Shown: positions 1-64,000 of the stretch, piece by piece | How positions within the stretch are numbered: position 1 is the stretch's first letter | Layout of the letters: each line of letters opens with the position of its first letter | Assembly: GCF_009707865.1 (NCBI RefSeq) | Contig: NZ_WMBA01000017.1 | Location: 1-64,000 of the forward strand | Source of the DNA: Amycolatopsis pithecellobii | GTDB taxonomy: Bacteria; Actinomycetota; Actinomycetes; Mycobacteriales; Pseudonocardiaceae | Reading direction: 5' to 3' | DNA length: 64,000 nt | Notes under the pieces: generated by a model | Database searches by the model: none | Told to the model about the DNA's origin: nothing | What the model saw: only the letters and a program-made list of their open reading frames with translations | Position numbers and translations under genes: made by a program

Positions 1-444
1 GCCACCGACGCACCCGCCGGGCTGTTCCGTGGGTACGAGCCACTCGGCGAGATGGATCGACGCGACTGGGATCGAAGGTTCCTCGCCGGTGTCCGCGACT
101 CCACGCCGGAATACGCCTGGCCGCCCGGCGAGCTTTATCCCGAGGGCGGCTACGAAGCCGGCGAACCCGAGATCCTCCCCGCAGGCACCATGCTCGACCG
201 GTTCGGCGGCCCGGACGGCCGGGTCTTCGCGCCCCAAGGCACGTGGTACGCCAGGCGTTCCCTGCCTCCGTCCACAGTGGACACCGAATATCAGTGCTAC
301 CGCGTGCTGCGGGACACTCCACTGTGGACAGCGGTGTCGGCACCCTGGTTCGGTCAGCCCGGCGGCGGAATCCGTTACCGCGCACTGTATTCCGCCGGCG
401 AGCTGGTCGCCATGGGCTACCTGGCCATCGAGGAGGGGCAGTGA
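1..444 (+). CDS. TNT-domain toxin, C-terminal part (NAD+ glycohydrolase), 5' end outside window
   Basis: Only the last 147 residues are visible and the reading frame is open from base 1. They match the TNT domain (tuberculosis necrotizing toxin, the C-terminal toxin of Mtb CpnT), which hydrolyses NAD+. Visible hallmarks are LDRFGGPDGRVFAPQGTWY followed by ARRSLPP, and later PWFGQPGGGIRYR, which holds the conserved Gln region. In the family this domain sits at the C-terminus of long secreted or polymorphic toxins; the N-terminal delivery part would lie upstream. The stop codon overlaps the next gene by 4 bases (GTGA), the usual arrangement for a toxin and its antidote. Family assignment is confident; activity and delivery route are inferred. 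Confidence 0.85.
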   Translation, partial: ATDAPAGLFRGYEPLGEMDRRDWDRRFLAGVRDSTPEYAWPPGELYPEGGYEAGEPEILPAGTMLDRFGGPDGRVFAPQGTWYARRSLPPSTVDTEYQCYRVLRDTPLWTAVSAPWFGQPGGGIRYRALYSAGELVAMGYLAIEEGQ

Positions 445-707
445 ACGTCGAATCGATCGCGCGCTGGCTGGAGTCCATCGGCGTACCACCCGAGGTCATC
501 TCGGTCGGCGCCGAGGCCGACAACGCCTGGTGCCTCCTGCGCGTCGACGATCCAGACCCCGTGTGGGAAGTCTTCTGGCGCGAGCAGGGCAACCGCTACG
601 ACTGGGCGCGCTTCACCAACGAACAGGTCGCGTGCCACTACCTGTTCGGCCGGCTCGCCTGGTCACAGGTCGCCCGCGGCGCGCTCGGGCTGCTACCCGC
701 CCGCTGA
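441..707 (+). CDS. Small acidic protein, probable immunity factor for the TNT toxin
   Basis: Eighty-eight residues starting at a GTG that overlaps the toxin stop codon (GTGA), so the two are translationally coupled. The protein is acidic and Trp-rich (WLESIGVPPEVISV, WCLLRVDDPDPVWEVFW). It has no signal peptide or membrane segment, as expected for a cytoplasmic antidote. I do not recognise a named domain. Mtb CpnT has a separate immunity factor (IFT, Rv3902c) of about twice this length, so the immunity role here is inferred from position, size and overlap. Its 3' end overlaps hisN on the other strand by 15 bases. An earlier in-frame start at 243 is unlikely because it would run through the toxin gene. 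Confidence 0.6.
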   Translation: MNVESIARWLESIGVPPEVISVGAEADNAWCLLRVDDPDPVWEVFWREQGNRYDWARFTNEQVACHYLFGRLAWSQVARGALGLLPAR

Positions 708-1484
708 CTTCAAGATCTCCAGCGCGGCGTCGTGCAGCTGCCCGTTGGACGACAGCGCCGAACCGCCGTCGAACCGGACCTCGCCGCCCAGATCACTGAA
801 CCGCCCGCCGGCCTCCGTCACCAGTACCTGCATCGGCGCGACGTCCCACGGGTTCACGATCGCCTCCGCGGCCAGATCGATCGCGCCCTCCGCCACCAGA
901 CAGTGGTGCCAGAAATCCCCGAAGGCACGGGTTTCCCAGCACGCGTCGTTCAGCGCCAGATACGCCTCCCGCGAGTGGTACTCGGCCCACGAGTTCAAGT
1001 GCGTCGTCGACAGGTACGCGTCCGATAGCGACGACACCCCGGAAACCGCAATCCGCCGCTCGCCCGTCACGTCACGCAGCCACGCGCCCTCGCCGAGACT
1101 GGCCCACCACCGGCGGCCCAGCAGCGGCGCGCTCACCATGCCGACCACGGGCGTGCCGTCCTCGACGAGGGCGATCAGCGTCGCCCACACCGGCCCGCCG
1201 CGCAGGAAGTTCTTCGTGCCGTCGATCGGGTCGAGGATCCAGGTCCGCCCCGCCGACCAGCCGGAACCGCCGCGTTCTTCACCGGCGACGGCGTCGGCGG
1301 GTCGCTCCGCCGTGAGCACCGAGCGCACCGCGTCCTCCACTGCGGTGTCGGCGTCGGTGACCGGTGTGCGGTCGGGTTTGCTGCGCACCGACAGGTCGAG
1401 CGCACGGAACCGGGCGGTGGTGATCGTGTCGGCGACGTCGGCGAGACGCCCCGCGAGCATGAGATCCGCTGAGTAGCTGGCCAC
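693..1484 (-). CDS. hisN: Histidinol-phosphatase, inositol monophosphatase family
   Basis: 263 residues of the inositol-monophosphatase fold. Metal-site motifs are GEE (residues 68-70), WILDPIDGT (82-90) and a C-terminal NPWDVAP. In actinobacteria this subfamily (HisN) removes phosphate from L-histidinol phosphate in histidine synthesis; a broader inositol or sugar monophosphatase role cannot be excluded from sequence. The start is a GTG (MASYSADLML), 41 bases from the divergent response regulator. The gene stands alone rather than in a his operon, which is common in this group. Confidence 0.85.
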   Translation of the reverse strand: MASYSADLMLAGRLADVADTITTARFRALDLSVRSKPDRTPVTDADTAVEDAVRSVLTAERPADAVAGEERGGSGWSAGRTWILDPIDGTKNFLRGGPVWATLIALVEDGTPVVGMVSAPLLGRRWWASLGEGAWLRDVTGERRIAVSGVSSLSDAYLSTTHLNSWAEYHSREAYLALNDACWETRAFGDFWHHCLVAEGAIDLAAEAIVNPWDVAPMQVLVTEAGGRFSDLGGEVRFDGGSALSSNGQLHDAALEILKSAGG

Positions 1485-1512
1485 GCGACGATGGTTTCAC
1501 GGGCGCCGGTCG

Positions 1513-1518
1513 TAGAGT
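1513..1518 (+). promoter_or_regulatory. -10 box TAGAGT, leaderless promoter of the response regulator
   Basis: TAGAGT (TANNNT consensus) ends 7 nt before the GTG at 1526, so transcription should begin at or next to the start codon. No Shine-Dalgarno sequence is present. The -35 region is not clear. Confidence 0.5.
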
Positions 1519-1525
1519 TGGCCAG

Positions 1526-2224
1526 GTGAGCATGGTGTTACTCGCCGAGGACGATCCGGCGATCGCGGAACCGCTGTCACGCGCGTTGCAGCGGGAGGGC
1601 TATGAGGTCCAGGTCGTGGAAGACGGGCCGAGAGCGCTGGAGGCGACCGGGGATCATCGCGTGGACCTGCTCGTGCTCGACCTCGGCCTGCCCGGCATGG
1701 ACGGGCTCGAGGTGTGCCGCCGCCTGCGTGCGAGCGGCACCGAGCTGCCGGTGCTGATGCTCACCGCACGCACCGACGAGGTCGATTTCGTGGTCGGCCT
1801 CGACGCGGGCGCCGACGACTACGTCGCCAAACCGTTCCGGCTGGCCGAGCTGCTCGCCCGCATCCGGGCGCTGCTGCGCCGCCGCGCGCCGGAGGTGCTC
1901 GAAGTCGCGGGCGTCCGGATGGACCTCGGCGCCCGGCTCGTCACCGTCGAAGGCCGCGAGATCCAGCTCGCCAACAAGGAGTTCGAGCTGCTGCGGGTGC
2001 TGATGAGCCACGCGGGCCAGGTCGTCAGCCGTGACGAGATCCTCGCCGAGGTGTGGAACGAGCTGGAGTCCAAAACCTCGAAGACGCTCGACATGCACAT
2101 GTCCTGGTTGCGCCGCAAGCTCTCGGTCACCAGCGACGGCAAGGGTGCCGTGGTGCACTCGGGTGACGGCGAGCGGCGCATCGCGACGGTGCGCGGCGTC
2201 GGCTTCCGGTTCAACACCGAATAA
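1526..2224 (+). CDS. OmpR/PhoB-family response regulator
   Basis: 232 residues. The receiver domain (1-120) has the acidic pair D9/D10, phospho-acceptor D52 (LLVLDLGLPGMDG), T80 and K102. The winged-helix DNA-binding domain (about 130-230) has the typical NKEFELLRVLM and GVGFRF ends. The gene is followed after 2 bases by a histidine kinase, so the two form a two-component pair in one transcript. The target genes are not apparent from the window. The GTG start is supported by a -10 box 7 nt upstream (leaderless). Confidence 0.93.
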   Translation: MSMVLLAEDDPAIAEPLSRALQREGYEVQVVEDGPRALEATGDHRVDLLVLDLGLPGMDGLEVCRRLRASGTELPVLMLTARTDEVDFVVGLDAGADDYVAKPFRLAELLARIRALLRRRAPEVLEVAGVRMDLGARLVTVEGREIQLANKEFELLRVLMSHAGQVVSRDEILAEVWNELESKTSKTLDMHMSWLRRKLSVTSDGKGAVVHSGDGERRIATVRGVGFRFNTE

Positions 2225-2226
2225 CC

Positions 2227-3516
2227 GTGCGACGCCGGATCCTGCTGGCCATTCTGCTGGCCGTCGCGGTGACCGCGGCGGCGCTCGGCATCCCGCTGGG
2301 GATCACGGCCTGGAAGCTCGTGGACAGCATCACCACGGAGGACCTGGGCGCCCGCGCCTCGCAGATCGCCGCGACACTCGACACCGACCTCGCCGATGGT
2401 GCGCTGACCGGCGACGAGCTGGCCAAGGTCGCGGTCGCCATCCCGGCGGGCGGCCGGCTGACCGTGCGCTTGCCTGGCCGGCCGCCGCAGACCGAGGGGG
2501 AGGACCCGGGCAGCGACGTGGTCACCGCGCGGGTGCAGCTGGCCCGCGATGGCACTCTCGAGCTCGCGACGCCCGCCGGTCCGACCCGGTCCCGGCAGAC
2601 CACCGTCACCCTGGCCGTGCTGCTGTTGGTGGTGCTGTCGGTGAGCATCGGCACCATCGTCGCGACCGTCACCGCCCGCCGGCTGGCCCGGCCGCTGCGG
2701 CACGTCGCCGAACGCGCGGCGAAGCTCGGCGGCGGCGACTTCCGCCCAGACCCCAGCCGGTACGGGGTCGGCGAGCTCGACATGGTGGCGGAGGCGCTCG
2801 ACACGTCGGGGACCGCGCTGGCCCAGCTCGTGCAGCGGGAACGGCAGCTCGTCGGCGACGTGTCGCATCAGCTGCGCAGCAGGCTCACCGCGTTGCAACT
2901 GCGGCTCGACTCGCTCACGATCGTCGAGGACAGTGATGTCGCCGAGGACGTGCGAGCGGCGCAGGAGCAGGCCGAGCGGCTCTCCGAAGCACTGGAGGAA
3001 CTGCTCGCGGCGGCTCGTGCGGCGAGCGAGGTCGACGCGGAACCGGTCGAGCTGGGCGCCACGCTGCCGGAAGTCGCCCAGGAGTGGCGGCAGTTGCTGC
3101 GCGCCGAGGGCCGGAACCTGCGGTTGAGAATCGGCGACGGCCTGATCGCGCGGGCCACCCCGGGACGGTTGCGGGAGGTCGTCGGAGTGTTGCTGGACAA
3201 CGCGTTGCGCCACGGCGCCGGCACGGTGACCCTCGCCGCGCGGCGCGGTGACGCCGAGGGGACGGTGGTGGTCGAGGTCAGCGACAACGGCTCCGGCATT
3301 CCCGACGAGCTGGTCCCGCACGTGTTCGAGCGCGGGTTCTCCGGTGGCGGATCGACGGGCGTCGGCCTCGCGCTGGCGCGTGCGCTGGCGGAGGCGGACG
3401 GCGGGCGGCTGGAGCTGTCGAGCCGGCGGCCGGCGGTGTTCAGCCTGTTCCTGCGGGTGCCCAGCCCCGGTGACGTCCGCGAGGTGCGCTGGCCGTCGGA
3501 GCGGGTGCCGCGCTAG
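2227..3516 (+). CDS. Membrane sensor histidine kinase
   Basis: 429 residues. Order: membrane segment (about 5-28), short extracytoplasmic sensor (30-120), second membrane segment (126-148), HAMP linker (148-200), HisKA with phospho-accepting H214 in DVSHQLRSRL, and a C-terminal HATPase with N box (LLDNALRHG), DNGSGIP and a Gly-rich lid (GGGSTGVGLALA). It starts with GTG two bases after the response regulator stop and is co-transcribed with it. Nothing in the small sensor domain identifies the signal. Confidence 0.93.
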   Translation: MRRRILLAILLAVAVTAAALGIPLGITAWKLVDSITTEDLGARASQIAATLDTDLADGALTGDELAKVAVAIPAGGRLTVRLPGRPPQTEGEDPGSDVVTARVQLARDGTLELATPAGPTRSRQTTVTLAVLLLVVLSVSIGTIVATVTARRLARPLRHVAERAAKLGGGDFRPDPSRYGVGELDMVAEALDTSGTALAQLVQRERQLVGDVSHQLRSRLTALQLRLDSLTIVEDSDVAEDVRAAQEQAERLSEALEELLAAARAASEVDAEPVELGATLPEVAQEWRQLLRAEGRNLRLRIGDGLIARATPGRLREVVGVLLDNALRHGAGTVTLAARRGDAEGTVVVEVSDNGSGIPDELVPHVFERGFSGGGSTGVGLALARALAEADGGRLELSSRRPAVFSLFLRVPSPGDVREVRWPSERVPR

Positions 3517-3574
3517 AGACTGCTTCAAAGTGACTTGCGTGGCGGGCGCGGGTGGCGGAACCCGACCCGGCCCC

Positions 3575-3663
3575 GCGCGAGTTGCGCGTTCCCGCTGCGC
3601 GAGTTGCGCGTTCCCGGCGCGCGCAACGCTCAACTCGCGCGCTCCCAACGCTCAACTCGCGCG
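3575..3663 (+). repeat. Cluster of GCGCGAGTTGCGCGTTCCC words, two forward and two inverted
   Basis: Two direct copies of GCGCGAGTTGCGCGTTCCC (3575-3593 and 3597-3615) are followed by two inverted copies ending CAACTCGCGCG (about 3624-3642 and 3647-3663). The cluster fills the 153-base gap between two convergent genes. The array could fold as a hairpin and may act as a bidirectional terminator or a REP-like element. A second cluster lies at 56699-56881. Confidence 0.8.
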
Positions 3664-3669
3664 GCCTGC

Positions 3670-4188
3670 TTAGCGCCGCAGCGTCAGGTCGCGGCGGCGC
3701 TGGCCGAGCTCGTCGGGGAACACCCATTTCTTGAAGGCCCAGAAGCGGAACACCATCGCGAGCAGCATGCCGATGATCGACCCGCTGAGGAAGTCGGCCG
3801 TCTCCTGGACCAATCGGCTGACGTTCGGCACCTCGAGGTGTAACCCGTAGCGGGACACGAGCAGCGGGATCAGGTTCACCACCACGGCGAGCCCGCTGAT
3901 CACGAAGAACAGCGCCGCCTCGTGATGGCGTTCCCGGCCGCCGCGTGTGCGGAACGACCATTCGCGGTTCAGGACATACGACACGATCGTCGCGACGATG
4001 ATCGCGATCGCTTTCGCTGTGGTCGGTTTGTCTTCGAGCACGCTCAGTTTGAGCAAGTACCACACACCGTTGTCGACGACGAATGTCGTGCCACCGACTA
4101 TGCCGAATTTCAGCAGTTCCCGATGTTTGATCAACACCGAGCGCACGGACTCCGGAGTATGCGACAGCACGCTTTCCACAACGGTCAC
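3670..4188 (-). CDS. GtrA-like membrane protein
   Basis: 172 residues with four predicted membrane segments, typical of the GtrA/DPMS family: FGIVGGTTFVVDNGVWYLL at the N-terminus, then AIAIIVATIVSYVLNREWSF, the segment near FFVISGLAVVVNLIPLL, and IIGMLLAMVFRFWAFKKWVF. Family members are thought to help flip polyprenyl-linked sugars or partner with glycosyltransferases. In Mtb a GtrA-like gene (Rv3277) lies beside purK-purE, and here the same neighbours are about 6 kb away. Start GTG is supported by a TACACT box 6 nt upstream. Confidence 0.88.
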   Translation of the reverse strand: MTVVESVLSHTPESVRSVLIKHRELLKFGIVGGTTFVVDNGVWYLLKLSVLEDKPTTAKAIAIIVATIVSYVLNREWSFRTRGGRERHHEAALFFVISGLAVVVNLIPLLVSRYGLHLEVPNVSRLVQETADFLSGSIIGMLLAMVFRFWAFKKWVFPDELGQRRRDLTLRR

Positions 4189-4194
4189 GACCGC

Positions 4195-4200
4195 AGTGTA
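4195..4200 (-). promoter_or_regulatory. -10 box TACACT, leaderless promoter of the GtrA-like gene
   Basis: On the minus strand TACACT ends 6 nt before the GTG at 4188, matching the leaderless pattern seen at many genes in this window. Confidence 0.45.
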
Positions 4201-4335
4201 CGGACGTCGGGTAAACCGTTGCTGGTCAGGCGGCCCGTTGGCCTGGTTCGTCCGATTCCGGGCAACCGAGCAGCGCCGCGGAAAACCAGCACGACCAGGC
4301 CCGGAATCATTCGGTGGAAATATTCCGCAGCCCGG

Positions 4336-6519
4336 TCACCGTGGAATCCACGGCAGCCACCACCACGGCCTTCCGGGTTTCTCCGGCTTGCTATTCGTCG
4401 TGGTCGTGGTGGCCGGTTCGGATGACGACGTCGTGGCGGTCGTCGTCGGTGTGGAAGGCGAACTCGACGTACTGGAGGTCGAGCTCGGTGGCTCGGAAGT
4501 AGTCGTCGTGGTCGTGGGGAGCGGCAGTGGCGCCGGTGGTACGGCAGGGCGGCAGAACGGGGCACCCCAGGACCAGCACCCGCGCTGGACCATCTGCGAC
4601 TGGGTCGCCGTGCCGATCGTCGCGGTGACGGTGATCGTCTCGTCGTGGTCGAACCGGTCCGCCACGAACCACAGCCTCAGGTGTTCTCCCGGCGCCAGCG
4701 GTTTGTCACTCGTACAGGGGCTGGTCCCGCCCGGCGCGCAGTTCGCGTGGAAGCTGCCGAGCACCACGTGAGCGGGCTGGTCGACGGTCACGGTCGCCGG
4801 TTTGGTGCTCTGGCCGGTGTTCGTGACATCCACGCTCAGCCAGGCCGGGCCGACCCACGGCCATGGCGAGTTCCAGTTCGCCTCGACGGCCAGGCCCACG
4901 CCGTCGGCGGGCAGCGGAGTGACCCTGACCGGCACGCTGATCGACACCCGGATCGCGGAGCCGGCCATGACGGTTCCGGTCACCTCTCCCGGCTGGGCGC
5001 CGGGGTCGGCGAGCAGCCGGAATTTCAGCACCGCGGTCTCGCCAGGCTGCAGCCCGCTGCTCGTGGAGCAGGTGACCGTGCCGCTACCGGGCGGGCAGTC
5101 GACGCTGATCGGGCCGCTTGCCGGTTCGGCCGCCTGCGGGGTGAAACCGCGCGCGGCGACCGTGCCGCCACCGCCGCCGGGACCCACGGCGCGCACGCCG
5201 GGCGGCAGGTTCAGCGACGCCGACACCGGGTCGGACACGCTGCCGCCGTCGTTCCGCACGGTGATCGGCAGCTCGACCGGCGTGCCTGAACCGGGTTCGA
5301 GCTCGATGCCCTCGGCCGGTGCCTGTGCGCTGAGCTTGGCGGGAGCCGGCGCCGGGGCAGGCGCGGGCGCGACCGGGGGAGCCGGGACGACCGGTGCCGG
5401 CGGTGGGGCGACCGGTGGTGCGGCAGGCGGCGGTGCCGGTGCCGCGTGTGGCGGTGCCGGAGCGGGAGCCGGTGCGGGCGGTGGGGCGACGGCCGCGGGC
5501 GGCGCCGGTACGGCAGCGGCCGCCGGGATCTCCTGGTTGCCGCCACCGGCGGCCAGCGCGACGGCGACCGCGGCGGCGATCGCGACGCCGGATGCGGCGA
5601 CCCCGAGGAACTGCCGTGGCCCGGCGGCGGCCACGCTCGCGGCGCCACCGGCCGAACCGGCGGACGCGGCGGCCACCGTCGCGGTCGCCGCGGTCGCCTT
5701 CGCACCTGAAGCCGCGAGATACGCGAAAACCGCGCCGCCCAAAACCATCGGGGCGACGACAGCACGGAGCGCCCCGTTGACGTCGGCGAGTTCGGCGGCC
5801 AGCGCGCGGCACCGGTCGCACTCGTCGAGATGCGCCTCGACCTGTGCACGCTCCCGTTTGGACAGACCGTCACGAGTCCAGGCGCCGAGCCGGTCCGCCG
5901 TCGCGCGGCAACGTTCCGCGGAGGTCTCGGCCAGATGCACCTGCAGGTACGCCTGCCGCAGCCCCTCGCGGGCACGGTAGGCGAGCGCGGACACGCCGTT
6001 CGCAGTCAGGCCCAACAGCGGTGCCACCTCGGCCGGGGTCTGGCCCTCGATTTCGGTGTGCCACAGCACGGCCTGCCACCGCTCGGGCAGCCGGGCGAAC
6101 GCCTTGGCGGCCATCGTGCGTTCCAGGCCCGCGACGGCGGTGTCGGAGAACGGCACGGTCAGCGCCTCGGTCGCCGCGCCACCGGCACCGCTGAGCGTGG
6201 TCATGTCGTCGTTGAGGTCCAGCCGCTTGTCTTTGCGCGTCTTGTCGTACGCGGTGTGCCGCAGCGCGGTCAGGAGGTAGGCGCGGAAGGCGGAGTCCGG
6301 ACCCTTGCCCGCGCGCAGCGTGTCGAGCACCTTCGCGAACGCATCCGAGACCAGGTCGTCGGACTCGGCCTTCGACCGGGCCAGCTGCCGGGCCAGGTTG
6401 TAGGCGGCACCGACGTGACGTTCGTAAAGGGTGCCGTACGCGGCGAGATTCCCGTTGCGGACCGCGGCGATCAGTTCCGCGTCACTCTTTTCGTCGAAAT
6501 CCGCAGGAACGGTGGACAC
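4336..6519 (-). CDS. Membrane-anchored ECF sigma factor fused to zinc-finger and extracellular repeat domains
   Basis: 727 residues from a GTG at 6519 preceded by AAGGAG 7 nt upstream; an in-frame start at 6588 has no ribosome site. Domains: sigma-70 region 2 (about 13-95), region 4 (133-190) with a helix-turn-helix, then a ZAS-type anti-sigma zinc finger with H230, C234 and C237 (HxxxCxxC). Next come hydrophobic segments at 255-271 and 307-326, a long Pro/Ala-rich spacer (330-400), two beta-rich repeats resembling DUF11/CARDB (about 405-520 and 540-650), a Thr/Ser-rich stretch and an aromatic tail (PWWWLPWIPR). Sigma factors with C-terminal anti-sigma, membrane and surface domains are known in actinobacteria. 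The layout suggests an outside sensor controlling a tethered sigma factor, but release is not shown. The target promoters are unknown. Confidence 0.85.
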   Translation of the reverse strand: MSTVPADFDEKSDAELIAAVRNGNLAAYGTLYERHVGAAYNLARQLARSKAESDDLVSDAFAKVLDTLRAGKGPDSAFRAYLLTALRHTAYDKTRKDKRLDLNDDMTTLSGAGGAATEALTVPFSDTAVAGLERTMAAKAFARLPERWQAVLWHTEIEGQTPAEVAPLLGLTANGVSALAYRAREGLRQAYLQVHLAETSAERCRATADRLGAWTRDGLSKRERAQVEAHLDECDRCRALAAELADVNGALRAVVAPMVLGGAVFAYLAASGAKATAATATVAAASAGSAGGAASVAAAGPRQFLGVAASGVAIAAAVAVALAAGGGNQEIPAAAAVPAPPAAVAPPPAPAPAPAPPHAAPAPPPAAPPVAPPPAPVVPAPPVAPAPAPAPAPAKLSAQAPAEGIELEPGSGTPVELPITVRNDGGSVSDPVSASLNLPPGVRAVGPGGGGGTVAARGFTPQAAEPASGPISVDCPPGSGTVTCSTSSGLQPGETAVLKFRLLADPGAQPGEVTGTVMAGSAIRVSISVPVRVTPLPADGVGLAVEANWNSPWPWVGPAWLSVDVTNTGQSTKPATVTVDQPAHVVLGSFHANCAPGGTSPCTSDKPLAPGEHLRLWFVADRFDHDETITVTATIGTATQSQMVQRGCWSWGAPFCRPAVPPAPLPLPTTTTTTSEPPSSTSSTSSSPSTPTTTATTSSSEPATTTTTNSKPEKPGRPWWWLPWIPR

Positions 6520-6735
6520 TGGTCTCCTTCTGTCCAGGCATTTGTAACGACGGCCCCCGCACCGCCTATGAATCTTGACGCCGCGCACTGGCCAGTGTGA
6601 CGGACGTTGTCGCCTGGGTCACCCTCCGGGGTCGTGGATAACACCAAGGGTGCAACGACGTCACTGGATTTCCCGTCACGGCGTTGTGGTAACCGCGTCA
6701 CCCAGGTGCAGGACGGAGCGAAAGGACGGTCGCGA

Positions 6736-7599
6736 GTGGATGTACCGGCCAGTGGCGGGGAGGATTCCCGGCAGTGGAGCTGGAGCCCGCGCGGTGCGCT
6801 CACCGACCCGGAAACCGATCGCTCCCTGCGTGCGCTGCGAGCGAAATGGCGAACCGCGAGTCTCGCTGCGGGATGGCGATTTCCGAGCGATTGGGCGCTG
6901 CCGGAGGTGGACGCGGTGTGCGCGGCGGCGATCAGGGGCGGCGGGACGGAAATCCCGCTGGCCGGGCTCGCCAGGGCGCGGGCGGCGACCGGTGCCGGGC
7001 TCGCCGAAGTGCTGAACGATCTCGCCGCGTTCTGCGCCGTGCTCGATGACCCCGCCGCCGAAGACGGGTTCGTCTCGCCCGACGTCGACGCGATCCCGGC
7101 CCGGCTGCTGCGGGTGACCGCGCTCGCGTGGGCCGACGTGGCGATGGACCAGCTCGCGCACCTGGAGGTCGTCGATTCGCTCACCGGACTGCCGACCGCG
7201 GCGTACCTGCGCACGCGCCTGCGCGAGATCTACCGCCAGGCCCAGCTCGCCGGACGGTCGGTCAGTGAGGACCACACGCTGCTGGTGGTCAATCTCGATC
7301 TGTCCACTTTGGCCGGCTGGCAGCGGGTGACCGGGACGATCCTGTTCGGCGAAGCGTTGCGCGCGGTCCTCGACGGCGGGGAGACCGTCGCCTCGCTCGG
7401 CCCGTCCACGCTCGTCGCGGTGCTGCCGAAGGATGGGCAGATCACCTCGAAGGCGATCGGGCTGCGGCGTGCGCTGCACGAGCGGTTGTCGGTCGATGAC
7501 CAGCTCGACGACCTTGGCGGGCCACGGATCCGTCTGGTCCGGCTGCCCAGTAGCCACGAGGCGGCGTGCGAACTGCTGTATCGCCTTGCCCGGACCTGA
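6736..7599 (+). CDS. Degenerate GGDEF-domain protein
   Basis: 287 residues from a GTG at 6736 (GAAAGGAC about 6-7 nt upstream); a longer frame opens at 6607 but lacks a ribosome site. The N-terminal half is helical and unrecognised. From about residue 145 the fold of a diguanylate cyclase is visible: DSLTGLPTAAYLRTRL, then LLVVNLDLSTLAGW where active enzymes have an (I/V)DxDxFK-like motif. The GGDEF signature itself is gone (VASLGPSTLVAVLP), so cyclase activity is not expected; a binding or regulatory role is more likely. It is divergent from the sigma-fusion gene with a shared 216-base control region. Confidence 0.7.
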   Translation: MDVPASGGEDSRQWSWSPRGALTDPETDRSLRALRAKWRTASLAAGWRFPSDWALPEVDAVCAAAIRGGGTEIPLAGLARARAATGAGLAEVLNDLAAFCAVLDDPAAEDGFVSPDVDAIPARLLRVTALAWADVAMDQLAHLEVVDSLTGLPTAAYLRTRLREIYRQAQLAGRSVSEDHTLLVVNLDLSTLAGWQRVTGTILFGEALRAVLDGGETVASLGPSTLVAVLPKDGQITSKAIGLRRALHERLSVDDQLDDLGGPRIRLVRLPSSHEAACELLYRLART

Positions 7600-7660
7600 G
7601 GCCCGCACGCGAACCCGGGGCTGTGCGCCGGGCGCTGGGCTTTCGTGATTTCCTGGTGGG

Positions 7661-8977
7661 GTGACTCAGTCAGTGCCCGCGGCGGACAGCGAGCCGTTGT
7701 TCCGGACGTCGCCGCGCCTGGCGTTGCGCACCTCGCTCGCGCGGCTTTCGGTGCGGCCGCGGTCGATGTTGCTGCTGGCCGCGGGGCCGGTGCTGTTCAT
7801 CGGGCTCGGCGTCGTCGGCTGGCTCCTCGACTGGCGGCTCGGCGTGGACAGCGCGGTGTACCGCGCGGGTGCGCTGACCCTGCTCCACGGGGACCCGTTG
7901 TACGACGGCAGCACGCTGGCCCCCGAGCCGTGGTGGGCGCTGCTGCCGTTCACCTACGCGCCGTCGGCGTCGTTGCTGTTCGTGCCGTTGGCGATCCTGC
8001 CGACCCAGATCGCGTGGGGAGTGCTCGCGGCGATTTCCGTGCTGGCACTGGCGCTGGTCATCCGGGTCACCATCGGTTCGCTGCCGACACCGCTGGCCGG
8101 GCCTCGCTGGTGGTCCTCGCCCGCGCGCGCGACCCTCGTGTTCTCGGTTGTGCTGCTGTGCCTGGAACCGGTGTGGCGCACCATTTTCCTCGGCCAGATC
8201 AACCTGATCCTGATGGCGCTCGTGGTGGTCGATGTCCTCGTCGTCACGGCACGCGGCGGCCGTGGTGGAGGCATCATGGTCGGGGTCGCGGCCGCGGTGA
8301 AGCTGACCCCGTTGATCTTCGTGGTGCACCTGTTCCTGACCGGCAAACGCGCCGACGCCGTGCGTGCGCTCGTCACGTTCCTCGGCCTGCAGCTGCTCAT
8401 GCTGGTGCTGATTCCCGGCGACACGATCCGTTACTGGACCAAGACGATCTCCGACACCGGCCGGATCGGGCCCGTGCACTGGGCGGGCAACCAGTCGCTC
8501 AACGGCCTGATGAACCGCGTGACCGACCTGGCGCCGTGGGCGTCGAAGGCCGCGATCGGGATCAGCGTGCTGCTCGCGATCCCGGCGTTCTGGCTGCTGA
8601 TGCGGTTCCACCGCCGTGGCCAAGCGCTGGCCGCGTTGCTGGTCAGCGCGTTTTTCGGGCTGCTGGCCTCGCCGATTTCGTGGTCGCATCACTGGGTGTG
8701 GGCGGCGCCGCTGATCGTGCTGCTGATTTCGCGGCTACCGCGGACCACCCCGGCGACGGCGTGGCGCCGGTGGCTCGGTACTGCCGCGGTGATCGTGGTG
8801 TTCGTCAGCTGCGTGCTGCTGGTGCTCCCGAACGGGCGCAACATCGAGCTGCACTGGAAGTTCTGGGAGTCGGTGCTGGGTAACGCCTACATCCTGATGC
8901 CACTCGTGCTCGCCGCTGTGCTTGCCGTGCGGGCGATCCGGCTGCGGCGGCGTCGTGTCGAGCCGACCCTCCGCTGA
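7661..8977 (+). CDS. GT87-family alpha-(1->2)-mannosyltransferase, membrane protein
   Basis: 438 residues with about ten hydrophobic helices, a GT-C integral membrane glycosyltransferase. Family signs are DSAVYRAGALTLLHGDPLY in the first loop, FLGQINLILMALVVVDVL, the AAAVKLTPLIFVVHLF helix and SPISWSHHWVWAAP near the end. GT87 enzymes (PimE, Rv2181 in Mtb) add mannose from polyprenyl-phosphate-mannose to PIM or lipoarabinomannan outside the membrane. The exact acceptor is unknown. The 3' end overlaps the paralogous next gene by 23 bases. Confidence 0.85.
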   Translation: MTQSVPAADSEPLFRTSPRLALRTSLARLSVRPRSMLLLAAGPVLFIGLGVVGWLLDWRLGVDSAVYRAGALTLLHGDPLYDGSTLAPEPWWALLPFTYAPSASLLFVPLAILPTQIAWGVLAAISVLALALVIRVTIGSLPTPLAGPRWWSSPARATLVFSVVLLCLEPVWRTIFLGQINLILMALVVVDVLVVTARGGRGGGIMVGVAAAVKLTPLIFVVHLFLTGKRADAVRALVTFLGLQLLMLVLIPGDTIRYWTKTISDTGRIGPVHWAGNQSLNGLMNRVTDLAPWASKAAIGISVLLAIPAFWLLMRFHRRGQALAALLVSAFFGLLASPISWSHHWVWAAPLIVLLISRLPRTTPATAWRRWLGTAAVIVVFVSCVLLVLPNGRNIELHWKFWESVLGNAYILMPLVLAAVLAVRAIRLRRRRVEPTLR

Positions 8978-10097
8978 TCCCGGGCGGGCGCTGATCGGCC
9001 TGCTCGTCGCCGGCACGCTGGTGTTCGGGGTGTGGGGCTGGCTCGCGGGCTGGCACGGCGGGGCGGACAGTGCGGTGTACCGGTCGGGCGCGCTGACGTT
9101 CCTGCACGGTGATCCGCTGTACACGCTGGATCGGCTCGCTGGTTTACCGTCGTGGGTCGCGCTGCCGTTCACCTACCCGCCGGCGGCCGCGTTGCTGTTC
9201 GTGCCACTGGCCGCGTTACCGGCCGGGCTCGCCTGGGCGCTGATCTCGGTGGCGTCCGTGGTTTCTCTGGCCGTCGTGGTGTACGTGTGCCTGCGGCCCA
9301 CGCGATGGTTACCGGTCGCCGGGCTGACCGCGTTCGGGCTCGCGTTCGAGCCGGTGTGGAAGACGTTCTCGCTCGGGCAGATCAACCTGATCCTGCTCGC
9401 GCTGATCGTGGTCGACGTACTGGCCCGGCCGCGCTGGTCCGGCGTGCTGGTGGGGATCGCGGCCGCGGTGAAGCTGACGCCGCTCATCTTCGTCGCGCAC
9501 CTGTTCGTGGTCGGCCGGTGGCGTGACGGGCTGCGCGCACTCGGCACGTTCGTGGTGTTGCAGGCGTTGATGTTCGCGCTGACTCCGGGCGATGCGATCG
9601 CCTACTGGACGCGGGCGGCGTTCGACCCCGACCGGGTCGGCGGGGTGCACTGGGCCTTCAACCAGTCGCTCAACGGCCTGCTGCACCGGGCGACGCACGA
9701 TGCACCGTGGTCGACGAAGGTCGCGCTGTTGATCGCGGCCGTGCTCGCGGTACCCGCGGTGTGGCTCGTGCGGCGGTGGTACAGGCGTGGCGAGCACCTG
9801 GCGGCGTTGCTGGTGACCGCCTTCCTCGGGCTGCTGGCCTCGCCGATTTCGTGGTCACATCACTGGGTCTGGGCGGTGCCGTTGGTCGCGTTGCTGATGG
9901 TGAAGCGGCGGTGGGTCTGGGCCGTCGCGGTCACGGTGTTCTTCGTCAGCTGTGTGGTGCTGGTGGTGCCGAACGGTGGGGACGCCGAGTTCGGCTGGGG
10001 CTGGGGCTGGTGGGTGGCCGGCAACGCGTATGTGCTGGCGGCGGTGGCCGGAATCCTCGGCCTCACCGCCCGTGAGCTGCGTCGCCCCGTACTCTGA
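8955..10097 (+). CDS. Second GT87-family mannosyltransferase, paralogue of the preceding gene
   Basis: 380 residues from a GTG at 8955 inside the 3' end of the first paralogue; an in-frame TTG at 8922 would add 11 residues. It shares the same blocks: DSAVYRSGALTFLHGDPLY, FSLGQINLILLALIVVDVL, AAVKLTPLIFVAHLF, NQSLNGLLHR and SPISWSHHWVWAVP. The two genes are a clear tandem duplication with divergence mainly in loops and the cytoplasmic N-terminus. It probably uses the same polyprenyl-phosphate-mannose donor but may act at another step of the glycan. Six bases separate it from purK. Confidence 0.85.
   Translation: MSSRPSADPGRALIGLLVAGTLVFGVWGWLAGWHGGADSAVYRSGALTFLHGDPLYTLDRLAGLPSWVALPFTYPPAAALLFVPLAALPAGLAWALISVASVVSLAVVVYVCLRPTRWLPVAGLTAFGLAFEPVWKTFSLGQINLILLALIVVDVLARPRWSGVLVGIAAAVKLTPLIFVAHLFVVGRWRDGLRALGTFVVLQALMFALTPGDAIAYWTRAAFDPDRVGGVHWAFNQSLNGLLHRATHDAPWSTKVALLIAAVLAVPAVWLVRRWYRRGEHLAALLVTAFLGLLASPISWSHHWVWAVPLVALLMVKRRWVWAVAVTVFFVSCVVLVVPNGGDAEFGWGWGWWVAGNAYVLAAVAGILGLTARELRRPVL
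10090..10095 (+). promoter_or_regulatory. -10 box TACTCT before purK
   Basis: TACTCT ends 8 nt before the GTG start of purK and overlaps the end of the GT87 gene. It could drive a leaderless purK-purE transcript independent of the upstream genes. Confidence 0.4.
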
Positions 10098-10103
10098 TCC
10101 CTT

Positions 10104-11300
10104 GTGGATTCACGTACCGGTCTGCCCGTTGTTGGCATGGTGGGCGGCGGCCAGCTCGCCAGGATGACTCACCAGGCCGCGATCGCGCTCGGCCAGTCGC
10201 TGCGCGTGCTCGTGGCCGACAAGGACGACGCCGCGGCCATGGTCGCCGCGGACGTGACGATCGGGCACCACACGGATTTCGACGCGCTGCTGGCGTTCGC
10301 GAAAACGGTCGACGTCCTGACCTTCGACCACGAGCATGTGCCGGGGGAGCATCTGCTGGCGATCGCGCTGAACACGGACGTCCCGATCCGGCCGGGCCCG
10401 GACGCGCTGGCCTTCGCGCAGAACAAGCTGATCATGCGTGAGCGCCTCGCGGCGGAGGACTACCCGTGCCCGGCGTTCGCCGAAGTGTCCGAAGTGGACG
10501 ATGTGCTGAAGTTCGGTGCGGAGCATTCGTGGCCGGTCGTGCTCAAGGCCGCCACTGGCGGCTACGACGGCAAAGGCGTGTGGATGCTGGATTCCGACGC
10601 CGAAGCGCGCTCGCTGGTGCCGGAGTTGCTGGCGGCCGGTACGCAGTTGATGGTCGAGCGCAGGGTGGAGATGCGGCGCGAGTTGTGCGCGCTGGTGGCG
10701 CGCTCGCCATTCGGGCAGGGCGCGGCGTGGCCGGTCGTGGAAACCGTGCAGGAGAACGGAATCAACACCGAGGTGCTCGCGCCGGCGCCGGGCCTGACCG
10801 CGCGAAAGGTCGACGAGGCACAGGATCTGGCCCTGCGCATCGCGGAAGCGCTGAACGTCGTCGGTGTGCTCGCGGTGGAACTGTTCGAGACCGACGGCGG
10901 GCTGATCATCAACGAACTGGCGATGCGCCCGCACAATTCCGGCCACTGGACCATGGACGGTTCGCGGACGTCGCAGTTCGAACAGCATCTGCGCGCGGTG
11001 CTGGACTACCCGCTCGGCTCGACGGAGTTGCTCGCGCCGACGGTGATGGCGAACGTGCTCGGCGCGCCGGTGTTGCCGCAGATGGGGCCGGACGAGCGGC
11101 TGCACCACCTGTTCGCGCGGTTCCCCGACGCGAAGGTGCACCTGTACGGGAAGGGTGAACGGCCGGGCCGCAAGCTCGGGCACGTCAACTTCACCGGCCA
11201 CGACCTGGCCGAGCTGCGGTCACGGGCGACGCTGGCCGCGCACTGGCTCTCGCATGCGGAATGGCTTGACGGGTACGACATTCACGGCAAGGAGCGGTGA
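10104..11300 (+). CDS. purK: N5-carboxyaminoimidazole ribonucleotide synthase
   Basis: 398 residues, ATP-grasp enzyme of purine synthesis that carboxylates AIR to N5-CAIR with ATP and bicarbonate. The N-terminal [20 protein letters not shown], central [16 protein letters not shown], and the C-terminal [16 protein letters not shown] are diagnostic. Its GTG start follows the GT87 stop by 6 bases. The stop overlaps purE (TGATG), so the two subunits of this bacterial pathway are made together, as in Mtb (Rv3276c-Rv3275c). Confidence 0.96.
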
Positions 11301-11803
11301 TGAGCGCGCAGGTGGGCGTGATCATGGGCAGCGACTCGGACTGGCCGACGCTGGAGGCCGCGGGCCAGGCTCTGGACGAATTCGGGGTGGGCTACGAGGT
11401 CGGCGTGTACTCGGCGCACCGCACCCCGCAACGGATGCTGGACTACGCCTCGTCGGCGGCCGATCGCGGGCTGCGGGTGATCATCGCCGGCGCCGGGGGA
11501 GCCGCGCACCTGCCGGGCATGGTCGCGTCGGCGACGGTGCTGCCGGTGATCGGCGTGCCCGTACCGCTGAAATACCTGGACGGCATGGATTCCCTGCTGT
11601 CGATCGTGCAGATGCCGGCCGGTGTCCCGGTGGCAACCGTGTCCATCGGCGGCGCCCGGAACGCGGGTCTGCTGGCGGTTCGCATCCTGGCCGCGCACGA
11701 TCCGGCGTTGCGTGAACGCATGGCGGCGTTCCAGACTGAGCTGGAAAAGCTGGTGCTGGCCAAGGACTCCGCGCTTCGTGAGAAGCTAGAGCCGGGCGCG
11801 TAG
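11300..11803 (+). CDS. purE: N5-carboxyaminoimidazole ribonucleotide mutase
   Basis: 167 residues, class I PurE that converts N5-CAIR to CAIR. Signature runs are [26 protein letters not shown] and [12 protein letters not shown]. The ATG at 11300 overlaps the purK stop and has AAGGAG 6 nt upstream; the GTG one codon earlier is too close to that site. The last 18 bases overlap the end of the convergent acyl-CoA ligase gene. Confidence 0.96.
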
Positions 11804-13405
11804 CTCCCGTTTGAGCACCTTGCCCGCCGCGGACACCGGTATCTCGTCCACAAAGTACAGTTCCCGGATTCGCTTGTACGGCAGGACATTGTCGTTGACC
11901 GCCGCCAGCAGGGACTCATCGGTCACGGCTTCGTCGGTGCGCACGACGAACGCCACCGGCAACTCGCCGACGTCCGTGCGGTGGCGACCCACTACGGCGG
12001 CCTGCCGGACGCCGGGCTGCGCCATCAGCAGCTCCTCCAGCTCCCGTGGGTACACGTTGTATCCCTTGTACAGCAACATGTCCTTCTTGCGATCCACAAT
12101 GGACAAGTAACCGTCCTCGTCGAGCACGCCGATGTCGCCGGTGTGCAGCCATCCGTCGACGAGCGTGGCGTCCGTCTCCTCGGGACGGTTGTGGTAGCGG
12201 GGCATCACCTGAGGCCCGCGGACGCAGACCTCCCCTTTTTCCCCGGCGGGCAACGGTTCGCCGTCGGCATCGACGATCTTCACTTCGGTTCCGGGTACCG
12301 GGACGCCGACGGTGCCCGGTTTCCTGATCCCGGAACGGAAGGCTGGTCCGCCCGTCGCGATCAAGGTGACCTCGGTGAGCCCGTACCCCTCGACGATGGT
12401 GGCGTCGGGGAAGCGGTCATGAAGCGCGCGGGTCGTCTCATGCGGCATCGGCGCGGCCCCGGAGCCGAGGGTGCGCACCGAGGACAGGTCCCGGGTCGCC
12501 AAATCCGGGCAGGCCACCAGTCCGGCGAAGAGTGCGGGCGCGCCGCCGATCGACGTGATCCGCAGGCGTTCGGCCTCGGCGAGATAGCGCCTCGGCTCGA
12601 AACCGTCCTGCAGCGCGACGGTCGTGCCGGTCAGCATGGACATGTTGACGCCGGAGATGATGCCCATTGCGTGGAACCACGGGGTCAGGTTGATGATCAC
12701 CCCGGTGCCGAGGCGGACCGGCCACTCGTCGGCGCTGCCGACCTGATCCAGCGTCAGGCCACCGGCCGGGTCCACGACGGGCACGGTCCCGTTGTTCCAC
12801 AGCGTGTACTGCAAGGCGTTGACGACGATATTGCGATGCGGCAGTTCGACGCCCTTGGACCGGCCGGTGGTGCCACCCGTGTACGCGAGGTGCGCCAGCG
12901 CGCGGTGCACGTCGATCGGCACGTCCGGCGGGGTTTCCGGCTGCCCGGCATGGAACTCGTCGAAGTCGTCGCCGACCGTGACGACGAGCCGCACCGCGGT
13001 CCGGTCCTGGATCGCCGCCAGCGTCTGCGCGGCTTTTCCGAAGGTCACCGCCGCGACGGCGCCGGAATCGGCGAGCTGCGCGGCCAGATCCGCGGGCGGC
13101 AGCAACGGGTTCGCGGGCACGAAGGTGGCGCCGGCCAGCTGGATCCCGTAGTACGCCACGGGATAGGCGAGGCAGTTGGGTGCGTGGATCGCGACCGTGT
13201 CGCCAGGCGCGATACCGTTCGCACGCAAGGCGTTCGCGAACCGGCAGGCGGCACGGTAGACCTCGGTGAAGGTCAGCTGACGGTCGTGGTGGCGGTACGC
13301 GACCCGTTCGCCCCAGCGGGCGGCGGCTCCGGCGACGATGGCCCCGACGGGAACTTCGGGGTAATCGAGCGAACCTGGTACAGGGGCCGGCAACGTGATC
13401 GGCAT
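11786..13405 (-). CDS. AMP-forming acyl-CoA ligase (FadD-like)
   Basis: 539 residues of the ANL superfamily. The adenylation motifs are present: [20 protein letters not shown] (P-loop), VEGYGLTEV, and [26 protein letters not shown] with the C-terminal hinge and the catalytic lysine region ([11 protein letters not shown]). It activates a carboxylic acid with ATP and CoA; the chain length or aryl nature of the substrate cannot be told. It faces the FadE25-like dehydrogenase across a 103-base divergent region, so a shared role in acyl catabolism is plausible. Start ATG is supported by a TATGGT box 6 nt upstream. Confidence 0.88.
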
Positions 13406-13411
13406 CGTTCC

Positions 13412-13417
13412 ACCATA
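13412..13417 (-). promoter_or_regulatory. -10 box TATGGT, leaderless promoter of the acyl-CoA ligase
   Basis: On the minus strand TATGGT ends 6 nt before the ATG at 13405. No Shine-Dalgarno site is seen. Confidence 0.4.
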
Positions 13418-13508
13418 GGCTTGAAGTGCGACCGATCACACCGAACTCAGTGAACGAGCGCTAACCTGAACTGGCGAATTCCGTGCCATGCGAAAAGGGG
13501 TGACACCG

Positions 13509-14669
13509 GTGTCGGAAGGGCCTGGCCTGTACCAGTTGGCCGAGGAACACGAGGAGCTGCGCGCCGCCGTCCGTGCGCTCGCGGAGAAGGAAATCGCTCC
13601 GTATGCGGCCGAGGTGGACGAGCAGGAGCGCTATCCGGTCGAGGCCAGGGACGCGCTGGTGAAGTCCGGCTTTTCGGCGGTGCACATCCCCGAGGAGTAC
13701 GACGGCCAGGGTGCCGACGCGATCGCGGCGTGCATCGTGATCGAGGAGATCGCGCGGGTCGACGCGTCGGCTTCGCTGATTCCCGCGGTGAACAAGCTGG
13801 GCACGCAGCCGATCATCCTGTCGGCGTCGGAGGACTTGAAGAAGCTCGTGCTGCCGGAGATCGCGGCGGGCGCGTCGGCCTCGTACGGGTTGTCGGAGCG
13901 CGAAGCCGGCTCGGACACGGCCTCGATGCGCACCCGCGCACGGCTCGATGGTGACACGTGGGTGCTCAACGGCACGAAGGCGTGGATCACCAACGCGGGC
14001 GAGTCGACCTGGTACACCGTGATGGCCGTGACCGACCCGGACGCACCCAAGAAGTCGAACGGCATCTCGGCTTTCGTGGTGCACAAGGATGATCCGGGCT
14101 TCTCGGTGGGCCCGAAGGAGCGCAAGCTCGGCATCAAGGGGTCGCCGACGCGGGAGCTGTACTTCGAGAACTGCACCATTCCGGCGGACCGGATCATCGG
14201 TGAGCCGGGTACCGGCTTGAAGACGGCGCTGCGCACGCTCGACCACACCCGCCCGACGATCGGCGCGCAGGCGCTGGGCATCGCGCAGGGCGCGCTCGAC
14301 GCGGCGGTGGCGTATGTGAAGGAGCGCAAGCAGTTCGGCAAGGCGATCGCGGAATTCCAGGGTGTGCAGTTCATGCTCGCCGACATGGGCACCCAGGTCG
14401 AAGCGGCGCGCCACCTGGTGTACGTGTCCGCCGCGGCGACGGAGCGCGGTGACGCCCGGTCGGGTTTCCTGGCCTCGGCCGCGAAAACCTACGCCTCGGA
14501 TGTCGCGATGTCGGTGACCACGGACGCGGTCCAGCTTTTCGGTGGCGCCGGGTACACCCGCGATTTCCCGGTGGAACGCATGATGCGCGACGCGAAGATC
14601 ACCCAGATTTACGAGGGCACCAACCAGATCCAGCGCATGGTGATGGCGCGCGCCCTGCTGAAGGGCTGA
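13509..14669 (+). CDS. fadE25: Acyl-CoA dehydrogenase, FadE25-like
   Basis: 386 residues of the acyl-CoA dehydrogenase family, using FAD to make a 2,3-double bond. N-terminal helical domain, central beta domain with YGLSEREAGSDTASMRTRA and WITNAGESTWYTVMA, C-terminal domain with the catalytic-base region YEGTNQIQRMVMAR. Mtb FadE25 (Rv3274c) also lies next to purE-purK, which supports the name. The GTG at 13509 (SEGPGLYQLAEEH) has AAAAGGGG 9 nt upstream and is preferred over the ATG at 13488. A TAACCT box lies at 13462-13467. A strong terminator follows. Confidence 0.88.
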   Translation: MSEGPGLYQLAEEHEELRAAVRALAEKEIAPYAAEVDEQERYPVEARDALVKSGFSAVHIPEEYDGQGADAIAACIVIEEIARVDASASLIPAVNKLGTQPIILSASEDLKKLVLPEIAAGASASYGLSEREAGSDTASMRTRARLDGDTWVLNGTKAWITNAGESTWYTVMAVTDPDAPKKSNGISAFVVHKDDPGFSVGPKERKLGIKGSPTRELYFENCTIPADRIIGEPGTGLKTALRTLDHTRPTIGAQALGIAQGALDAAVAYVKERKQFGKAIAEFQGVQFMLADMGTQVEAARHLVYVSAAATERGDARSGFLASAAKTYASDVAMSVTTDAVQLFGGAGYTRDFPVERMMRDAKITQIYEGTNQIQRMVMARALLKG

Positions 14670-14672
14670 CCG

Positions 14673-14703
14673 ATCCGGGCGGTGCACCCTGCACCGCCCG
14701 GAT
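14673..14703 (+). terminator. Perfect 14-bp stem-loop after the acyl-CoA dehydrogenase
   Basis: ATCCGGGCGGTGCA, loop CCC, then TGCACCGCCCGGAT. A perfect 14-bp GC-rich stem four bases after the stop codon, without a long T tail; high-GC actinomycetes often end transcripts this way. Confidence 0.75.
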
Positions 14704-14754
14704 TCGGCCCGATTTCACACAGCCGGCCCACGACGCGTGGGGCACCCTGGAGGC

Positions 14755-14898
14755 ATGGCTGAAGAGGCCACTCCGATCATGGCTTTCGCGGCGATCCTCC
14801 TGGGGATCATCGCGGCTGCCGCGAACGGTGACGCCTGGTGGTTCTTTGCCGGTGCCGTGGCTCTCGTTTTCCTGATCGAGCAGCCCGTCGACGCCTGA
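14755..14898 (+). CDS. Small membrane protein of 47 residues
   Basis: An ATG at 14755 with CTGGAGG 3-4 nt upstream opens a 47-codon frame. It encodes MAEEATPIM, a hydrophobic helix AFAAILLGIIAAAANG, and a second helix WWFFAGAVALVFLIEQ, ending in PVDA. The good ribosome site, two well-formed membrane helices and an isolated position after a terminator support a real gene. I know no function. It converges on the TIGR03089 gene, 10 bases from its stop. Confidence 0.6.
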   Translation: MAEEATPIMAFAAILLGIIAAAANGDAWWFFAGAVALVFLIEQPVDA

Positions 14899-14908
14899 CC
14901 CGGGCTGC

Positions 14909-15586
14909 TCAGTCCAGCAGGTCGGCGGTCGTGCGCTCCGCGCGTCGGCGGTCGGCCAGCTTCGCGGGGTCCGGATTGGACACCTGCACCAGATGCGCAC
15001 CGGCGGACAACGGGGTGACGAACCCGCGCAGCACCCCGTCCGGCACGGTCCATTCCACTGTGGACAGAACTCGCGCGTCGGCGGGGAAGTCGCCGGCAGT
15101 CGCGAGCACTTCGTCCACAGTGGAGCCCGCGAGCGCCGGTGTGTCGCCGGAGATCGGGACCAGCGGGCGGAAGTTGTCCCCGGCCAGTCGAGCTTCGGCG
15201 AGGTAGTCGAACGCGCCGTCCGGTGGCGGTGAGGTCAGGCCGCGGCCCATCGGGTCGAGCGCGACGACCGCCGTCACCCCGGACACCGGCGCACCGGGCG
15301 CGACGAACGTCACCCGCGCGCTGTCCGAGTGGTCGACCACGTGTGCTCCGCACCACCACGCGCCCAGCAGCACCCCGGCGGTCTGCCAGTGCGCGGGCAG
15401 CCGCACGGCGACCTCGTCACCCGGCTCGACGTCGAACTCGTCGACCAGCCAGTTCGCCGTCTTCGCGGCCCAGTTCGCCACGGTCGCGACGGACAGTTCG
15501 ACCCGGGTGCCCGCCGCGTCGTCGTAATGCGTGATCAACGGACGCGACGGCGACAGACGGCGGAAAAGGGCTTCGGTAAGGCTCAT
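14909..15586 (-). CDS. TIGR03089-family protein (truncated adenylate-forming enzyme homologue)
   Basis: 225 residues. The N-terminal half resembles the start of AMP-binding ligases (PLITHYDDAAGTRVELSVATVANWAAKTANWL, quoted here only as a region: residues 16-47) with GDEVAVRLPAHWQTAGVLLGAW (63-84), but the protein ends before any adenylation motif. It belongs to the actinobacterial TIGR03089 family of unknown function. Its Mtb counterpart (Rv3268) is also next to an LCP gene and rmlD, so the neighbourhood is conserved. It follows the LCP gene in the same direction with a 9-base gap and may be co-transcribed with it. Confidence 0.8.
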   Translation of the reverse strand: MSLTEALFRRLSPSRPLITHYDDAAGTRVELSVATVANWAAKTANWLVDEFDVEPGDEVAVRLPAHWQTAGVLLGAWWCGAHVVDHSDSARVTFVAPGAPVSGVTAVVALDPMGRGLTSPPPDGAFDYLAEARLAGDNFRPLVPISGDTPALAGSTVDEVLATAGDFPADARVLSTVEWTVPDGVLRGFVTPLSAGAHLVQVSNPDPAKLADRRRAERTTADLLD

Positions 15587-15592
15587 AGGCCC

Positions 15593-15598
15593 AAATTA
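15593..15598 (-). promoter_or_regulatory. Possible internal -10 box TAATTT before the TIGR03089 gene
   Basis: TAATTT on the minus strand ends 6 nt before the ATG at 15586 and includes the stop codon of the upstream LCP gene. It may allow separate expression, but co-transcription is equally likely. Confidence 0.3.
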
Positions 15599-16762
15599 GT
15601 TCACGCAGGTGACGTTCGGCCGCGCGGAGTGCGCCGCCGGAACGAGTCCGCCCGCTGCCGCGCCGCCACCACCGGACGCGCGACCGGCCAGGCCCGCGGC
15701 GAACTGCTGCACCGCATGGGGATCGACCTGGACGATGCTCTGCCCGTCGGGGCTGCGGCCGTTGATGGTGATCACGGGAATCGTTTCGAACCGCATATCG
15801 CCCGACGCCAGTCCCTTTGCCTTGTCCGCGAACTGCAGCAGATCGAAGCCCGGGTCCAGCACGAGGGAGCGGCGCAGCGCGTCGGTCAGCTGCCCCAGCG
15901 TCGCCGGATTCGTCAGCACCCCGCCGGAAAGTACCTTGTTCAGCGCGGAACCGAGGAACACCTGCTGCCGCACGATCCGGTCAAGATCACCGCGCGGCAG
16001 ATTCTTGCGTTGCCGCACAAAGGAAAGCGCCTCGGCGCCGGTGACGGTGTGGCGGCCTGCGGTGAAGTCCGCGCCGGAATCCTTGTCCTCGGTGGCATGG
16101 TTGAGACACACGTCGACACCGCCGAGCGCCTCGGTGATGAGGTAGAACCCGAGCAGGTTCACTTCGGCGTAGTGGTCGATCCGCACCTGCGTGAGGTTCT
16201 GAATGGTCTGGACGAGTGCCTTGCGGCCGGCCTGGTCCGAATCCCGCTCGATTCCCGCCGCGTCGCGCCGGCCCGTCGCGTGCAGCTGGGCCGCGGCGGT
16301 GGCCTTCGCCATGCCGTACACCGAATTGATCTTTGCCTGGCCGCCGTGCGGAATGTCCACATAGGTGTCCCGCGGAATGGAGATCGCCGTGGGTTTCGCG
16401 CCGTTCCTCGGCACCCGTAAGACGATCAGCGTGTCCGTGTTGATCGTGCCGGACTGCTCGGTGCGCAGCGTCCGCAGCATCGACAACGGCAGCGGGTTGC
16501 CCTGCATATCGGTTCGCGCGTCCACCCCCACGAGAAGGATGTCCTCCGCGCCGTCGTCCGCGGGCGGCGGTTTGACGTCAGGGGTGTCCGGTTCACCGAG
16601 GATGTCCGTGGTGCGCAGATCACTTTGCACCTCGTGATAGGTCAGGTACGCGTAGCCCGTCGCCGCGAGCGCGATGACCGACAGCAGCGCGAGCAGGCTC
16701 AGCCCCACTCGCCGCGGAATCGAACGCGCTCCTGCCGGTTTTCTGCCCGCGTCGTCGTCCAA
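15596..16762 (-). CDS. LytR-CpsA-Psr (LCP) cell-wall ligase
   Basis: 388 residues from a TTG at 16762, which has GGGGGA about 9 nt upstream; an in-frame TTG at 16801 would add 13 residues but overlaps the likely -10 box. One membrane anchor near the N-terminus (VGLSLLALLSVIALAATGYAYL), then the LCP domain with DILLVGVDART, TLIVLRVPRNGAKPTAISIP and RDTYVD, the Arg-rich pyrophosphate-binding region, and SFVRQRKNLPRGDLDRIVRQ. LCP enzymes transfer lipid-linked glycans such as arabinogalactan onto peptidoglycan. A paralogue lies immediately upstream. Mtb CpsA (Rv3267) has the same neighbours. Confidence 0.9.
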   Translation of the reverse strand: MDDDAGRKPAGARSIPRRVGLSLLALLSVIALAATGYAYLTYHEVQSDLRTTDILGEPDTPDVKPPPADDGAEDILLVGVDARTDMQGNPLPLSMLRTLRTEQSGTINTDTLIVLRVPRNGAKPTAISIPRDTYVDIPHGGQAKINSVYGMAKATAAAQLHATGRRDAAGIERDSDQAGRKALVQTIQNLTQVRIDHYAEVNLLGFYLITEALGGVDVCLNHATEDKDSGADFTAGRHTVTGAEALSFVRQRKNLPRGDLDRIVRQQVFLGSALNKVLSGGVLTNPATLGQLTDALRRSLVLDPGFDLLQFADKAKGLASGDMRFETIPVITINGRSPDGQSIVQVDPHAVQQFAAGLAGRASGGGGAAAGGLVPAAHSARPNVTCVN

Positions 16763-16800
16763 GGTCGTTTTTCCCCCTGCTCTCCCCGCTTCCGGTGACA

Positions 16801-16806
16801 AGGTTA
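16801..16806 (-). promoter_or_regulatory. -10 box TAACCT upstream of the second LCP gene
   Basis: TAACCT on the minus strand lies just before the LCP gene starting at 16762; a transcript starting about 7 nt downstream would carry the GGGGGA ribosome site. It sits 10 bases after the stop of the other LCP gene. Confidence 0.4.
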
Positions 16807-16816
16807 GGCGACCTTG

Positions 16817-18121
16817 TCAGTTGACGCAGGCGACTTCACCACCCGTGATGGGCGGCGTGACACTCGACGGCGGTGCGCTGGACGTACTGGCCGATGTGGT
16901 GCTCGACCGTTTGGCCGAACTCGGCGGGGTTTTCGTCGAACTGGGGGCCGGAGTCGTTGTCGTGGGCGCCAGGCTTTCCGTGGTGCCGTCAGTGGTCAGT
17001 GCGGTGACGAATTCCTGGACCTGGGCCGGGTCGACGCGCAGCACATCGGCGCCGCCGATCGTCGCGGGGCCGACGACGGGAATGGTCTGGAACCGGACAC
17101 TGCCGCTGTCGAGTCCGCGCATCTGCGCCGCGAACTGCACGAGATCCCAGTTGTCCGAGAGCACCACCGACTTCTTCACGGCGTTGATCACACCGCCGAG
17201 TTCCGCCGGGTTCGCCAGCAGGTCCGGCGAAAGCACCTTCCTGGCGAGCCCGGACAGGAACGCCTGCTGCCGCGCGATGCGATCGAGGTCGCCGTTCGGC
17301 AGGTCGTAACGCTGCCGCACGAAAGCCAGTGCCTGCACGCCTTCGACGGTCTGGCGCCCCGCGGGAAGGTCCACCCCGGACTTGCGCTCGTGCACCGGAC
17401 CGTTGAGGCACACTTCGACGCCGCCGAGCGCTTTCGTGACCTCATAGAAACTTGCCAGGTTCACCTCGGCGTACCGGTCGATCATGCCCGGTTTGCCCAT
17501 GAACTTCTCGAGCGTGGCGACGAGGTTCTTCCGGCCGGCGATCTTCGCTTGGCGATCGGCCTCGGCGGCGCTGACGCCTTGGCGCTGCAACTGCTCGAAC
17601 CGGTCGTTGTAGGCGTAGACGAAGGCGCCGTTGAGCTTGTGCCGGCCGTACCCGCCGGTGAACTCGACCCACGAGTCGCGGGGGAACGAGATGGCCACCG
17701 CCTGGCGGCCGTCCTGGGGGATGTGCACGAGGATCATCGTGTCGGTCTGCTTTTCGCCGTCGGCGTCCCCGGCGTGCAACAGATCCAGCACCTCACGCGG
17801 CAGCGGGTTGCCCTGTGCGTCGGTTCTGCTGTCCATCCCGACCAGCAGGATGTCGACCGCGCCGTCGAGCGGGACGGCATGCAACTCGTTGTCCTCGAAC
17901 ACCTGGCTGGTGGCCAGCCCGCTGTTCGGGTCGCCGATGAACTGCCAGCCGTACCAGCTCGCCAGCAGCACGGCGACCGAGGCGAAAGCGATGATGACCT
18001 TGCCGCTGCGCAGTGCGAAGAGGACGAACGCGCGTTTGCGTCGTCTGGGCGAAGGAATGGGCGGTGGCGGCCAGCTGAGCTCTTCCGCAGCGTCCTGGCG
18101 GGTGGTCACCCCGTCGGTCAC
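16817..18121 (-). CDS. LCP-family cell-wall ligase, paralogue
   Basis: 434 residues from GTG 18121, chosen because GGGAGG lies 7 nt upstream; much longer in-frame starts run through the intergenic repeat and are not credible. A cytoplasmic Pro/Arg-rich head, one membrane segment (VIIAFASVAVLLASWYGWQF), LCP core with DILLVGMDSRTD, AISFPRDSWVEFTGGYG and LAFVRQRYDLPNGDLDRIAR, and a Ser/Thr/Pro-rich C-terminal tail. It shares the ending (C)VN with its neighbour. Function as for other LCP proteins: attachment of lipid-linked wall polymers to peptidoglycan. A 108-bp palindromic element lies in its upstream region, shared with rmlB. Confidence 0.9.
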   Translation of the reverse strand: MTDGVTTRQDAAEELSWPPPPIPSPRRRKRAFVLFALRSGKVIIAFASVAVLLASWYGWQFIGDPNSGLATSQVFEDNELHAVPLDGAVDILLVGMDSRTDAQGNPLPREVLDLLHAGDADGEKQTDTMILVHIPQDGRQAVAISFPRDSWVEFTGGYGRHKLNGAFVYAYNDRFEQLQRQGVSAAEADRQAKIAGRKNLVATLEKFMGKPGMIDRYAEVNLASFYEVTKALGGVEVCLNGPVHERKSGVDLPAGRQTVEGVQALAFVRQRYDLPNGDLDRIARQQAFLSGLARKVLSPDLLANPAELGGVINAVKKSVVLSDNWDLVQFAAQMRGLDSGSVRFQTIPVVGPATIGGADVLRVDPAQVQEFVTALTTDGTTESLAPTTTTPAPSSTKTPPSSAKRSSTTSASTSSAPPSSVTPPITGGEVACVN

Positions 18122-18162
18122 GCTCGCTCCTCCCGACCCCATCCGTTGTGAATGGTCCCAGA

Positions 18163-18270
18163 TTACCAATCCGACCAAAGTAGGCGGACCCCGAACAGCG
18201 CGTAACGGTTGCCACGCAAGCCGGATAGCCGTGACTGTGGTCGGATTGGTAACGAATGGCACAGTACTGT
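18163..18270 (+). repeat. Dispersed palindromic element, copy A, between the LCP gene and rmlB
   Basis: Begins TTACCAATCCGACCA, continues AAGTAGGCGGACC, has a variable middle, then GCCGTGACTGTGG and the inverted arm TGGTCGGATTGGTAA, followed by CGAATGGCACAGTACTGT. The two arms are inverted copies of about 15-18 bp. The terminal TACTGT (18265-18270) fits a -10 box pointing to rmlB. Other copies are at 28484-28592, 51798-51902 and 61021-61131. Confidence 0.85.
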
Positions 18271-18346
18271 TTCCTCTACTACAGACGTGTGCGGAGTGGG
18301 CTACGTTGCCCGGGTTGTGTAATCGGACGAACGGGAGGCGGGCGCC

Positions 18347-19339
18347 ATGCGGGTGCTGGTGACCGGCGGTGCGGGTTTCATCGGATCGCACTATGTACGG
18401 CAGGCGCTTTCGGGCGCGTACCCGGCGCTGGCGGACGCCGAGCTCGTGGTGCTCGACAAGCTGACCTACGCCGGGAACCTGACCAACCTCGCGCCGGTGG
18501 CGGACAGTCCGCGTTTCCGTTTCGTGCAAGGAGATATCTGCGACGGCGCGCTGGTGTCGCGGCTGCTGGCCGGGGTCGGGCTGGTGGTGCATTTCGCCGC
18601 CGAGTCGCATGTGGACCGATCGATCTCCGGCTCCGCCGACTTCGTGCTGACCAATGTGCTCGGTACGCAGACCCTGTTGCAGGCGGCCCTGAACGCCGGC
18701 GTCCGCAAGCTCGTGCATGTCTCGACCGACGAGGTGTACGGCTCGATCGCCGAAGGTTCCTGGGCGGAAGACCATGTGCTGGAGCCGAATTCGCCGTACT
18801 CGGCGTCGAAGGCGTCTTCTGATCTGCTCGCCCGCGCGTTCCATCGCACACATGGGCTCCCGGTGTGCGTGACACGGTGCTCGAACAACTACGGACCGTA
18901 TCAGTTCCCGGAGAAGGTCATTCCCCTGTTCGTCACGAATTTGCTCGATGGGGCAAGGGTTCCGCTGTACGGTGACGGGCTCAACGTCCGTGACTGGCTG
19001 CACGTGGATGATCACTGTCGCGGCATCCAACTGGTCGCCGACCGTGGCCGGGCCGGGGAAATCTACAACATCGGCGGCGGGACCGAACTGACCAACCGTG
19101 AGCTGACCGAACGGTTGCTCGCGGCGGTCGGCGCGGGGTGGGACCGGGTCGAACAGGTACCCGACCGGCTCGGGCACGATCGCCGGTACTCAGTGGACAT
19201 CACGAAGATCAGCACCGAACTCGGTTATCGCGCCGAGGTGCCGTTCGAGCAAGGCCTGGCCGACACGGTCCGGTGGTACCGCGAGCACCGCTCGTGGTGG
19301 GAACCGCTCAAGCACCGTGCCGCCGTGGCCGGGAAATGA
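18347..19339 (+). CDS. rmlB: dTDP-glucose 4,6-dehydratase
   Basis: 330 residues, extended SDR enzyme, second step of dTDP-L-rhamnose synthesis. NAD-binding GGAGFIGSHYVRQAL at the N-terminus, the YSASK active-site motif (NSPYSASKASSDLL) and the RmlB-specific VTRCSNNYGPYQFPEKVIPL. The ATG has GGGAGG upstream. The stop overlaps the rmlD ATG (ATGA). Likely promoter: the TACTGT box at the end of the palindromic element about 80 bases upstream. The product feeds the rhamnosyl linker made by wbbL downstream. Confidence 0.96.
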   Translation: MRVLVTGGAGFIGSHYVRQALSGAYPALADAELVVLDKLTYAGNLTNLAPVADSPRFRFVQGDICDGALVSRLLAGVGLVVHFAAESHVDRSISGSADFVLTNVLGTQTLLQAALNAGVRKLVHVSTDEVYGSIAEGSWAEDHVLEPNSPYSASKASSDLLARAFHRTHGLPVCVTRCSNNYGPYQFPEKVIPLFVTNLLDGARVPLYGDGLNVRDWLHVDDHCRGIQLVADRGRAGEIYNIGGGTELTNRELTERLLAAVGAGWDRVEQVPDRLGHDRRYSVDITKISTELGYRAEVPFEQGLADTVRWYREHRSWWEPLKHRAAVAGK

Positions 19340-19347
19340 GGTGGGAC

Positions 19348-20238
19348 ATGCTGAGTGTGCTGGTACCAGGCGGAACGGGTCAGCTCGGCCGTGATCTCGC
19401 CGCGCTTTCCTCGCCATCGCGGGAAATCGTGGCGCCGGGTTCGGCGGAGCTGGACCTGACCAGCGCGGGCGCTGTGATCGCGGCGGTCGGCGCGCTGGCC
19501 GACCGGGCGCGCGGGGCGGGACGGCGGCCGTTGGTGATCAACGCGGCCGCGTACACCGCGGTGGACGCCGCCGAGACCGACGAACGGCGGGCTTTCGCGG
19601 TCAATGTAGACGGTCCGCGGGTGCTTGCCGCGGCGTGTTCTTCGCACCGGGTGCCCCTGGTGCACGTGTCGACCGATTATGTCTTCCCCGGTGACGCGAG
19701 CACACCGTACGAACCCGAGGACACGGTCGGTCCGCGCACCGCCTACGGTCGCACGAAGGCGGCGGGGGAGGACGCGGTGCTCGGTTCCGGCGCCCGTTCG
19801 TGGATCGTGCGCACGTCGTGGGTCTACGGCGCGAGCGGCTCGAACTTCGTGAAGACCATGGTGCGCCTGGAAGGCGAGCGCGAGACGGTGTCCGTTGTGG
19901 ACGATCAGCACGGCTCGCCGACATGGTCGGCCGATCTGGCCGACGGACTGATCGAACTCGGCGAGTCCATTGTGGATGGCCGTGCTGCGGTGCGGAAGGT
20001 GGTGCACTGCACCGGCGGCGGCGAGACCACCTGGTACGGGTTCGCGCGGGCGATCTTCGAGGAGCTGGGCGCGGATCCGGCGCGCGTCCGGCCCTGCACG
20101 ACCGAGGAGTTCCCGCGCCCGGCGCCCCGGCCCGCGTATTCCGTGCTGTCGAACACGCCCTGGGTGGACTCCGGGCTGACGGCGCTGCGCCCGTGGCGCG
20201 AGGCCCTTTCCGCTTACTTCGCGGCTGCCCGGCGGTAG
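19348..20238 (+). CDS. rmlD: dTDP-4-dehydrorhamnose reductase
   Basis: 296 residues from the ATG at 19348 (MLSVLVPGGTGQLGRDLAAL), which has GAGGTGG just upstream; the in-frame ATG at 19336 overlapping the rmlB stop is the alternative. SDR family with GGTGQLG, VHVSTDYVFPGDAS and the YGRTKAAGE active-site tyrosine/lysine. It makes dTDP-L-rhamnose, the last step of the pathway. The last 25 bases overlap the convergent glycosyltransferase gene. Confidence 0.95.
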   Translation: MLSVLVPGGTGQLGRDLAALSSPSREIVAPGSAELDLTSAGAVIAAVGALADRARGAGRRPLVINAAAYTAVDAAETDERRAFAVNVDGPRVLAAACSSHRVPLVHVSTDYVFPGDASTPYEPEDTVGPRTAYGRTKAAGEDAVLGSGARSWIVRTSWVYGASGSNFVKTMVRLEGERETVSVVDDQHGSPTWSADLADGLIELGESIVDGRAAVRKVVHCTGGGETTWYGFARAIFEELGADPARVRPCTTEEFPRPAPRPAYSVLSNTPWVDSGLTALRPWREALSAYFAAARR

Positions 20239-21299
20239 GCGGCGACCGTGGCGTCGGCGCACCGCCGCCAGGTGAACCCGGCGGCGTGTGCCCGGCGTTC
20301 CACGGATTTCGAAGCGACTCGCGGTTCGGACACGGCTTGGCGCATCGCCTCGGAAAGCGCTTCCACGTCCTGGTACGGCACCAGATGCGCGTAACCGCCG
20401 GAGATCTCGCGCAGCGCCGGAAGGTCGGTGCAGACGACCGGCACGTCGCAGGCCAGCGCTTCCAGTACCGGCAGCCCGAAACCTTCCTCACGCGAGGGCA
20501 GGACGAGCGCCGCCGCGCCGGCGACCAGGTTCCGCAAGTCCACTTCGGACAGATAGCCGATGTGCTGTGCGCGGCCGGAAACCCGGGTCCGCCCGGGACC
20601 GGCCAGCACCAGCGGCGGGAGGTCCGGCGTCGCCTCGTGCGCCTTCATCAGCCAGTCGAGGCCCTTGCGGGGACCGGACGCGCCGACGAAGAGCAGGTAC
20701 TCGGTGGGCAGGCGCAGACGCGCCCGCATGTCGTCGTTCGGCGGTCGCCCGGTGAACCACGCCGCGTCCACGCCGAGCGGAGTCACCTCGATCTTTTCCC
20801 GCGGCACGCCCAGCCGGTCGGCGACCACGTCGGCCGTGGCGGCGGTCGGGGTGCAGATCACGCGTGCCTGCGCCGCGCCTTGCCGGACCAGCTCGGGAAG
20901 ATCGCGGTCACTTCGTGCGAGTTCCTCGAATGCGTCGAGGAAAGCGAGGTCGTGGATGGTGAGCACCCCGGCCGCGCGTACGGACCGTGGTAACACGAAG
21001 TTGGTGCCGTGCACGACATCCGTCAGTCCGGCGAACAGCTCGATCGGCGGGAACCGCGAGCGCAGCCAGCTCTTGCGCAGCAGCCGTGCCGAGACGGGCA
21101 GGCCGCGGCCGCGGGCGCCGTGCGGCAACACGTGGCGTAGCCGCCGCCAGCCACGCAGGGTGAACGCGACCGCGTGAGTGTCCACATCGGACCGTGAGGC
21201 CAGCTCTTCGGCCAGCGACGCGGTGTACCGGCCGATGCCCGTCCGGTCGCCCAGCAACGGGGTCCCGTCGAGTAGTACCTTGAGCCGCCGGTCACGCAC
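20214..21299 (-). CDS. GT4-family glycosyltransferase
   Basis: 361 residues with the GT-B fold. N-terminal acceptor domain begins LKVLLDGTPLLGDRTGIGRY; the C-terminal nucleotide-sugar domain has YLLFVGASGPRKGLDWLMKA and the EEGFGLPVLEALACDVPVVC (E-x7-E) motif. It probably adds a sugar to a lipid-linked or wall glycan in the cytoplasm. Its start lies 8 bases inside the end of the next gene upstream (21292-23796), so the two glycosyltransferases are translated as an operon. Donor and acceptor are unknown. Confidence 0.88.
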   Translation of the reverse strand: MRDRRLKVLLDGTPLLGDRTGIGRYTASLAEELASRSDVDTHAVAFTLRGWRRLRHVLPHGARGRGLPVSARLLRKSWLRSRFPPIELFAGLTDVVHGTNFVLPRSVRAAGVLTIHDLAFLDAFEELARSDRDLPELVRQGAAQARVICTPTAATADVVADRLGVPREKIEVTPLGVDAAWFTGRPPNDDMRARLRLPTEYLLFVGASGPRKGLDWLMKAHEATPDLPPLVLAGPGRTRVSGRAQHIGYLSEVDLRNLVAGAAALVLPSREEGFGLPVLEALACDVPVVCTDLPALREISGGYAHLVPYQDVEALSEAMRQAVSEPRVASKSVERRAHAAGFTWRRCADATVAAYRRAAAK

Positions 21300-23796
21300 G
21301 GCCGCGCGCTGCCTTCTTCAACCGTCCCGCGACGCGGCGGGCGAGCTCCTTCGGGCCGCCGTCAGTGAGGTATTCCTTCACCAGCGCCAGATCCCGCCGG
21401 ACGGCTTCGGCGCCACGCAAGGGATTCGTGGTCACCAGGTCCGCCGAACCCGGCAACCGGTCGGCGGCGGGCCGGGGGTTGCGGCAGTACTCGACGAGCG
21501 GGGCCAGCGCTTGCGGCCAGGCATAGCGTTGCGCCACCGTCGCGATTCGTTCCTTGCAGGCGGCTGCGAATTCCGTGTCGTACAGCGCGCGTTCCAGCGC
21601 CTCGGAAAGCGCTTCCTCGTCCTCGGCCGGGACGACCACCCCGAGCCGCTCGTCCCGCACCAGGTCCGCGAACGCGTCCCCGTCGGTGGTCACGATCGGC
21701 AGCCCGGACCACAGGTAGTCCAGCACCCTGGTACGGAACGCGAACGTGGTCTCGACATGCTCGAAATGCGTGGTGACACCGCAGTCCGCGTCCAGCAGCC
21801 AGTTCTGCCGGTCGCCGTAAGGGACCCACTGCTCGTTGAAGAACACGTGCTTTCCGGTCAGCCCGAGCCGATCCGCCAGCCGCATCGTGCGCGCGCCGAT
21901 GTCCATCTCGGCGACTTCGGGGTTGGGATGCTTCATGCCGAGGAACACCAGCCGCACGTCCGGCCGGCGCGCGCGTAACCGGTCGATCGCGTTGACCAGG
22001 GTGAGCGGATCGAACCAGCTGTACACGCCGCCCGCCCACAACACGACGTGATCGGTCTCGGCTACGCCGTCGAGGGTGGCTCGCAGGCCGGGGCCGGTGC
22101 GTACCGGCGGTTCCGCCGGAAGTCCAAAAGGGACGACCGCGAGCAGCGATTGCGTTGTGGGGTCGGCATCGTAGAGCCGGGGCGTGAGCCGGCCGAGCGC
22201 GGCGAGGTGACCGAGCCAGAAGTGCCGCTGCCGTTCCGATGCGCACAGGAAGAAGTCGCCGCGTTCAAGCTGGGCGTCCAGCACCTTGGTGACACCGGCG
22301 AGATCCGCGGCGCGCTGGTCGTCGGCCGCGCTCTTGCCCTGTTCGAGCAGTTCCAGGTGCATCGGGTCGTAGATGTCGCACACGACGAGCTTGGGCGAAT
22401 CCTTGAGCGCGGGCGCCATTTCCAGCACATGGCCCTGCAGGATCACGATATCGGCCCACTCGATCGGCTCGGCCAGGTCGCGCTTGCGGGCGGCGCTGAC
22501 CGGGAACGGCGCGGGCGGCGGCGCGGCCAGCGGATTCACCGTGACGAGCCGGACGTCGTGCTCGGATGCAAGAGTCATGGCGATGTTCCAGGCACGGATG
22601 GCGGGACCCGCCATCCGTTCGGTGATCGCGTCGCCGGTGAGCACGAGAACCTTGCGCCGCTGCCCGAAAACGCTTTCGATGCCGAACGCTTCGACCAGGA
22701 TTTCGTGCGCGGCAAGGTAACGGGGGAGCGGGTATGCGGGCTCCAAAGCCTTGCGCAGCAAGGGAATCAGATCGGCGTCGGTGCGCACCCGTGCGGCTTG
22801 CTCCGCTTTGCGTGACTCGGCGAGCGACGGCAGCAGCTCCACGAACTGGTCGACCGCGAGCATTCCGGCGAGTGTCGTCCGGGGGACCTCGACGGGTGAG
22901 GTGTCGACCTTGCCGACCCCGTGTCCGAGGTCGAGCTGTGTCGGGTCCAGCTCGCCGCGCGCCGTTGCCCGGCGGATCGCGAGCGCGAGCGCCGCCGGCA
23001 GCACCTTCGTGAGGGTTTCGTCGGAGACGTTCTTGTACAGCGCGGCAAGTGCGTTGCGTTCCAGCAGGAACGTCTCGCGGCCCGTGTCGGGAGCGTCCAC
23101 TTCGGACATCGTGGCGTGGTGGCGATGGTAGGCGACCGACTCGGGCACGTAACGCACCCGCCAGCCACGCAGATTCAGCCGCCAGCCCAGATCCACGTCC
23201 TCGTAGAACATGAAGAACCGCTCGTCGAACCCACCGAGTTCGGCGAACACACCGGCCCGCACGAACATCGCCGAACCGGTCGCGAACAGCACATCCTTGG
23301 CGTTCTCGTGCTCGGCGGCCGGCAACTCGGCGAGCGGCCCGCCCGCGTGCCGCTTGTAGCCCATGCCGAACCAGGTCAGGCCGGCGTCCACGAAGTCGAC
23401 CCCGGTGCCGTCCCAGTCGAGCACCTTGCTGGCCACGGCCGCGACCGTCGGGTCGGCGGTGAGCGTGGCGACCGCCGCGCGCGCCCAGTTCGCGCCAGGC
23501 CGGGCGTCGTTGTTGAGGAACGCCAGCACGCTGCCTTCCGCGTGGCGGGCGCCGAGATTGCAGCCGCCGGCGAAACCGAGGTTCCGCGGCGATTCGATCA
23601 GCCGGACGTCCGGGACGGCGGCCTTGATACGGGCGGCGTCATCCCCGCCGGAGGCGTTGTCGACGCAGATGATCTCCAGCCGCGGGTAGTCGAGTTCTCT
23701 GGTGAGCGCGCGCAGACAGGTGATCGTGTCCTCCGCGCCGCGGTAGTTCACCACGATCACCGAGACCATCGGTAAAGGTGCTGCCCCCTGAGCCAC
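21292..23796 (-). CDS. Bifunctional glycosyltransferase: GT2 fused to GT4
   Basis: 834 residues, about the sum of two enzymes. Residues 10-260 form a GT2 (GT-A) domain: VSVIVVNYRGAEDTITCL, LAFLNNDARPG holding the DxD-like metal site, and FDERFFMFYEDVDLGWRL typical of rhamnosyltransferases. A helical linker (about 265-380) follows. Residues 385-800 form a GT-B domain with KVLVLTGDAITERMAGPAIR, VVLWAGGVYSWFDPLTLVNA and LDYLWSGLPIVTTDGD. Two linked sugar additions on one chain are likely, perhaps for a rhamnose-containing surface polymer because rmlB/rmlD are adjacent. Substrates are not known. Confidence 0.85.
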   Translation of the reverse strand: MAQGAAPLPMVSVIVVNYRGAEDTITCLRALTRELDYPRLEIICVDNASGGDDAARIKAAVPDVRLIESPRNLGFAGGCNLGARHAEGSVLAFLNNDARPGANWARAAVATLTADPTVAAVASKVLDWDGTGVDFVDAGLTWFGMGYKRHAGGPLAELPAAEHENAKDVLFATGSAMFVRAGVFAELGGFDERFFMFYEDVDLGWRLNLRGWRVRYVPESVAYHRHHATMSEVDAPDTGRETFLLERNALAALYKNVSDETLTKVLPAALALAIRRATARGELDPTQLDLGHGVGKVDTSPVEVPRTTLAGMLAVDQFVELLPSLAESRKAEQAARVRTDADLIPLLRKALEPAYPLPRYLAAHEILVEAFGIESVFGQRRKVLVLTGDAITERMAGPAIRAWNIAMTLASEHDVRLVTVNPLAAPPPAPFPVSAARKRDLAEPIEWADIVILQGHVLEMAPALKDSPKLVVCDIYDPMHLELLEQGKSAADDQRAADLAGVTKVLDAQLERGDFFLCASERQRHFWLGHLAALGRLTPRLYDADPTTQSLLAVVPFGLPAEPPVRTGPGLRATLDGVAETDHVVLWAGGVYSWFDPLTLVNAIDRLRARRPDVRLVFLGMKHPNPEVAEMDIGARTMRLADRLGLTGKHVFFNEQWVPYGDRQNWLLDADCGVTTHFEHVETTFAFRTRVLDYLWSGLPIVTTDGDAFADLVRDERLGVVVPAEDEEALSEALERALYDTEFAAACKERIATVAQRYAWPQALAPLVEYCRNPRPAADRLPGSADLVTTNPLRGAEAVRRDLALVKEYLTDGGPKELARRVAGRLKKAARGRA

Positions 23797-23829
23797 CGCG
23801 CCCTCCCTGCTCGGATCTGTCGCCGAAGC

Positions 23830-24738
23830 TTAGCGATCGGCCCAGTTTCGCCAGACCTGCCCTCGCGGGACGGTCGCGAACCGGCCGATGGCCCGCCGCG
23901 CCCACAAGGCCGCGGGCAGCCGCAGCATGACCTCGGCCACAACCTGAAAGCGCAGCGACACACGGAAGTTCGCCGCGCGCGGGACATTCCGTCGCACGGG
24001 AAGGACGGCGGTGATCGCGGCGAAGCGCGCCAGTTCGCGGACGGCGACGGCGGCGGGGGCGCAGCGGATGAGCGTCAGCAGCCGGTTGCGCTCGTTCCAG
24101 CGGTGGAACTGCCGTGAACCAGGCCGTGTGCTGACGCCGTGACGATGGGTCACCCGTGCGCTGGGGACGGCGACGATGTCGTGGCCCGCGAGGCGCAGGC
24201 GCCACGCCGTATCCGTGTCCTCGTAGTAACAGAAGAAGCTCGCCGGGACGCCGCCGATCGACCGGAGGACATCAGTGCGCAGAAGCGCGGCGCCACCGCA
24301 GAAACCGAACACCGGCTCGCTGGCCGCATCCGCGCCGTAGCCATCCGCGGTGAGGTGGACGCCAAGGGACTGGGTGGCCCCGTCCGGGCGCTCGAGCCGT
24401 GCGCCGGCCGCGGCCGCGGCACCGAGCGCGTCTTCGAGTGCGCCGAGCCAGTCCGCGGCCGGTTCGGCGTCGTCGTTGAGCCAGGCCAGCAGCGGAGTGT
24501 CCACAAGCGACAATGCCACGTCCATCGCGCCGGCGTAACCGCTGTTGCGTGGCAGCCGCACGATTCGTGGTTTCGACGGGTGCGCGGCGAGCAGTGCGGC
24601 AGTGCCGTCATCGGACGCGTTGTCGATCACTAGTGTCCTATGTGGACGATCTTGGCAGGCGAGTGCGTCGAGGCACGCGGTGATGTGCCCGGCGCCGCGC
24701 CACGTCACGACCACCACCGTCGAGCTGACCTCGGTCAC
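23830..24738 (-). CDS. GT2-family glycosyltransferase (rhamnosyltransferase-like)
   Basis: 302 residues from GTG 24738 (TEVSSTVVVVTWRG); a GTG at 24777 would run into the divergent gene. GT-A fold with VIDNASDDGTAALL, LAWLNDDAEPAADWL (DDA metal motif) and FFCYYEDTDTAWRLRLAGHD, followed by an amphipathic C-terminal region. It resembles WbbL-type rhamnosyltransferases, but the better match to Mtb WbbL is the gene at 29248. It is in line with, and 33 bases upstream of, the GT2-GT4 fusion gene. Confidence 0.85.
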   Translation of the reverse strand: MTEVSSTVVVVTWRGAGHITACLDALACQDRPHRTLVIDNASDDGTAALLAAHPSKPRIVRLPRNSGYAGAMDVALSLVDTPLLAWLNDDAEPAADWLGALEDALGAAAAAGARLERPDGATQSLGVHLTADGYGADAASEPVFGFCGGAALLRTDVLRSIGGVPASFFCYYEDTDTAWRLRLAGHDIVAVPSARVTHRHGVSTRPGSRQFHRWNERNRLLTLIRCAPAAVAVRELARFAAITAVLPVRRNVPRAANFRVSLRFQVVAEVMLRLPAALWARRAIGRFATVPRGQVWRNWADR

Positions 24739-24757
24739 GGCGAGCACAATACGGCTC

Positions 24758-25780
24758 GTGCCGGAACTTGTGGTCATCGCCGAGCAGCTGCTCGCGCCCG
24801 TCCCCGGCGGGACCGGGCGCTACACCGCCGAGCTGCTGCGCGCGCTGGCCGTGACCGCGCCGCCCGGCTGGGAGGTCGCCGGTGTCGTGGCGCGCCGCTC
24901 CGACGTGCCGGTCGACGGTGTTCGCGTGCTGGCGCTGCCGCCGCGTGCGCTGGTCGCGGCGTGGCAACTCGGCGTGCCGTACTGGCCAGGCGGTGACGCG
25001 GTGCACGCGCCGACCCCGCTCGCGCCGCCGAGGGGGCGGGTGTCGGTGACGGTGCACGACACCGTGCCGTGGACGCATCCCGGGACTCTCACCCCGCGCG
25101 GCGTCGCCTGGCACCGGGCGATGATCCGGCGCGCGGCGCGGCGGGCACGTGGACTGATAGTGCCGACGCAGGCCGTGGCCGATGACCTCCGGCGGTGGGT
25201 GCCCGTGCGGGTGCCCGTGCGCGTGGCCGGGCATGGGGTCACGGCGGCGTTGTCGTCCGGTGTGGACGTCGCAGACCTGCCGGAACATTACGTACTGGCG
25301 GTCGGCACGCTGGAACCGCGCAAGGGTATCGACGTGCTCCTCGACGCTATGGCCGAGCTGGAGGTGCCGCTGGTGCTGGCTGGTCAGCCGGGATGGGGCG
25401 GGGTCGCGCCGCGCGGAGACCGGGTGCGAGTGCTCGGCCGGGTTTCCGACGACGTGCTGGCCACGGTCCTGCGCCGGGCGAGCGTGCTGGCGGCGCCGAG
25501 TCTCGCGGAGGGTTTCGGCCTGCCGGTGCTGGAGGCGATGGCTGCCGGTGTGCCCGTGGTGCATTCGGACGCGCCGGCCTTGGTGGAAGTCGCCGGTGGG
25601 GCCGGCGTGTGCGTGCCGCGCGGGGATGCGAAGGCGCTCGCGGCCGGTTTGCGGGAGGTGCTCTCGGCGCCGGCGAAGGCAGCTGAGCTGGTCGCGGCCG
25701 GACGCGCGCGGGCGGCGCGGTTTTCGTGGGAACGTGCCGCGGAGGCTGTGTGGGGTGTTCACCAGGGCGCAGGATCGTGA
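24758..25780 (+). CDS. GT4-family glycosyltransferase
   Basis: 340 residues from GTG 24758 (PELVVIAEQLLAPVPGG); only 19 bases separate it from the divergent GT2 gene. GT-B fold: GGTGRYTAELLRALAV, VTVHDTVPWTHPGTL, YVLAVGTLEPRKGIDVLLDA and the ExxFGLPVLE-type motif LAEGFGLPVLEAMAAGVPVV. A CACAAT sequence 7 nt before the GTG may be its -10 region. It is followed 42 bases later by a similar GT4 gene, so the two may act in sequence on one glycan. Confidence 0.86.
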   Translation: MPELVVIAEQLLAPVPGGTGRYTAELLRALAVTAPPGWEVAGVVARRSDVPVDGVRVLALPPRALVAAWQLGVPYWPGGDAVHAPTPLAPPRGRVSVTVHDTVPWTHPGTLTPRGVAWHRAMIRRAARRARGLIVPTQAVADDLRRWVPVRVPVRVAGHGVTAALSSGVDVADLPEHYVLAVGTLEPRKGIDVLLDAMAELEVPLVLAGQPGWGGVAPRGDRVRVLGRVSDDVLATVLRRASVLAAPSLAEGFGLPVLEAMAAGVPVVHSDAPALVEVAGGAGVCVPRGDAKALAAGLREVLSAPAKAAELVAAGRARAARFSWERAAEAVWGVHQGAGS

Positions 25781-25810
25781 GTTCTTGACCAAACTCACCC
25801 GGTACGGTCG

Positions 25811-25816
25811 TAGGCT
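25811..25816 (+). promoter_or_regulatory. -10 box TAGGCT, leaderless promoter of the second GT4 gene
   Basis: TAGGCT ends 6 nt before the GTG at 25823; no ribosome site is present. Confidence 0.45.
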
Positions 25817-25822
25817 GCACAG

Positions 25823-26971
25823 GTGGGAAGAGGCGAACCGAGCGTCCTGATCGATGCGACCGCCGTGCCCGCGGACCGGGGTGGGGTCGGTCGCTATGTC
25901 GATTCGCTGACGCAGGCGCTGGACGCCGCGGGCGCGCCGGTCAGCGTGGTGTGTCAGCCGCGGGACAGCGAGTTGTTCGCCGAGCTCGCCCCACGGTCAC
26001 GCATCGTGCCGGCCGGGCCTGCCACCGTCACCCGGACGGCGCGGCTGGTGTGGGAGCAGACCACCCTGCCGATGCTCGCGCGGCGGCTGAACGTGCAGGT
26101 CGTGCACTCGCCGCACTACACGATGCCGCTCGCGAACTCCGCCGCCTCAGTGGTCACCTTGCACGACGCGACGTTTTTCACTGACGCGGTACTGCATTCC
26201 TCGGTGAAGGCGCGGTTTTTCCGCGGCTGGACGGCCACCGCGCTGCGGCGCGCGGCAGCATGTGTGGTGCCGAGTCACGCGACGGCCGCCGAGTTGTTGC
26301 GCGTGACGCGGGCGCGGCCGCGGCAGCTGGAGATCATCGAGCACGGTGTGGACGTGGAGCGGTTTCATCCCCCGTCGGCGGTCGAGATCAAGGCGGCCCG
26401 CGCGGCGATCGGCGTGGATACGGGACCGTACATCGCTTTTCTGGGGGCGCTGGAGCCGCGGAAAAATGTGCCGGCGTTGATCCGCGGCTTCGCGAAGGCG
26501 GTCGAACGGCGTGGTGACGCGCCGGCGCTTGTGCTTGCCGGGCAGCCGGGCTGGGACACGCAGGTGGAAAAGGCACTGGAGGCGGTGCCGTTGCGGCTGC
26601 GGGTGATCCGGGCGGGGTACCTGCCGTTCGACACGCTGGCGGGTTTCCTCGGCGGGGCGGAGCTGGTGGCGTACCCGAGCCTCGGCGAAGGTTTCGGCCT
26701 GCCGGTGCTGGAGGCCATGGCGTGCGGCGCGTGCGTCCTGACCACCCGGCGGCTGTCCTTACCGGAAGTCGGCGGCGACGCGGTCGCGTATTGCGGTGTC
26801 GGCGCGGGTGACGTGGCTGCGGCCCTGACGGAACTCCTCGACGACGGCGCCCGCCGAGCGTCCCTCGCCGAAGCCGCTTTGCTGCGCGCGAAGGAGTTCT
26901 CGTGGGCAACCAGCGCCGAACGGCACCGCGAGGTGTACGAAAAGGCCTGGCTCGCCCACCGGCGGAGGTGA
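25823..26971 (+). CDS. GT4-family glycosyltransferase
   Basis: 382 residues. SVLIDATAVPADRGGVGRYV at the N-terminus, VVTLHDATFFTDAVLH, then IAFLGALEPRKNVPALIRGF and LGEGFGLPVLEAMACGACVL, the donor-binding E-x7-E motif. It is a close paralogue of the preceding gene. The product likely uses a nucleotide sugar in the cytoplasm for wall or surface polysaccharide; substrate unknown. The gene ends one base before the -10 box of the first DUF3800-linked RNA. Confidence 0.88.
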   Translation: MGRGEPSVLIDATAVPADRGGVGRYVDSLTQALDAAGAPVSVVCQPRDSELFAELAPRSRIVPAGPATVTRTARLVWEQTTLPMLARRLNVQVVHSPHYTMPLANSAASVVTLHDATFFTDAVLHSSVKARFFRGWTATALRRAAACVVPSHATAAELLRVTRARPRQLEIIEHGVDVERFHPPSAVEIKAARAAIGVDTGPYIAFLGALEPRKNVPALIRGFAKAVERRGDAPALVLAGQPGWDTQVEKALEAVPLRLRVIRAGYLPFDTLAGFLGGAELVAYPSLGEGFGLPVLEAMACGACVLTTRRLSLPEVGGDAVAYCGVGAGDVAAALTELLDDGARRASLAEAALLRAKEFSWATSAERHREVYEKAWLAHRRR

Positions 26972-26977
26972 TAACCT
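26972..26977 (+). promoter_or_regulatory. -10 box TAACCT of RNA unit 1
   Basis: TAACCT is followed by 7 nt and then by the first base of the conserved 80-bp unit. The second unit has TAGCCT at the identical distance although the 7-nt spacers differ (CAACGCT against CGATGGT). No clear -35 is seen. Confidence 0.6.
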
Positions 26978-26984
26978 CAACGCT

Positions 26985-27064
26985 GCGAGGCCCCCGTAGG
27001 GCCGAGAAGTGAGCCCGTGGTGCGTCCGGACGGTCGTGTCGCGGGCTTTGCGCTGTCTAGACCT
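26985..27064 (+). ncRNA. Putative DUF3800-associated small RNA, unit 1
   Basis: An 80-base unit that recurs at 27740-27819 with one difference (G to T in a loop). It can form GGCCC-loop-GGGCC (26989-27003) and a larger stem AGCCCG/CGGGCT (27012-27046) enclosing CGTCCGGACG, followed by TTTGCGC as a terminator. It starts 8 bases after a TANNNT box. The last bases reach the stop codon of the convergent DUF3800 gene. RNA motifs named after DUF3800 genes have been described by comparative genomics; membership of this one is unverified. It could instead be the structured 3' end of the DUF3800 mRNA. Confidence 0.65.
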
Positions 27065-27590
27065 TTGCAACTTTGGCGACCGCGGATTCGATCCTGCGTC
27101 GCCAGTCGCCTCCCGCCCCGTAACACCACGCGACGGCGTCGGGAATCCACAGCAGCGGCGTCGACGTCGATTCGTGGTGCTCATAAACCACGCCCGTTTC
27201 CGACGGCCGACCGCCCAGTCCTTCGTAGATGGTTGCCTCGTCGTGCCGGTCCTGCTCCTGCCGGCTGTCGATCACCACCCGGCGCGCACCGATAGCGAGC
27301 AGATCACGGACCGCCTCGGCGAGGCATCGCTGGCGGTCCTGCTCCGCAGTCTTGGGAGTGCACGATGTTGCGTAGATCCACGAAGTCGTGGGGAGCGCGG
27401 CGATCCGATCGGCGAGCAAACGCCGCCGCCGCGGCTTCTCCTTTTTGAAGTGGAGCTCGCGCTGTCCTGGAAGCAGTAACGAAGACAACTGCCGCCGAGC
27501 CGGCCCGAGTTGCGCCGGATCAACGATGCTGACGCAGACGATGTAGGAACTGTCGCGTCCGGACTCGTCGACGAAGGCGTGCACTGACAT
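27057..27590 (-). CDS. DUF3800 protein, unit 1
   Basis: 177 residues from ATG 27590; longer frames pass through the second RNA unit and are not credible. The N-terminus SVHAFVDESG holds the first acidic pair of the DUF3800 domain, predicted to have an RNase H-like nuclease fold; further conserved blocks are LLPGQRELHFKKEKP, RRVVIDSRQEQDRHD and LLWIPDAVAWCYGAGGDWRR. DUF3800 genes are often found with small RNAs and in defence-related neighbourhoods, but their biochemical role is not established. About two thirds identical by eye to the next gene, which is a tandem copy. Confidence 0.85.
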   Translation of the reverse strand: MSVHAFVDESGRDSSYIVCVSIVDPAQLGPARRQLSSLLLPGQRELHFKKEKPRRRRLLADRIAALPTTSWIYATSCTPKTAEQDRQRCLAEAVRDLLAIGARRVVIDSRQEQDRHDEATIYEGLGGRPSETGVVYEHHESTSTPLLWIPDAVAWCYGAGGDWRRRIESAVAKVAKV

Positions 27591-27726
27591 CGGCCTATGG
27601 TGACCTGGGGGTACGACACTCTTGACAGGCGATAGCTGGCCACCGCGGTACTGCGCGGCCCGAGTCGCGTCGGTTGGCCTGGGAGTTTCCGGAATATGTG
27701 GCTGGTAGGTGGGCGTGCTCGGGTGG

Positions 27727-27732
27727 TAGCCT
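27727..27732 (+). promoter_or_regulatory. -10 box TAGCCT of RNA unit 2
   Basis: TAGCCT, 7-nt spacer, then the conserved 80-bp unit, the same geometry as at unit 1. Confidence 0.6.
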
Positions 27733-27739
27733 CGATGGT

Positions 27740-27819
27740 GCGAGGCCCCCTTAGGGCCGAGAAGTGAGCCCGTGGTGCGTCCGGACGGTCGTGTCGCGGG
27801 CTTTGCGCTGTCTAGACCT
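27740..27819 (+). ncRNA. Putative DUF3800-associated small RNA, unit 2
   Basis: 79 of 80 bases match unit 1; the single change lies in the loop of the first hairpin (CCGTA against CCTTA) and keeps the stem intact. It ends at the stop codon of the second DUF3800 gene exactly as unit 1 does. Identity is far higher than that of the flanking protein genes, which argues for constraint on the RNA or for recent gene conversion. Confidence 0.65.
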
Positions 27820-28339
27820 CGATCACTTTCGACACGACCGGCATGACCCGGCGGCGCCAGTCGCCACCGGCACCGTAGCACCATGCGACCGCGTCGGGAA
27901 TCCATAGCAGCGGCACGGACGCGGAGTTCAGATGTTCGTGTGCCAGCTCGGTTCCCTGCCGACCCAGCGCGCGATAGATCGTCGTCCTGTCGTGTCGGTC
28001 CTGTTCCTCCCGGCTGTCCAGCACGACACGGTGAGCGCGCCGCTCGATGAGGTCGCTCATCGCCTGCTCCAGGCACCGTTGACGAGCCTGTTCCTCCGTT
28101 TTCGGCGTGCACGCGGTTTCGTAGATGTTGGTGGCGACGGGCAGCTCGGCGATTCGGTCTGCCAGCAACCGCCGGCGTGGCGGTTTCTCGGTCTTGAAAT
28201 GCAACTCCCGCTGGCCGGGCAGGAGCAGCCCGGACAGCCGCTTGCGTGCAGGCGCCAGCTCGGCAGGCTCGACGACCGCAGCACAAATGAAATAGCGGCG
28301 GCCCCGGCCGGACTCGTCGATGAACGCGTGCACTGACAT
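27812..28339 (-). CDS. DUF3800 protein, unit 2
   Basis: 175 residues from ATG 28339 (SVHAFIDESGRGRRYF). The same blocks as unit 1: LLPGQRELHFKTEKPPRRR, HRVVLDSREEQDRHD and PLLWIPDAVAWCYGAGGD. The upstream sequences of both copies share GTCGTACCCC and GCCGATGTCAGTGCACGC, so a unit of about 755 bp (RNA plus gene plus leader) was duplicated. Divergence is concentrated in residues 12-35 and 90-140. Probable nuclease-like protein acting with, or on, its small RNA; role unproven. Confidence 0.85.
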   Translation of the reverse strand: MSVHAFIDESGRGRRYFICAAVVEPAELAPARKRLSGLLLPGQRELHFKTEKPPRRRLLADRIAELPVATNIYETACTPKTEEQARQRCLEQAMSDLIERRAHRVVLDSREEQDRHDRTTIYRALGRQGTELAHEHLNSASVPLLWIPDAVAWCYGAGGDWRRRVMPVVSKVIEV

Positions 28340-28483
28340 CGGCTCATCGTGGCGCAGGGGTACGACGCTTTCCCACGCGGTCGCTGAATGACGCGGTGCG
28401 CCGCGTGACACACCGGCGGTGTCCCACGGCGCACACCTGTCTGCCCGTTCCGTCCTGACCGGATTCTCGGCCGTAGCAAGGAG

Positions 28484-28592
28484 TTACTAATCCGACCAAA
28501 AGTAGGCAGACCCCAAGCAGCACGTAACCGTTGCCACGCAAGCCGGATCGCCGTGACTGTGGTCGGATTATTAACGAACGGCACAGTACGCT
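28484..28592 (+). repeat. Dispersed palindromic element, copy B, upstream of the LysE-type gene
   Basis: TTACTAATCCGACCA, then AAAGTAGGCAGACC, a middle nearly identical to copy A (CGTTGCCACGCAAGCCGGAT), GCCGTGACTG and the arm TGGTCGGATTATTAACGAAC, ending GGCACAGTACGCT. The final TACGCT (28587-28592) is followed by 7 nt and the GTG start at 28600, so this element carries the promoter of the exporter gene. Confidence 0.85.
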
Positions 28593-28599
28593 CCCCAAT

Positions 28600-29208
28600 G
28601 TGGTCAACTGGGTGGCTTTCCTTTCTACGGCGACACTCGTTTCGCTCATGCCTGGTGCGAACCAGTTGCTCGGCCTGAGCAACGCGGTCCGGTACGGGCC
28701 TGGTCCCGCGATCGCCGGCCTCGGTGGGCGGCTCGCGGCTTTGGCGGTCCTGGTTGGGCTCGTCGCGGCCGGACTGGGGGCCGTGCTCGCCGCATCGGCG
28801 GCCACCCTCACGGTCATCAAGTGGGTCGGCGTCGTCTACCTCGCGTGGATCGGGATCTCCGCGGTGCGGCAGGCGCTCCGGTCGCCGATCGCGAACGGGG
28901 TGGTGGACCCGCCGGCGGCCCGCGGGGTGTGGCCGGTGGTCACGAAGGAATTCGTGGTCGCCATCAGCAACCCGAAGGCGCTGCTGATGTTCGCCGCGTT
29001 GCTGCCCCAGTTCACCACCAGCGCCGACGGTCTCGTCCTGCTCGGTGCGGGGGCTCTCGGCATCGAGCTCGTCGTCGGGCTCGGCTACATCACGGTCGGG
29101 AGCGTCCTGGGTGCGCGCGGAATCAAGGCCCGCGCCCAGCGGCGGCTCGACGTCGCCACCGGTGTCTGCTTTCTCGGGATCGCCGGCCTCCTCGCGGCCG
29201 AGGCCTGA
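28600..29208 (+). CDS. LysE/RhtB-family amino-acid exporter
   Basis: 202 residues from GTG 28600. Six hydrophobic helices with the LysE family signs: LVSLMPGANQLLGLSNAVRY near the N-terminus, WVGVVYLAWIGISAVRQAL and KEFVVAISNPKALLMFAALL. These carriers export amino acids or related small molecules. The start is set by a TACGCT -10 box 7 nt upstream at the end of the palindromic element and no ribosome site is present, so the mRNA is probably leaderless. The gene is not part of the wall cluster by function and may have entered with the DUF3800 insertion. Confidence 0.85.
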   Translation: MVNWVAFLSTATLVSLMPGANQLLGLSNAVRYGPGPAIAGLGGRLAALAVLVGLVAAGLGAVLAASAATLTVIKWVGVVYLAWIGISAVRQALRSPIANGVVDPPAARGVWPVVTKEFVVAISNPKALLMFAALLPQFTTSADGLVLLGAGALGIELVVGLGYITVGSVLGARGIKARAQRRLDVATGVCFLGIAGLLAAEA

Positions 29209-29247
29209 CGCATACCCCGGCGCAACATCATCCGTGAACCCGGCACA

Positions 29248-30117
29248 ATGAGCCGGGTGACCGAGTCGACACGTTATGGCGACGGCGTCGCCGTGGTCGT
29301 CGTGACCTACTTCCCCGGCGACGAGCTGGACCGTTTCCTCGACAGCCTTGAGAAGGCGACCACCGGGGACGTCCGTGTGGTGCTGGCCGACAACGACTCC
29401 ACCGACGAAGCGCTCGACCGGGCCGCGCAGCGGGACTACGTTCACCTGCTGCGGATCGGCGAGAACCTCGGCTACGGCGGGGGCGCCAACCGCGGGGTCG
29501 CCGAGCTCGACCACAGCTACGGCTGGGTCGTCGTCGCGAACCCCGACCTCGAGTGGGAGCCCGGCTCGCTCGACGTCCTCCTCGACGCCGCGAAACGCTG
29601 GCCGCGCGGTGGCGCGTTCGGCCCCCTCATCCAGGATCCCGACGGGACGGTCTATCCCTCAGCGCGGTTACTGCCATCACTCGGCCGTGGGATCGGGCAC
29701 GCGCTGTTCGGGAAGGTGTGGCCGGCGAACCCGTGGACCCGCGCCTACCGCCAGGAACGCGCACCGGTGGAACGCACCTCCGGCTGGCTTTCCGGTTCCT
29801 GCCAGCTGTTCCGCCGCGAGGCCTTCGACTCCGTGGAGGGTTTCGACTCGCGCTACTTCATGTACTTCGAGGACGTCGACCTCGGCGAACGCATCGGCCG
29901 CGCCGGGTGGCAGAACGTGTACGTGCCCTCGGCCGCGGTAACGCATGTCGGTGGCACCGCGACTTCCCGGGCACCGAAGAAAATGCTGGCCGCGCACCAC
30001 GAGAGCGCGTATCGCTACCTCGCCGACCGTCACCGCGGTCCGGCGTGGAAACCGGTGCTCGCCGCGATCAAGCTCGGGCTCGCGGTGCGGCTCAAGCTCG
30101 AAACCCGCGGGCAGTAG
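29248..30117 (+). CDS. wbbL: dTDP-rhamnosyl transferase for the arabinogalactan linker
   Basis: 289 residues of GT2. It matches Mtb WbbL (Rv3265c) along its length: VVVVTYFPGDELDRFLDSLE, VVANPDLEWEPGSLDVLLDA, GPLIQDPDGTVYPSARLLPS, WLSGSCQLFRREAF and FDSRYFMYFEDVDLGERIGR. WbbL adds L-rhamnose from dTDP-rhamnose to GlcNAc-PP-polyprenol to make the link between peptidoglycan and arabinogalactan. rmlB/rmlD and the guanylyltransferase neighbours support this. ATG 29248 is annotated; GTG 29257, 7 nt after CACAAT, is an alternative leaderless start that removes three residues. Confidence 0.92.
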   Translation: MSRVTESTRYGDGVAVVVVTYFPGDELDRFLDSLEKATTGDVRVVLADNDSTDEALDRAAQRDYVHLLRIGENLGYGGGANRGVAELDHSYGWVVVANPDLEWEPGSLDVLLDAAKRWPRGGAFGPLIQDPDGTVYPSARLLPSLGRGIGHALFGKVWPANPWTRAYRQERAPVERTSGWLSGSCQLFRREAFDSVEGFDSRYFMYFEDVDLGERIGRAGWQNVYVPSAAVTHVGGTATSRAPKKMLAAHHESAYRYLADRHRGPAWKPVLAAIKLGLAVRLKLETRGQ

Positions 30118-30120
30118 CCG

Positions 30121-30468
30121 CTAGAAGCCTTCGAGGCGACGGGACAGTTCGGAACGGCCGGTGATCTGTGTGGTGGTGGGGATGAGGCCATCGACCTCTT
30201 GCTCATACGGCTCCCGTGCGACGGGCCGCATGACCCGGGTGCCCGGCTTCTCCTCCAGGCTGCCCTGCACCGATTCGATCACCGACGAGGGCACGACGGC
30301 GGTGGTGTCCGGGTCACCTTCGTGGTCGATCCGCTCCACCACCGCCCGGGGAATCTGCTGCGTGTTCGACGCGTCCATCGGCGAGACCGCATCCTCGGGC
30401 GTCACCACGAAAGCGCCGCGCGCCCGTGCCCGGGCCAGCAACGCGTCCGCTCGTTCGCGGGGGTCCAT
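30121..30468 (-). CDS. Hypothetical protein, 115 residues
   Basis: I do not recognise a domain. The protein is hydrophilic, helical at the N-terminus (MDPRERADALLARARARGAF) and probably disordered in the middle, with many Thr, Val and Pro and a charged C-terminus (SELSRRLEGF). No signal peptide or membrane segment. It ends 3 bases after wbbL (convergent) and is divergent from the guanylyltransferase gene. Codon pattern fits a real gene (strong third-position GC). Confidence 0.6.
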   Translation of the reverse strand: MDPRERADALLARARARGAFVVTPEDAVSPMDASNTQQIPRAVVERIDHEGDPDTTAVVPSSVIESVQGSLEEKPGTRVMRPVAREPYEQEVDGLIPTTTQITGRSELSRRLEGF

Positions 30469-30609
30469 CCCCTCGGCCTCCCGACTTGACCTGAGGCCCT
30501 CTCCGACCAGGGCCGCCCGTGTGCTGTCTAGGGTAGGCCCTCCGGGGTGCCGCCGTCAGCAACTTGCGCGGCTTGTCGCCCGGCCGGTGCTCAATGACGG
30601 GAGGAAGTT

Positions 30610-31689
30610 GTGACGCCCACGCGAGATGTCGATGCCGTCGTGCTCGTGGGTGGCAAGGGCACCCGCCTGCGGCCGCTCACGTTGTCCGCTCCCAAGCCGA
30701 TGCTGCCCACCGCGGGGGTGCCGTTCCTGACGCATCTGTTGTCCCGGATTCGCGCCGCGGGCATCACCCACGTCGTGCTCGGTACTTCTTACCGCGCCGA
30801 GGTTTTCGAAGAGTTCTTCGGTGACGGCGCTTCGCTCGGCCTCGAGCTGGAGTACGTCGTGGAGGACGAACCGCTGGACACCGGCGGTGCGATCCGCAAC
30901 GTCCATGACCGGCTGCGCGCCGAGCACGCGGTGATCTTCAACGGTGACATCCTGTCGGGCGCCGATCTCGGCGCTCTTGTGGACGCTCACTGCAAGGCGT
31001 CGGCCGACGTGACGCTGCACCTGCAGCGGGTGGATGATCCGAGCCGCTTCGGTTCGGTTCCCACGGACGAAAACGGGCGAGTGACCGCTTTCCTGGAAAA
31101 AACGCCGAATCCGCCGACGGATCAGATCAACGCCGGTTGCTACGTCTTCCGCCGGTCGGTGGTCGAGTCCATTCCTGCCGGGCGGCGCGTGTCGGTCGAA
31201 CGCGAGACGTTCCCGGGATTGCTCGCGGACGGCGCGTATGTGCACGGTTTCGTGGACGCGTCGTACTGGCTTGATGTCGGCACGCCGGAAGCGTTCGTGC
31301 GTGGTTCGGCCGATCTTGTCCGGGGTTTTGCGCCGACATCGGCGCTACCGGGCCCGGTCGGGGAGTCGCTGGTGCTCGACGGCGCGAAGGTCGCCGGCGG
31401 GGCGACCGTCTCAGGGGGATCGACGATCGGCCCTGGTTCCGCGATCGCCGCCGGTGCGCGGGTGACGGGGTCGGTGCTGTTCGACCGCGTCAAGGTCGCC
31501 GAGGACGCGACCGTCGAGAATTCGGTGCTGGGCAACGGCACCATCGTGGGCAAGGGCGCGGTGCTGCGTGGGGTCGTGCTCGGCGACGGTGCGAGCGTCG
31601 GTGCCGGTTGCGAACTGCTGCACGGCGCCCGGGTGTGGCCGGAGATCACGTTGCCCGACGCCTCGATCCGGTTTTCCAGCGACTGCTGA
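30610..31689 (+). CDS. manB: Mannose-1-phosphate guanylyltransferase (GDP-mannose pyrophosphorylase)
   Basis: 359 residues. Nucleotidyltransferase domain with VVLVGGKGTRLRPLTLSAPK at residues 10-29 and PMLPTAGVPFLTHLL, then a left-handed beta-helix of hexapeptide repeats (about 255-350: GAKVAGGATVSGGSTIGPGS). It makes GDP-mannose from mannose-1-phosphate and GTP. The Mtb orthologue Rv3264c, called ManB there, also sits next to wbbL. GDP-mannose supplies PIM, lipomannan and, through polyprenyl-phosphate-mannose, the GT87 enzymes. GTG start has GGGAGGAAG upstream. Its stop overlaps the next ATG. Confidence 0.92.
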   Translation: MTPTRDVDAVVLVGGKGTRLRPLTLSAPKPMLPTAGVPFLTHLLSRIRAAGITHVVLGTSYRAEVFEEFFGDGASLGLELEYVVEDEPLDTGGAIRNVHDRLRAEHAVIFNGDILSGADLGALVDAHCKASADVTLHLQRVDDPSRFGSVPTDENGRVTAFLEKTPNPPTDQINAGCYVFRRSVVESIPAGRRVSVERETFPGLLADGAYVHGFVDASYWLDVGTPEAFVRGSADLVRGFAPTSALPGPVGESLVLDGAKVAGGATVSGGSTIGPGSAIAAGARVTGSVLFDRVKVAEDATVENSVLGNGTIVGKGAVLRGVVLGDGASVGAGCELLHGARVWPEITLPDASIRFSSDC

Positions 31690-32585
31690 TGCGGTACCGG
31701 CCACCGTTCACTGTGGACCTCGGCGGGGTCCTGGCTCCGCTCCGCCGCGGCAAGGGTGATCCGTGCTTCCGGGCGGAGGAATCCGGGGTCACGTGGTTGA
31801 CCGGCAACACCGCCGACGGGCCGGGAACGCTTGCGCTGCGGCGGTTTTCCGACGGTGAGATCGAGGGCCAGGCATGGGGGCCGGGCGCGGACAGGTTGCT
31901 CGACGGCGTCCCGGCGTTGCTCGGTGCGGACGATGACGACAGCGAGTTCGTCGCGCACCACGACGCGGTGGCGCGGGCGCGCCGGTCCATGCCGGGCCTC
32001 CGGTTCGGCGCGACCGGGCGGGTCTTCGACGTACTGATTCCCGCGGTGCTCGAGCAAAAGGTCACCGGCTATGAGGCGCGGCGGTCGTGGCGTGAACTGT
32101 GCCGGTGGTACGGCGAGCAGGCGCCCGGCCCGGTGCCGGCCGGCATGCGCGTGCCGCCGACGCCGCGCGCCATCATGTCCATTGTGGACTGGAAATGGCA
32201 TCGGGCCGGCGTCGATCTGACCCGGCGTCGCGCGTTGATCTTCGCCGCGCAGGTCGCGCATCGGTTGGAGCGTGCGGCGGAACTTCGTGGCACCGAAGGC
32301 CGGGCGCTGCTGCGGAAGGTGCCGGGGATCGGCGTGTGGACCGCGGCCGAGGTGGCGCAACGTGCTTGGGGCGACGCCGACGCGGTCAGTTTCGGCGATT
32401 TCCACATTCCGGCGATCGTGGGTTACGCGCTACTCGGCGAGCCGCTCGACGACGAAGGACTGGCCGAAGTGCTGGCACCGTATGCCCCGCAGCGGCAGCG
32501 GGCCGTGCGGTATCTGGAGGCGGCCGGCCACACGCGTCCCCGGTTCGGGCCGCGGTTGGCGATTCGCGACTACCGGGCTATGTGA
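31689..32585 (+). CDS. DNA-3-methyladenine glycosylase II-like (AlkA/HhH-GPD)
   Basis: 298 residues from an ATG overlapping the guanylyltransferase stop (TGATG). Residues 110-250 form the HhH-GPD domain: hairpin LLRKVPGIGVWTAAEVAQRA followed by the catalytic aspartate region DADAVSFGDFHIPAIVG. It would remove alkylated bases from DNA. The N-terminal domain resembles AlkA. Coupling to a sugar-nucleotide gene is a positional habit in actinobacteria rather than a functional link (inference). Confidence 0.85.
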   Translation: MRYRPPFTVDLGGVLAPLRRGKGDPCFRAEESGVTWLTGNTADGPGTLALRRFSDGEIEGQAWGPGADRLLDGVPALLGADDDDSEFVAHHDAVARARRSMPGLRFGATGRVFDVLIPAVLEQKVTGYEARRSWRELCRWYGEQAPGPVPAGMRVPPTPRAIMSIVDWKWHRAGVDLTRRRALIFAAQVAHRLERAAELRGTEGRALLRKVPGIGVWTAAEVAQRAWGDADAVSFGDFHIPAIVGYALLGEPLDDEGLAEVLAPYAPQRQRAVRYLEAAGHTRPRFGPRLAIRDYRAM

Positions 32586-32937
32586 CGTTCAACGCGGCTT
32601 TCGCGATCGCGAGCGCCTCGGCAGCGGAAATCCCCAGCGCTCGGCAGGTCGCCGCGTAGGTGGACGCCGCATCCCTTGCCAGGCGGCGGGATTCGTCACC
32701 CGACGAGGAAACGAAGCTGCCCGCCCTGCCGCGTGTCTCGATCAGGCCCGCCTCTTCCAGTTCCCGGTACGCGCGGGCGATCGTGTTCGGCGCGATGCCG
32801 ATATCGGCGGCCAGCTGCCGCACAGTCGGCAGCTTCGTCCCCACCGCGAGCCGGCCGTCGTTGATCTCCGCCGCCAGCGAAGACCGGACCTGTTCGTAGG
32901 GCGGCACGGCGGAAGTGGCGTCGACGGACACGATCAT
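32578..32937 (-). CDS. GntR-family regulator, short YtrA-like type
   Basis: 119 residues. N-terminal winged helix (10-75): PPYEQVRSSLAAEINDGRLA, TKLPTVRQLAADIGIAPNTI and ARAYRELEEAGLIETRGRAG, followed by a short helical tail without an effector domain, as in the YtrA group. Its ATG overlaps the stop of the Nudix gene by 4 bases, so fbiA-fbiB-nudix-gntR form one operon. Such regulators often control their own operon or an ABC transporter; the target is unknown. Confidence 0.88.
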   Translation of the reverse strand: MIVSVDATSAVPPYEQVRSSLAAEINDGRLAVGTKLPTVRQLAADIGIAPNTIARAYRELEEAGLIETRGRAGSFVSSSGDESRRLARDAASTYAATCRALGISAAEALAIAKAALNVT

Positions 32938-33461
32938 CGGGCGGCCGCCAGCAGTTCCGCGAGATCCTCCGAACCGTCGGGCAGGGCATCGACCGGCCAC
33001 CAGCGCAGGTCGTCGGACTCCGCGCTGCGCACGGGTTCCGCCCCGCGTGGGGCCTGCACCACGAACCGCACGTCGAAATGCCGGGTCGGCACTCCGAGTG
33101 AGCACGTGATCGGATGAACGTCCAGGTGCACCGGCTCCGGTTCCAGCCACAGGTCCGGAATTCCCGACTCCTCCCGCGCCTCACGCAAAGCCGCGCCGGC
33201 CAGCGAAGTGTCCGTGGGCTCGCAATGCCCGCCCAGCTGCAGCCACCGGCCCACCCGCGGATGCAGCGTCAACAGCACCCGGGACCGGTCCGCGTCGAGC
33301 ACCACCGCGGACGCCGTGACATGCCCCGCCTCGCACGAACGCAGGCAGGAATCCTCCCGTGCGGCAAGGAAACCGAGGAAAGCCTGCCGCAGCGACTCCT
33401 GTGCACCCGGCGCGGGCCGCCATTTGTCCAAAGTGGATATCGCGTCGAGGCGCGGGCTCAC
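32934..33461 (-). CDS. Nudix hydrolase
   Basis: 175 residues from a GTG that overlaps the fbiB stop (GTGA). The Nudix box lies at 77-101, [20 protein letters not shown] then EESGI; the REAREE core is intact, while the canonical first glutamate is replaced by Asp and the spacing is one residue longer. It likely hydrolyses a nucleoside diphosphate derivative. Its place in the F420 operon is suggestive but the substrate is unknown. Confidence 0.85.
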
Positions 33462-34792
33462 AGTTCCACCAACCCGTCCGGCTGGCCGAGCGAACGCACC
33501 CCGGCCGCGGTGGTGGGATGCCCGATCGCCACGGCGCCGAGCGGCTGCCAGTTCGTCTCCAGCCCGAGCACCTCGCGCACGACGTCGGCCGCGAAGATCG
33601 TCGAGCCGATCCAGCACGAGCCGAGTTCCTCCGCGGCCAGCGCGACCAGCAAGCCCTGTACCGCCGCGCCGCCCGCGACCGTGAACATCGTGCGCTCACA
33701 GTCGTTCCGGCGCGCGTCCGGGTACGTGTGCGCGCCTTCGGGTACGAGGAACGGCAGCACCACCTCGGGCGCGTTGAACAGGATTTCCCCGCGGCTGACC
33801 CGTTTCGCAAGCTGTTCGTCGGTGAACCCGTCCGCGCGGAGATCGGCGAGCCACGATTCCCGCATCGCTTCAAGGAGTTTGGTGCGCAGCCCACGGTCAC
33901 GCAGCCACACGAACCGGACCGGCTTCGTGTGGTGCGGGGCCGGCGCGGTGAGTGCGGCCGCGATGGAACGCCGCAGCAGTACCGGATCCACCGGCTCGTC
34001 GGTGAACTCGCGCACCGACCGGCGCACGAGCACGGCCTCACGTCGGCCCTGCGCGATCGCCTCCGCGACACCGAGGCGGAACATGTCCTCCTCGACCGGG
34101 CGCACCAGCTTGCGCGCGGTCGAACCGTCGTCCACAAGGGACAGTCCACGAACGACGGCGACCGGGGTCGCTTTCAGCTTGCCCTTGACCAGGTCCGCGG
34201 CCGCGGCCACCTCATCGGCGACGGCGATCTCGGTCACCTGCAGCTCGTTGCCCTGGCCGTCGACCTCGCCCTCGTAGGAGTGCAGCACCTTCAAGCCGGA
34301 CGAGCCGATCGCCGCGTCGGTCTGGCCGACGCGCCAGGCCCGGCCCATCGTGTCGGTGACGACCACGGCGACCTCCACGCCGAGGCGTTCCCGCAGCCCG
34401 TTGCGCAATGCGAGCGCGGAGGCGTCCGGATCGGTCGGGAGCAGCGCAATCTCGCCCTTGTCCACATTGGACCCGTCAACCCCGGATGCGGCCTGCACGA
34501 CACCGATGCGGTTCTGGGTGACCAGGGTGCGGCCGAACCGGGCGATGATTCGGACGGCCTCCTTCTCCACCCACTCGCGCCGGACGGCGTCGCGCTCCTC
34601 GGGGTCGGAAGGCACGCGGATCAGCATGCCCTCGATCTTCGACACGACCTTGCTGGTGACCACGACGACGTCACCGGAGCGCAGCCACGGGGCCGCGTTC
34701 GCGATCGCGCCGGTCAGATCGTCACCAGGGCGGAACTCCGGCAACCCTGCCACCGGCAGGATCTCCAGGCGGTCAACGGAATGTTCACTCAA
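33458..34792 (-). CDS. fbiB: Coenzyme F420:L-glutamate ligase / dehydro-F420-0 reductase
   Basis: 444 residues with two fused domains as in Mtb FbiB (Rv3262). N-terminal CofE-like ligase (1-240): [57 protein letters not shown] and [17 protein letters not shown]-terminal nitroreductase-like FMN domain (250-444) with [20 protein letters not shown] and [19 protein letters not shown]. It adds the glutamate tail to F420 and reduces the dehydro precursor. The TTG at 34792 ([11 protein letters not shown]) is the best start and overlaps fbiA by 8 bases. Confidence 0.94.
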
Positions 34793-35780
34793 AGTCCACT
34801 CCGGACAGTTCGAGCGCCGCGCGGGCCATCGCCGCGGTCGCCTCCACATCGGTCATCAGCAGGGGCACGGCGCGCACGGCCACCCCTGGCACGTGGACCG
34901 ACTCCCCCGAGGCCACCAGCCACCCGTCGAGCAGGCCGTCCTCGGAGGTCTGTCGTGAACCGAAATGCCGGCCGACCGCTTCCGCCGAGGTCTCCACGCC
35001 GATCGCGGTCAGGCACTCGTCCGCCATGCCCCGCACGGCTTTCCCGCCGATGATGGGGGACACGCCGACCACCCCGGCGGCCGTCTTGCGCAGTGCCTCC
35101 CGGACGCCGGGCACCGCCAGCACCGTGCCGACCGACACCACCGGGTTCGAAGGCGCGAACAGCACCGCGTCCGCCTCGGCGATCGCTTCGAGCACACCGG
35201 GCCCCGGTTTCGCCTCCTCCGCGCCCACGGGCACGATCGACTGCGCGGGCAGCCCGGCGCGATACCGCACCCACCATTCCTGGAAGTGAATCGCCTTGCG
35301 GCTGCCGGGCTCGTCCGGATCGTCCACCACGACATGCGTTTCGACGCGGTCGTCGCTCATCGGCAGCAGGCGCACCCCGGGCTGCCACCGGTCGCACAAC
35401 GCCTCGGTGACCGCGGACAGCGGGTAGCCGGCACGGAGCATCCGGCTGCGGATCAGGTGCGTGGCCACATCCTTGTCGCCGAGCCCGAACCAGCTCGGTT
35501 CGGCCCCGTACGCGGCCAGCTCTTCCTTGACCACCCACGTTTCGCCCTGATGTCCCCAGCCGCGTTCGGTGTCGATTCCACCGCCGAGGGTGTACATGCA
35601 CGTGTCCAGATCCGGGCAGATCCGCAGCCCGTGCATCCACACGTCGTCACCGGTGTTCACCAGCGCGGTGACCTCATGGGGGCTTTCACCGGGTCCGATG
35701 GCGGGCAGGCCGAGTGCGGCCTTCACACCGAGCAGGAACCGGGCTCCGCCGACCCCGCCGACTACTACGACAACCTTCAC
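34785..35780 (-). CDS. fbiA: 2-phospho-L-lactate/phosphoenolpyruvyl transferase of F420 synthesis
   Basis: 331 residues, CofD family. [60 protein letters not shown] and [20 protein letters not shown] are diagnostic. It joins the phospho-lactyl or phosphoenolpyruvyl group to FO, giving (dehydro)F420-0. GTG 35780 is used; a longer frame runs through the acetyltransferase gene and is rejected. It is followed by fbiB, the Nudix and the GntR genes with short overlaps. The cofactor serves redox enzymes elsewhere in the genome. Confidence 0.95.
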
Positions 35781-36505
35781 AGGAAGCGATCCTTCCACGC
35801 CGGAACCCAGTACCGGTACCGATGGTGTTCGGTGAACCCGAGGCGTTCGTACAACGCCAGCGCGGGCGCGTTGTCCACGGAGACCTGCAGCACGCATCGC
35901 GCCGCCCCGCGCCGGGCCGCCCAGGACCCGGCCGCGGACATGAGCGCCCGCGCGAGCCCGCGCCGCCGGTGTGCCGGGCGCACGGCCAGCCGCGAGATGT
36001 GCAGCAGCTCGCCGACCACCGCCGCCCGGACCGCGCCCGCCGTCACCCCCGCCATGCCGTGGCCGATCTCGCCGGTCGTCAGCACATGTCGTTGCGCCGG
36101 CGTCGGTTCCGGCGTTCCGGCGACCAGTTCCCACCAGGCCCGCGTCGGTTCGGGCAGGAACGAAACCGCGTCGTCGCCGCCGCCCAGCGGCCCGGTGAGC
36201 ACCGAGACGAGATGCCCCGCGGCGTGCGCGGTGTTCGGCACCCAGCCCGCCGCCTCGACCGCGCGCTCGGTTGCGCTGCCGACCACTGTCTGCACGACGG
36301 GCGGGATGTCATGCACGTGGGCGAACTCACAAACCCGGTCCAGCGCTTCGGACAGTGGCACACCTGCGTCCCCGACGGCCAGTGCGCTGTTCGCGCGGCC
36401 GGTGAAACCCGAAGCCGCACGTAGCCGCCAGGCGCCGAGGTCTTCCTCGGTCACCGCACGCCAGGCGTCGGCACAGGACAGCTCCATGGTCTCGGCGGGG
36501 TGCAT
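35777..36505 (-). CDS. GNAT acetyltransferase, Rv0428c/cg3035-like
   Basis: 242 residues from ATG 36505. The N-terminal part (AWRAVTEEDLGAWRLRAASG, FTGRANSALAVGDAGVPLSE) is typical of the actinobacterial Rv0428c family; the C-terminal GNAT domain has LLHISRLAVRPAHRRRGLAR, the acetyl-CoA site, and VDNAPALALYERLGF. Substrate unknown. It overlaps the fbiA start by 4 bases and is divergent from the ferredoxin gene. Confidence 0.82.
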   Translation of the reverse strand: MHPAETMELSCADAWRAVTEEDLGAWRLRAASGFTGRANSALAVGDAGVPLSEALDRVCEFAHVHDIPPVVQTVVGSATERAVEAAGWVPNTAHAAGHLVSVLTGPLGGGDDAVSFLPEPTRAWWELVAGTPEPTPAQRHVLTTGEIGHGMAGVTAGAVRAAVVGELLHISRLAVRPAHRRRGLARALMSAAGSWAARRGAARCVLQVSVDNAPALALYERLGFTEHHRYRYWVPAWKDRFL

Positions 36506-36612
36506 GAGGACAGTGTGCCTGAATAAGGGTGGCCTTACCTGGGAATGCCCCGTCAGGAACGCGTAATGTCCGAGGTCGTAGCTGGATCTCATTCACACAG
36601 CAGGAGTGCGCA

Positions 36613-36933
36613 GTGACCTACGTGATCGCCGAGCCCTGCGTCGACGTGCTCGACAAGGCGTGCATCGACGAGTGCCCAGTCGACTGCATCTACGAGGGCG
36701 ACCGGATGCTCTACATCCACCCCGACGAGTGCGTGGACTGCGGTGCGTGCGAACCGGTGTGCCCGGTGGAAGCCATCTACTACGAGGATGACGTCCCGGA
36801 CGACTGGGCCGCCTACACCAAGGCCAACGTCGACTTCTTCGACAAACTCGGGTCCCCCGGTGGCGCTTCCAAGGTCGGCAAGACCAGTGACGACCCGCAG
36901 TGGATCAAGGACCTGCCCCCGCAGGGCGAATGA
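36613..36933 (+). CDS. fdxA: 7Fe ferredoxin
   Basis: 106 residues from GTG 36613 (CAGGAG upstream). [20 protein letters not shown] and [20 protein letters not shown] bind the [3Fe-4S] and [4Fe-4S] clusters, as in FdxA/FdxC. An electron carrier for soluble reductases. The stop overlaps the dapC ATG (ATGA); the pair fdxA-dapC is also together in Mtb (Rv1177-Rv1178). A TAATGT box at about 36563 may be its -10. Confidence 0.95.
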
Positions 36934-38012
36934 TCGCACTGCCTGATTTTCCCTGGGACACCCTGGCCGAGGCCGCAGCGACCGCGACCGCCCACCCGGG
37001 CGGTGTGGTCGACCTGTCTGTCGGCACACCGGTCGATCCGGTCGCCCCCACGATCCGGGACGCGCTGGCGTCGGTGTCGGAGATCCCCGGCTATCCTCAG
37101 ACACACGGCACGCCCGCGTTGCGCGCCGCCGCGATCGACGCGCTGCGGCGCCGCCATGGGGTGACCGGCCTCGAACCGGATGCCGTGCTGCCCACCATCG
37201 GGTCCAAGGAACTCGTCGCCTGGCTGCCGAAACTGCTCGGCCTCGGTGCCGGGGACACCGTGGTGATCCCGGAGCTGTCGTACCCGACGTATGAGGTTGG
37301 GGCGCTGCTCGCCGGCGCGTCCGTGCTGCGCGCGGACAGTCTGGTCGCGCTCGGGCCGATGCGCCCGGCGATGATCTGGCTGAACTCACCGTCCAATCCG
37401 ACCGGCCGCGTGCTCGGCCCCGAGCACCTGCGCAAGGTGGTCGACTGGGCGCGCGAGCGTGACGTGCTGGTGGTTTCCGACGAGTGTTACCTCGCGCTCG
37501 GCTGGACCGGGGAACCCGTTTCGATCCTGCATCCCTCGGTCAACGACGGCCGGATGGACGGGCTGCTCGCCGTGCATTCGCTGTCCAAGACGGCCAGCCT
37601 CGCCAGCTACCGCGCCGGGTTCGTCACCGGTGACCCCGCGGTGGTCGCGCGGTTGCTGGAGGTACGCAAGCACGCCGGCATGATCGTGCCGCGTCCCGTG
37701 CAGGAGGCCATGAAGGTCGCGCTCGGCGACGACGAAGTGCTGCGGGCGCAACGTGAACGCTACGCGCGGCGCCGGCTCGTGCTACAGAAGGCGTTGCTGG
37801 ACAACGGTTTCCAGATCGACCACTCCGAAGCCGGGCTGTACCTGTGGGCCACCAGGGGCGAGGACGCCTGGCAGACCGTGGCGTGGCTCGCGGGGCGGGG
37901 CATTCTCGTCGCGCCCGGCACGTTCTACGGTCCGCGCGGCGGCAAGCATGTCCGCGTCGCACTCACCGCGACGGACGAGCGCGTCGAGGCGGCGGCCGAG
38001 CGATTGGGCTGA
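36930..38012 (+). CDS. dapC: N-succinyldiaminopimelate aminotransferase
   Basis: 360 residues, class I/II PLP aminotransferase. [32 protein letters not shown], the PLP-lysine segment [20 protein letters not shown] and the C-terminal [20 protein letters not shown]. It transfers the amino group from glutamate in the succinylated diaminopimelate pathway; the partner genes dapD and dapE follow within 4 kb. Confidence 0.92.
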
Positions 38013-38021
38013 GCTCCCCGA

Positions 38022-38603
38022 TCAGTAGTCCTTACCGGTGAAACCCCGGTAGAGGAAGCGAGTCAGCGCTTCCACAACGTCCTCTTCGGACAGTCCGGGT
38101 AGGACGGCGGGCCACTGCTGGACGAAGTTGTCGACGAGTGCGGACATCATCGTGAACGTGGTGCGGGGATCCGCCGGCAGTGCTAGCCCGCGGAGATGGT
38201 CGAGTACGTCTGCCGCCTCGTCCGCGCCGAAGCGCGCGAGCGTGTCCGCGAACGTGTCGCTCACCAGAGCCGCCTGCCGCAGGGCTCGCATGGTCGGGGC
38301 GTTCTTCCGGTAGAGGTCCAGGAACGCCCGGACATGCCAGCGGATCGCGTCCGGGTCGGAGAAGTCGCCTTTGTGGCCGGTCCTCGTCGTGATCTTGTCG
38401 CTTTCCGCGGACACATCCGCGAGCAGCGCTTCGAGGAGTTCTTCCTTGCTCGCGAAGTGGTTGTAGAAGGAGCCGGCCGCACGTCCCGCTTCCGTGGTGA
38501 CGTCGGTGATCTTGGTGTTCAGGTAGCCGCGGTCGGCGAACAACCGCTTCGCCGCCTCCTTCAGCGCGGCCTCCGTTTCGGCCGCTTTCTCCTTGCGCTT
38601 CAC
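38022..38603 (-). CDS. TetR-family repressor
   Basis: 193 residues from GTG 38603 with AAGGAGG 5 nt upstream. N-terminal HTH (10-60): AALKEAAKRLFADRGYLNTK, ITDVTTEAGRAAGSFYNHFA, SKEELLEALLADV. The C-terminal ligand domain is unlike any I know. It is divergent from a flavin monooxygenase with direct repeats between them, so it most likely represses both genes until a substrate-like ligand binds. The pair is inserted between dapC and dapD. Confidence 0.9.
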   Translation of the reverse strand: MKRKEKAAETEAALKEAAKRLFADRGYLNTKITDVTTEAGRAAGSFYNHFASKEELLEALLADVSAESDKITTRTGHKGDFSDPDAIRWHVRAFLDLYRKNAPTMRALRQAALVSDTFADTLARFGADEAADVLDHLRGLALPADPRTTFTMMSALVDNFVQQWPAVLPGLSEEDVVEALTRFLYRGFTGKDY

Positions 38604-38651
38604 CGCACCTCCTTGACACGGAACGCTAGCAGGGTGCATCCTGAATCCAGT

Positions 38652-38678
38652 TTCAGTGAATAGTAATTCAGTGAATAG
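38652..38678 (+). promoter_or_regulatory. Candidate TetR operator: two direct TTCAGTGAATAG repeats
   Basis: TTCAGTGAATAG occurs at 38652-38663 and 38667-38678, 15 bases apart, and is followed by TTCATGAA just before the monooxygenase ATG. The AT-rich direct repeats lie in an 86-base divergent region, the expected place for the TetR protein to bind. Confidence 0.55.
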
Positions 38679-38689
38679 GGGTTCATGAA

Positions 38690-40078
38690 ATGAGGGTAGT
38701 GATCGCAGGAGGCGGACCGACCGGGGTCACGGTGGCCATCGAGCTCGCCCGCCGGGGTGTCGAGGTGCGGATCGTCGACAAAGCGGGTGAGCACTTGGCC
38801 GGGTCGCGCGGGGACGGGATCCAGCCGCGCACCCTGGAGGTGTTCGACGACCTGGGGGTGATCGACGAGGTGCTGGCCGCGGGGATGTCGACCCCGGCCT
38901 TCCGGGTCCATCTCGATGGGAAGTTCTCGACGGAGCGGCGGATGGCGCCGTTGCGCGAGCCCTCATCCGGTACGCCCTATCCGAACGCGTGGGTGCTCGG
39001 GCAGTCGCAGACGGAGGGGATCCTGCGCCGGCGGCTCGCGGAGTTCGGCGTGCACGTCGAGCTCGGTACCGCGGTCACCGGGTTCCACCAGGACGACGAT
39101 GGTGTGACCGTGACCCTGTCGAGCGGAGAGGTGGTGCGGGCGTCCTATCTCGTCGGTGCCGACGGTGGGCACAGCTTCGTGCGCAAGACGCTCGGAATTC
39201 CCTTCGAGGGCGTCACCGATGAGTCGATCCGGATGCTGCTCGGCGATGTCGCGGCCGATCTCGACCCTGCCTACGGGTACTGGTTCGCGAAGGAGGCTCA
39301 GCCGATGAGCGGCATCATGCTCAGTCCTCTGCCGGGCACCGGGCTGTTCCAGTTCGCCGCGCCGATGACCGAGGACGACGATTCGACGTCCCTGGAGACG
39401 TTGCAGGCCAAGCTCGACGAGCTGTCGAGTGGAGTCAGGTTGTCGCGGCTGACCTGGTCCACCGTCTGGCGGCCCAACATCCGGCTGGCGAGGCAGTTCC
39501 GTTCCGGGCGGGTCTTCCTGGCCGGTGACGCCGCACATGTGCACCCGCCGACGGGAGGCCAGGGGCTGAACACCGGGGTGCAGGACGCGTACAACCTCGG
39601 CTGGAAGCTCGCCGACGGCTCGCCCGAGCTGCTCGGCAGTTACGAAACCGAGCGCCGGGCGGTTGCCGCGCGCGTCCTCGGCGTCACCACCGGGATCCTG
39701 CGCAAGTACACCGAGGGGGACGAAAGTGCACACGAGCGTGGGGCGGACACCCAGCAGCTGGACATCAGCTACCGCACCGGATCCGGCAAGCTCGTCGCAG
39801 GCGACCGAGCCCCGGACGCCCCGGTCAAGGACGCGAGCGGCAACAGTATCCGGCTGTTCGACCTGTTCCGTGGGCCGCACGCGACGAGGCTCGTCTTCGG
39901 CGGTGATGCACCCGCCGAAGACCACACCTACAACGTCCTACGTCCCGGCCAGGAGGCTCGGGGTGCGTACGTCGTCGACACCGAAGGACATGCCTTCGCC
40001 GGGTACGACGCTTTCGACGGGCTCAGCGTCCTCGTGCGGCCGGACGGCTACGTCAGTTCGCGTGCAGCGCGGCGTTGA
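38690..40078 (+). CDS. FAD-dependent aromatic monooxygenase (PheA/TfdB, Rox-like)
   Basis: 462 residues of the group A flavoprotein hydroxylases. GXGXXG-type [20 protein letters not shown], the DG motif [18 protein letters not shown], and the FAD GD motif [20 protein letters not shown], then a short thioredoxin-like C-terminus. Such enzymes hydroxylate phenols or polyketides; rifampicin monooxygenases (Rox) belong here, so a detoxifying role is possible. It is controlled with the divergent TetR gene. Its last 26 bases overlap the end of dapD. Confidence 0.87.
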
Positions 40079-41033
40079 GCTCGACCGTCGCGCCCGGCCG
40101 GGGCACGACTTCGACCGCGCCGGTGGCGGAGTTGCGGCGGAACAAGGCGTTGGCGATGCCCGACAGCTCGCGTGCCTTGACGGACCGGCCTTCGACCATG
40201 ACCTTCGTGCCCGCCGTGACATAAAGCCCGGCCTCGACCACCGAGTCGTCACCCAGGGAGATCCCGACCCCGCCGTTCGCGCCGATGAGGCACCGCTCGC
40301 CGAGTGAGATGATTTCCTTGCCACCGCCGGAAAGCGTGCCCATGATCGACGCGCCGCCGCCGACGTCGGTGCCGTCGCCCACGACTACCCCCGCGGAGAT
40401 CCGGCCCTCGACCATCGACGCACCGAGCGTGCCGGCGTTGTAGTTGACGAAGCCCTCGTGCATCACGGTCGTGCCGGTCGCCAGGTGCGCGCCGAGTCGC
40501 ACGCGGTCGGCGTCACCGATGCGGACCCCGGCGGGCGTCACATAATCGACCATGCGCGGGAACTTGTCGATGCTGTACACCGTCACCGCGCCGCGGCCCC
40601 GCAGGCGAAGACGCGTCACCTCGAAGTTCTCCACCGGACACGGCCCGTGGTTGGTCCAGACCACGTTGCTCAGCAGTCCGAAGATACCGTCCAGGCTCTG
40701 CCCGTGGGGCTGGACCAGCCGGTGGGACAGCAGATGCAGGCGAAGGTAGACGTCGTGCGCGTCGGCGGGGGCGTCGGCGAGGCGGGTGATGCCGGTGCGG
40801 ACCGCGATCACCTCGACGCCACGGTCGTCATCCGGACCGAGCAGCGCGGCGGCGGCGGCGCCGAGTGCTTCGACGGCCTGCGCGTGGGAGAGCCGCTCCG
40901 TTCCGGGGGTGGCCGGCCGGCCGAGTTTCGGGTGGGGGAACCAGGTGTCCAGCACGGTCCCGTCGCCTGCGACGGTCGCCAGCCCGACGCCGTGCGCGCC
41001 GGTGGTCTCGGGGTTCGGGGTCGCTTCGCTCAC
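40053..41033 (-). CDS. dapD: Tetrahydrodipicolinate N-succinyltransferase
   Basis: 326 residues, actinobacterial DapD type. An N-terminal domain ([20 protein letters not shown]) and a left-handed beta-helix of hexapeptide repeats ([40 protein letters not shown]). It succinylates tetrahydrodipicolinate in lysine/diaminopimelate synthesis. The start GTG is supported by TACCGT 6 nt upstream. In Mtb dapD (Rv1201c) and dapE (Rv1202) are also divergent neighbours; here a lipoprotein gene lies between. Confidence 0.94.
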
Positions 41034-41039
41034 GGCCCC

Positions 41040-41045
41040 ACGGTA
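41040..41045 (-). promoter_or_regulatory. -10 box TACCGT, leaderless promoter of dapD
   Basis: On the minus strand TACCGT ends 6 nt before the dapD GTG. It overlaps no gene and fits the leaderless pattern. Confidence 0.5.
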
Positions 41046-41057
41046 ACCGACCGCGAG

Positions 41058-41486
41058 TCAGCTGGGTGCCACCTGGGTGTCGACGACCTGCTTGATGTCA
41101 CGCAGGCTGGTCGCGATGTCACGCAGCGCCGGTGAACAGGGGTTTCCCGGCTCGGCGACGGTGTCACAGTGCGCGCCGCGGTAGGCCCCGATGGCTTTGT
41201 CGAGCGAGCCGGCGAGCGTGTTCAGCTCGGGATGTTTCGCACTGGCCTGCTCGCGGATCATGCCGAGGCTGCCGCCCAGTTCGGTGACGTACTTCTGGCA
41301 GCCCTTCGGGGTTTGCTGTTCGGGTGCGGTGAAGCAGGTGTCGGTGCTGTAGACCCGAAGTTTCGTCGCGAGCGCGGCCGGGTCCGTGGCGACCTGGCCG
41401 CCCTTGGGTGTCGGCCCTGCTTCAGTGCCACAACCGGCGAGCACGAGCGCGAGAGCGAGGACGGCCGTGGTCTTTCGCGTGCGCAC
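41058..41486 (-). CDS. Small secreted lipoprotein of unknown function
   Basis: 142 residues. A signal peptide [19 protein letters not shown] with the lipobox LAGC puts Cys19 at the lipidated N-terminus. The mature part is helical and has four further cysteines (DTCF, GCQKY, HCDT and NPCSP), so disulphides are likely. I recognise no domain. GTG start supported by a TACCGT box. It lies between dapD and dapE and is divergent from dapE. Confidence 0.8.
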
Positions 41487-41492
41487 TCTGTC

Positions 41493-41498
41493 ACGGTA
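41493..41498 (-). promoter_or_regulatory. -10 box TACCGT, leaderless promoter of the lipoprotein
   Basis: TACCGT on the minus strand ends 6 nt before the GTG at 41486. It faces the dapE box at 41510, making a compact divergent promoter pair. Confidence 0.5.
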
Positions 41499-41509
41499 CG
41501 CGCACCGTC

Positions 41510-41515
41510 TACTCT
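41510..41515 (+). promoter_or_regulatory. -10 box TACTCT, leaderless promoter of dapE
   Basis: TACTCT ends 6 nt before the ATG at 41522, which has no ribosome site. This decides the dapE start against longer frames that begin inside the lipoprotein gene. Confidence 0.55.
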
Positions 41516-41521
41516 CGCTTC

Positions 41522-42631
41522 ATGGACCTGCACGCCGACCCTGTGGACCTCACCGCGACCCTGGTGGACATCCCGAGTGTGTCCGGTGCGGAGGCCACGA
41601 TCGCCGACGCGGTGGAGGCCGCGCTGACCGAGCAAGCCGGGCATCTGGAGGTTGTGCGCAACGGGAACGCGGTGCTCGCGCGCACGAACCTTGGGCGGCC
41701 GTCACGCGTGATCTTCGCCGGGCATCTGGACACCGTGCCGGTCAACGAAAACCTGCCACTCCGGCGCGACGGCGATACCTTGCACGGTCTCGGCACGGTC
41801 GACATGAAGGGCGGGGACGCGGTCTTCCTGAGCCTCGCCGCGACGCTGCCTGAACCACGGCACGACGTGACTTTCATCTTCTACGACTGTGAAGAGGTCG
41901 ACGCGGTCCGCAATGGGCTGGGCCGGATCGAGCGGGAACTGCCCGACTGGTTGCGGGCGGACCTGGCGGTCGTCGGTGAGCCGTCGAACGCAGTCATCGA
42001 GGCTGGGTGTCAGGGCACGATGCGGGTTGAACTCCGCACGGCGGGCCGGCGTGCGCACACCGCGCGGGCGTGGATGGGGCAGAACGCGATCCACGCGCTG
42101 GCGGAGCCGATGCGGCGGCTCGCCGGGTACCAGGCGCGGGATGTCGAGATCGACGGGCTGCGGTACCGCGAAGGGTTGCAGGCCGTGCGGTTGTCGGGCG
42201 GGGTGGCCGGCAACGTGGTGCCGGACGAGGCGGTGCTGACGGTCAATTTCCGGTTCGCCCCGGACCGTTCGGCCGAGCAGGCGGAAAAGCACGTGCGGGA
42301 GATCTTCGACGGCTTCGATCTGTCCGTTGTGGACCTTTCGCCGGGTGCCCTGCCGGGCTTGTCGGCTCCGGCCGCGGCCGAACTGGTGCAGGCGGCGGGC
42401 GGGAAGGCGGCGGCGAAGCTGGGGTGGACGGACGTCGCCCGGTTCGCGGCGCTGGGGATGCCGGCGGTGAATTTCGGCCCCGGTGACCCGACGCTCGCGC
42501 ACACCCGGGAGGAATTCGTTCATGCAGCGGAAATCCGGCAGGTAACCGGTGTCCTGCGGCAGTTTCTGACAGGTCGCGCCAGCCCCTCGCCCGACCACCA
42601 CCCCTCACGGACGCGCTCCGCGCGGCAGTAA
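41522..42631 (+). CDS. dapE: Succinyl-diaminopimelate desuccinylase
   Basis: 369 residues of the M20 peptidase family. [19 protein letters not shown], metal ligands in [16 protein letters not shown] and [20 protein letters not shown], catalytic Glu in [16 protein letters not shown], and [20 protein letters not shown] of the dimerisation domain. It releases LL-diaminopimelate for peptidoglycan and lysine. The C-terminal 15 residues ([16 protein letters not shown]) look non-conserved. Followed 10 bases later by a LOG-family gene. Confidence 0.93.
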
Positions 42632-42634
42632 TCT
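42629..42634 (+). promoter_or_regulatory. -10 box TAATCT, leaderless promoter of the first LOG gene
   Basis: TAATCT lies at the very end of dapE and ends 7 nt before the ATG at 42642, selecting that start over the GTG two codons earlier. Confidence 0.5.
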
Positions 42635-42641
42635 CGTGGTA

Positions 42642-43412
42642 ATGGACGAGACAGAGGAGTACGCCGAGCACCCGCGCGAGAAGCACCGGGGGCCGGTTGT
42701 GCTGCGGCGGGGTCGCCGCGAGGAGAGCAGTACCACCGATCAACGGTTGCTGGACACGCGTGGGCCGAGCGACTGGGTGCACACCGATCCGTGGCGGGTG
42801 CTGCGGATTCAGGCCGAGTTCGTCGAGGGTTTCGGCGCGCTGGCCGAGGTTCCGCGGGCGGTGACGGTGTTCGGTTCGGCGCGGACTCCGCGTGACCATC
42901 CCGAGTACGAGCTCGGCCGCAAGATCGGTGCCGCACTCGCGAACGCCGGGTTCGCGTGCATCACGGGTGGCGGCCCTGGCGCGATGGAGGCGGTCAACCG
43001 TGGCGCGTCGGAGGCCGGTGGACTTTCCGTCGGGCTGGGGATCGAGCTACCGTTCGAACAGGGCCTGAACCCCTGGGTCGATCTCGGGGTGAACTTCCGG
43101 TATTTCTTCACCCGCAAGACAATGTTCATCAAGTACGCGCAGGCGTTCATCTGCCTGCCCGGCGGTTTCGGAACTCTTGACGAACTGTTCGAAGCACTGA
43201 CTCTGGTACAGACCAAGAAGGTGACGAAGTTCCCCGTTGTCCTTTTTGGAGAGTCATACTGGGGCGGGCTGTACGACTGGGTGAAAAATACCGTTTACGG
43301 TGAAGGAAAAATCGGCGAAAAAGACTTGGCATTGTTGCACCTGACCGACGACATCGACGATGCTGTGCGGGTTGTGCAGGAGGCCTACAAGTCCTGGGAG
43401 GACACGCACTAG
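42642..43412 (+). CDS. LOG-family protein (TIGR00730, long form)
   Basis: 256 residues. A basic N-terminal extension precedes the Rossmann-like LOG fold: [35 protein letters not shown] and the [20 protein letters not shown] motif. LOG proteins cleave nucleoside 5'-monophosphates to a base and ribose-5-phosphate. The ATG at 42642 is chosen by the -10 box. A second LOG gene follows with a 1-base overlap. Confidence 0.88.
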
Positions 43413-43981
43413 TGCGTCGGATCTGTGTATTCTGCGGTTCCTCGACAGGGAACGATCCGGTTTACGCTGAACAGGCAGCGATACTGGGGAAGCTGCTCGC
43501 CGAACGGGGCATCGGTCTCGTATACGGTGGGGCGAGCGTTGGCATCATGGGGATCGTTGCGGATGCGGCACTCGCGGCCGGTGCCGAAGTGATCGGTGTG
43601 ATCCCGGAAAACCTCATGCGTGCCGAGATCGCCCACGCCGGGCTCACCGATTTGCAGGTGACCAACGGAATGCACGAGCGCAAAGCCAAAATGGCGGAGC
43701 TTGCTGACGGTTTCCTCGCCCTCCCCGGCGGTGCCGGTACACTTGAGGAACTGGCCGAAGTGTGGACCTGGGCGCAACTGGGTTTACATACGAAGCCCCT
43801 GGGCCTGGTCGATGTCGCGGGTTACTATCAGCCGCTGCGACAATTCATGGACCACATGGTTGCGGAAGGCTTCCTGAAACAAGAACTCCGGGATTTGGTG
43901 TCCGTGGACGCCGACCCGGCGAGATTGCTGGACACCTTCACCGCGCACAAGCCGCCCACCGTGGGGAAGTGGATCAAGTAG
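43412..43981 (+). CDS. LOG-family phosphoribohydrolase (short form)
   Basis: 189 residues. [54 protein letters not shown] and [20 protein letters not shown] are the full LOG signature including the catalytic Arg and Glu. The Mtb homologue Rv1205 makes free cytokinins and is also in the dapE neighbourhood. The GTG start overlaps the preceding stop (TAGTG). An intrinsic terminator follows. Confidence 0.92.
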
Positions 43982-44144
43982 GAGCAGCGGGGGGCCAACA
44001 AAGTCAGTCCGCCCGAACATCCGGCGCTGTGCAACAAAAAGCCGGCCAAGGGACCCGCCGCCCACTCCCACCCCCGGACCAACACGAAGATCAAAAGAAT
44101 GCCTCGCCGGCGGGCTGGCTCCGGGATGACAGACCCAACGGGAC

Positions 44145-44175
44145 CTCACCTTGAGTGGGTGGTCGAGGTTTTTAT
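44145..44175 (+). terminator. Intrinsic terminator with five-T tail after the LOG gene
   Basis: ACCTCACC, loop, GGTGGTCGAGGT, then TTTTTAT. A stem of about 8 bp with one bulge followed by a T run, unusually classical for a GC-rich genome. It sits at the junction with the convergent acyltransferase gene, 164 bases after the LOG stop. Confidence 0.6.
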
Positions 44176-44873
44176 GCTGCTTCGCCTGGGCGTTTGTGGT
44201 AGCGGTCCACGTATTCCAGTTCCGTCAATTCCAGGATTTTGTACATGATCTCGTCGGTAATGGAGCGCCGGATGGCCGGTGAGTTCTCCATTCCTTCGTA
44301 CCGGGAGAATTCCAGTGGCTCACCGAAGTGGACGCAGACCTTGGCCGGCCGGGGGATTTTCTTTCCGATCGGCAGCATTTTCTCCGTCCCGGTGAGCGCC
44401 ACGGGAACCACTTTCGCGCCGGTGGCCAGTGCTAGTGCGCCGACCCCGGTGTGGCCACGGTGCACTCGTCCGTCGAGTGATCGGGTGCCCTCCGGATAGA
44501 TCCCGAAAGCCCCACCGGCGTCCAGTACCTTGCGCGCCGCCTCCAATGCGGCAAGGCCCGCCGCGGCGTTTCCGCGTTCCACGGGGATGTAGTTCAGCGC
44601 TCGGAGGAACGCCGCGAACAGTCGCGCCCGTGGGCCTCTGCCGGTGAAGTACTCAGCTTTCCCCAGGAATGAAACGGGACGCGGCGCGACGATGGGGATC
44701 AGGAAAGTGTCCACCGCCGCCCGGTGGTTCGCGGCGAAGATGACGGGGCCGGTCAGCGGTACCTTCTCCGCCCCGTGCACTTCCGGACGGTAGACCAGGC
44801 GCGCCAGCGGTGCCAGCACCCGTCGGATCAACAGCTGCAGCAAGGTTCCTCCAACTCTCCTGACTCCCAGCAT
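44172..44873 (-). CDS. 1-acyl-glycerol-3-phosphate acyltransferase (PlsC-like)
   Basis: 233 residues from ATG 44873, where GGGCGGGGG lies 4 nt upstream; an ATG at 44924 adds 17 residues without a ribosome site. The PlsC blocks are present: VIFAANHRAAVDTFLIPIVA (NHx4D), YIPVERGN, GIYPEGTRSLDGRVHRGHTG (EGTRS) and VVPVALTGTEKMLP. It acylates lysophosphatidic acid or a related lipid at the membrane. In Mtb this stretch of the dapE-tag region has folP2 and gpgS, which are not seen here. Confidence 0.87.
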   Translation of the reverse strand: MLGVRRVGGTLLQLLIRRVLAPLARLVYRPEVHGAEKVPLTGPVIFAANHRAAVDTFLIPIVAPRPVSFLGKAEYFTGRGPRARLFAAFLRALNYIPVERGNAAAGLAALEAARKVLDAGGAFGIYPEGTRSLDGRVHRGHTGVGALALATGAKVVPVALTGTEKMLPIGKKIPRPAKVCVHFGEPLEFSRYEGMENSPAIRRSITDEIMYKILELTELEYVDRYHKRPGEAA

Positions 44874-44952
44874 GACACCCCCGCCCGCCCGCATCCAGGC
44901 ACGTGTAGCCGTCTGACCGAGCATGAACGGCCACGGGTGTCACAATCGTGGC

Positions 44953-45249
44953 GTGACGACCGCGCTGATCTACCTCGTAGTCATGTTGCTCGTGGCGGCG
45001 GTGGTGTTCCTGCTGGCCGCAGTCGTGTTCGGCCGCGGTGAAGAACTCGCGCCCCTGCCGCCCGGCAGCTCGCCCACCAGGCTGCCGGTCCGCGACATCA
45101 CGGGCGACGACGTGCAGGCCGTGAAGTTCCAACTTGTCCTGCGCGGCTACAAGATGTCCGAAGTGGACTGGGTGGTGCGCAGGCTCGGCACCGAGATCGA
45201 CTCCCTCCGTGCGCGGGTCGCCGAGCTGGAAAAAGAGTCCTCGAGATGA
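44953..45249 (+). CDS. DivIVA-domain membrane protein (Rv1209-like)
   Basis: 98 residues from GTG 44953. One N-terminal membrane segment (ALIYLVVMLLVAAVVFLLAA) and a C-terminal DivIVA-type motif, PVRDITGDDVQAVKFQLVLR then GYKMSEVDWVVRRLGTEID, ending in a short coiled coil. DivIVA motifs recruit proteins to curved membrane at poles and septa. Mtb Rv1209 occupies the same place before tagA. Stop overlaps the next ATG. Confidence 0.85.
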   Translation: MTTALIYLVVMLLVAAVVFLLAAVVFGRGEELAPLPPGSSPTRLPVRDITGDDVQAVKFQLVLRGYKMSEVDWVVRRLGTEIDSLRARVAELEKESSR

Positions 45250-45701
45250 CCGACCTCGTCACGTCCGTTGATATCGCGGCACCCGCCGGGACGACCTGGC
45301 TGGCGCTCACCGACTGGGAACGGCAGCACGAATGGATGCTCGGCACCGAAGTGCGGATCGTCCAGGGTGACGGGCGCAGCGTCGGCTCGCAGCTGTCCGC
45401 GTTCACCGGCCTGCACGGTGTCGGCTTCACCGACACGATGGAAATCACCGCATGGGAGCCGCCGGTGCGCTGCACCGTCCGGCACTCCGGCTCCGTCATC
45501 CGCGGCAGCGGCGCATTCCACGTGCACGCGAAAGGCGGGCAGGCCTCGACTTTCGTCTGGTCCGAGAGCCTCGAACCGCCGTTCGGCCCGGTCGGCAGGC
45601 TGGGCTGGCCCGTGGCCCGGCCGGTGCTGATGCTCGGGCTCCGCCAGTCACTGAGGCGGTTCGCCCGGTTCGCCGAGAACTACACGATCGGTGCGGCATG
45701 A
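45246..45701 (+). CDS. SRPBCC-fold (START/Bet v 1-like) protein
   Basis: 151 residues, polyketide cyclase/START type: DLVTSVDIAAPAGTTWLALT, WEPPVRCTVRHSGSVIRG, FVWSESLEPPFGPVGRLGW, with a hydrophobic ligand pocket expected. Function unknown. It overlaps both the DivIVA-domain gene upstream and tag downstream by 4 bases (ATGA), so the three are one transcript. Confidence 0.85.
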   Translation: MTDLVTSVDIAAPAGTTWLALTDWERQHEWMLGTEVRIVQGDGRSVGSQLSAFTGLHGVGFTDTMEITAWEPPVRCTVRHSGSVIRGSGAFHVHAKGGQASTFVWSESLEPPFGPVGRLGWPVARPVLMLGLRQSLRRFARFAENYTIGAA

Positions 45702-46264
45702 CCGCCGAACGCGGTGAGGACGGCATCGCCCGCTGCCCGTGGGGCAACAGCGCCCCCGACTACGCCGTCTACCACGACACCGAATGGGGTGTCGAGCTGC
45801 ACGGCCGCGACGCGCTCTTTGAGCGGCTGTGCCTGGAGGCCTTCCAGTCCGGCCTGTCCTGGATCACGATTCTCCGCAAACGCGAAGGATTCCGGCGCGC
45901 CTTCGCCGGTTTCATCCCGGAGAAGGTCGCGCAGTTCGGCGCGGACGACATCGCCCGCCTGCTCGAGAACAAAACGATCATCCGCAACCGCGCGAAGATT
46001 CAAGCCTCGATCACCAACGCTCGCGCCGTCGCCGAGCTGGACCGGCCACTGGACGAGTTGCTGTGGTCGTTCGCGCCCGCGGACACCCGCCCGCGCCCGC
46101 GGGCCATGGCCGACATCCCGGCGATCACCCCGGAATCGAAAGCCATGGCCCGCGAGCTGAAAAAGCGCGGCTTCGCGTTCGTCGGCCCCACCACGTGTTA
46201 CGCGCTGATGCAGGCCACCGGCATGGTCGACGATCACCTGCAAGGCTGCTTCCGCGCCACCTGA
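45698..46264 (+). CDS. tag: DNA-3-methyladenine glycosylase I
   Basis: 188 residues. RCPWGNSAPDYAVYHDTEWG (the Tag N-terminus with the zinc Cys), LCLEAFQSGLSWITILRKRE, and C-terminal KKRGFAFVGPTTCYALMQAT and GMVDDHLQGCF with the zinc ligands His and Cys. It removes 3-methyladenine from DNA. Mtb tagA (Rv1210) is the syntenic counterpart. It converges on the enoyl-CoA hydratase gene after 4 bases. Confidence 0.94.
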   Translation: MTAERGEDGIARCPWGNSAPDYAVYHDTEWGVELHGRDALFERLCLEAFQSGLSWITILRKREGFRRAFAGFIPEKVAQFGADDIARLLENKTIIRNRAKIQASITNARAVAELDRPLDELLWSFAPADTRPRPRAMADIPAITPESKAMARELKKRGFAFVGPTTCYALMQATGMVDDHLQGCFRAT

Positions 46265-46268
46265 ACGA

Positions 46269-47063
46269 CTACTTGCCCTGGAACACCGGCTTACGTTTGG
46301 CGACAAAGGCTTCGACCGCCTCGCGGTGGTCGGCGGTCGCGCCGAGCAGGGTCTGCGCCGCGTCTTCCGCGAGCAGCGCGTCCTCGAGGCTGCTCTCCGC
46401 GGAAACGGCCAGCACTTCCTTGATCTTCGCGTACGTGACAGTCGGTCCGGCCGCGAGTTTCGCCGCGACCGCATGTGCGCGCTCGGCCAGTTCCTCGTCC
46501 GGCACGACGTCGCCCACCAGCCCGAGCTGTTTCGCCTCGTCCGCGGGCACGGTGCGCGCCAGCAGCATCAGCTCGGCGGCGCGGCCGTAGCCGACCAGCC
46601 GCTGTAGCGTCCACGACGCGCCCGAGTCCGGCCCGAGCCCGACGTTCGCGAACGCCATCATGAAGTTCGCCGAAGCGGCGGCAATCCGCAGGTCAGCGGC
46701 GTAGGCGAAGGCCGCGCCCGCCCCAGCGGCCGGGCCGTTGACCGCGGCGATCACCGGTTTCGGCATCCCCACGATGGTCCGCACGATCGGGTTGTAATGG
46801 TCGTGCACGGTCCGCAGCGGCGACGAGTCGCCGGCCTGCAGCCGTGCGACGTGTTCCTTCAAGTCCTGCCCGGCACAGAACGCCTTTCCGGAGCCGGTGA
46901 GCACGATGGCACGCACGTCCGGCGCGTCCGCGGCCTCCTGCAATGCCGCGAGCAACCGTTCCTTCAGCTCCACGGTGAGCGAGTTGTAGGCGTTCGGCCG
47001 GTTCAGCGTCAGCGTCCGCACTCCGTCGGCGTCGGCGGTGAGCAACACTTCTTCGGTGATCAC
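46269..47063 (-). CDS. Enoyl-CoA hydratase/isomerase family protein
   Basis: 264 residues from GTG 47063 with AGGAGGA 7 nt upstream; a longer frame to 47180 lacks a ribosome site. Crotonase fold: RTLTLNRPNAYNSLTVELKE, the oxyanion-hole segments SGKAFCAGQDLKEH and NGPAAGAGAAFAYAADLRIA, and VGLGPDSGASWTLQRLVGY where typical hydratases carry the second catalytic Glu region. The aspartate in place of that Glu and the GQD motif resemble PaaG-type isomerases, so isomerase activity is possible. Substrate not known. Confidence 0.87.
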   Translation of the reverse strand: MITEEVLLTADADGVRTLTLNRPNAYNSLTVELKERLLAALQEAADAPDVRAIVLTGSGKAFCAGQDLKEHVARLQAGDSSPLRTVHDHYNPIVRTIVGMPKPVIAAVNGPAAGAGAAFAYAADLRIAAASANFMMAFANVGLGPDSGASWTLQRLVGYGRAAELMLLARTVPADEAKQLGLVGDVVPDEELAERAHAVAAKLAAGPTVTYAKIKEVLAVSAESSLEDALLAEDAAQTLLGATADHREAVEAFVAKRKPVFQGK

Positions 47064-47238
47064 GTGGGTCCTCCTGCTGCATGGGCGATCGGCGAGCCGC
47101 ATACCAGCACCTATGCAAACACGAAAAGATCGGTCCGCGTACGCACGCCCGCGCTGATGAGGGAGAATGGCGTGTGACACCCGGTTGGCTCAGACATGCG
47201 CGACCCGGGCGCGCCGGTTGAGACGGAGGGAGCACGCT

Positions 47239-47406
47239 ATGGCGGCCATGAAGCCCCGGACCGGAGATGGTCCCCTCGAGGTGACTAAGGAGGGGCGGGG
47301 CCTCGTGATGCGCGTGCCGCTCGAAGGGGGCGGGCGACTCGTCGTAGAGCTTTCGGCCGAGGAGGCCAAGGACCTGGGCGTCGCCCTGCAGGAGGCGACG
47401 AGCTGA
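47239..47406 (+). CDS. DUF3117 protein (Rv1211-like)
   Basis: 55 residues from ATG 47239 with GGAGGGAG upstream. Sequence MAAMKPRTGDGPLEVTKEGR then GLVMRVPLEGGGRLVVELSA. A very conserved small actinobacterial protein of unknown function; the Mtb homologue Rv1211 also follows tagA. It is the shortest conserved gene in the window and is independent of its neighbours. Confidence 0.92.
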   Translation: MAAMKPRTGDGPLEVTKEGRGLVMRVPLEGGGRLVVELSAEEAKDLGVALQEATS

Positions 47407-47481
47407 CGCTGCTCGTTCCCCCAGCCGGCTGACAGTTCCGTCCGCCGGTCTTTCGTTGTCCCCGCCCGGAGGTCTCCCAAG

Positions 47482-48870
47482 TTGGCGCGCTTCCCGTTGC
47501 CGTCCGTACCCAGCCGCATGATCGACATCGAGGTCTCCGATTCCCGCCGCCGTGGCATCCCGGTCGCCACCCTGGGCAGCGGCAAAGCCGGTGAGGTGCG
47601 TGACGGCGACGGCGACTTCCGCTGGCAGGTCGGCGCCGGCGAAGGCTCGGCCCAGGACTGGCGCACGGCGGGTGCCGCGCTCGTCCGCGCGGCGCAGTCC
47701 GACGGCCAACCGGCCAACGCCGTGCAGGTCGAACTGGGTCCCGAGCCCGACGGGCAGACGGTGGCCGAGCTGGCGATGGGCGCGCTGCTCGGCGGTTACC
47801 AGTTCAAGGTCACTGCCGCGCCCGCGCCCGCGGTGCGGACCCTCCGGTTGCTGACGCCGCACGAGCGCGCGGTTCCCGAGTACGAGAAAATCGTCGGCCG
47901 GGTAAGGGAGCTCGCGGCCGCCGCGACATTGGCGCGCGACCTCGCGAACTCGCCCTCGAACATCAAGAACCCGCAGTGGCTCGCCGCGGCCGCCGAACGG
48001 GTCGTCGGCGAGGTGTCCGGCGTGCGGGCGACGATCCACGACGAGAAATGGCTCGCCGAGCAGGGCTTCGGCGGGATGCTCGCGGTCGGCGGCGGCTCGG
48101 CCAGCCCGCCTCGGCTGATCGAGCTGGCGTACCGGCCACGCGGGGCATCGCGGCATCTGCTGCTGGTCGGCAAGGGCATTACATTCGACTCCGGTGGCCT
48201 GTCGATCAAACCCGCCGAGGGTATGCACCTGATGCGCACGGACATGGCCGGCGGCGCCGCGGTCATCGCCGCGACCAGCGCGATCGCCAGGCTCGGGCTC
48301 GGTGTTCGGGTCACCGCGCTGGTCCCGGCGGCGGAGAACCTGGTGTCCGGTGGTTCGTACCGCCCCGGTGACGTGGTCCGGCACTACGGCGGGATGACCA
48401 CCGAGGTCAGCAACACCGACGCGGAGGGCCGCATGGTCCTGGCCGACGCGCTGGTCTACGGCATCCGCAGGTTCCGCCCCGACGCGGTCGTCGACGTCGC
48501 GACGCTGACCGGCGCGATGAAGGTCGCGCTCGGTCTGCGCACGGGCGGCCTGTTCGCAACCGACGACGACCTGGCCGCCCGCGTACTCGCGGCGGGGGAG
48601 CAGGCGGGCGAGGCATGGTGGCGGATGCCGCTGCTGGAGGACCACGCCGACGCGGTGCGCGGCCAGCTCGCCGACGTGCGGCAGGCCCCGGGCGGTCCCG
48701 GCGGCGTCACCGCCGCGCTGTTCCTGCGCGAGTTCGTCGACGGTGTGCCGTGGGCGCATCTGGACATCGCGGGCCCGGCACGCGCGGAGACCACGTACGC
48801 CGAGGTGGTGCCCGGTGCGACGGGGTTCGCGGCGCGGACGCTGGTGGAGCTTGCCGCGTCCTACGCCTGA
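47482..48870 (+). CDS. pepA: Leucyl aminopeptidase, M17 family
   Basis: 462 residues from TTG 47482 (ARFPLPSVPSRM) with GGAGG 8 nt upstream; ATG 47518 is the alternative. N-terminal domain then the dizinc catalytic domain: LLVGKGITFDSGGLSIKPAE, MRTDMAGGAAVIAA, EVSNTDAEGRMVLADALVYG and WAHLDIAGPA. It releases N-terminal amino acids from peptides in the cytoplasm. The 3' end overlaps the LysR gene by 10 bases. Mtb PepB (Rv2213) is the same family but lies elsewhere. Confidence 0.93.
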   Translation: MARFPLPSVPSRMIDIEVSDSRRRGIPVATLGSGKAGEVRDGDGDFRWQVGAGEGSAQDWRTAGAALVRAAQSDGQPANAVQVELGPEPDGQTVAELAMGALLGGYQFKVTAAPAPAVRTLRLLTPHERAVPEYEKIVGRVRELAAAATLARDLANSPSNIKNPQWLAAAAERVVGEVSGVRATIHDEKWLAEQGFGGMLAVGGGSASPPRLIELAYRPRGASRHLLLVGKGITFDSGGLSIKPAEGMHLMRTDMAGGAAVIAATSAIARLGLGVRVTALVPAAENLVSGGSYRPGDVVRHYGGMTTEVSNTDAEGRMVLADALVYGIRRFRPDAVVDVATLTGAMKVALGLRTGGLFATDDDLAARVLAAGEQAGEAWWRMPLLEDHADAVRGQLADVRQAPGGPGGVTAALFLREFVDGVPWAHLDIAGPARAETTYAEVVPGATGFAARTLVELAASYA

Positions 48871-49772
48871 GCGCGCACATAGTCACGGAAGGCCCGCACC
48901 GCGGGTGTGAAGTGGTCACCGGGGCGCCAGCACAACCCGATCGTCCGGCTGGATTTCGGCGACAACGGAATCTCCGCGACACCGGCCGGAGCGGTCGCGC
49001 CGAACCGCGGCAGCACCGCCACGCCGAAACCGGCGGCGACCAGGCCGCGCACGGTGTCCGACTCCTGCCCCTCGAAGACGACCTTCGGCTCGAACCCGGC
49101 TTCCGCGCACAGCGCGTCGGTGATCTGACGGATCCCGTACCCGTGTTCCAGCATCACGAACTGTTCCTTGGCGAGTTCGGCGAAACGGACGCGCCGCCGC
49201 TCGGCGAGCCGGTGCCCGGCCGGTACGGACAGCAGCAGATCCTGTTCGGCGATGGCGATCGATTCCAAGCCCTCGGGCATGGGCGCGACGAGCGCGACGT
49301 CGAGCTCACCCGAGGTGAGCCGGTCGAGGATGTTCTGCCGCGAGCCCTGAACGAGGCTGAACCGCACACCCGGATGGTTCGCCCGGAACCCGCGCAGCAG
49401 GCTCGGTACCAGCGCACGGCCGAGCAGATGCAGGAAGCCCAGCACGACATGCCCGCTGTCCGGCTCGATCTCCTCGCGGACCTGCCGCGCGCCCGCTTCG
49501 ACCGGCGGAAGCGCCTGGCCCGCGGTGTCGGCGAGAATCGTGCCGACCCTGGTCAGCCGGATCCCACGACCGTCCGGCTCGGTCAGCGGGGCGCCGACCA
49601 CGTTGGCGAGCGCGGCCAGGCGCCGGCTCACCGTGGGCTGCGGGATGCCGAGTAGCTCGGCTGCCCGGGTGATGTTGCGCGTTTCACGTAGTGCGGACAG
49701 CAGCGCCAGATGAGGCACCAGCGCGGCGACGAGCCGCTGGTCAGCGGGCTCCGCCTGAGTTCCATACGTCAC
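48861..49772 (-). CDS. LysR-family regulator
   Basis: 303 residues from a GTG at 49772. N-terminal HTH (25-85): LALLSALRETRNITRAAELL, GIPQPTVSRRLAALANVVGA; then an effector-binding domain (about 100-300). It is divergent from an MFS exporter across 63 bases, the normal LysR arrangement, so it most likely activates that gene. The inter-gene sequence has two ACGTAT words (about 49792-49807) that could be part of a binding site. Confidence 0.9.
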   Translation of the reverse strand: MTYGTQAEPADQRLVAALVPHLALLSALRETRNITRAAELLGIPQPTVSRRLAALANVVGAPLTEPDGRGIRLTRVGTILADTAGQALPPVEAGARQVREEIEPDSGHVVLGFLHLLGRALVPSLLRGFRANHPGVRFSLVQGSRQNILDRLTSGELDVALVAPMPEGLESIAIAEQDLLLSVPAGHRLAERRRVRFAELAKEQFVMLEHGYGIRQITDALCAEAGFEPKVVFEGQESDTVRGLVAAGFGVAVLPRFGATAPAGVAEIPLSPKSSRTIGLCWRPGDHFTPAVRAFRDYVRAQA

Positions 49773-49822
49773 CGTATAGATGTTGCCAGTTTGACGTATT
49801 GGACGTATCGATTAGCCACGCT

Positions 49823-49828
49823 TAGCTT
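49823..49828 (+). promoter_or_regulatory. -10 box TAGCTT, leaderless promoter of the MFS gene
   Basis: TAGCTT ends 7 nt before the ATG at 49836. Upstream of it lie two ACGTAT words that may bind the LysR protein. Confidence 0.45.
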
Positions 49829-49835
49829 CGAGCGT

Positions 49836-51017
49836 ATGACCGCAGACCTGCTCGTTTCCGCGCCGGCCGGCGCCCGGCGCGTGAAGACTGCCGTGGCTGC
49901 GGCGGGTTTGTCGTCGTTCGCATTGCTGTACGCGCCGCAGTCGGTTTTGCCGCAGCTCGCCGCCCAGTACCACCTCGATCCCGGTGGTGCCTCGCTCGCG
50001 GTCAGCGTCGCGACCGGCGCCCTCGCCATCGCTGTGCTGCCGATCGCGGCGCTGTCGGAAATCGTGGGCAGGCGGCCGGTGATCCTCACGTCGGTCATCG
50101 TCTCCGCCGCGCTGGCGCTGGTGCTGCCGTTCGCGCCGTCGTACGGCTTTTTGCTGGTCCTGCGGGTTTTGCAGGGCATCTCGATCGCGGGCTTCACCGG
50201 CGTCGCCGCGGCCTATCTCGTCGAGCAGCTCGGCAAGACGGGGGTCGCGGCGGCGGTCGGTGCGATGATCGCGGGCAACTCGGTCGGGGGCATGCTGGGC
50301 AGGCTCTCGGCCGGGCTCAGCGCCGGGCCGCTGGGTTACCACGGCGCGCTTGCCGTCGCGGGGGTGCTCGGGTCGATTTTCTCGCTGGTGACGGTCTTTG
50401 CGCTGCCTCCATCGGCCGCCCGGCCGTCGCCGGAACGGACCGGGGTGCTGGCGGGAATCGGCATGGCCGTGCAGAAACCGATCCTGCTGGCGCAGTACAC
50501 CGTGGCGCTGCTCGCGATGGGATCGTTCGTCGCGGTCTACAACGCGGTCGGGTTCCGGCTGACCGGCTCCCCGCTGAACCTCTCGCCCGCGATCGCGTCG
50601 CTGGTGTTCCTGGCCTACGCCATCGGATCGGTGTCCTCGGCGACCGTGGGCCGGACCGTGGCGCGGTTCGGAGGGTTGCGCTCGGCCGTGGGCGCGCTGC
50701 TGATCACCGCGGCCGGTGTGCTGCTGACGTTGCCCGATTCGCTGGTGCTGGTGGTGCTCGGCATCGTGGTGATGACCGGCGGGTTCTTCGCCGCGCACGC
50801 GGTCGCGAACGGCTGGACCGCGGCCGAGGCACCCGAGGGGGCGCGCGGGCAGGCGTCCGGCACCTACACACTGACGTACTACCTGGGCAGCAGCGTCGGC
50901 GGAACCACGGGCAGCGTGATCTTCGCACACGCCGGCTGGAGCTGGCTGGTCGTGGCGGTCGTGTGCTGGCTCGCGGGCGCGGCCGCCGTGGTCACGCTGA
51001 CCGCTCGGCGACGGTGA
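49836..51017 (+). CDS. MFS-family drug or metabolite exporter
   Basis: 393 residues with twelve predicted membrane helices. The loop motif ALSEIVGRRPVILTSVIVS (motif A) follows the second helix, and the fifth-helix GAMIAGNSVGGMLGRLSAGL is typical of 12-helix exporters. Likely exports small molecules by proton antiport; substrate unknown. It starts by a leaderless ATG and is divergent from the LysR regulator. Its last 26 bases overlap the AraC gene. Confidence 0.88.
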   Translation: MTADLLVSAPAGARRVKTAVAAAGLSSFALLYAPQSVLPQLAAQYHLDPGGASLAVSVATGALAIAVLPIAALSEIVGRRPVILTSVIVSAALALVLPFAPSYGFLLVLRVLQGISIAGFTGVAAAYLVEQLGKTGVAAAVGAMIAGNSVGGMLGRLSAGLSAGPLGYHGALAVAGVLGSIFSLVTVFALPPSAARPSPERTGVLAGIGMAVQKPILLAQYTVALLAMGSFVAVYNAVGFRLTGSPLNLSPAIASLVFLAYAIGSVSSATVGRTVARFGGLRSAVGALLITAAGVLLTLPDSLVLVVLGIVVMTGGFFAAHAVANGWTAAEAPEGARGQASGTYTLTYYLGSSVGGTTGSVIFAHAGWSWLVVAVVCWLAGAAAVVTLTARRR

Positions 51018-51765
51018 GCCGCGACGCGAGCGGCGGCAACGCGACCAGCACCGGAGTGTCCCATTCGGCCAGCACGTCCAGCTGCACGTCGCGGTGGTGG
51101 AGCGGGGCGCGCGGGCTGACGCATACCGGTTCGGCCGCGGCACCCGCGACCGTGCGCGTGGGGACCAGCTGCGTCTCGGCGCACGCCTTGGCAGGCAGGG
51201 CGGCGGCGAGCAGCCAGTAGCGCCCGGCTGGGACGTCGGCGAGCAGAAAGTCCCCGGTCTGGCCGAGCAGGGTGCCGCTCACCGGATAGCCGCGAGCCGC
51301 GCGCCGGGGGAACAGCCCGACGTACACCGCGGCCTCACCGACCGCCGCACTGGCCGCGGCGCTCAACCGCACCGACCCGGTGACCATTCCGCCCTCGCGC
51401 GCGGCGCCCGGCACCATGATCGGCCGCGGCGGGGAGTCCGCGAGCAACTCGGGTAATCGCCGGAACCGTGCAGGGGACTGCCCGACCGCGCTGGTGAACC
51501 GGGCGGTGAACGTGCCGACCGAGGTGAACCCGACGGCGTGGCAGATGTCGATCACGCGTTCGTCGCTCGCCAGCAGGAGCCGTTTGGCCTGATGGAACCG
51601 GTGTGTCGCGATGAACTGCCCCGGCGGCCGGCCGAGCTGGCGTTCGAAGGCGCGGGACAGGTGAAACGGGCTGTAGCCGACGTGATCAGCCACGTCGCAC
51701 AACGTGATCCGCTCGCCGCAGTGCCCGGCGATGAAGCGAGCGGCATCGACCACGGCCTTGCGCAT
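50992..51765 (-). CDS. AraC-family regulator with N-terminal HTH
   Basis: 257 residues from ATG 51765 with GAGGAGGTGACC upstream. Unusually the DNA-binding domain is N-terminal (1-105): ITLCDVADHVGYSPFHLSRA, FERQLGRPPGQFIATHRFHQ, and GFTSVGTFTARFTSAVGQSP. The C-terminal 150 residues (GMVTGSVRLSAAASAAVGEA, YVGLFPRRAARGYPVSG) form a beta-rich domain that I cannot name, perhaps the ligand sensor. Palindromic element copy C lies just upstream with a TACGGT box 25-30 bases from the likely mRNA start. Confidence 0.86.
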   Translation of the reverse strand: MRKAVVDAARFIAGHCGERITLCDVADHVGYSPFHLSRAFERQLGRPPGQFIATHRFHQAKRLLLASDERVIDICHAVGFTSVGTFTARFTSAVGQSPARFRRLPELLADSPPRPIMVPGAAREGGMVTGSVRLSAAASAAVGEAAVYVGLFPRRAARGYPVSGTLLGQTGDFLLADVPAGRYWLLAAALPAKACAETQLVPTRTVAGAAAEPVCVSPRAPLHHRDVQLDVLAEWDTPVLVALPPLASRLTVAERSA

Positions 51766-51797
51766 CCGGTCACCTCCTCGGAAGTCACGATGGCGCC

Positions 51798-51902
51798 ACC
51801 GTACTGTGTCGACCGATACCAATCCGACCACAGTTACGGCAAACAGCCTGTGTAGCTCGGCTTCCGGTTGAGCGGTCGGCCTACTTTTGGTCGGATTGGA
51901 GC
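51798..51902 (-). repeat. Dispersed palindromic element, copy C, upstream of the AraC gene
   Basis: Read on the minus strand: CCAATCCGACCA, AAAGTAGGCCGACC, a diverged middle, then GCCGTAACTG and the arm TGGTCGGATTGGTATC, ending ACACAGTACGGT. The TACGGT box (51798-51803 on plus) points at the AraC gene. Confidence 0.8.
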
Positions 51903-51937
51903 TCGGGCACCGACAAAAACCGGTCCGCAGCGGACGC

Positions 51938-52277
51938 TCAGCGGACCAACTCGACCCGCACGGTGAGCTCGAGCTCAACCCACGCGCGATCGGTCGTCAC
52001 GGCCACCCCGTCCGGAAGGTCGTCGGCCAGGGCCAGACATGCTCGATCGGCCAGAGAGAGCCCCGCCTTGCGGGTCGCCGGTCACAGCTTTGCCGCCTTG
52101 GCGGCCGCGGTGGCGTCGAACGCGGCGACGGTCGCGCCGAGCGCGATCAACGCCGCCGCATCATCTGTAGTTGAGAGCGGAGATCATCGAGCCGGGCAAA
52201 AGATCTGCCACCTTCTCGTGGCCAGGCTCGGTGCGCAGCAGTGGCAGGACTGCACTGGCGTCGAGCACGGCGATCAT
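51938..52277 (-). pseudogene. Decayed PIN-domain (VapC-type) toxin gene
   Basis: An ATG at 52277 overlapping the antitoxin stop (ATGA) opens MIAVLDASAVLPLLRTEPGH, the PIN start with its first catalytic Asp, but a stop occurs after 38 codons (TGA at 52161-52163). The rest of the domain is still recognisable beyond it: FDATAAAKAAKL, then a TGA where CGA is expected, then PATRKAGLSLADRACLALAD, the PIN block with the catalytic Asp, and the ending VTTDRAWVELELTVRVELVR before the stop at 51938. The central part is shorter than in intact PIN proteins. Translation of a working toxin is not possible as the sequence stands. Confidence 0.85.
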
Positions 52278-52495
52278 GCCCGTCCCGTTCGGCGATCCTT
52301 GGCGTCGGACACCGTGGCGTTGCCGCTCGAGTCCTCGCGGGCCGCCTCAGCGCGCCGTTCCGCGATCAGCTCAGCCGCGGCGCTGCCGGTGTGCCCGGCA
52401 GTCGCCGTGGTTACGCGATTCTGGATACGGCGTGCGACCAGCCGCTGCCCTGACTCGATTCCCGCGGCTCGCCGGACCGGCGCCGGGATGGTCAC
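52274..52495 (-). CDS. AbrB/MazE-type antitoxin, possibly shortened
   Basis: 73 residues from GTG 52495; the frame continues upstream to about 52560 (LAQLTASPDGR) but without a usable ATG, GTG or TTG. The SpoVT-AbrB core is clear: RVTIPAPVRRAAGIESGQRL followed by a helical, charged tail (ELIAERRAEAAREDSSG). It overlaps the decayed PIN gene by 4 bases, so together they are a VapBC-type module. It may still bind DNA, but its N-terminal strand seems lost or uses a CTG start. Confidence 0.7.
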   Translation of the reverse strand: MTIPAPVRRAAGIESGQRLVARRIQNRVTTATAGHTGSAAAELIAERRAEAAREDSSGNATVSDAKDRRTGRA

Positions 52496-52563
52496 GCGGC
52501 CGTCCGGGCTGGCTGTGAGCTGCGCGAGTGGCGCCTCTGCGGATGCGTCAAGCTCCGCCAGAC

Positions 52564-53205
52564 TCAGCCCCGCATCGCCGCGACCAAAAGGCCGGCGCCG
52601 ATGGGAAGGAGCGTCGGGACAAGGCGTTCGTCCTCGCGCACCGCCCTGGCCAGCTCGCGAGCGGCGAGGACACCCGGGTCCCGCCGGGCCGGGTCGGACC
52701 GCGGGGCGAGGACCCCGTGGAACGCGATCACGCCACCCGCGCGCAGCAGGTGCACACCGTGCTCGTAGTAACCCGGGTACTCGGCACGCGGCGCGTCAAC
52801 GAACAGCAGGTCGTAGCCGCCGCTGGTGAGGCGTGGCAGCACGTCCAGCGCGCGGCCCATGATCAGCCTCGTGCGCCCCGGCGCGAAACCCGCGTCGCGA
52901 AACGTCTGCCGGGCCGCCTGGTGGTACTCCGGTTCGAGATCGATGGAGGTCAGGACCCCTTCCGGCGCCATCCCCCGCAGCAGGTACAGCCCGCTGACCC
53001 CGGTGCCGGTGCCGATCTCCACCACCGCACGCGCCCGCAGGCTCGCGGTGAGAAAGCACAACGCCGCACCCGCGGCCCCGCCGAGCGCTGCGCAGCCGAG
53101 ATCCTCCGCACGCATCCGGGCGGCCAGCAACACGGCGTCGTCGGGCAGATAGCTCTCGACAGCGAGGTTGATGGCATCGACGCCGGCGTGCGTCTCGGAG
53201 GTCAC
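52564..53205 (-). CDS. SAM-dependent O-methyltransferase (Rv1220c-like)
   Basis: 213 residues of the class I catechol O-methyltransferase family. VEIGTGTGVSGLYLLRGM is the SAM motif I, LTSIDLEPEYHQAARQTF motif II, YDLLFVDAPRAEYPGYYEHG includes the metal Asp. Mtb Rv1220c, of unknown substrate, has the same place beside sigE. GTG start supported by a TAGCCT box 6 nt upstream. It is divergent from sigE across 175 bases. Confidence 0.9.
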   Translation of the reverse strand: MTSETHAGVDAINLAVESYLPDDAVLLAARMRAEDLGCAALGGAAGAALCFLTASLRARAVVEIGTGTGVSGLYLLRGMAPEGVLTSIDLEPEYHQAARQTFRDAGFAPGRTRLIMGRALDVLPRLTSGGYDLLFVDAPRAEYPGYYEHGVHLLRAGGVIAFHGVLAPRSDPARRDPGVLAARELARAVREDERLVPTLLPIGAGLLVAAMRG

Positions 53206-53211
53206 ACCGGA

Positions 53212-53217
53212 AGGCTA
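53212..53217 (-). promoter_or_regulatory. -10 box TAGCCT, leaderless promoter of the O-methyltransferase
   Basis: TAGCCT on the minus strand ends 6 nt before the GTG at 53205. Confidence 0.5.
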
Positions 53218-53326
53218 GCGCTGGTCGTCGGCAAATTCGTGCAAGACGTGCACACTTCTCTCAGGCGCCTCTCAGTCCGGTCTCACTAGACACATAAGGA
53301 CAAGGGGCAAGCTGAGTCCCATAGCC

Positions 53327-53353
53327 GGGAACACAACGCGATCAGACCGCGTT
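53327..53353 (+). promoter_or_regulatory. ECF-type promoter GGAAC-N18-GTT upstream of sigE
   Basis: GGGAAC at 53327-53332 and CGTT at 53350-53353; counted from GGAAC to GTT the spacer is exactly 18 nt, the pattern bound by SigH/SigR- and SigE-like ECF factors. A start about 7 nt downstream gives a leader of about 20 nt before the ATG at 53381. Autoregulation or control by another stress sigma factor is expected. Confidence 0.6.
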
Positions 53354-53380
53354 GGGACGAGCAGTAGGGAGAACAGCCTG

Positions 53381-54004
53381 ATGGAGGTGCCTTCCCCGCC
53401 GATGCAGAAGAGCCCGATGAACGAGCAGCTCGTGACCGAGGGCCGCCCGGTGACGGTGGACGAGGCCGCGTGGACGCCGCCGTCCTGGGACGAAGTCGTG
53501 CGGGAGCACGCCGACCGGGTGTACCGGCTCGCCTACCGCCTGACAGGTAACGCCCACGACGCGGAGGATCTCACCCAGGAGACGTTCATCCGCGTCTTCC
53601 GGTCCCTTGCGTCGTACAAGCCCGGCACCTTCGAGGGCTGGCTGCACCGCATCACCACGAACCTCTTCCTCGACATGGCGCGCCGCCGTTCGCGGGTGCG
53701 GATGGAGGGCCTGCCCGAGGACACCGACCGGATCGTCGGGGACGACCCGAGCCCGGAGCAGGTCTACAGCGACACCCATCTGGACCCGGACCTGCAGGAC
53801 GCGCTCGACGAGCTGCCGCCTGAGTTCCGTGCCGCGGTGGTGCTGTGCGACGTCGAAGGCTTGTCCTATGAGGAGATCGGCGCGACGCTCGGCGTGAAGC
53901 TGGGCACCGTGCGCAGCCGGATCCACCGTGGCCGGCAGGCGCTGCGTGCCTCGCTGGAGCGGCGGCGCGCGCTGAAAGAGGAACCCCTGGAGGCTTCCGC
54001 ATGA
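53381..54004 (+). CDS. sigE: ECF sigma factor SigE
   Basis: 207 residues. Region 2 (about 40-105): [40 protein letters not shown]; region 4 (145-195): [40 protein letters not shown]. The Mtb SigE (Rv1221) controls surface stress and has the same neighbours. ATG 53381 is annotated but ATGs at 53402 and 53417 are possible, and Mtb SigE is known to use several starts. The stop overlaps the anti-sigma gene (ATGA). Confidence 0.93.
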
Positions 54005-54654
54005 CCGACATGCGAGGCAGGGGCCTGTTTCCCGAATCGCATCTGCTGCCCGACGTGGTCGTCGCCTTCGTAGATGGCGAGTTGTCGCTGGGCGCGCGGG
54101 ATCGGGCCGCTTCGCATATCGCCGGTTGCCCGTGCTGCGCGGCCGAGGTGTCGGCGCAGCGGCAGGCAAGGGCCGCGGTCAAGGACGCGGGGGCGCCGAG
54201 CATGTCCGCCGGTTTCCTGGCCAGCCTGCGCGCCATCCCCGAGCACACCGATCTGCCCATGTCGCCGGACAATCTCGCGCTGACCGAGGACGGTCAGCTC
54301 GTCGCCATCCAGCGGCCCGAACGCGTGGCCGGCCTGCGGCAGATGCCGTTCGGTTCCTCGGCGCCGCTCGGCTCCGGCACCCGGCTCGGCAGCGGATCCG
54401 CGGTGCTCAACTCGCATCGGTCCGGTTCGGTGCGCCGGCGTGCCGCGCAAGGAGCGGGCGTGGTGGTGTCCGGCATCGTGCTGAGCGCGCTCGCGATCGT
54501 CGGCACGTCCGGCGGTGGCGGCACAGCCGAAACCCCGCAGCAGCCCGCCGGTGCGAACCCGGGCGTGCTCCGCGCGCAGCTCGGCGGCCAGCCGGCCGCT
54601 GCGGTCACCACGACGACGACCACGACCACTACTTCGGCGCAGCCGAGCCGCTGA
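54001..54654 (+). CDS. rseA: Anti-sigma factor RseA-like
   Basis: 217 residues. ZAS zinc-finger domain with H39, C43 and C46 (SHIAGCPCC, HxxxCxxC) at the N-terminus. A long low-complexity linker follows, then a hydrophobic segment ([20 protein letters not shown], about 152-171) and a Thr-rich outer tail. It binds and silences SigE; in Mtb RseA the zinc motif gives redox release. Its membrane segment is consistent with a tethered anti-sigma, unlike soluble Mtb RseA. Co-translated with sigE. Confidence 0.88.
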
Positions 54655-54735
54655 CGTCGGCTTCACCGTCGAGACGGAAGAATCAGGTGGCGTAGGGTCG
54701 CGCCGAGCCGTGAAATCCGTCCACCCCGGGGAACG

Positions 54736-56250
54736 ATGAGTCAGCCGAACAATCCAGCGCAGTCCGGCGAGCCCCGGCTTGCCCCGAAGCCGTTGGACCG
54801 TCCCTCGGTCGATCCCGCGCAGGCCGCCACTTTCGGCAGGCCGCAGGGTGTCGAGGGCGCGTTCGACAAGCTGTATACGCCGCGTTCGGACAACGGGCAG
54901 ATCATCGCGAAACCGCCGGCGCCGGAGTCGCTGGCCGAGGCGTTCGGCCGTCCCGCCGGCGCGGAGGACGTGCGGCTTCAGCGTCCCGGTGACGACAACG
55001 GCAATCGTCAGGGCCCGGAGCCGGAGTCCCCGCTGTGGTCCAAAACGGCCGACCCGTGGCGTGACCCGGGTGCGGCCGCGGTGCTCGGCAGTCCCGCACT
55101 CGAACCCCAGAGCGAGGAGTCAGGCGACGAAGACCCGCCTCGCGGGGCGATGCTTTCGCTGCCCGAGGTGCTGTTCGGCCGGCGGGTGAAACCGGTCGCG
55201 CTCGCCCTGCTCGGTGTGGTGGCCCTGCTGATCGGTGCTGTCGGCGGACTCGTCGGCTGGTGGATCGCCGGCGCCGGCGACTCACTCACCGGCAGCGCCA
55301 CGATCTCCGAGGCGGAGGCGGGTAAGGAACGCGCGCCGGGGTCCGTCGCCGACATCGCACAGCGGGTGGCGCCGGCGGTCGTGTCGATCGAGGTGAAATC
55401 CGGGCAGTCCGGCAGTGTCGGGTCCGGAGTGCTGATCGACCCGGCGGGCTACGCCATCACCAACAACCACGTCGTCGCGCTGGCCACGAACGACGCGCAG
55501 GCCAAGATCACCGCGGTGTTCACCGACGGCACCCGCACCGAGGCGAAGGTCGTCGGTACCGACCCGAAGACCGACCTCGCGGTCATCAAGATCGCGGTGC
55601 GCAACCCGGTCGTCATCCAGATCGGCAAATCCTCGAATCTGGAGCCAGGGGATTCGGTGATCGCGGTCGGTTCGCCGCTCGGTCTGCAGAACACGGTGAC
55701 CGCGGGCATCGTCAGCGCGCTGCACCGGCCGATCACTGCGCAGGGCGAAAACGGTGAGCCGCCGGTGACGTACGACGCGATCCAGACCGACGCGCCCATC
55801 AACCGCGGCAACTCCGGTGGTGCGCTCGTCGATGCGACAGGCGCGCTCATCGGCATCAACTCGTCCATCAGGACCGACGGCGGCGAGGCAGGCCAGGGCG
55901 GCAGCATCGGTATCGGCTTCGCGATCCCCGCCGACGACGCCATTGCGATCGCGCGGGCGCTGATCAGCAGCGGGCAGGTCAAGCATGCCGACATCGGGGT
56001 GAACGCCGCGTCGGTGTCGGCGGACACGTCCGAGGGCGCGCAGGTGCTGAATGTCGCCGACGGCGGCCCGGCGGCGAAGGCCGGCATCGCGGAGGGCGAC
56101 GTGATCACGAAGGTGGGCGGCCGGCTGGTGCGCAATGCGGCCGAGCTGACGGTCGCGGTCCGGGCGCACAACGTCGGCGAGGTCGTGCCGGTTCAGCTGG
56201 TCCGGCAGGGGCGTCCTCTTGTCGTTGACGTAACCCTGGGTTCGGACTGA
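54736..56250 (+). CDS. htrA: HtrA-like membrane serine protease
   Basis: 504 residues. A disordered cytoplasmic head (1-150), one membrane segment (153-178), trypsin-like protease domain with H245 ([10 protein letters not shown]), D280 ([10 protein letters not shown]) and S360 ([20 protein letters not shown]), and one PDZ domain (about 405-500). It degrades or monitors misfolded envelope proteins. It follows sigE-rseA as in Mtb (Rv1223), and so works in the envelope-stress loop. Confidence 0.94.
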
Positions 56251-56256
56251 CCGGGG

Positions 56257-56262
56257 TACGCT
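56257..56262 (+). promoter_or_regulatory. -10 box TACGCT upstream of tatB
   Basis: TACGCT lies 31 bases before the tatB GTG, which has GAGGAGG as a ribosome site. It may give tatB its own promoter apart from htrA. Confidence 0.35.
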
Positions 56263-56293
56263 GGCCTGGCAGGGGTCGCGAGGAGGTTCGCTG

Positions 56294-56698
56294 GTGTTCG
56301 ATAGCGTGGGCTGGGGCGAGATTCTCGTACTCGTCGTCGCCGGCTTGTTCATCCTCGGCCCGGAACGGCTGCCCGAGGCGGCTTCGTGGCTGGCCAAGAA
56401 CGTGCGGAAGGTGCGTGAGTTCGCGGCGGGGGCGCGGCAGCAGCTGCGTGACGAGATGGGCCCGGAGTTCGACGAGTTCCGCAAGCCGCTCGAGGACCTG
56501 CGTCAGCTGCGCAACTTCGACCCGCGCCGGGCGATCACGAACCACCTGTTCGACGGTGACCCGGATCCCCTGGGCCTGAACGGAACCAGCGGCGGCAGCA
56601 TGAAGCCGAACGGCTACCCGGCGCCAACCGCCAAACCAGCCGAACCCAAGCCCCTCACCTCAGGCGAAAAACCCCCAGTCGACCCAGACGCCACCTAG
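56294..56698 (+). CDS. tatB: Sec-independent translocase subunit TatB
   Basis: 134 residues from GTG 56294 with GAGGAGG upstream. N-terminal [20 protein letters not shown], the Glu-containing membrane helix, then [20 protein letters not shown], the amphipathic helix of TatA/B proteins, and a Pro-rich tail. With TatA and TatC it exports folded proteins. Same place as Rv1224 in Mtb. Its gene end meets the second GAGTTGCG-word cluster. Confidence 0.93.
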
Positions 56699-56881
56699 GA
56701 CGCCGCGAGTCGAACGTTCCGGTCGCGCGAGTTGCGTGTTCTGGTCCCGCGAGTTGCGTGTTCCGGTCGCGCGAGTTGAGCCTTCCCGTCGCACGCTACG
56801 CGCGACTCGCACACACGGAACGCGCAACTCGCACACACGGAACGTGCGACTCGCGCGCACGTTCCGTGCGACTCGCGGGGG
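56699..56881 (+). repeat. Cluster of CGCGAGTTGCGTGTTC-like words between tatB and mrp
   Basis: Several forward units (CGCGAGTTGCGTGTTC twice, CGCGAGTTGAGCCTTCC, CGCGAGTCGAACGTTCC) are followed by inverted units (GGAACGCGCAACTCGC, GGAACGTGCGACTCGCG and similar). They fill the 183 bases between two convergent genes, as in the first cluster at 3575-3663. Units are imperfect and vary at two to three positions. Confidence 0.8.
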
Positions 56882-58027
56882 TTAGTGGGTTGTTGGGGTG
56901 ACGTTCAGCATCATTCCGGCTAGGCCTCGTGCGCGGACCGACAGTTTCTGCGCCACGTCCATCAGCACCTCGGCCGCCGGTGCCTGTGGCTCGGCAAGGA
57001 CGATCGGCGTGCCGGCGTCACCCTGTTCCCGCAGCCGCGGGTCCAGCGGGACCTGCCCGAGCAGCGGGACCTGCGCCCCGGTCGATTTCGACAGCGAGTC
57101 CGCCACCGTCTGGCCACCGCCGGAGCCGAAGATCTCCATGCGCTCGCCGGACGGCGTCTCGAGCCACGACATGTTCTCGATGACCCCGGCGAGCCGTTGC
57201 CGCGTCTGCATCGCGATCGCGCCGGCCCGCTCGGCGACCTCGGCCGCCGCCTGCTGCGGGGTGGTCACCACCAGGATCTCGGCGTTCGGGATCAACTGTG
57301 CCACCGAGATCGCGATGTCCCCGGTGCCCGGTGGCAGGTCCAGCAGCAGAATGTCCAGATCGCCCCAGAACACGTCGGCCAGGAACTGTTGCAGCGCCCG
57401 GTGCAGCATCGGGCCGCGCCACACCACCGGCGTGTTTCCCGGGGTGAACATGCCGATCGAGATCACCTTCACGCCGTGCGCCTGCGGCGGCATGATCATC
57501 TTCTCGACCTTCGTCGGCTTCTCCCGCGCGCCCAGCATCCGCGGCACCGAATGCCCGTAGATGTCCGCGTCGACCACCCCGACCGAAAGTCCGCGCTCGG
57601 CCATCGCGACCGCCAGGTTGACCGTCACGCTCGACTTCCCGACACCGCCCTTGCCCGAGGCGACGCAGTAGACCCGCGTCAGTGAACCCGGCTGCGCGAA
57701 CGGGATCACCGGCTCCTCGGCATCCCCGCGCAATGACTTCCGCAGCTCGGTGCGCTGCTCGTCGCTCATCACGTCCAGTTCGACCCGCACGTCACGAACA
57801 CCATCGAGCTTGCCGACGACCGTAGTGGTGTCGCGCGTGATGGTGTCCTTCAACGGGCAGCCGGCGACCGTCAGGTACACCGCGACCGTGACGACCCCGT
57901 CTTCGCCCACCACGACGTCCTTGACCATGCCGAGGTCGGTGATCGGCTTCTTGATCTCGGGGTCGTAGACGTCCTTGAGTGCCGCGCGGACGTCTTCCAC
58001 GCTGGGAAGCTGTTGCGTGCTGGTCAT
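56882..58027 (-). CDS. mrp: Mrp/NBP35-type iron-sulphur carrier ATPase
   Basis: 381 residues. An N-terminal MIP18/DUF59 domain (7-90; VYDPEIKKPITDLGMV, VAGCPLKDTITRD) and a ParA-like ATPase (115-370) with Walker A CVASGKGGVGKSSVTVNLA (K131), VDADIYGHSVPRML and LLDLPPGTGDIAISVAQLIP. It carries Fe-S clusters to apo-proteins. Mtb Rv1229c is syntenic. ATG supported by TAGTCT 6 nt upstream. Confidence 0.93.
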   Translation of the reverse strand: MTSTQQLPSVEDVRAALKDVYDPEIKKPITDLGMVKDVVVGEDGVVTVAVYLTVAGCPLKDTITRDTTTVVGKLDGVRDVRVELDVMSDEQRTELRKSLRGDAEEPVIPFAQPGSLTRVYCVASGKGGVGKSSVTVNLAVAMAERGLSVGVVDADIYGHSVPRMLGAREKPTKVEKMIMPPQAHGVKVISIGMFTPGNTPVVWRGPMLHRALQQFLADVFWGDLDILLLDLPPGTGDIAISVAQLIPNAEILVVTTPQQAAAEVAERAGAIAMQTRQRLAGVIENMSWLETPSGERMEIFGSGGGQTVADSLSKSTGAQVPLLGQVPLDPRLREQGDAGTPIVLAEPQAPAAEVLMDVAQKLSVRARGLAGMMLNVTPTTH

Positions 58028-58033
58028 GCATCG

Positions 58034-58039
58034 AGACTA
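58034..58039 (-). promoter_or_regulatory. -10 box TAGTCT, leaderless promoter of mrp
   Basis: TAGTCT on the minus strand ends 6 nt before the ATG at 58027; the upstream DUF1003 gene is 52 bases away and may read through. Confidence 0.45.
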
Positions 58040-58079
58040 CTGCCGCCCGGAGCGCGTCCGTGGGGTGAGGGGCCGGCGG

Positions 58080-58598
58080 CTACGTACCGGTAACCGGCTC
58101 CGGCGCCTGACGGTTGCCTTTCTGCTTCCTGGGCTTGGTATTCAGATCTTCCCGCAGTTTGTCGAGCTCGCCGCGCAGGTAGTCACGGGTGGCGACTTCG
58201 CCGATCGCCAGCCGCAGCGCGGCCAGTTCCCGTGCCAGGTACTCGGTGTCCGCCTTGGTCTGCGCGGCGCGGTTACGGTCCTCGTCAAGGGATATCCGGT
58301 CGCGGTCGTCCTGCCGGTTCTGCGCCAGCAGGATCAGCGGCGCCGCGTACGCCGCCTGCGTCGAGAAGGCCAGGTTCAACAGGATGAACGGGTACGGGTC
58401 CCAGCGCAGCGCGGCCGCGCCGAGATTGACGCCGACCCACACGATCACGATCAGCGTCTGCCAGAACAGATACTTGCCGGTGCCGAGAAATCGCGCCAGG
58501 CGCTCGGAAATCCGCCCGAACGCGTCGGGGTCGATCGAGATGACGGGGCGCCCGCTGCGGGGCTGGTCCAGTCGCCGTCGCGAGAGCAGCTCAGGCAT
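58080..58598 (-). CDS. DUF1003 membrane protein
   Basis: 172 residues. Two membrane segments (LFWQTLIVIVWVGVNLGAAA and PYPFILLNLAFSTQAAYAAP) separated by a short loop, then a helical, charged C-terminus (about 105-172) that may form a coiled coil. Its function is unknown. The 5' end overlaps the MgtE-like gene by 8 bases; the same pair is Rv1231c-Rv1232c in Mtb, which suggests a joint role. Confidence 0.88.
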   Translation of the reverse strand: MPELLSRRRLDQPRSGRPVISIDPDAFGRISERLARFLGTGKYLFWQTLIVIVWVGVNLGAAALRWDPYPFILLNLAFSTQAAYAAPLILLAQNRQDDRDRISLDEDRNRAAQTKADTEYLARELAALRLAIGEVATRDYLRGELDKLREDLNTKPRKQKGNRQAPEPVTGT

Positions 58599-59865
58599 GC
58601 TCCACCTCCTCCTTGTCGGTCACGTCGCGCAGCCCGGTCTCACGCCAGTCCTCGGGCAGCAGATGGTCGAGCACGTCGTCGACGGTGACGGCGCCGAGCA
58701 GATGGTCCTGCGCGTCCACGACCGGACCGCACGCCAGGTTGTACGCGGCGAAATACCGTGTCACCTCCGAAAGCGATGCGCCGGGACGCAGCGCGGGCAG
58801 GTCGGAGTCGACCGCGGCCGCGATCATCTCCGCCGGTGGTTCCCGCAGCAACCGCTGGAAGTGCACGACCCCGACGTAGCGCCCGGTGGGTGTCGCGGAC
58901 GGGGGGCGGCACACGAAGACCATCGTCGCGAGCGCCGCGGGCAGATCGGCATTGCGAATATGGGCCAGCGCTTCGGCGACCGTGGCATCCGGGGTGAGCA
59001 CCACCGGTTCCGGTGTCATGAGCCCGCCCGCCGTGTCGGACGAGTAGGCCAGCAGCCGCTTGACCGGCTCGGACTCTTCCGGCTCCATCAGGTCCAGAAA
59101 CCGGTTCTGGTCGGCGGGGGCGAACTCGGCGAGCAGGTCCGCGGCGTCGTCGGGGTTCATCGCTTCGAGGATGTCGGCCGCGCGTTCCTCGCTCAGGTGC
59201 TGCAGCAGTTCTTTCTGGTCGTCCTCGGGCAGCTCCTCGAGGACGTCCGCGAGCCGTTCGTCGTCCATCGAGTCGGCGACCTCGTGCTTGCGCTTGGTCG
59301 GCAGATCCCGCACCGTCGCGGCGATGTCGACCGGGCGCATCGTGTCGAACAGCATCAGCAGCTGGCCCGCGCCCTGGGCGCCGTGCGTGACCAGGTCGGC
59401 GAGTCCCAGCCCCTTGATCTCTTCCCACGGGCGCACTTGCAGTGAGGACCGGCGAAGACGCCCGGTGCGTTCTCGGACGGCGAGTTTCGACAGCACCCAG
59501 TCGCGGGTGCGCAGTGGTTCCATCGCCGCGTCGACGACGGTGACCCTGGCGCCCGTCTCCCGCAGGGACGCGTGTGCGTCGGTGAGCTGCCCCAGCACGA
59601 GTACCTCGTTGGGTCGCTGGTGGAACTGCCGCATGTTGACCGAGCCGGTCGCGAGCGTGACGGCGTTCGGTTCGATGGAGGTGACCCGCAGCATCGGCAC
59701 GAACACCCGGTGTCGCGTGGACAGCTCGACGACCACGCCCAGTACCCGTGGCGGCTGCAGATCCAGCCGCAGCCCTACGACGACATCGCGGACCTTGCCG
59801 ATGGACTCGCCATCCGGGCCGAAAACCGGCAATCCGGCAAGCTGGGCAGCGAAAACCCTGTTCAC
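58591..59865 (-). CDS. MgtE N-terminal / CBS-domain protein (Rv1232c-like)
   Basis: 424 residues from GTG 59865 (NRVFAAQLAGLPVFGPDGES), supported by TAGCCT 7 nt upstream; a start at 59934 would add 23 residues and has no such box. A PRC-barrel-like N-terminus (about 5-110), the MgtE N domain (VADSMDDERLADVLEELPED, ILEAMNPDDAADLLAEF) and two CBS motifs (TAGGLMTPEPVVL and ACGPVVDAQDHLLG). No membrane segment, so it is a regulator or sensor rather than the Mg2+ channel itself. It leads an operon with DUF1003 downstream. Confidence 0.88.
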   Translation of the reverse strand: MNRVFAAQLAGLPVFGPDGESIGKVRDVVVGLRLDLQPPRVLGVVVELSTRHRVFVPMLRVTSIEPNAVTLATGSVNMRQFHQRPNEVLVLGQLTDAHASLRETGARVTVVDAAMEPLRTRDWVLSKLAVRERTGRLRRSSLQVRPWEEIKGLGLADLVTHGAQGAGQLLMLFDTMRPVDIAATVRDLPTKRKHEVADSMDDERLADVLEELPEDDQKELLQHLSEERAADILEAMNPDDAADLLAEFAPADQNRFLDLMEPEESEPVKRLLAYSSDTAGGLMTPEPVVLTPDATVAEALAHIRNADLPAALATMVFVCRPPSATPTGRYVGVVHFQRLLREPPAEMIAAAVDSDLPALRPGASLSEVTRYFAAYNLACGPVVDAQDHLLGAVTVDDVLDHLLPEDWRETGLRDVTDKEEVEHA

Positions 59866-59872
59866 GCCAGTC

Positions 59873-59878
59873 AGGCTA
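59873..59878 (-). promoter_or_regulatory. -10 box TAGCCT, leaderless promoter of the MgtE-N/CBS gene
   Basis: TAGCCT on the minus strand ends 7 nt before the GTG at 59865 and decides that start. Confidence 0.5.
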
Positions 59879-60063
59879 ATCGTATGCCTGCCGGGCCGCC
59901 CATCGCGTCGGCGGAACAGGGCCGGTTTGTCCATTGTGGACCCTCTTGGTGTCTCAAGTGGACAGTGGACTCCGGGCGTCGGGGCTGGTCAGAATGGTGG
60001 GTCCGAAGCTGTGTGACAGGGGTAACATCGACAGGTGCAGGGACCTACTTCCGGGGAGCTGCC

Positions 60064-60915
60064 ATGGTGGTGGAAATTGTCTCCATAATCGCCGTCGCAG
60101 GCGTCGCCTGGCTCGGCGCGAGTGTTCGCGTGGTCAAACAGTACGAGCGTGGCCTGGTGTTCCGGTTCGGCCGGGTGCGGCGGGCCATCCGTGAGCCGGG
60201 GCTGGCGATGCTCGTGCCCGTCGCGGACCGGCTGCAGAAGGTCAACATGCAGATCGTGACCCTGCCGGTGCCCGCGCAGGAGGGCATCACGCGTGACAAC
60301 GTCACGGTGCGCGTGGACGCGGTGGTCTACTTCCAGGTCATCGACCCTTTGGTGGCCGCGGTGAACGTGCAGGACTACCGGTTCGCGGTGGGCCAGGTGG
60401 CCCAGACCTCGCTGCGCTCCATCATCGGCAAGAGCGACCTCGACGATCTGCTGTCCAACCGGGAACGACTCAACCAGGGGCTCGAGCTCATGATCGACAG
60501 CCCGGCACTGGACTGGGGCGTGCACATCGACCGGGTGGAGATCAAGGACGTCGCGTTGCCGGAGACGATGAAGCGGTCCATGTCGCGGCAGGCCGAAGCC
60601 GAACGGGAACGCCGCGCCCGCGTCATCTCGGCCGACGGTGAACTGCAGGCTTCGGAGAAGCTGTCGCAGGCCGCCGCGAAGATGGCGGATACGCCGGCCG
60701 CGCTCCAGCTCCGGCTGCTGGAGACGGTCGTGCAGGTGTCGGCGGAGAAGAACTCGACGCTCGTGCTGCCGTTCCCGGTGGAGCTGCTGCGTTTCGTGGA
60801 CACCTACACGAAACAGCATCCGGAAGTCGCCGCGCCCGACCGGCCGAACGGCCAGGTGGCGCCGGCCCCACGCGGACAGGCCGGAGAGGATGCCGAACCG
60901 CCGCTCACGGCTTGA
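60064..60915 (+). CDS. SPFH/Band 7 (stomatin/slipin) membrane protein
   Basis: 283 residues from ATG 60064 with GGGGAGCTGCC upstream. One N-terminal membrane segment (VEIVSIIAVAGVAWLGASVR), then a Band 7 domain: VVKQYERGLVFRFGRVRRAI, NVTVRVDAVVYFQVIDPLVA, SLRSIIGKSDLDDLLSNRER, DWGVHIDRVEIKDVALPETM and a helical SQAAAKMADTPAALQLRLLE oligomerisation region. Such proteins organise membrane microdomains and protect membrane enzymes. It sits in a stress-related region but no partner protease is adjacent. Confidence 0.9.
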   Translation: MVVEIVSIIAVAGVAWLGASVRVVKQYERGLVFRFGRVRRAIREPGLAMLVPVADRLQKVNMQIVTLPVPAQEGITRDNVTVRVDAVVYFQVIDPLVAAVNVQDYRFAVGQVAQTSLRSIIGKSDLDDLLSNRERLNQGLELMIDSPALDWGVHIDRVEIKDVALPETMKRSMSRQAEAERERRARVISADGELQASEKLSQAAAKMADTPAALQLRLLETVVQVSAEKNSTLVLPFPVELLRFVDTYTKQHPEVAAPDRPNGQVAPAPRGQAGEDAEPPLTA

Positions 60916-61020
60916 CCGCTGGAGCGCCGGTGCGGCTCGTGACCGTCCACTATGGACACCTTCGCGCCGGTGCCCGGGGCGTCCGCATGCCCTCCCTCCA
61001 AGGGCTGAATCCGCCGGCGT

Positions 61021-61131
61021 GTGCACACTGTGCCGTTCGTTACCAATCCGACGGCAGCCACGGCGGAAACGGGTGGCTACAAGCTGATCGGCTGTGGACC
61101 GTGTCCGCCTACTTTCCGTCGGATTGGTAAA
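61021..61131 (-). repeat. Dispersed palindromic element, copy D, upstream of the stress membrane protein
   Basis: Read on the minus strand it has TTACCAATCCGACGG, AAAGTAGGCGGAC, a diverged middle, GCCGTGGCTG and the arm GTCGGATTGGTAACGAACGG, ending CACAGTGTGCAC. Both arms are intact (61040-61053 and 61118-61130 on plus) but the terminal TANNNT box has been lost in this copy. Confidence 0.8.
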
Positions 61132-61221
61132 AGGGGCTGTCACGGTACCCCGGGTGCCGGGTTCGCGTGGTTTCCTAGGCATTGGCAGGATGGAACTCCG
61201 CTCGAACTCTCAATACAGGTG

Positions 61222-61758
61222 ATGACCGTGACCAGCCCGTTTTCCTCGTCAGGACGTCCCGCACAAGGGCTGCCCCGGATGCCGACGCCGCCAAGCGGAT
61301 GGCCGATCGGCTCGTACTCGACCTACGCGGAGGCGCAACGCGCCGTCGAGCATCTCGCGGACAGCGATTTCGCGGTCGAAGACGTGACCATCGTCGGTGT
61401 GGACCTCATGCTGGTGGAACGCGTGACCGGCCGGCTGTCGTGGGGCCGGGTGCTCGGCACGGGCGCGGTTTCCGGCGCATGGTTCGGCCTGTTCGTCGGC
61501 ATCCTGCTCGGCCTGTTCAGCGGTGGCGGCCCCGGTATCCACTACCAGCCGATCCTGGTGGGGCTCATTTCCGGCATGTTCTTCGGCGTCGTGTTCGCCG
61601 GTATCAGCTACGCCTCCACCCGCGGCAGGCGCGATTTCTCCTCGGCCAGCCAGCTTGTCGCCGGGCGATACGACGTACTGTGCCAGCCGCGCAACGCGGA
61701 ACAGGGTCGTGATCTGCTGGCGAAACTCGCCATGCGCCCATCCGGGTCAACCGGCTGA
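61222..61758 (+). CDS. GlsB/YeaQ-type or general-stress membrane protein (Rv1234-like)
   Basis: 178 residues from ATG 61222 (GTG 61219 is possible). The N-terminal half resembles the general-stress GsiB/YtxH-like proteins (GSYSTYAEAQRAVEHLADSD, FAVEDVTIVGVDLMLVERVT); it then has two Gly-rich membrane segments (GAVSGAWFGLFVGILLGLFS and PILVGLISGMFFGVVFAGIS). Mtb Rv1234, a membrane protein of similar size, occupies the same place before lpqY. Function unknown; a role in envelope stress is guessed from context. Preceded by element copy D. Confidence 0.8.
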   Translation: MTVTSPFSSSGRPAQGLPRMPTPPSGWPIGSYSTYAEAQRAVEHLADSDFAVEDVTIVGVDLMLVERVTGRLSWGRVLGTGAVSGAWFGLFVGILLGLFSGGGPGIHYQPILVGLISGMFFGVVFAGISYASTRGRRDFSSASQLVAGRYDVLCQPRNAEQGRDLLAKLAMRPSGSTG

Positions 61759-61878
61759 ATCGTTACCGGCCTCGGTTGCGACGGAAGATCCCCCGGCATA
61801 CGTTGATTTCTCACCGATCCTTTGGCACGTCGTTGTGCGGGTCCGCCAACCGGCGTGCACACCGCCGAGGGGGTCCGG

Positions 61879-63177
61879 ATGGGCATGGGAAGCAGACGAC
61901 GCCGGGCCGTGGCCGCGGCGGGGTTGGTCACCGCGGGTCTGCTGACCGCGTGTGGCTCGGGTGGCGGGAACACGATCACCGTCTACATGTATCCCGAGGA
62001 CCATTTCCAGGAAACCGTCGACAAGTGCAACCAGCAGGCCGGCGGGCGCTACCACATCGTCTACAACAAGCTGCCGCGCACCGCGGACGGCCAGCGCGAG
62101 CAACTCGTGCGCAGGCTCGCGGCCGGCGACTCCAGTCTCGACATCCTCGGCCTCGACGTCACCTGGGTGCCGGAGTTCGCCGAGGCGGGCTGGATCGACG
62201 AATGGACCGGTGACAACAAGGCCGAGGCACAACAAGGTGTGCTGCCCGGGCCGGTCCAAACCGCCACCTGGAACGGAAAACTGTACGCGGCGCCGAAGCA
62301 CACGAACGTGCAGCTGCTGTGGTACGACGACCGGATCACCCCGAACCCGCCGAAGACGTGGGACGACATGATGGCGCAGGCCCAGGCGCTCAAGGCGCAG
62401 GGCAAACCGCACAACGTCCTGTTCACCGGCGCCCAGTACGAGGGTCTGGTGGTCGTCTACAACACGCTCGTCGAGTCCGCGGGCGGCCGCATCCTGTCCG
62501 ACGACGGGAAGTCCGTGGTGATGGACGCCGGTGCGGTGAAGGGCCTCGAGGTGCTCAAGAAGCTCACCACCGCCGGGATCACCGACCCGTCGCTGACGAA
62601 CCAGAAAGAGGACGAGGTCCGGCAGGCGTTCCAGCGCGGCAACGGCGCTTTCCAGCTGAACTGGCCGTTCGTCTACGCCTCCTTCGCCGAGGAAGATCCG
62701 GCGAACCTGCCGCACTTCAAGTGGGCCACCTATCCCGAGGTCATCCCGGGCACCCCCGGCCGCACGACCATCGGCGGGATCGATCTCGCGGTGAGCTCGT
62801 ACTCCCAGCACAAGGACGCGGCGTTCGCGGCCGTTTTGTGCATGCGTACCCCGGAAAGTCAGAAGTTCGCCGCGCTCAACGACGGCGTGCCGCCGGTCAA
62901 CGAGTCGCTCTACACCGACAACACGCCACTGGATCCGAGCAAGCCGGTCGATGCGAAGAACAACCCGAGCATGCAGACCGCGTACCCGATGCGGGACACG
63001 ATCCTGGCCGCGCTCAAGACCTCTTCGGTCCGGCCGCTCACCCCGGCCTACCAGAGCCTGTCGACGGTGATGTCGAAGGTGCTCTCACCGCCGTCGAAGA
63101 TCGATCCACCGTCCACAGCGGACGAATTGCGCAAGCAGCTGTCCGAGGCTCTCCAGTCGAAAGGGGTGATCCCGTGA
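61879..63177 (+). CDS. lpqY: Trehalose-binding lipoprotein of the LpqY-SugABC transporter
   Basis: 432 residues from ATG 61879 (GAGGGGG upstream). Signal peptide with lipobox LLTACGSG, Cys25. Substrate-binding protein (cluster D-I type): ITVYMYPEDHFQETVDKCNQ, LDILGLDVTWVPEFAEAGWI, FTGAQYEGLVVVYNTL and TIGGIDLAVSSYSQHKDAAF. In Mtb LpqY captures trehalose released from mycolyl esters for recycling. Gene order (stress membrane protein, lpqY, sugA) is as in Mtb Rv1234-Rv1236. The stop overlaps the sugA start. Confidence 0.92.
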   Translation: MGMGSRRRRAVAAAGLVTAGLLTACGSGGGNTITVYMYPEDHFQETVDKCNQQAGGRYHIVYNKLPRTADGQREQLVRRLAAGDSSLDILGLDVTWVPEFAEAGWIDEWTGDNKAEAQQGVLPGPVQTATWNGKLYAAPKHTNVQLLWYDDRITPNPPKTWDDMMAQAQALKAQGKPHNVLFTGAQYEGLVVVYNTLVESAGGRILSDDGKSVVMDAGAVKGLEVLKKLTTAGITDPSLTNQKEDEVRQAFQRGNGAFQLNWPFVYASFAEEDPANLPHFKWATYPEVIPGTPGRTTIGGIDLAVSSYSQHKDAAFAAVLCMRTPESQKFAALNDGVPPVNESLYTDNTPLDPSKPVDAKNNPSMQTAYPMRDTILAALKTSSVRPLTPAYQSLSTVMSKVLSPPSKIDPPSTADELRKQLSEALQSKGVIP

Positions 63178-64000
63178 GTTCCGTCGTCACCGAAACCGCG
63201 GCGCCGCAAGCGAAACCGGGGAAGCAGGCCAAACCCGTACTGAGCGAGGGCAAGAAGGCCGAACGCCGGCTCGGTCTGCTGCTGTGCGCACCGGCGGCCA
63301 TCGTGATGCTGCTGGTCACCGCCTATCCGATCGGGTACTCGATCTGGTTGTCGCTGCAGCGTTACGACCTGAGGTTCCCGGCGGAACGGCAGTTCATCGG
63401 TTTCGCCAACTACGCGGCCGTACTGTCCAATCCGTACTGGTGGACCGCGTTCGCCACGACGATGGTGATCACCGTGGTGTCCGTGGTGATCGAGCTGGTG
63501 CTGGGCATGCTGCTGGCGCTGATCATGCATCGCACGCTCGTCGGGCGCGGGCTGGTGCGGACGGTTTCCCTGATCCCGTACGGGATCGTGACCGTGGTGG
63601 CGGCGTTCTCGTGGTACTACGCGTGGACCCCCGACACGGGGTACCTGGCGAACCTGATCGCGCCTGACGCGGCGCCGTTGACGCAGTACCTTCCGTCGCT
63701 GGCGATCATCGTGCTCGCCGAGGTATGGAAGACGACCCCGTTCATGGCGCTGCTGCTGATGGCCGGGCTCGCGCTCGTCCCGGACGACCTGCTGAAGGCG
63801 GCGGCGATGGACGGGGCCAACGCATGGCAGCGGTTCGTCAAGGTGATGGTGCCGGTGATGAAGCCGGCGATCTTGGTGGCGTTGCTGTTCCGCACGCTCG
63901 ACGCGTTCCGCATCTTCGACAACATCTTCGTGCTGACCAGCGGTGCCAACAGCACGTCCTCGGTGTCCATGCAGACCTACAACAACCTCATCAAAGGTCT
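63174..64000 (+). CDS. sugA: Sugar ABC transporter permease SugA, 3' end outside window
   Basis: 275 residues from GTG 63174 overlapping the lpqY stop (GTGA); the gene runs off the window. Six membrane segments visible in part: RLGLLLCAPAAIVMLLVTAY, WWTAFATTMVITVVSVVIEL, VRTVSLIPYGIVTVVAAFSW, LPSLAIIVLAEVWKTTPFMA, and the EAA loop KAAAMDGANAWQRFVKVMVP. It forms the membrane channel with SugB for trehalose import; the ATPase SugC should follow. Confidence 0.92.
   Translation, partial: MSSVVTETAAPQAKPGKQAKPVLSEGKKAERRLGLLLCAPAAIVMLLVTAYPIGYSIWLSLQRYDLRFPAERQFIGFANYAAVLSNPYWWTAFATTMVITVVSVVIELVLGMLLALIMHRTLVGRGLVRTVSLIPYGIVTVVAAFSWYYAWTPDTGYLANLIAPDAAPLTQYLPSLAIIVLAEVWKTTPFMALLLMAGLALVPDDLLKAAAMDGANAWQRFVKVMVPVMKPAILVALLFRTLDAFRIFDNIFVLTSGANSTSSVSMQTYNNLIKG

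Follow-up and report, generated by a model that had tools for sequence, protein, structure and literature searches.

A structured small RNA convergent with DUF3800 genes in actinobacteria, plasmids and phages: a candidate RNA-controlled nuclease unit

Introduction

Two 80-bp repeats, each running tail-to-tail into one of two diverged DUF3800 genes, raise the question of what the repeat is and what it does to, or for, the protein encoded opposite it. They lie in a 64,000-nt stretch of the genome of Amycolatopsis pithecellobii (hereafter the window, meaning the whole stretch analyzed), where an earlier note had read them as copies of a selected small RNA. RNA motifs associated with DUF3800 genes were reportedly first described by comparative genomics in 2017. 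In the parts of the literature covered by our search, outside which lay subscription papers and preprints, so that published work may exist, no mechanism or function for DUF3800-linked RNAs was found, and searching with the letters of the RNA returned only human or animal papers that were unrelated as judged by title. As for the protein, two reports (PMC10910872, PMC12669027), in their accessible portions, list DUF3800 among the accessories of rare CRISPR systems and ascribe an RNase H fold to it. The central question is whether the RNA protects against the DUF3800 protein or arms it.

Results

The two units in the window

A 77-nt core pattern of the repeat occurs on the plus strand at 26985 and 27740, with no third site in the window, and was recovered in 0 of 100 shuffles. 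As the earlier note had reported, RNA copy A (26985..27064, +) and RNA copy B (27740..27819, +) agree at 79 of 80 positions, the lone difference (G in A, T in B) falling in the loop of hairpin 1, whose arms in copy A are formed by 26989-26993 and 26999-27003; the RNA is completed by a long stem-loop with the apex CCGGACG. Scored with our RNA model, copies A and B reached 97.6 and 96.9 bits, both being among the rows from which the model was built. The TANNNT box described at a constant distance before each copy was likewise found, as the -10-like sequences TAACCT (26972..26977, +) for A and TAGCCT (27727..27732, +) for B, each separated by 7 nt from base 1 of its RNA.

Convergent with each RNA is a gene on the minus strand, DUF3800-like gene A (27057..27590, 177 aa) and DUF3800 gene B (27812..28339, 175 aa), both starting with ATG and ending with TAG (CTA on the plus strand). 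Each repeat had been said to end at the stop codon of its gene; the stop codon is indeed involved, but the 80-mer actually overlaps the last 8 nt of the gene, stop codon included, so that the stop lies within the 3' end of the RNA. The two proteins share 66.1% identity, in line with the earlier estimate by eye of about two thirds, and third codon positions are 42.5% identical. The product of gene B passes the Pfam gathering cut-off for DUF3800 (PF12686) narrowly (21.2 bits against 21), whereas that of gene A, a clear paralogue of B, falls below it on its own. No further good RNA copy was detected in the same genome (next best E 0.1), gene B was its sole Pfam DUF3800 match, and PADLOC, PHROGs and NCBIfam gave no matches for proteins A and B. 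The left edge of the site is a glycosyltransferase gene (25823..26971, +; Pfam and genus comparison) and the right edge a glycosyltransferase-like gene (29248..30117, +), whose GT2 name comes from reading its sequence and not from a family search; a LysE-type gene (28531-29208; Pfam) lies between gene B and the latter.

Residues D7, E8, H46, E50, R85 and D148 are invariant in the 67 members of protein set A2, and D116, R31, R54, H135 and L144 nearly so, a pattern that fits a metal-dependent RNase H-type site in a predicted active nuclease of that fold. Matches to PF12686 at E ≤ 1 were obtained for 20 of the 67, which places this clade at the edge of the DUF3800 family, and a sequence search of the PDB found no credible relative (one chance hit, E 0.68).

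RNA structure and upstream box

Of the blastn matches, L028 and L053 were discarded as coding coincidences, and L037 has a coding look too. The first alignment (A1) was built without L041, L047, L044's partial second copy and one truncated repeat from L009. In A1 (32 RNAs), 92.1% of stem cells are paired and 43 cells are changed on both sides, compared to 11.4 in shuffled and 7 to 19 in slid controls. In A4 (111 RNAs from 100 sources, a subset of the loci), which was fitted to the RNA model and leans toward its structure, 415 cells are changed on both sides, against 151 shuffled and 46 to 129 slid. The same two stem-loops ranked highest in a structure-free covariation scan, which was run on A4 and is hence partly dependent on it. 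Compensatory changes, which the earlier note had proposed looking for, thus abound in these stems. A contact of the hairpin 1 loop (UAG) with the 3' tail (CUA), a pseudoknot suspected by eye, was absent from the best 45 column pairs of the scan, most of which belong to the two stem-loops or adjacent columns, and was set aside.

The strand was indicated by the wobble pairs: GU/UG cells far exceed CA/AC cells (271 vs 48, or 168 vs 48 without one constant UG pair), which points to an RNA made from the plus strand. Folding energy alone is unremarkable (z -1.6 and -1.8 on the plus strand, 0.3 on the minus). Of 142 RNAs, 100 have a TANNNT box at -14 to -11 relative to base 1, whereas the background rate predicts about 0.5. 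Taken with the compensatory changes and the wobble bias, this promoter-like box bears out the earlier claim of a selected, structured plus-strand RNA, and supports the unit as a separately promoted small RNA gene that is presumably expressed.

The RNA hardly varies within the genus; in other genomes variation is mainly in hairpin 1, stem bases and the 3' tail, and the loops and linkers outside the stems are also conserved. No variable guide segment, a feature of RNA-guided nucleases, appears in the alignment, which speaks against the guide role that had been among the functions first considered.

The Rfam search suggested in the earlier note led to no known family. No Rfam 15 family exceeded its gathering threshold in the window, and loose thresholds gave nothing at the RNA, either in the window or in 61 loci of relatives, where the sole match above gathering was a tRNA elsewhere in L257. 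A scan of 118 genomes from the class with the DUF3800-I and DUF3800-IX models gave no match, but neither did the controls, and this result does not speak for the absence of these families.

Conservation in the genus

Of 19 genomes from the genus, 16 have a match to the RNA and 13 to the protein, whose closest named relatives are from Amycolatopsis. Seventeen regions from 15 species were compared, with G001 and G005 contributing two regions each, the second copies being located elsewhere. The same pair of glycosyltransferase genes encloses the RNA in 14 of the 15 species, in agreement with the otherwise conserved cell-wall cluster described before, and the fifteenth species (G003) has its copy elsewhere. 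Per species, the number of RNAs at this common site ranges from one to four and that of full DUF3800 genes from zero to two. A mobile element with its own ends was considered and found to be unsupported at this fixed site. In L038 (5353-5563), two extra RNAs, 131 bases apart from start to start and with no DUF3800 between them, follow two full units.

In several species of the genus the RNA stays and the gene is broken or gone. The common-site gene of G001 is near full-length with one internal stop, and the common-site RNAs of G009 and G010, which have no full gene there, still score 94-95 bits. Three genomes have an RNA and no DUF3800 match anywhere: in G014 and G018 the RNA is at the common site and weak (62.9 and 79.5 bits, against 96-100 for common-site RNAs beside near full-length genes), and in G003 it is outside this site and scores 53.1 bits, a low value that says little because partnered RNAs off the common site (G007, G010, G012) score only 28-60 bits.

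Measured by blastn, common-site RNAs across the genus are 92-99% identical to copy A (90% for one partial copy), and those outside the site 78-87%. The loop base that differs between the two copies in the window (G in A, T in B) distinguishes them alike in three species. Among these, the A proteins share 76-84% identity with one another; the B proteins, of which one species has only a fragment, share 81% in the remaining two, and A compared with B gives 64-67%. Because both the loop base and the distinctness of the proteins are kept across these species, the duplication predates them.

Pairing of RNA and DUF3800 across actinobacteria

Among 298 genomes of the order, 61 had a match to the RNA model (R1), and in the class 38 of 246 did; these counts are lower bounds owing to fast filters, and the weakest matches may be chance. 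Among 144 mapped cellular RNAs (the window's two included, one duplicate removed from 145), a convergent DUF3800 frame is near full-length at 84, partial at 24 and missing at 36, the last class being assigned by stop-to-stop frames and including L034 and L049, where DUF3800 stretches adjoin the RNA. The stop codon of the gene falls from -11 to +24 of the 3' end of the RNA model in 78 of the 84, and at exactly -7 in 37. All recognized convergent partner genes are DUF3800.

When the order was searched from the protein side, a convergent RNA was found at 48 of 49 hits of at least 150 bits, a figure that leans upward because the profile was built from RNA-linked proteins, and at 3 of 20 hits of 90-150 bits, both counts resting on the fast-filtered RNA search; for weaker hits or fragments the figure was 8 of 20. 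A direct R1 search of the loci also reached L253 (the one miss, E 0.01) and two of the lower-scoring loci, L262 and L254, so the edge of the clade is softer than 48/49 and 3/20 suggest. Of 50 named loci picked by protein, 49 carried the RNA, the miss (L322) being an 87-residue match in a metagenome bin, and in 37 of the 44 that were measured the stop codon lay from -11 to +18 of the RNA end. The tail-to-tail arrangement noticed in the window is therefore general in this clade, and the unit is present beside nearly all of its DUF3800 genes.

RNA and protein also diverge together, with correlated distances in 72 units (A4 rows only; Mantel r 0.64, 0 of 1000 permutations), a correlation part of which shared descent alone could yield. 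RNAs with a partial gene or none are common and near full-length clade genes without RNA are rare. Gene-less RNAs show more changes in the core and more mispairs than those with a partner (p 0.045 and 0.024; A4 rows only), which argues against strong retention of a lone RNA in cells. In one genome, three equally scoring RNAs (L101, L125 and L126) are found at distances of about 1, 13 and 2 kb from contig ends and could belong to a terminal repeat.

Beyond the clade, we inspected 20 loci with a more distant DUF3800, at least two of which (L255, L262) are also within reach of R1. Most of them have an RNA at the matching 3' position that is built alike, with AGU, a long stem and a CGC or GCG tail. 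A descriptor of this layout, written after viewing those 20 flanks so that it measures and does not predict, matched 13 of the 20, against 0.25 expected from shuffles, and 1 of 42 control flanks.

Plasmids, phages and solitary RNAs

Relatives of the protein occur on 88 plasmid records. Ten loci were examined, eight selected by protein (seven plasmids and phage Gaia) and two by a DNA match spanning the RNA (L182, L183); the RNA was present in all ten and the gene in nine, the RNA of L183 being solitary within 5.4 kb. Phage Gaia carries a full unit, box included. On plasmids L178, L180, L182 and L183 the unit or RNA is near annotated recombinase, ParA, relaxase or toxin-antitoxin genes. In both phage Gaia (gp135; L174:2298-3022) and a Curtobacterium plasmid (L177:2246-3513) an upstream gene overlaps the start of DUF3800 by 4 bases, and is perhaps a third partner.

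A degenerate pattern of the RNA core was found in 14 IMG/VR records, of which only 3 have a DUF3800 anywhere in the record (profile A2). The RNA is thus solitary in 11 of 14 virus records, compared to 17 of 86 cellular RNAs fitting the same pattern with 400 nt of downstream sequence (Fisher p 3e-5), virus records often being fragments in which absence is not proof for the virus. L330 and L331 share 6.6 kb at 99.9%; with these two merged and the cut record L332 dropped, the contrast stands at 9 of 12 (p 2.5e-4). The solitary RNA of L325 precedes terminase genes and shares 6183 bp at 100% with cellular locus L052, which is the same prophage. This prophage, together with the misclassing of L034 and L049, inflates the cellular solitary figure, and these therefore work against the virus contrast.

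Phage origin is backed for L325, L330, L335, L336 and L338 by terminase, portal, head, tail, lysis, integrase or repressor families near the RNA. L337 encodes a methyltransferase, an HNH endonuclease and a phosphoesterase known from phages, and no family was found for one protein of L327. The box at -14 to -11 precedes 8 of the 14 viral RNAs and 6 of the 11 solitary ones. In L329 (300-464, -) and L336 (2538-2700, +), two DUF3800-type RNAs stand head-to-tail behind one promoter-like box with no recognized DUF3800 gene, and the second of each pair, scoring 25.5 and 33.7 bits with R1, belongs to a different class. Neighbors of 8 of the 17 solitary cellular RNAs were examined (ten proteins, nine of them by Pfam as well), and those with a family were mostly ordinary chromosomal genes, L052 aside, so not all solitary RNAs are phage tools. 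Near two solitary chromosomal RNAs from different bacterial families we observed an oxidoreductase gene with the same three Pfam domains (L051:5079-6197, L148:1259-2443).

The related phages Nebkiss (L342) and Gaia (L343), both represented by complete genomes, share, at 2958-3091 of both loci, a 134-bp block of box plus RNA with 100% identity, and the genes on either side of this block differ. A search of the whole 85,613 bp of Nebkiss found no DUF3800. The simplest reading of these two genomes is that Nebkiss kept the RNA gene and lost the nuclease gene, but a gain of the RNA alone is also possible.

IMG/VR contained no exact Amycolatopsis-type core and no AGTCGCAAGGCCAGG-type RNA, and held the second RNA class only in L336; there the A5 protein query found no match and the Gaia protein query a single record, of Gaia's length. 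Two further RNA queries of GenBank phages found nothing.

Discussion

We tentatively favor a reading, which we hold to fall somewhat short of probable, in which the RNA restrains an RNase H-fold nuclease in the manner of toxin-antitoxin or abortive-infection systems, and solitary viral RNAs are antidotes or decoys. The module would have two genes, one for a small nuclease of RNase H fold (DUF3800) and one, under its own promoter, for a structured RNA of about 75-80 nt that would bind the protein and hold it in check. If the supply of RNA failed or was disturbed by a phage, the freed nuclease would attack nucleic acid, to the detriment of cell or phage. A plasmid might benefit from carrying the unit by addiction or defense, and phages with the RNA alone may neutralize the nuclease of the host. 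We infer expression, binding, the nuclease fold, activity, toxicity, and inhibition by the RNA as opposed to activation.

We favor restraint because a covarying plus-strand RNA with its own box is paired with DUF3800 throughout the clade and diverges in step with it, because active-site-like residues are invariant and RNAs with a partial or missing gene are common while near full-length genes lacking the RNA are rare, and because of plasmid carriage, the solitary viral RNAs, the case of Nebkiss and the precedent of pseudo-ToxI, as described in the accessible part of PMC5086642. The toxin- or defense-like module proposed in the earlier note thus fits the setting, with the antidote the role we would now prefer and the guide role unsupported. 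Counting against restraint, solitary cellular RNAs are somewhat degraded and their neighbors, among the 8 of 17 examined and with the L052 prophage aside, are mostly ordinary or family-less, the two proteins match nothing in PADLOC, PHROGs or NCBIfam, the exact Amycolatopsis-type core was not found in IMG/VR, and the RNA of type III systems sits upstream in one operon whereas here it is convergent. Solitary RNAs could equally be dominant-negative cofactors or remnants.

The RNA might instead be an activating cofactor or scaffold of a DUF3800-RNA ribonucleoprotein nuclease, acting as a defense effector or in an OMEGA-like way, with viral RNAs that compete for the protein or redirect it. This second reading, which we regard as unlikely, would account for the near-obligate pairing, the co-divergence and the conserved active-site-like residues, and agrees with the place given to DUF3800, as a protein of RNase H fold, among the accessories of rare CRISPR systems in what is accessible of PMC10910872 and PMC12669027. 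It is weakened by an RNA that has no variable guide segment and is almost invariant at the genus site, and retention of the RNA after loss of the gene is less expected under it.

Less probable still is that DUF3800 is a maturase or processing nuclease whose product, a regulatory RNA able to work alone, acts on other targets. Solitary RNAs occur in cells and in virus records, as this would predict, and the RNA of L040, which has no adjacent DUF3800, keeps its stem by a two-sided change from G-C to A-U; the genome of L040 (G012) has a divergent DUF3800 elsewhere. Against such autonomy, solitary cellular RNAs have more core changes and mispairs, and RNA and protein diverge in step.

We give very little credence to an element acting as DNA, either a terminator that serves convergent genes in both directions or a folded site for recombination of the attC kind known from integrons, in spite of its position at gene 3' ends, the tandem units and the UU that follows the stem on the plus strand. 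We set it aside because of the -10-like box at a fixed distance and the excess of GU/UG over CA/AC cells; loops and linkers are moreover conserved beyond the stems, some virus copies have no DUF3800, and the attC-like pattern of different genes at the same site was not found among recognized partners. Weakest of all, recent duplication or gene conversion, an alternative that the earlier note had left standing for these tandem paralogues with RNAs identical at 79 of 80 positions, is contradicted by the loop base that divides the copies in three species, by A and B proteins that stay distinct, and by the near identity of site RNAs genus-wide compared to copies elsewhere; selection on the RNA, nearly fixed in both copies as third codon positions fell to 43% identity, appears the better explanation and conversion unlikely.

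Were the restraint reading extended beyond this clade, DUF3800 units would be widespread RNA-controlled antiviral nucleases, each clade having its own RNA on a shared layout, and the solitary copies in actinobacterial phages, sometimes of two successive classes, would be RNA antidotes to several clades together; we consider this wider proposal doubtful. If true, it would add a further class of RNA-based counter-defense beside pseudo-ToxI and Racrs, and a new toxin-antitoxin layout. Should the RNA prove protective, a class of RNA-controlled nucleases would be added to the biology of actinobacterial plasmids and phages, along with another counter-measure of viruses that is based on RNA. The choice between protecting and arming can be tested with a single covariance family (49 of 50 loci), a layout common across clades, and gene-less viral RNAs including the Gaia/Nebkiss pair.

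Comparison with known systems

The unit resembles the DUF3800 motifs of Rfam (RF02969 DUF3800-I, RF02968 DUF3800-IX and others) in being a structured RNA beside a DUF3800 gene, a genomic linkage that holds here at 48/49 and 49/50 loci, and differs from them in that its RNA matches no Rfam 15 family, loose thresholds included. With the accessories of V-A2 and VI-F CRISPR loci it shares DUF3800 and the RNase H fold attributed to them in the accessible text of PMC10910872 and PMC12669027; the proteins here, however, are of 175-177 aa with no TPR match in Pfam, and the two flanking proteins tested by Pfam are not Cas.

According to the part of PMC10651486 that is accessible, Racrs are RNA anti-CRISPRs that mimic CRISPR repeats, and they are likewise solitary RNA units in viral genomes resembling an RNA of host defense; the parent system here is instead the DUF3800 unit, whose function is putative.

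In type III toxin-antitoxin systems, as laid out in the accessible part of PMC5086642, one promoter precedes RNA repeats, a terminator and then the toxin, and phages can escape by an RNA mimic, pseudo-ToxI. If the restraint model is right, the unit would share with these systems (ToxIN, CptIN, TenpIN, AbiQ) a nuclease held by a structured RNA, and it is similarly carried on plasmids and chromosomes. The fold of ToxN differs from that of DUF3800 proteins. The unit described here is further set apart from type III by its convergent layout, by an RNA with a box of its own and no repeat array per unit, and by having a DUF3800 protein as the candidate nuclease.
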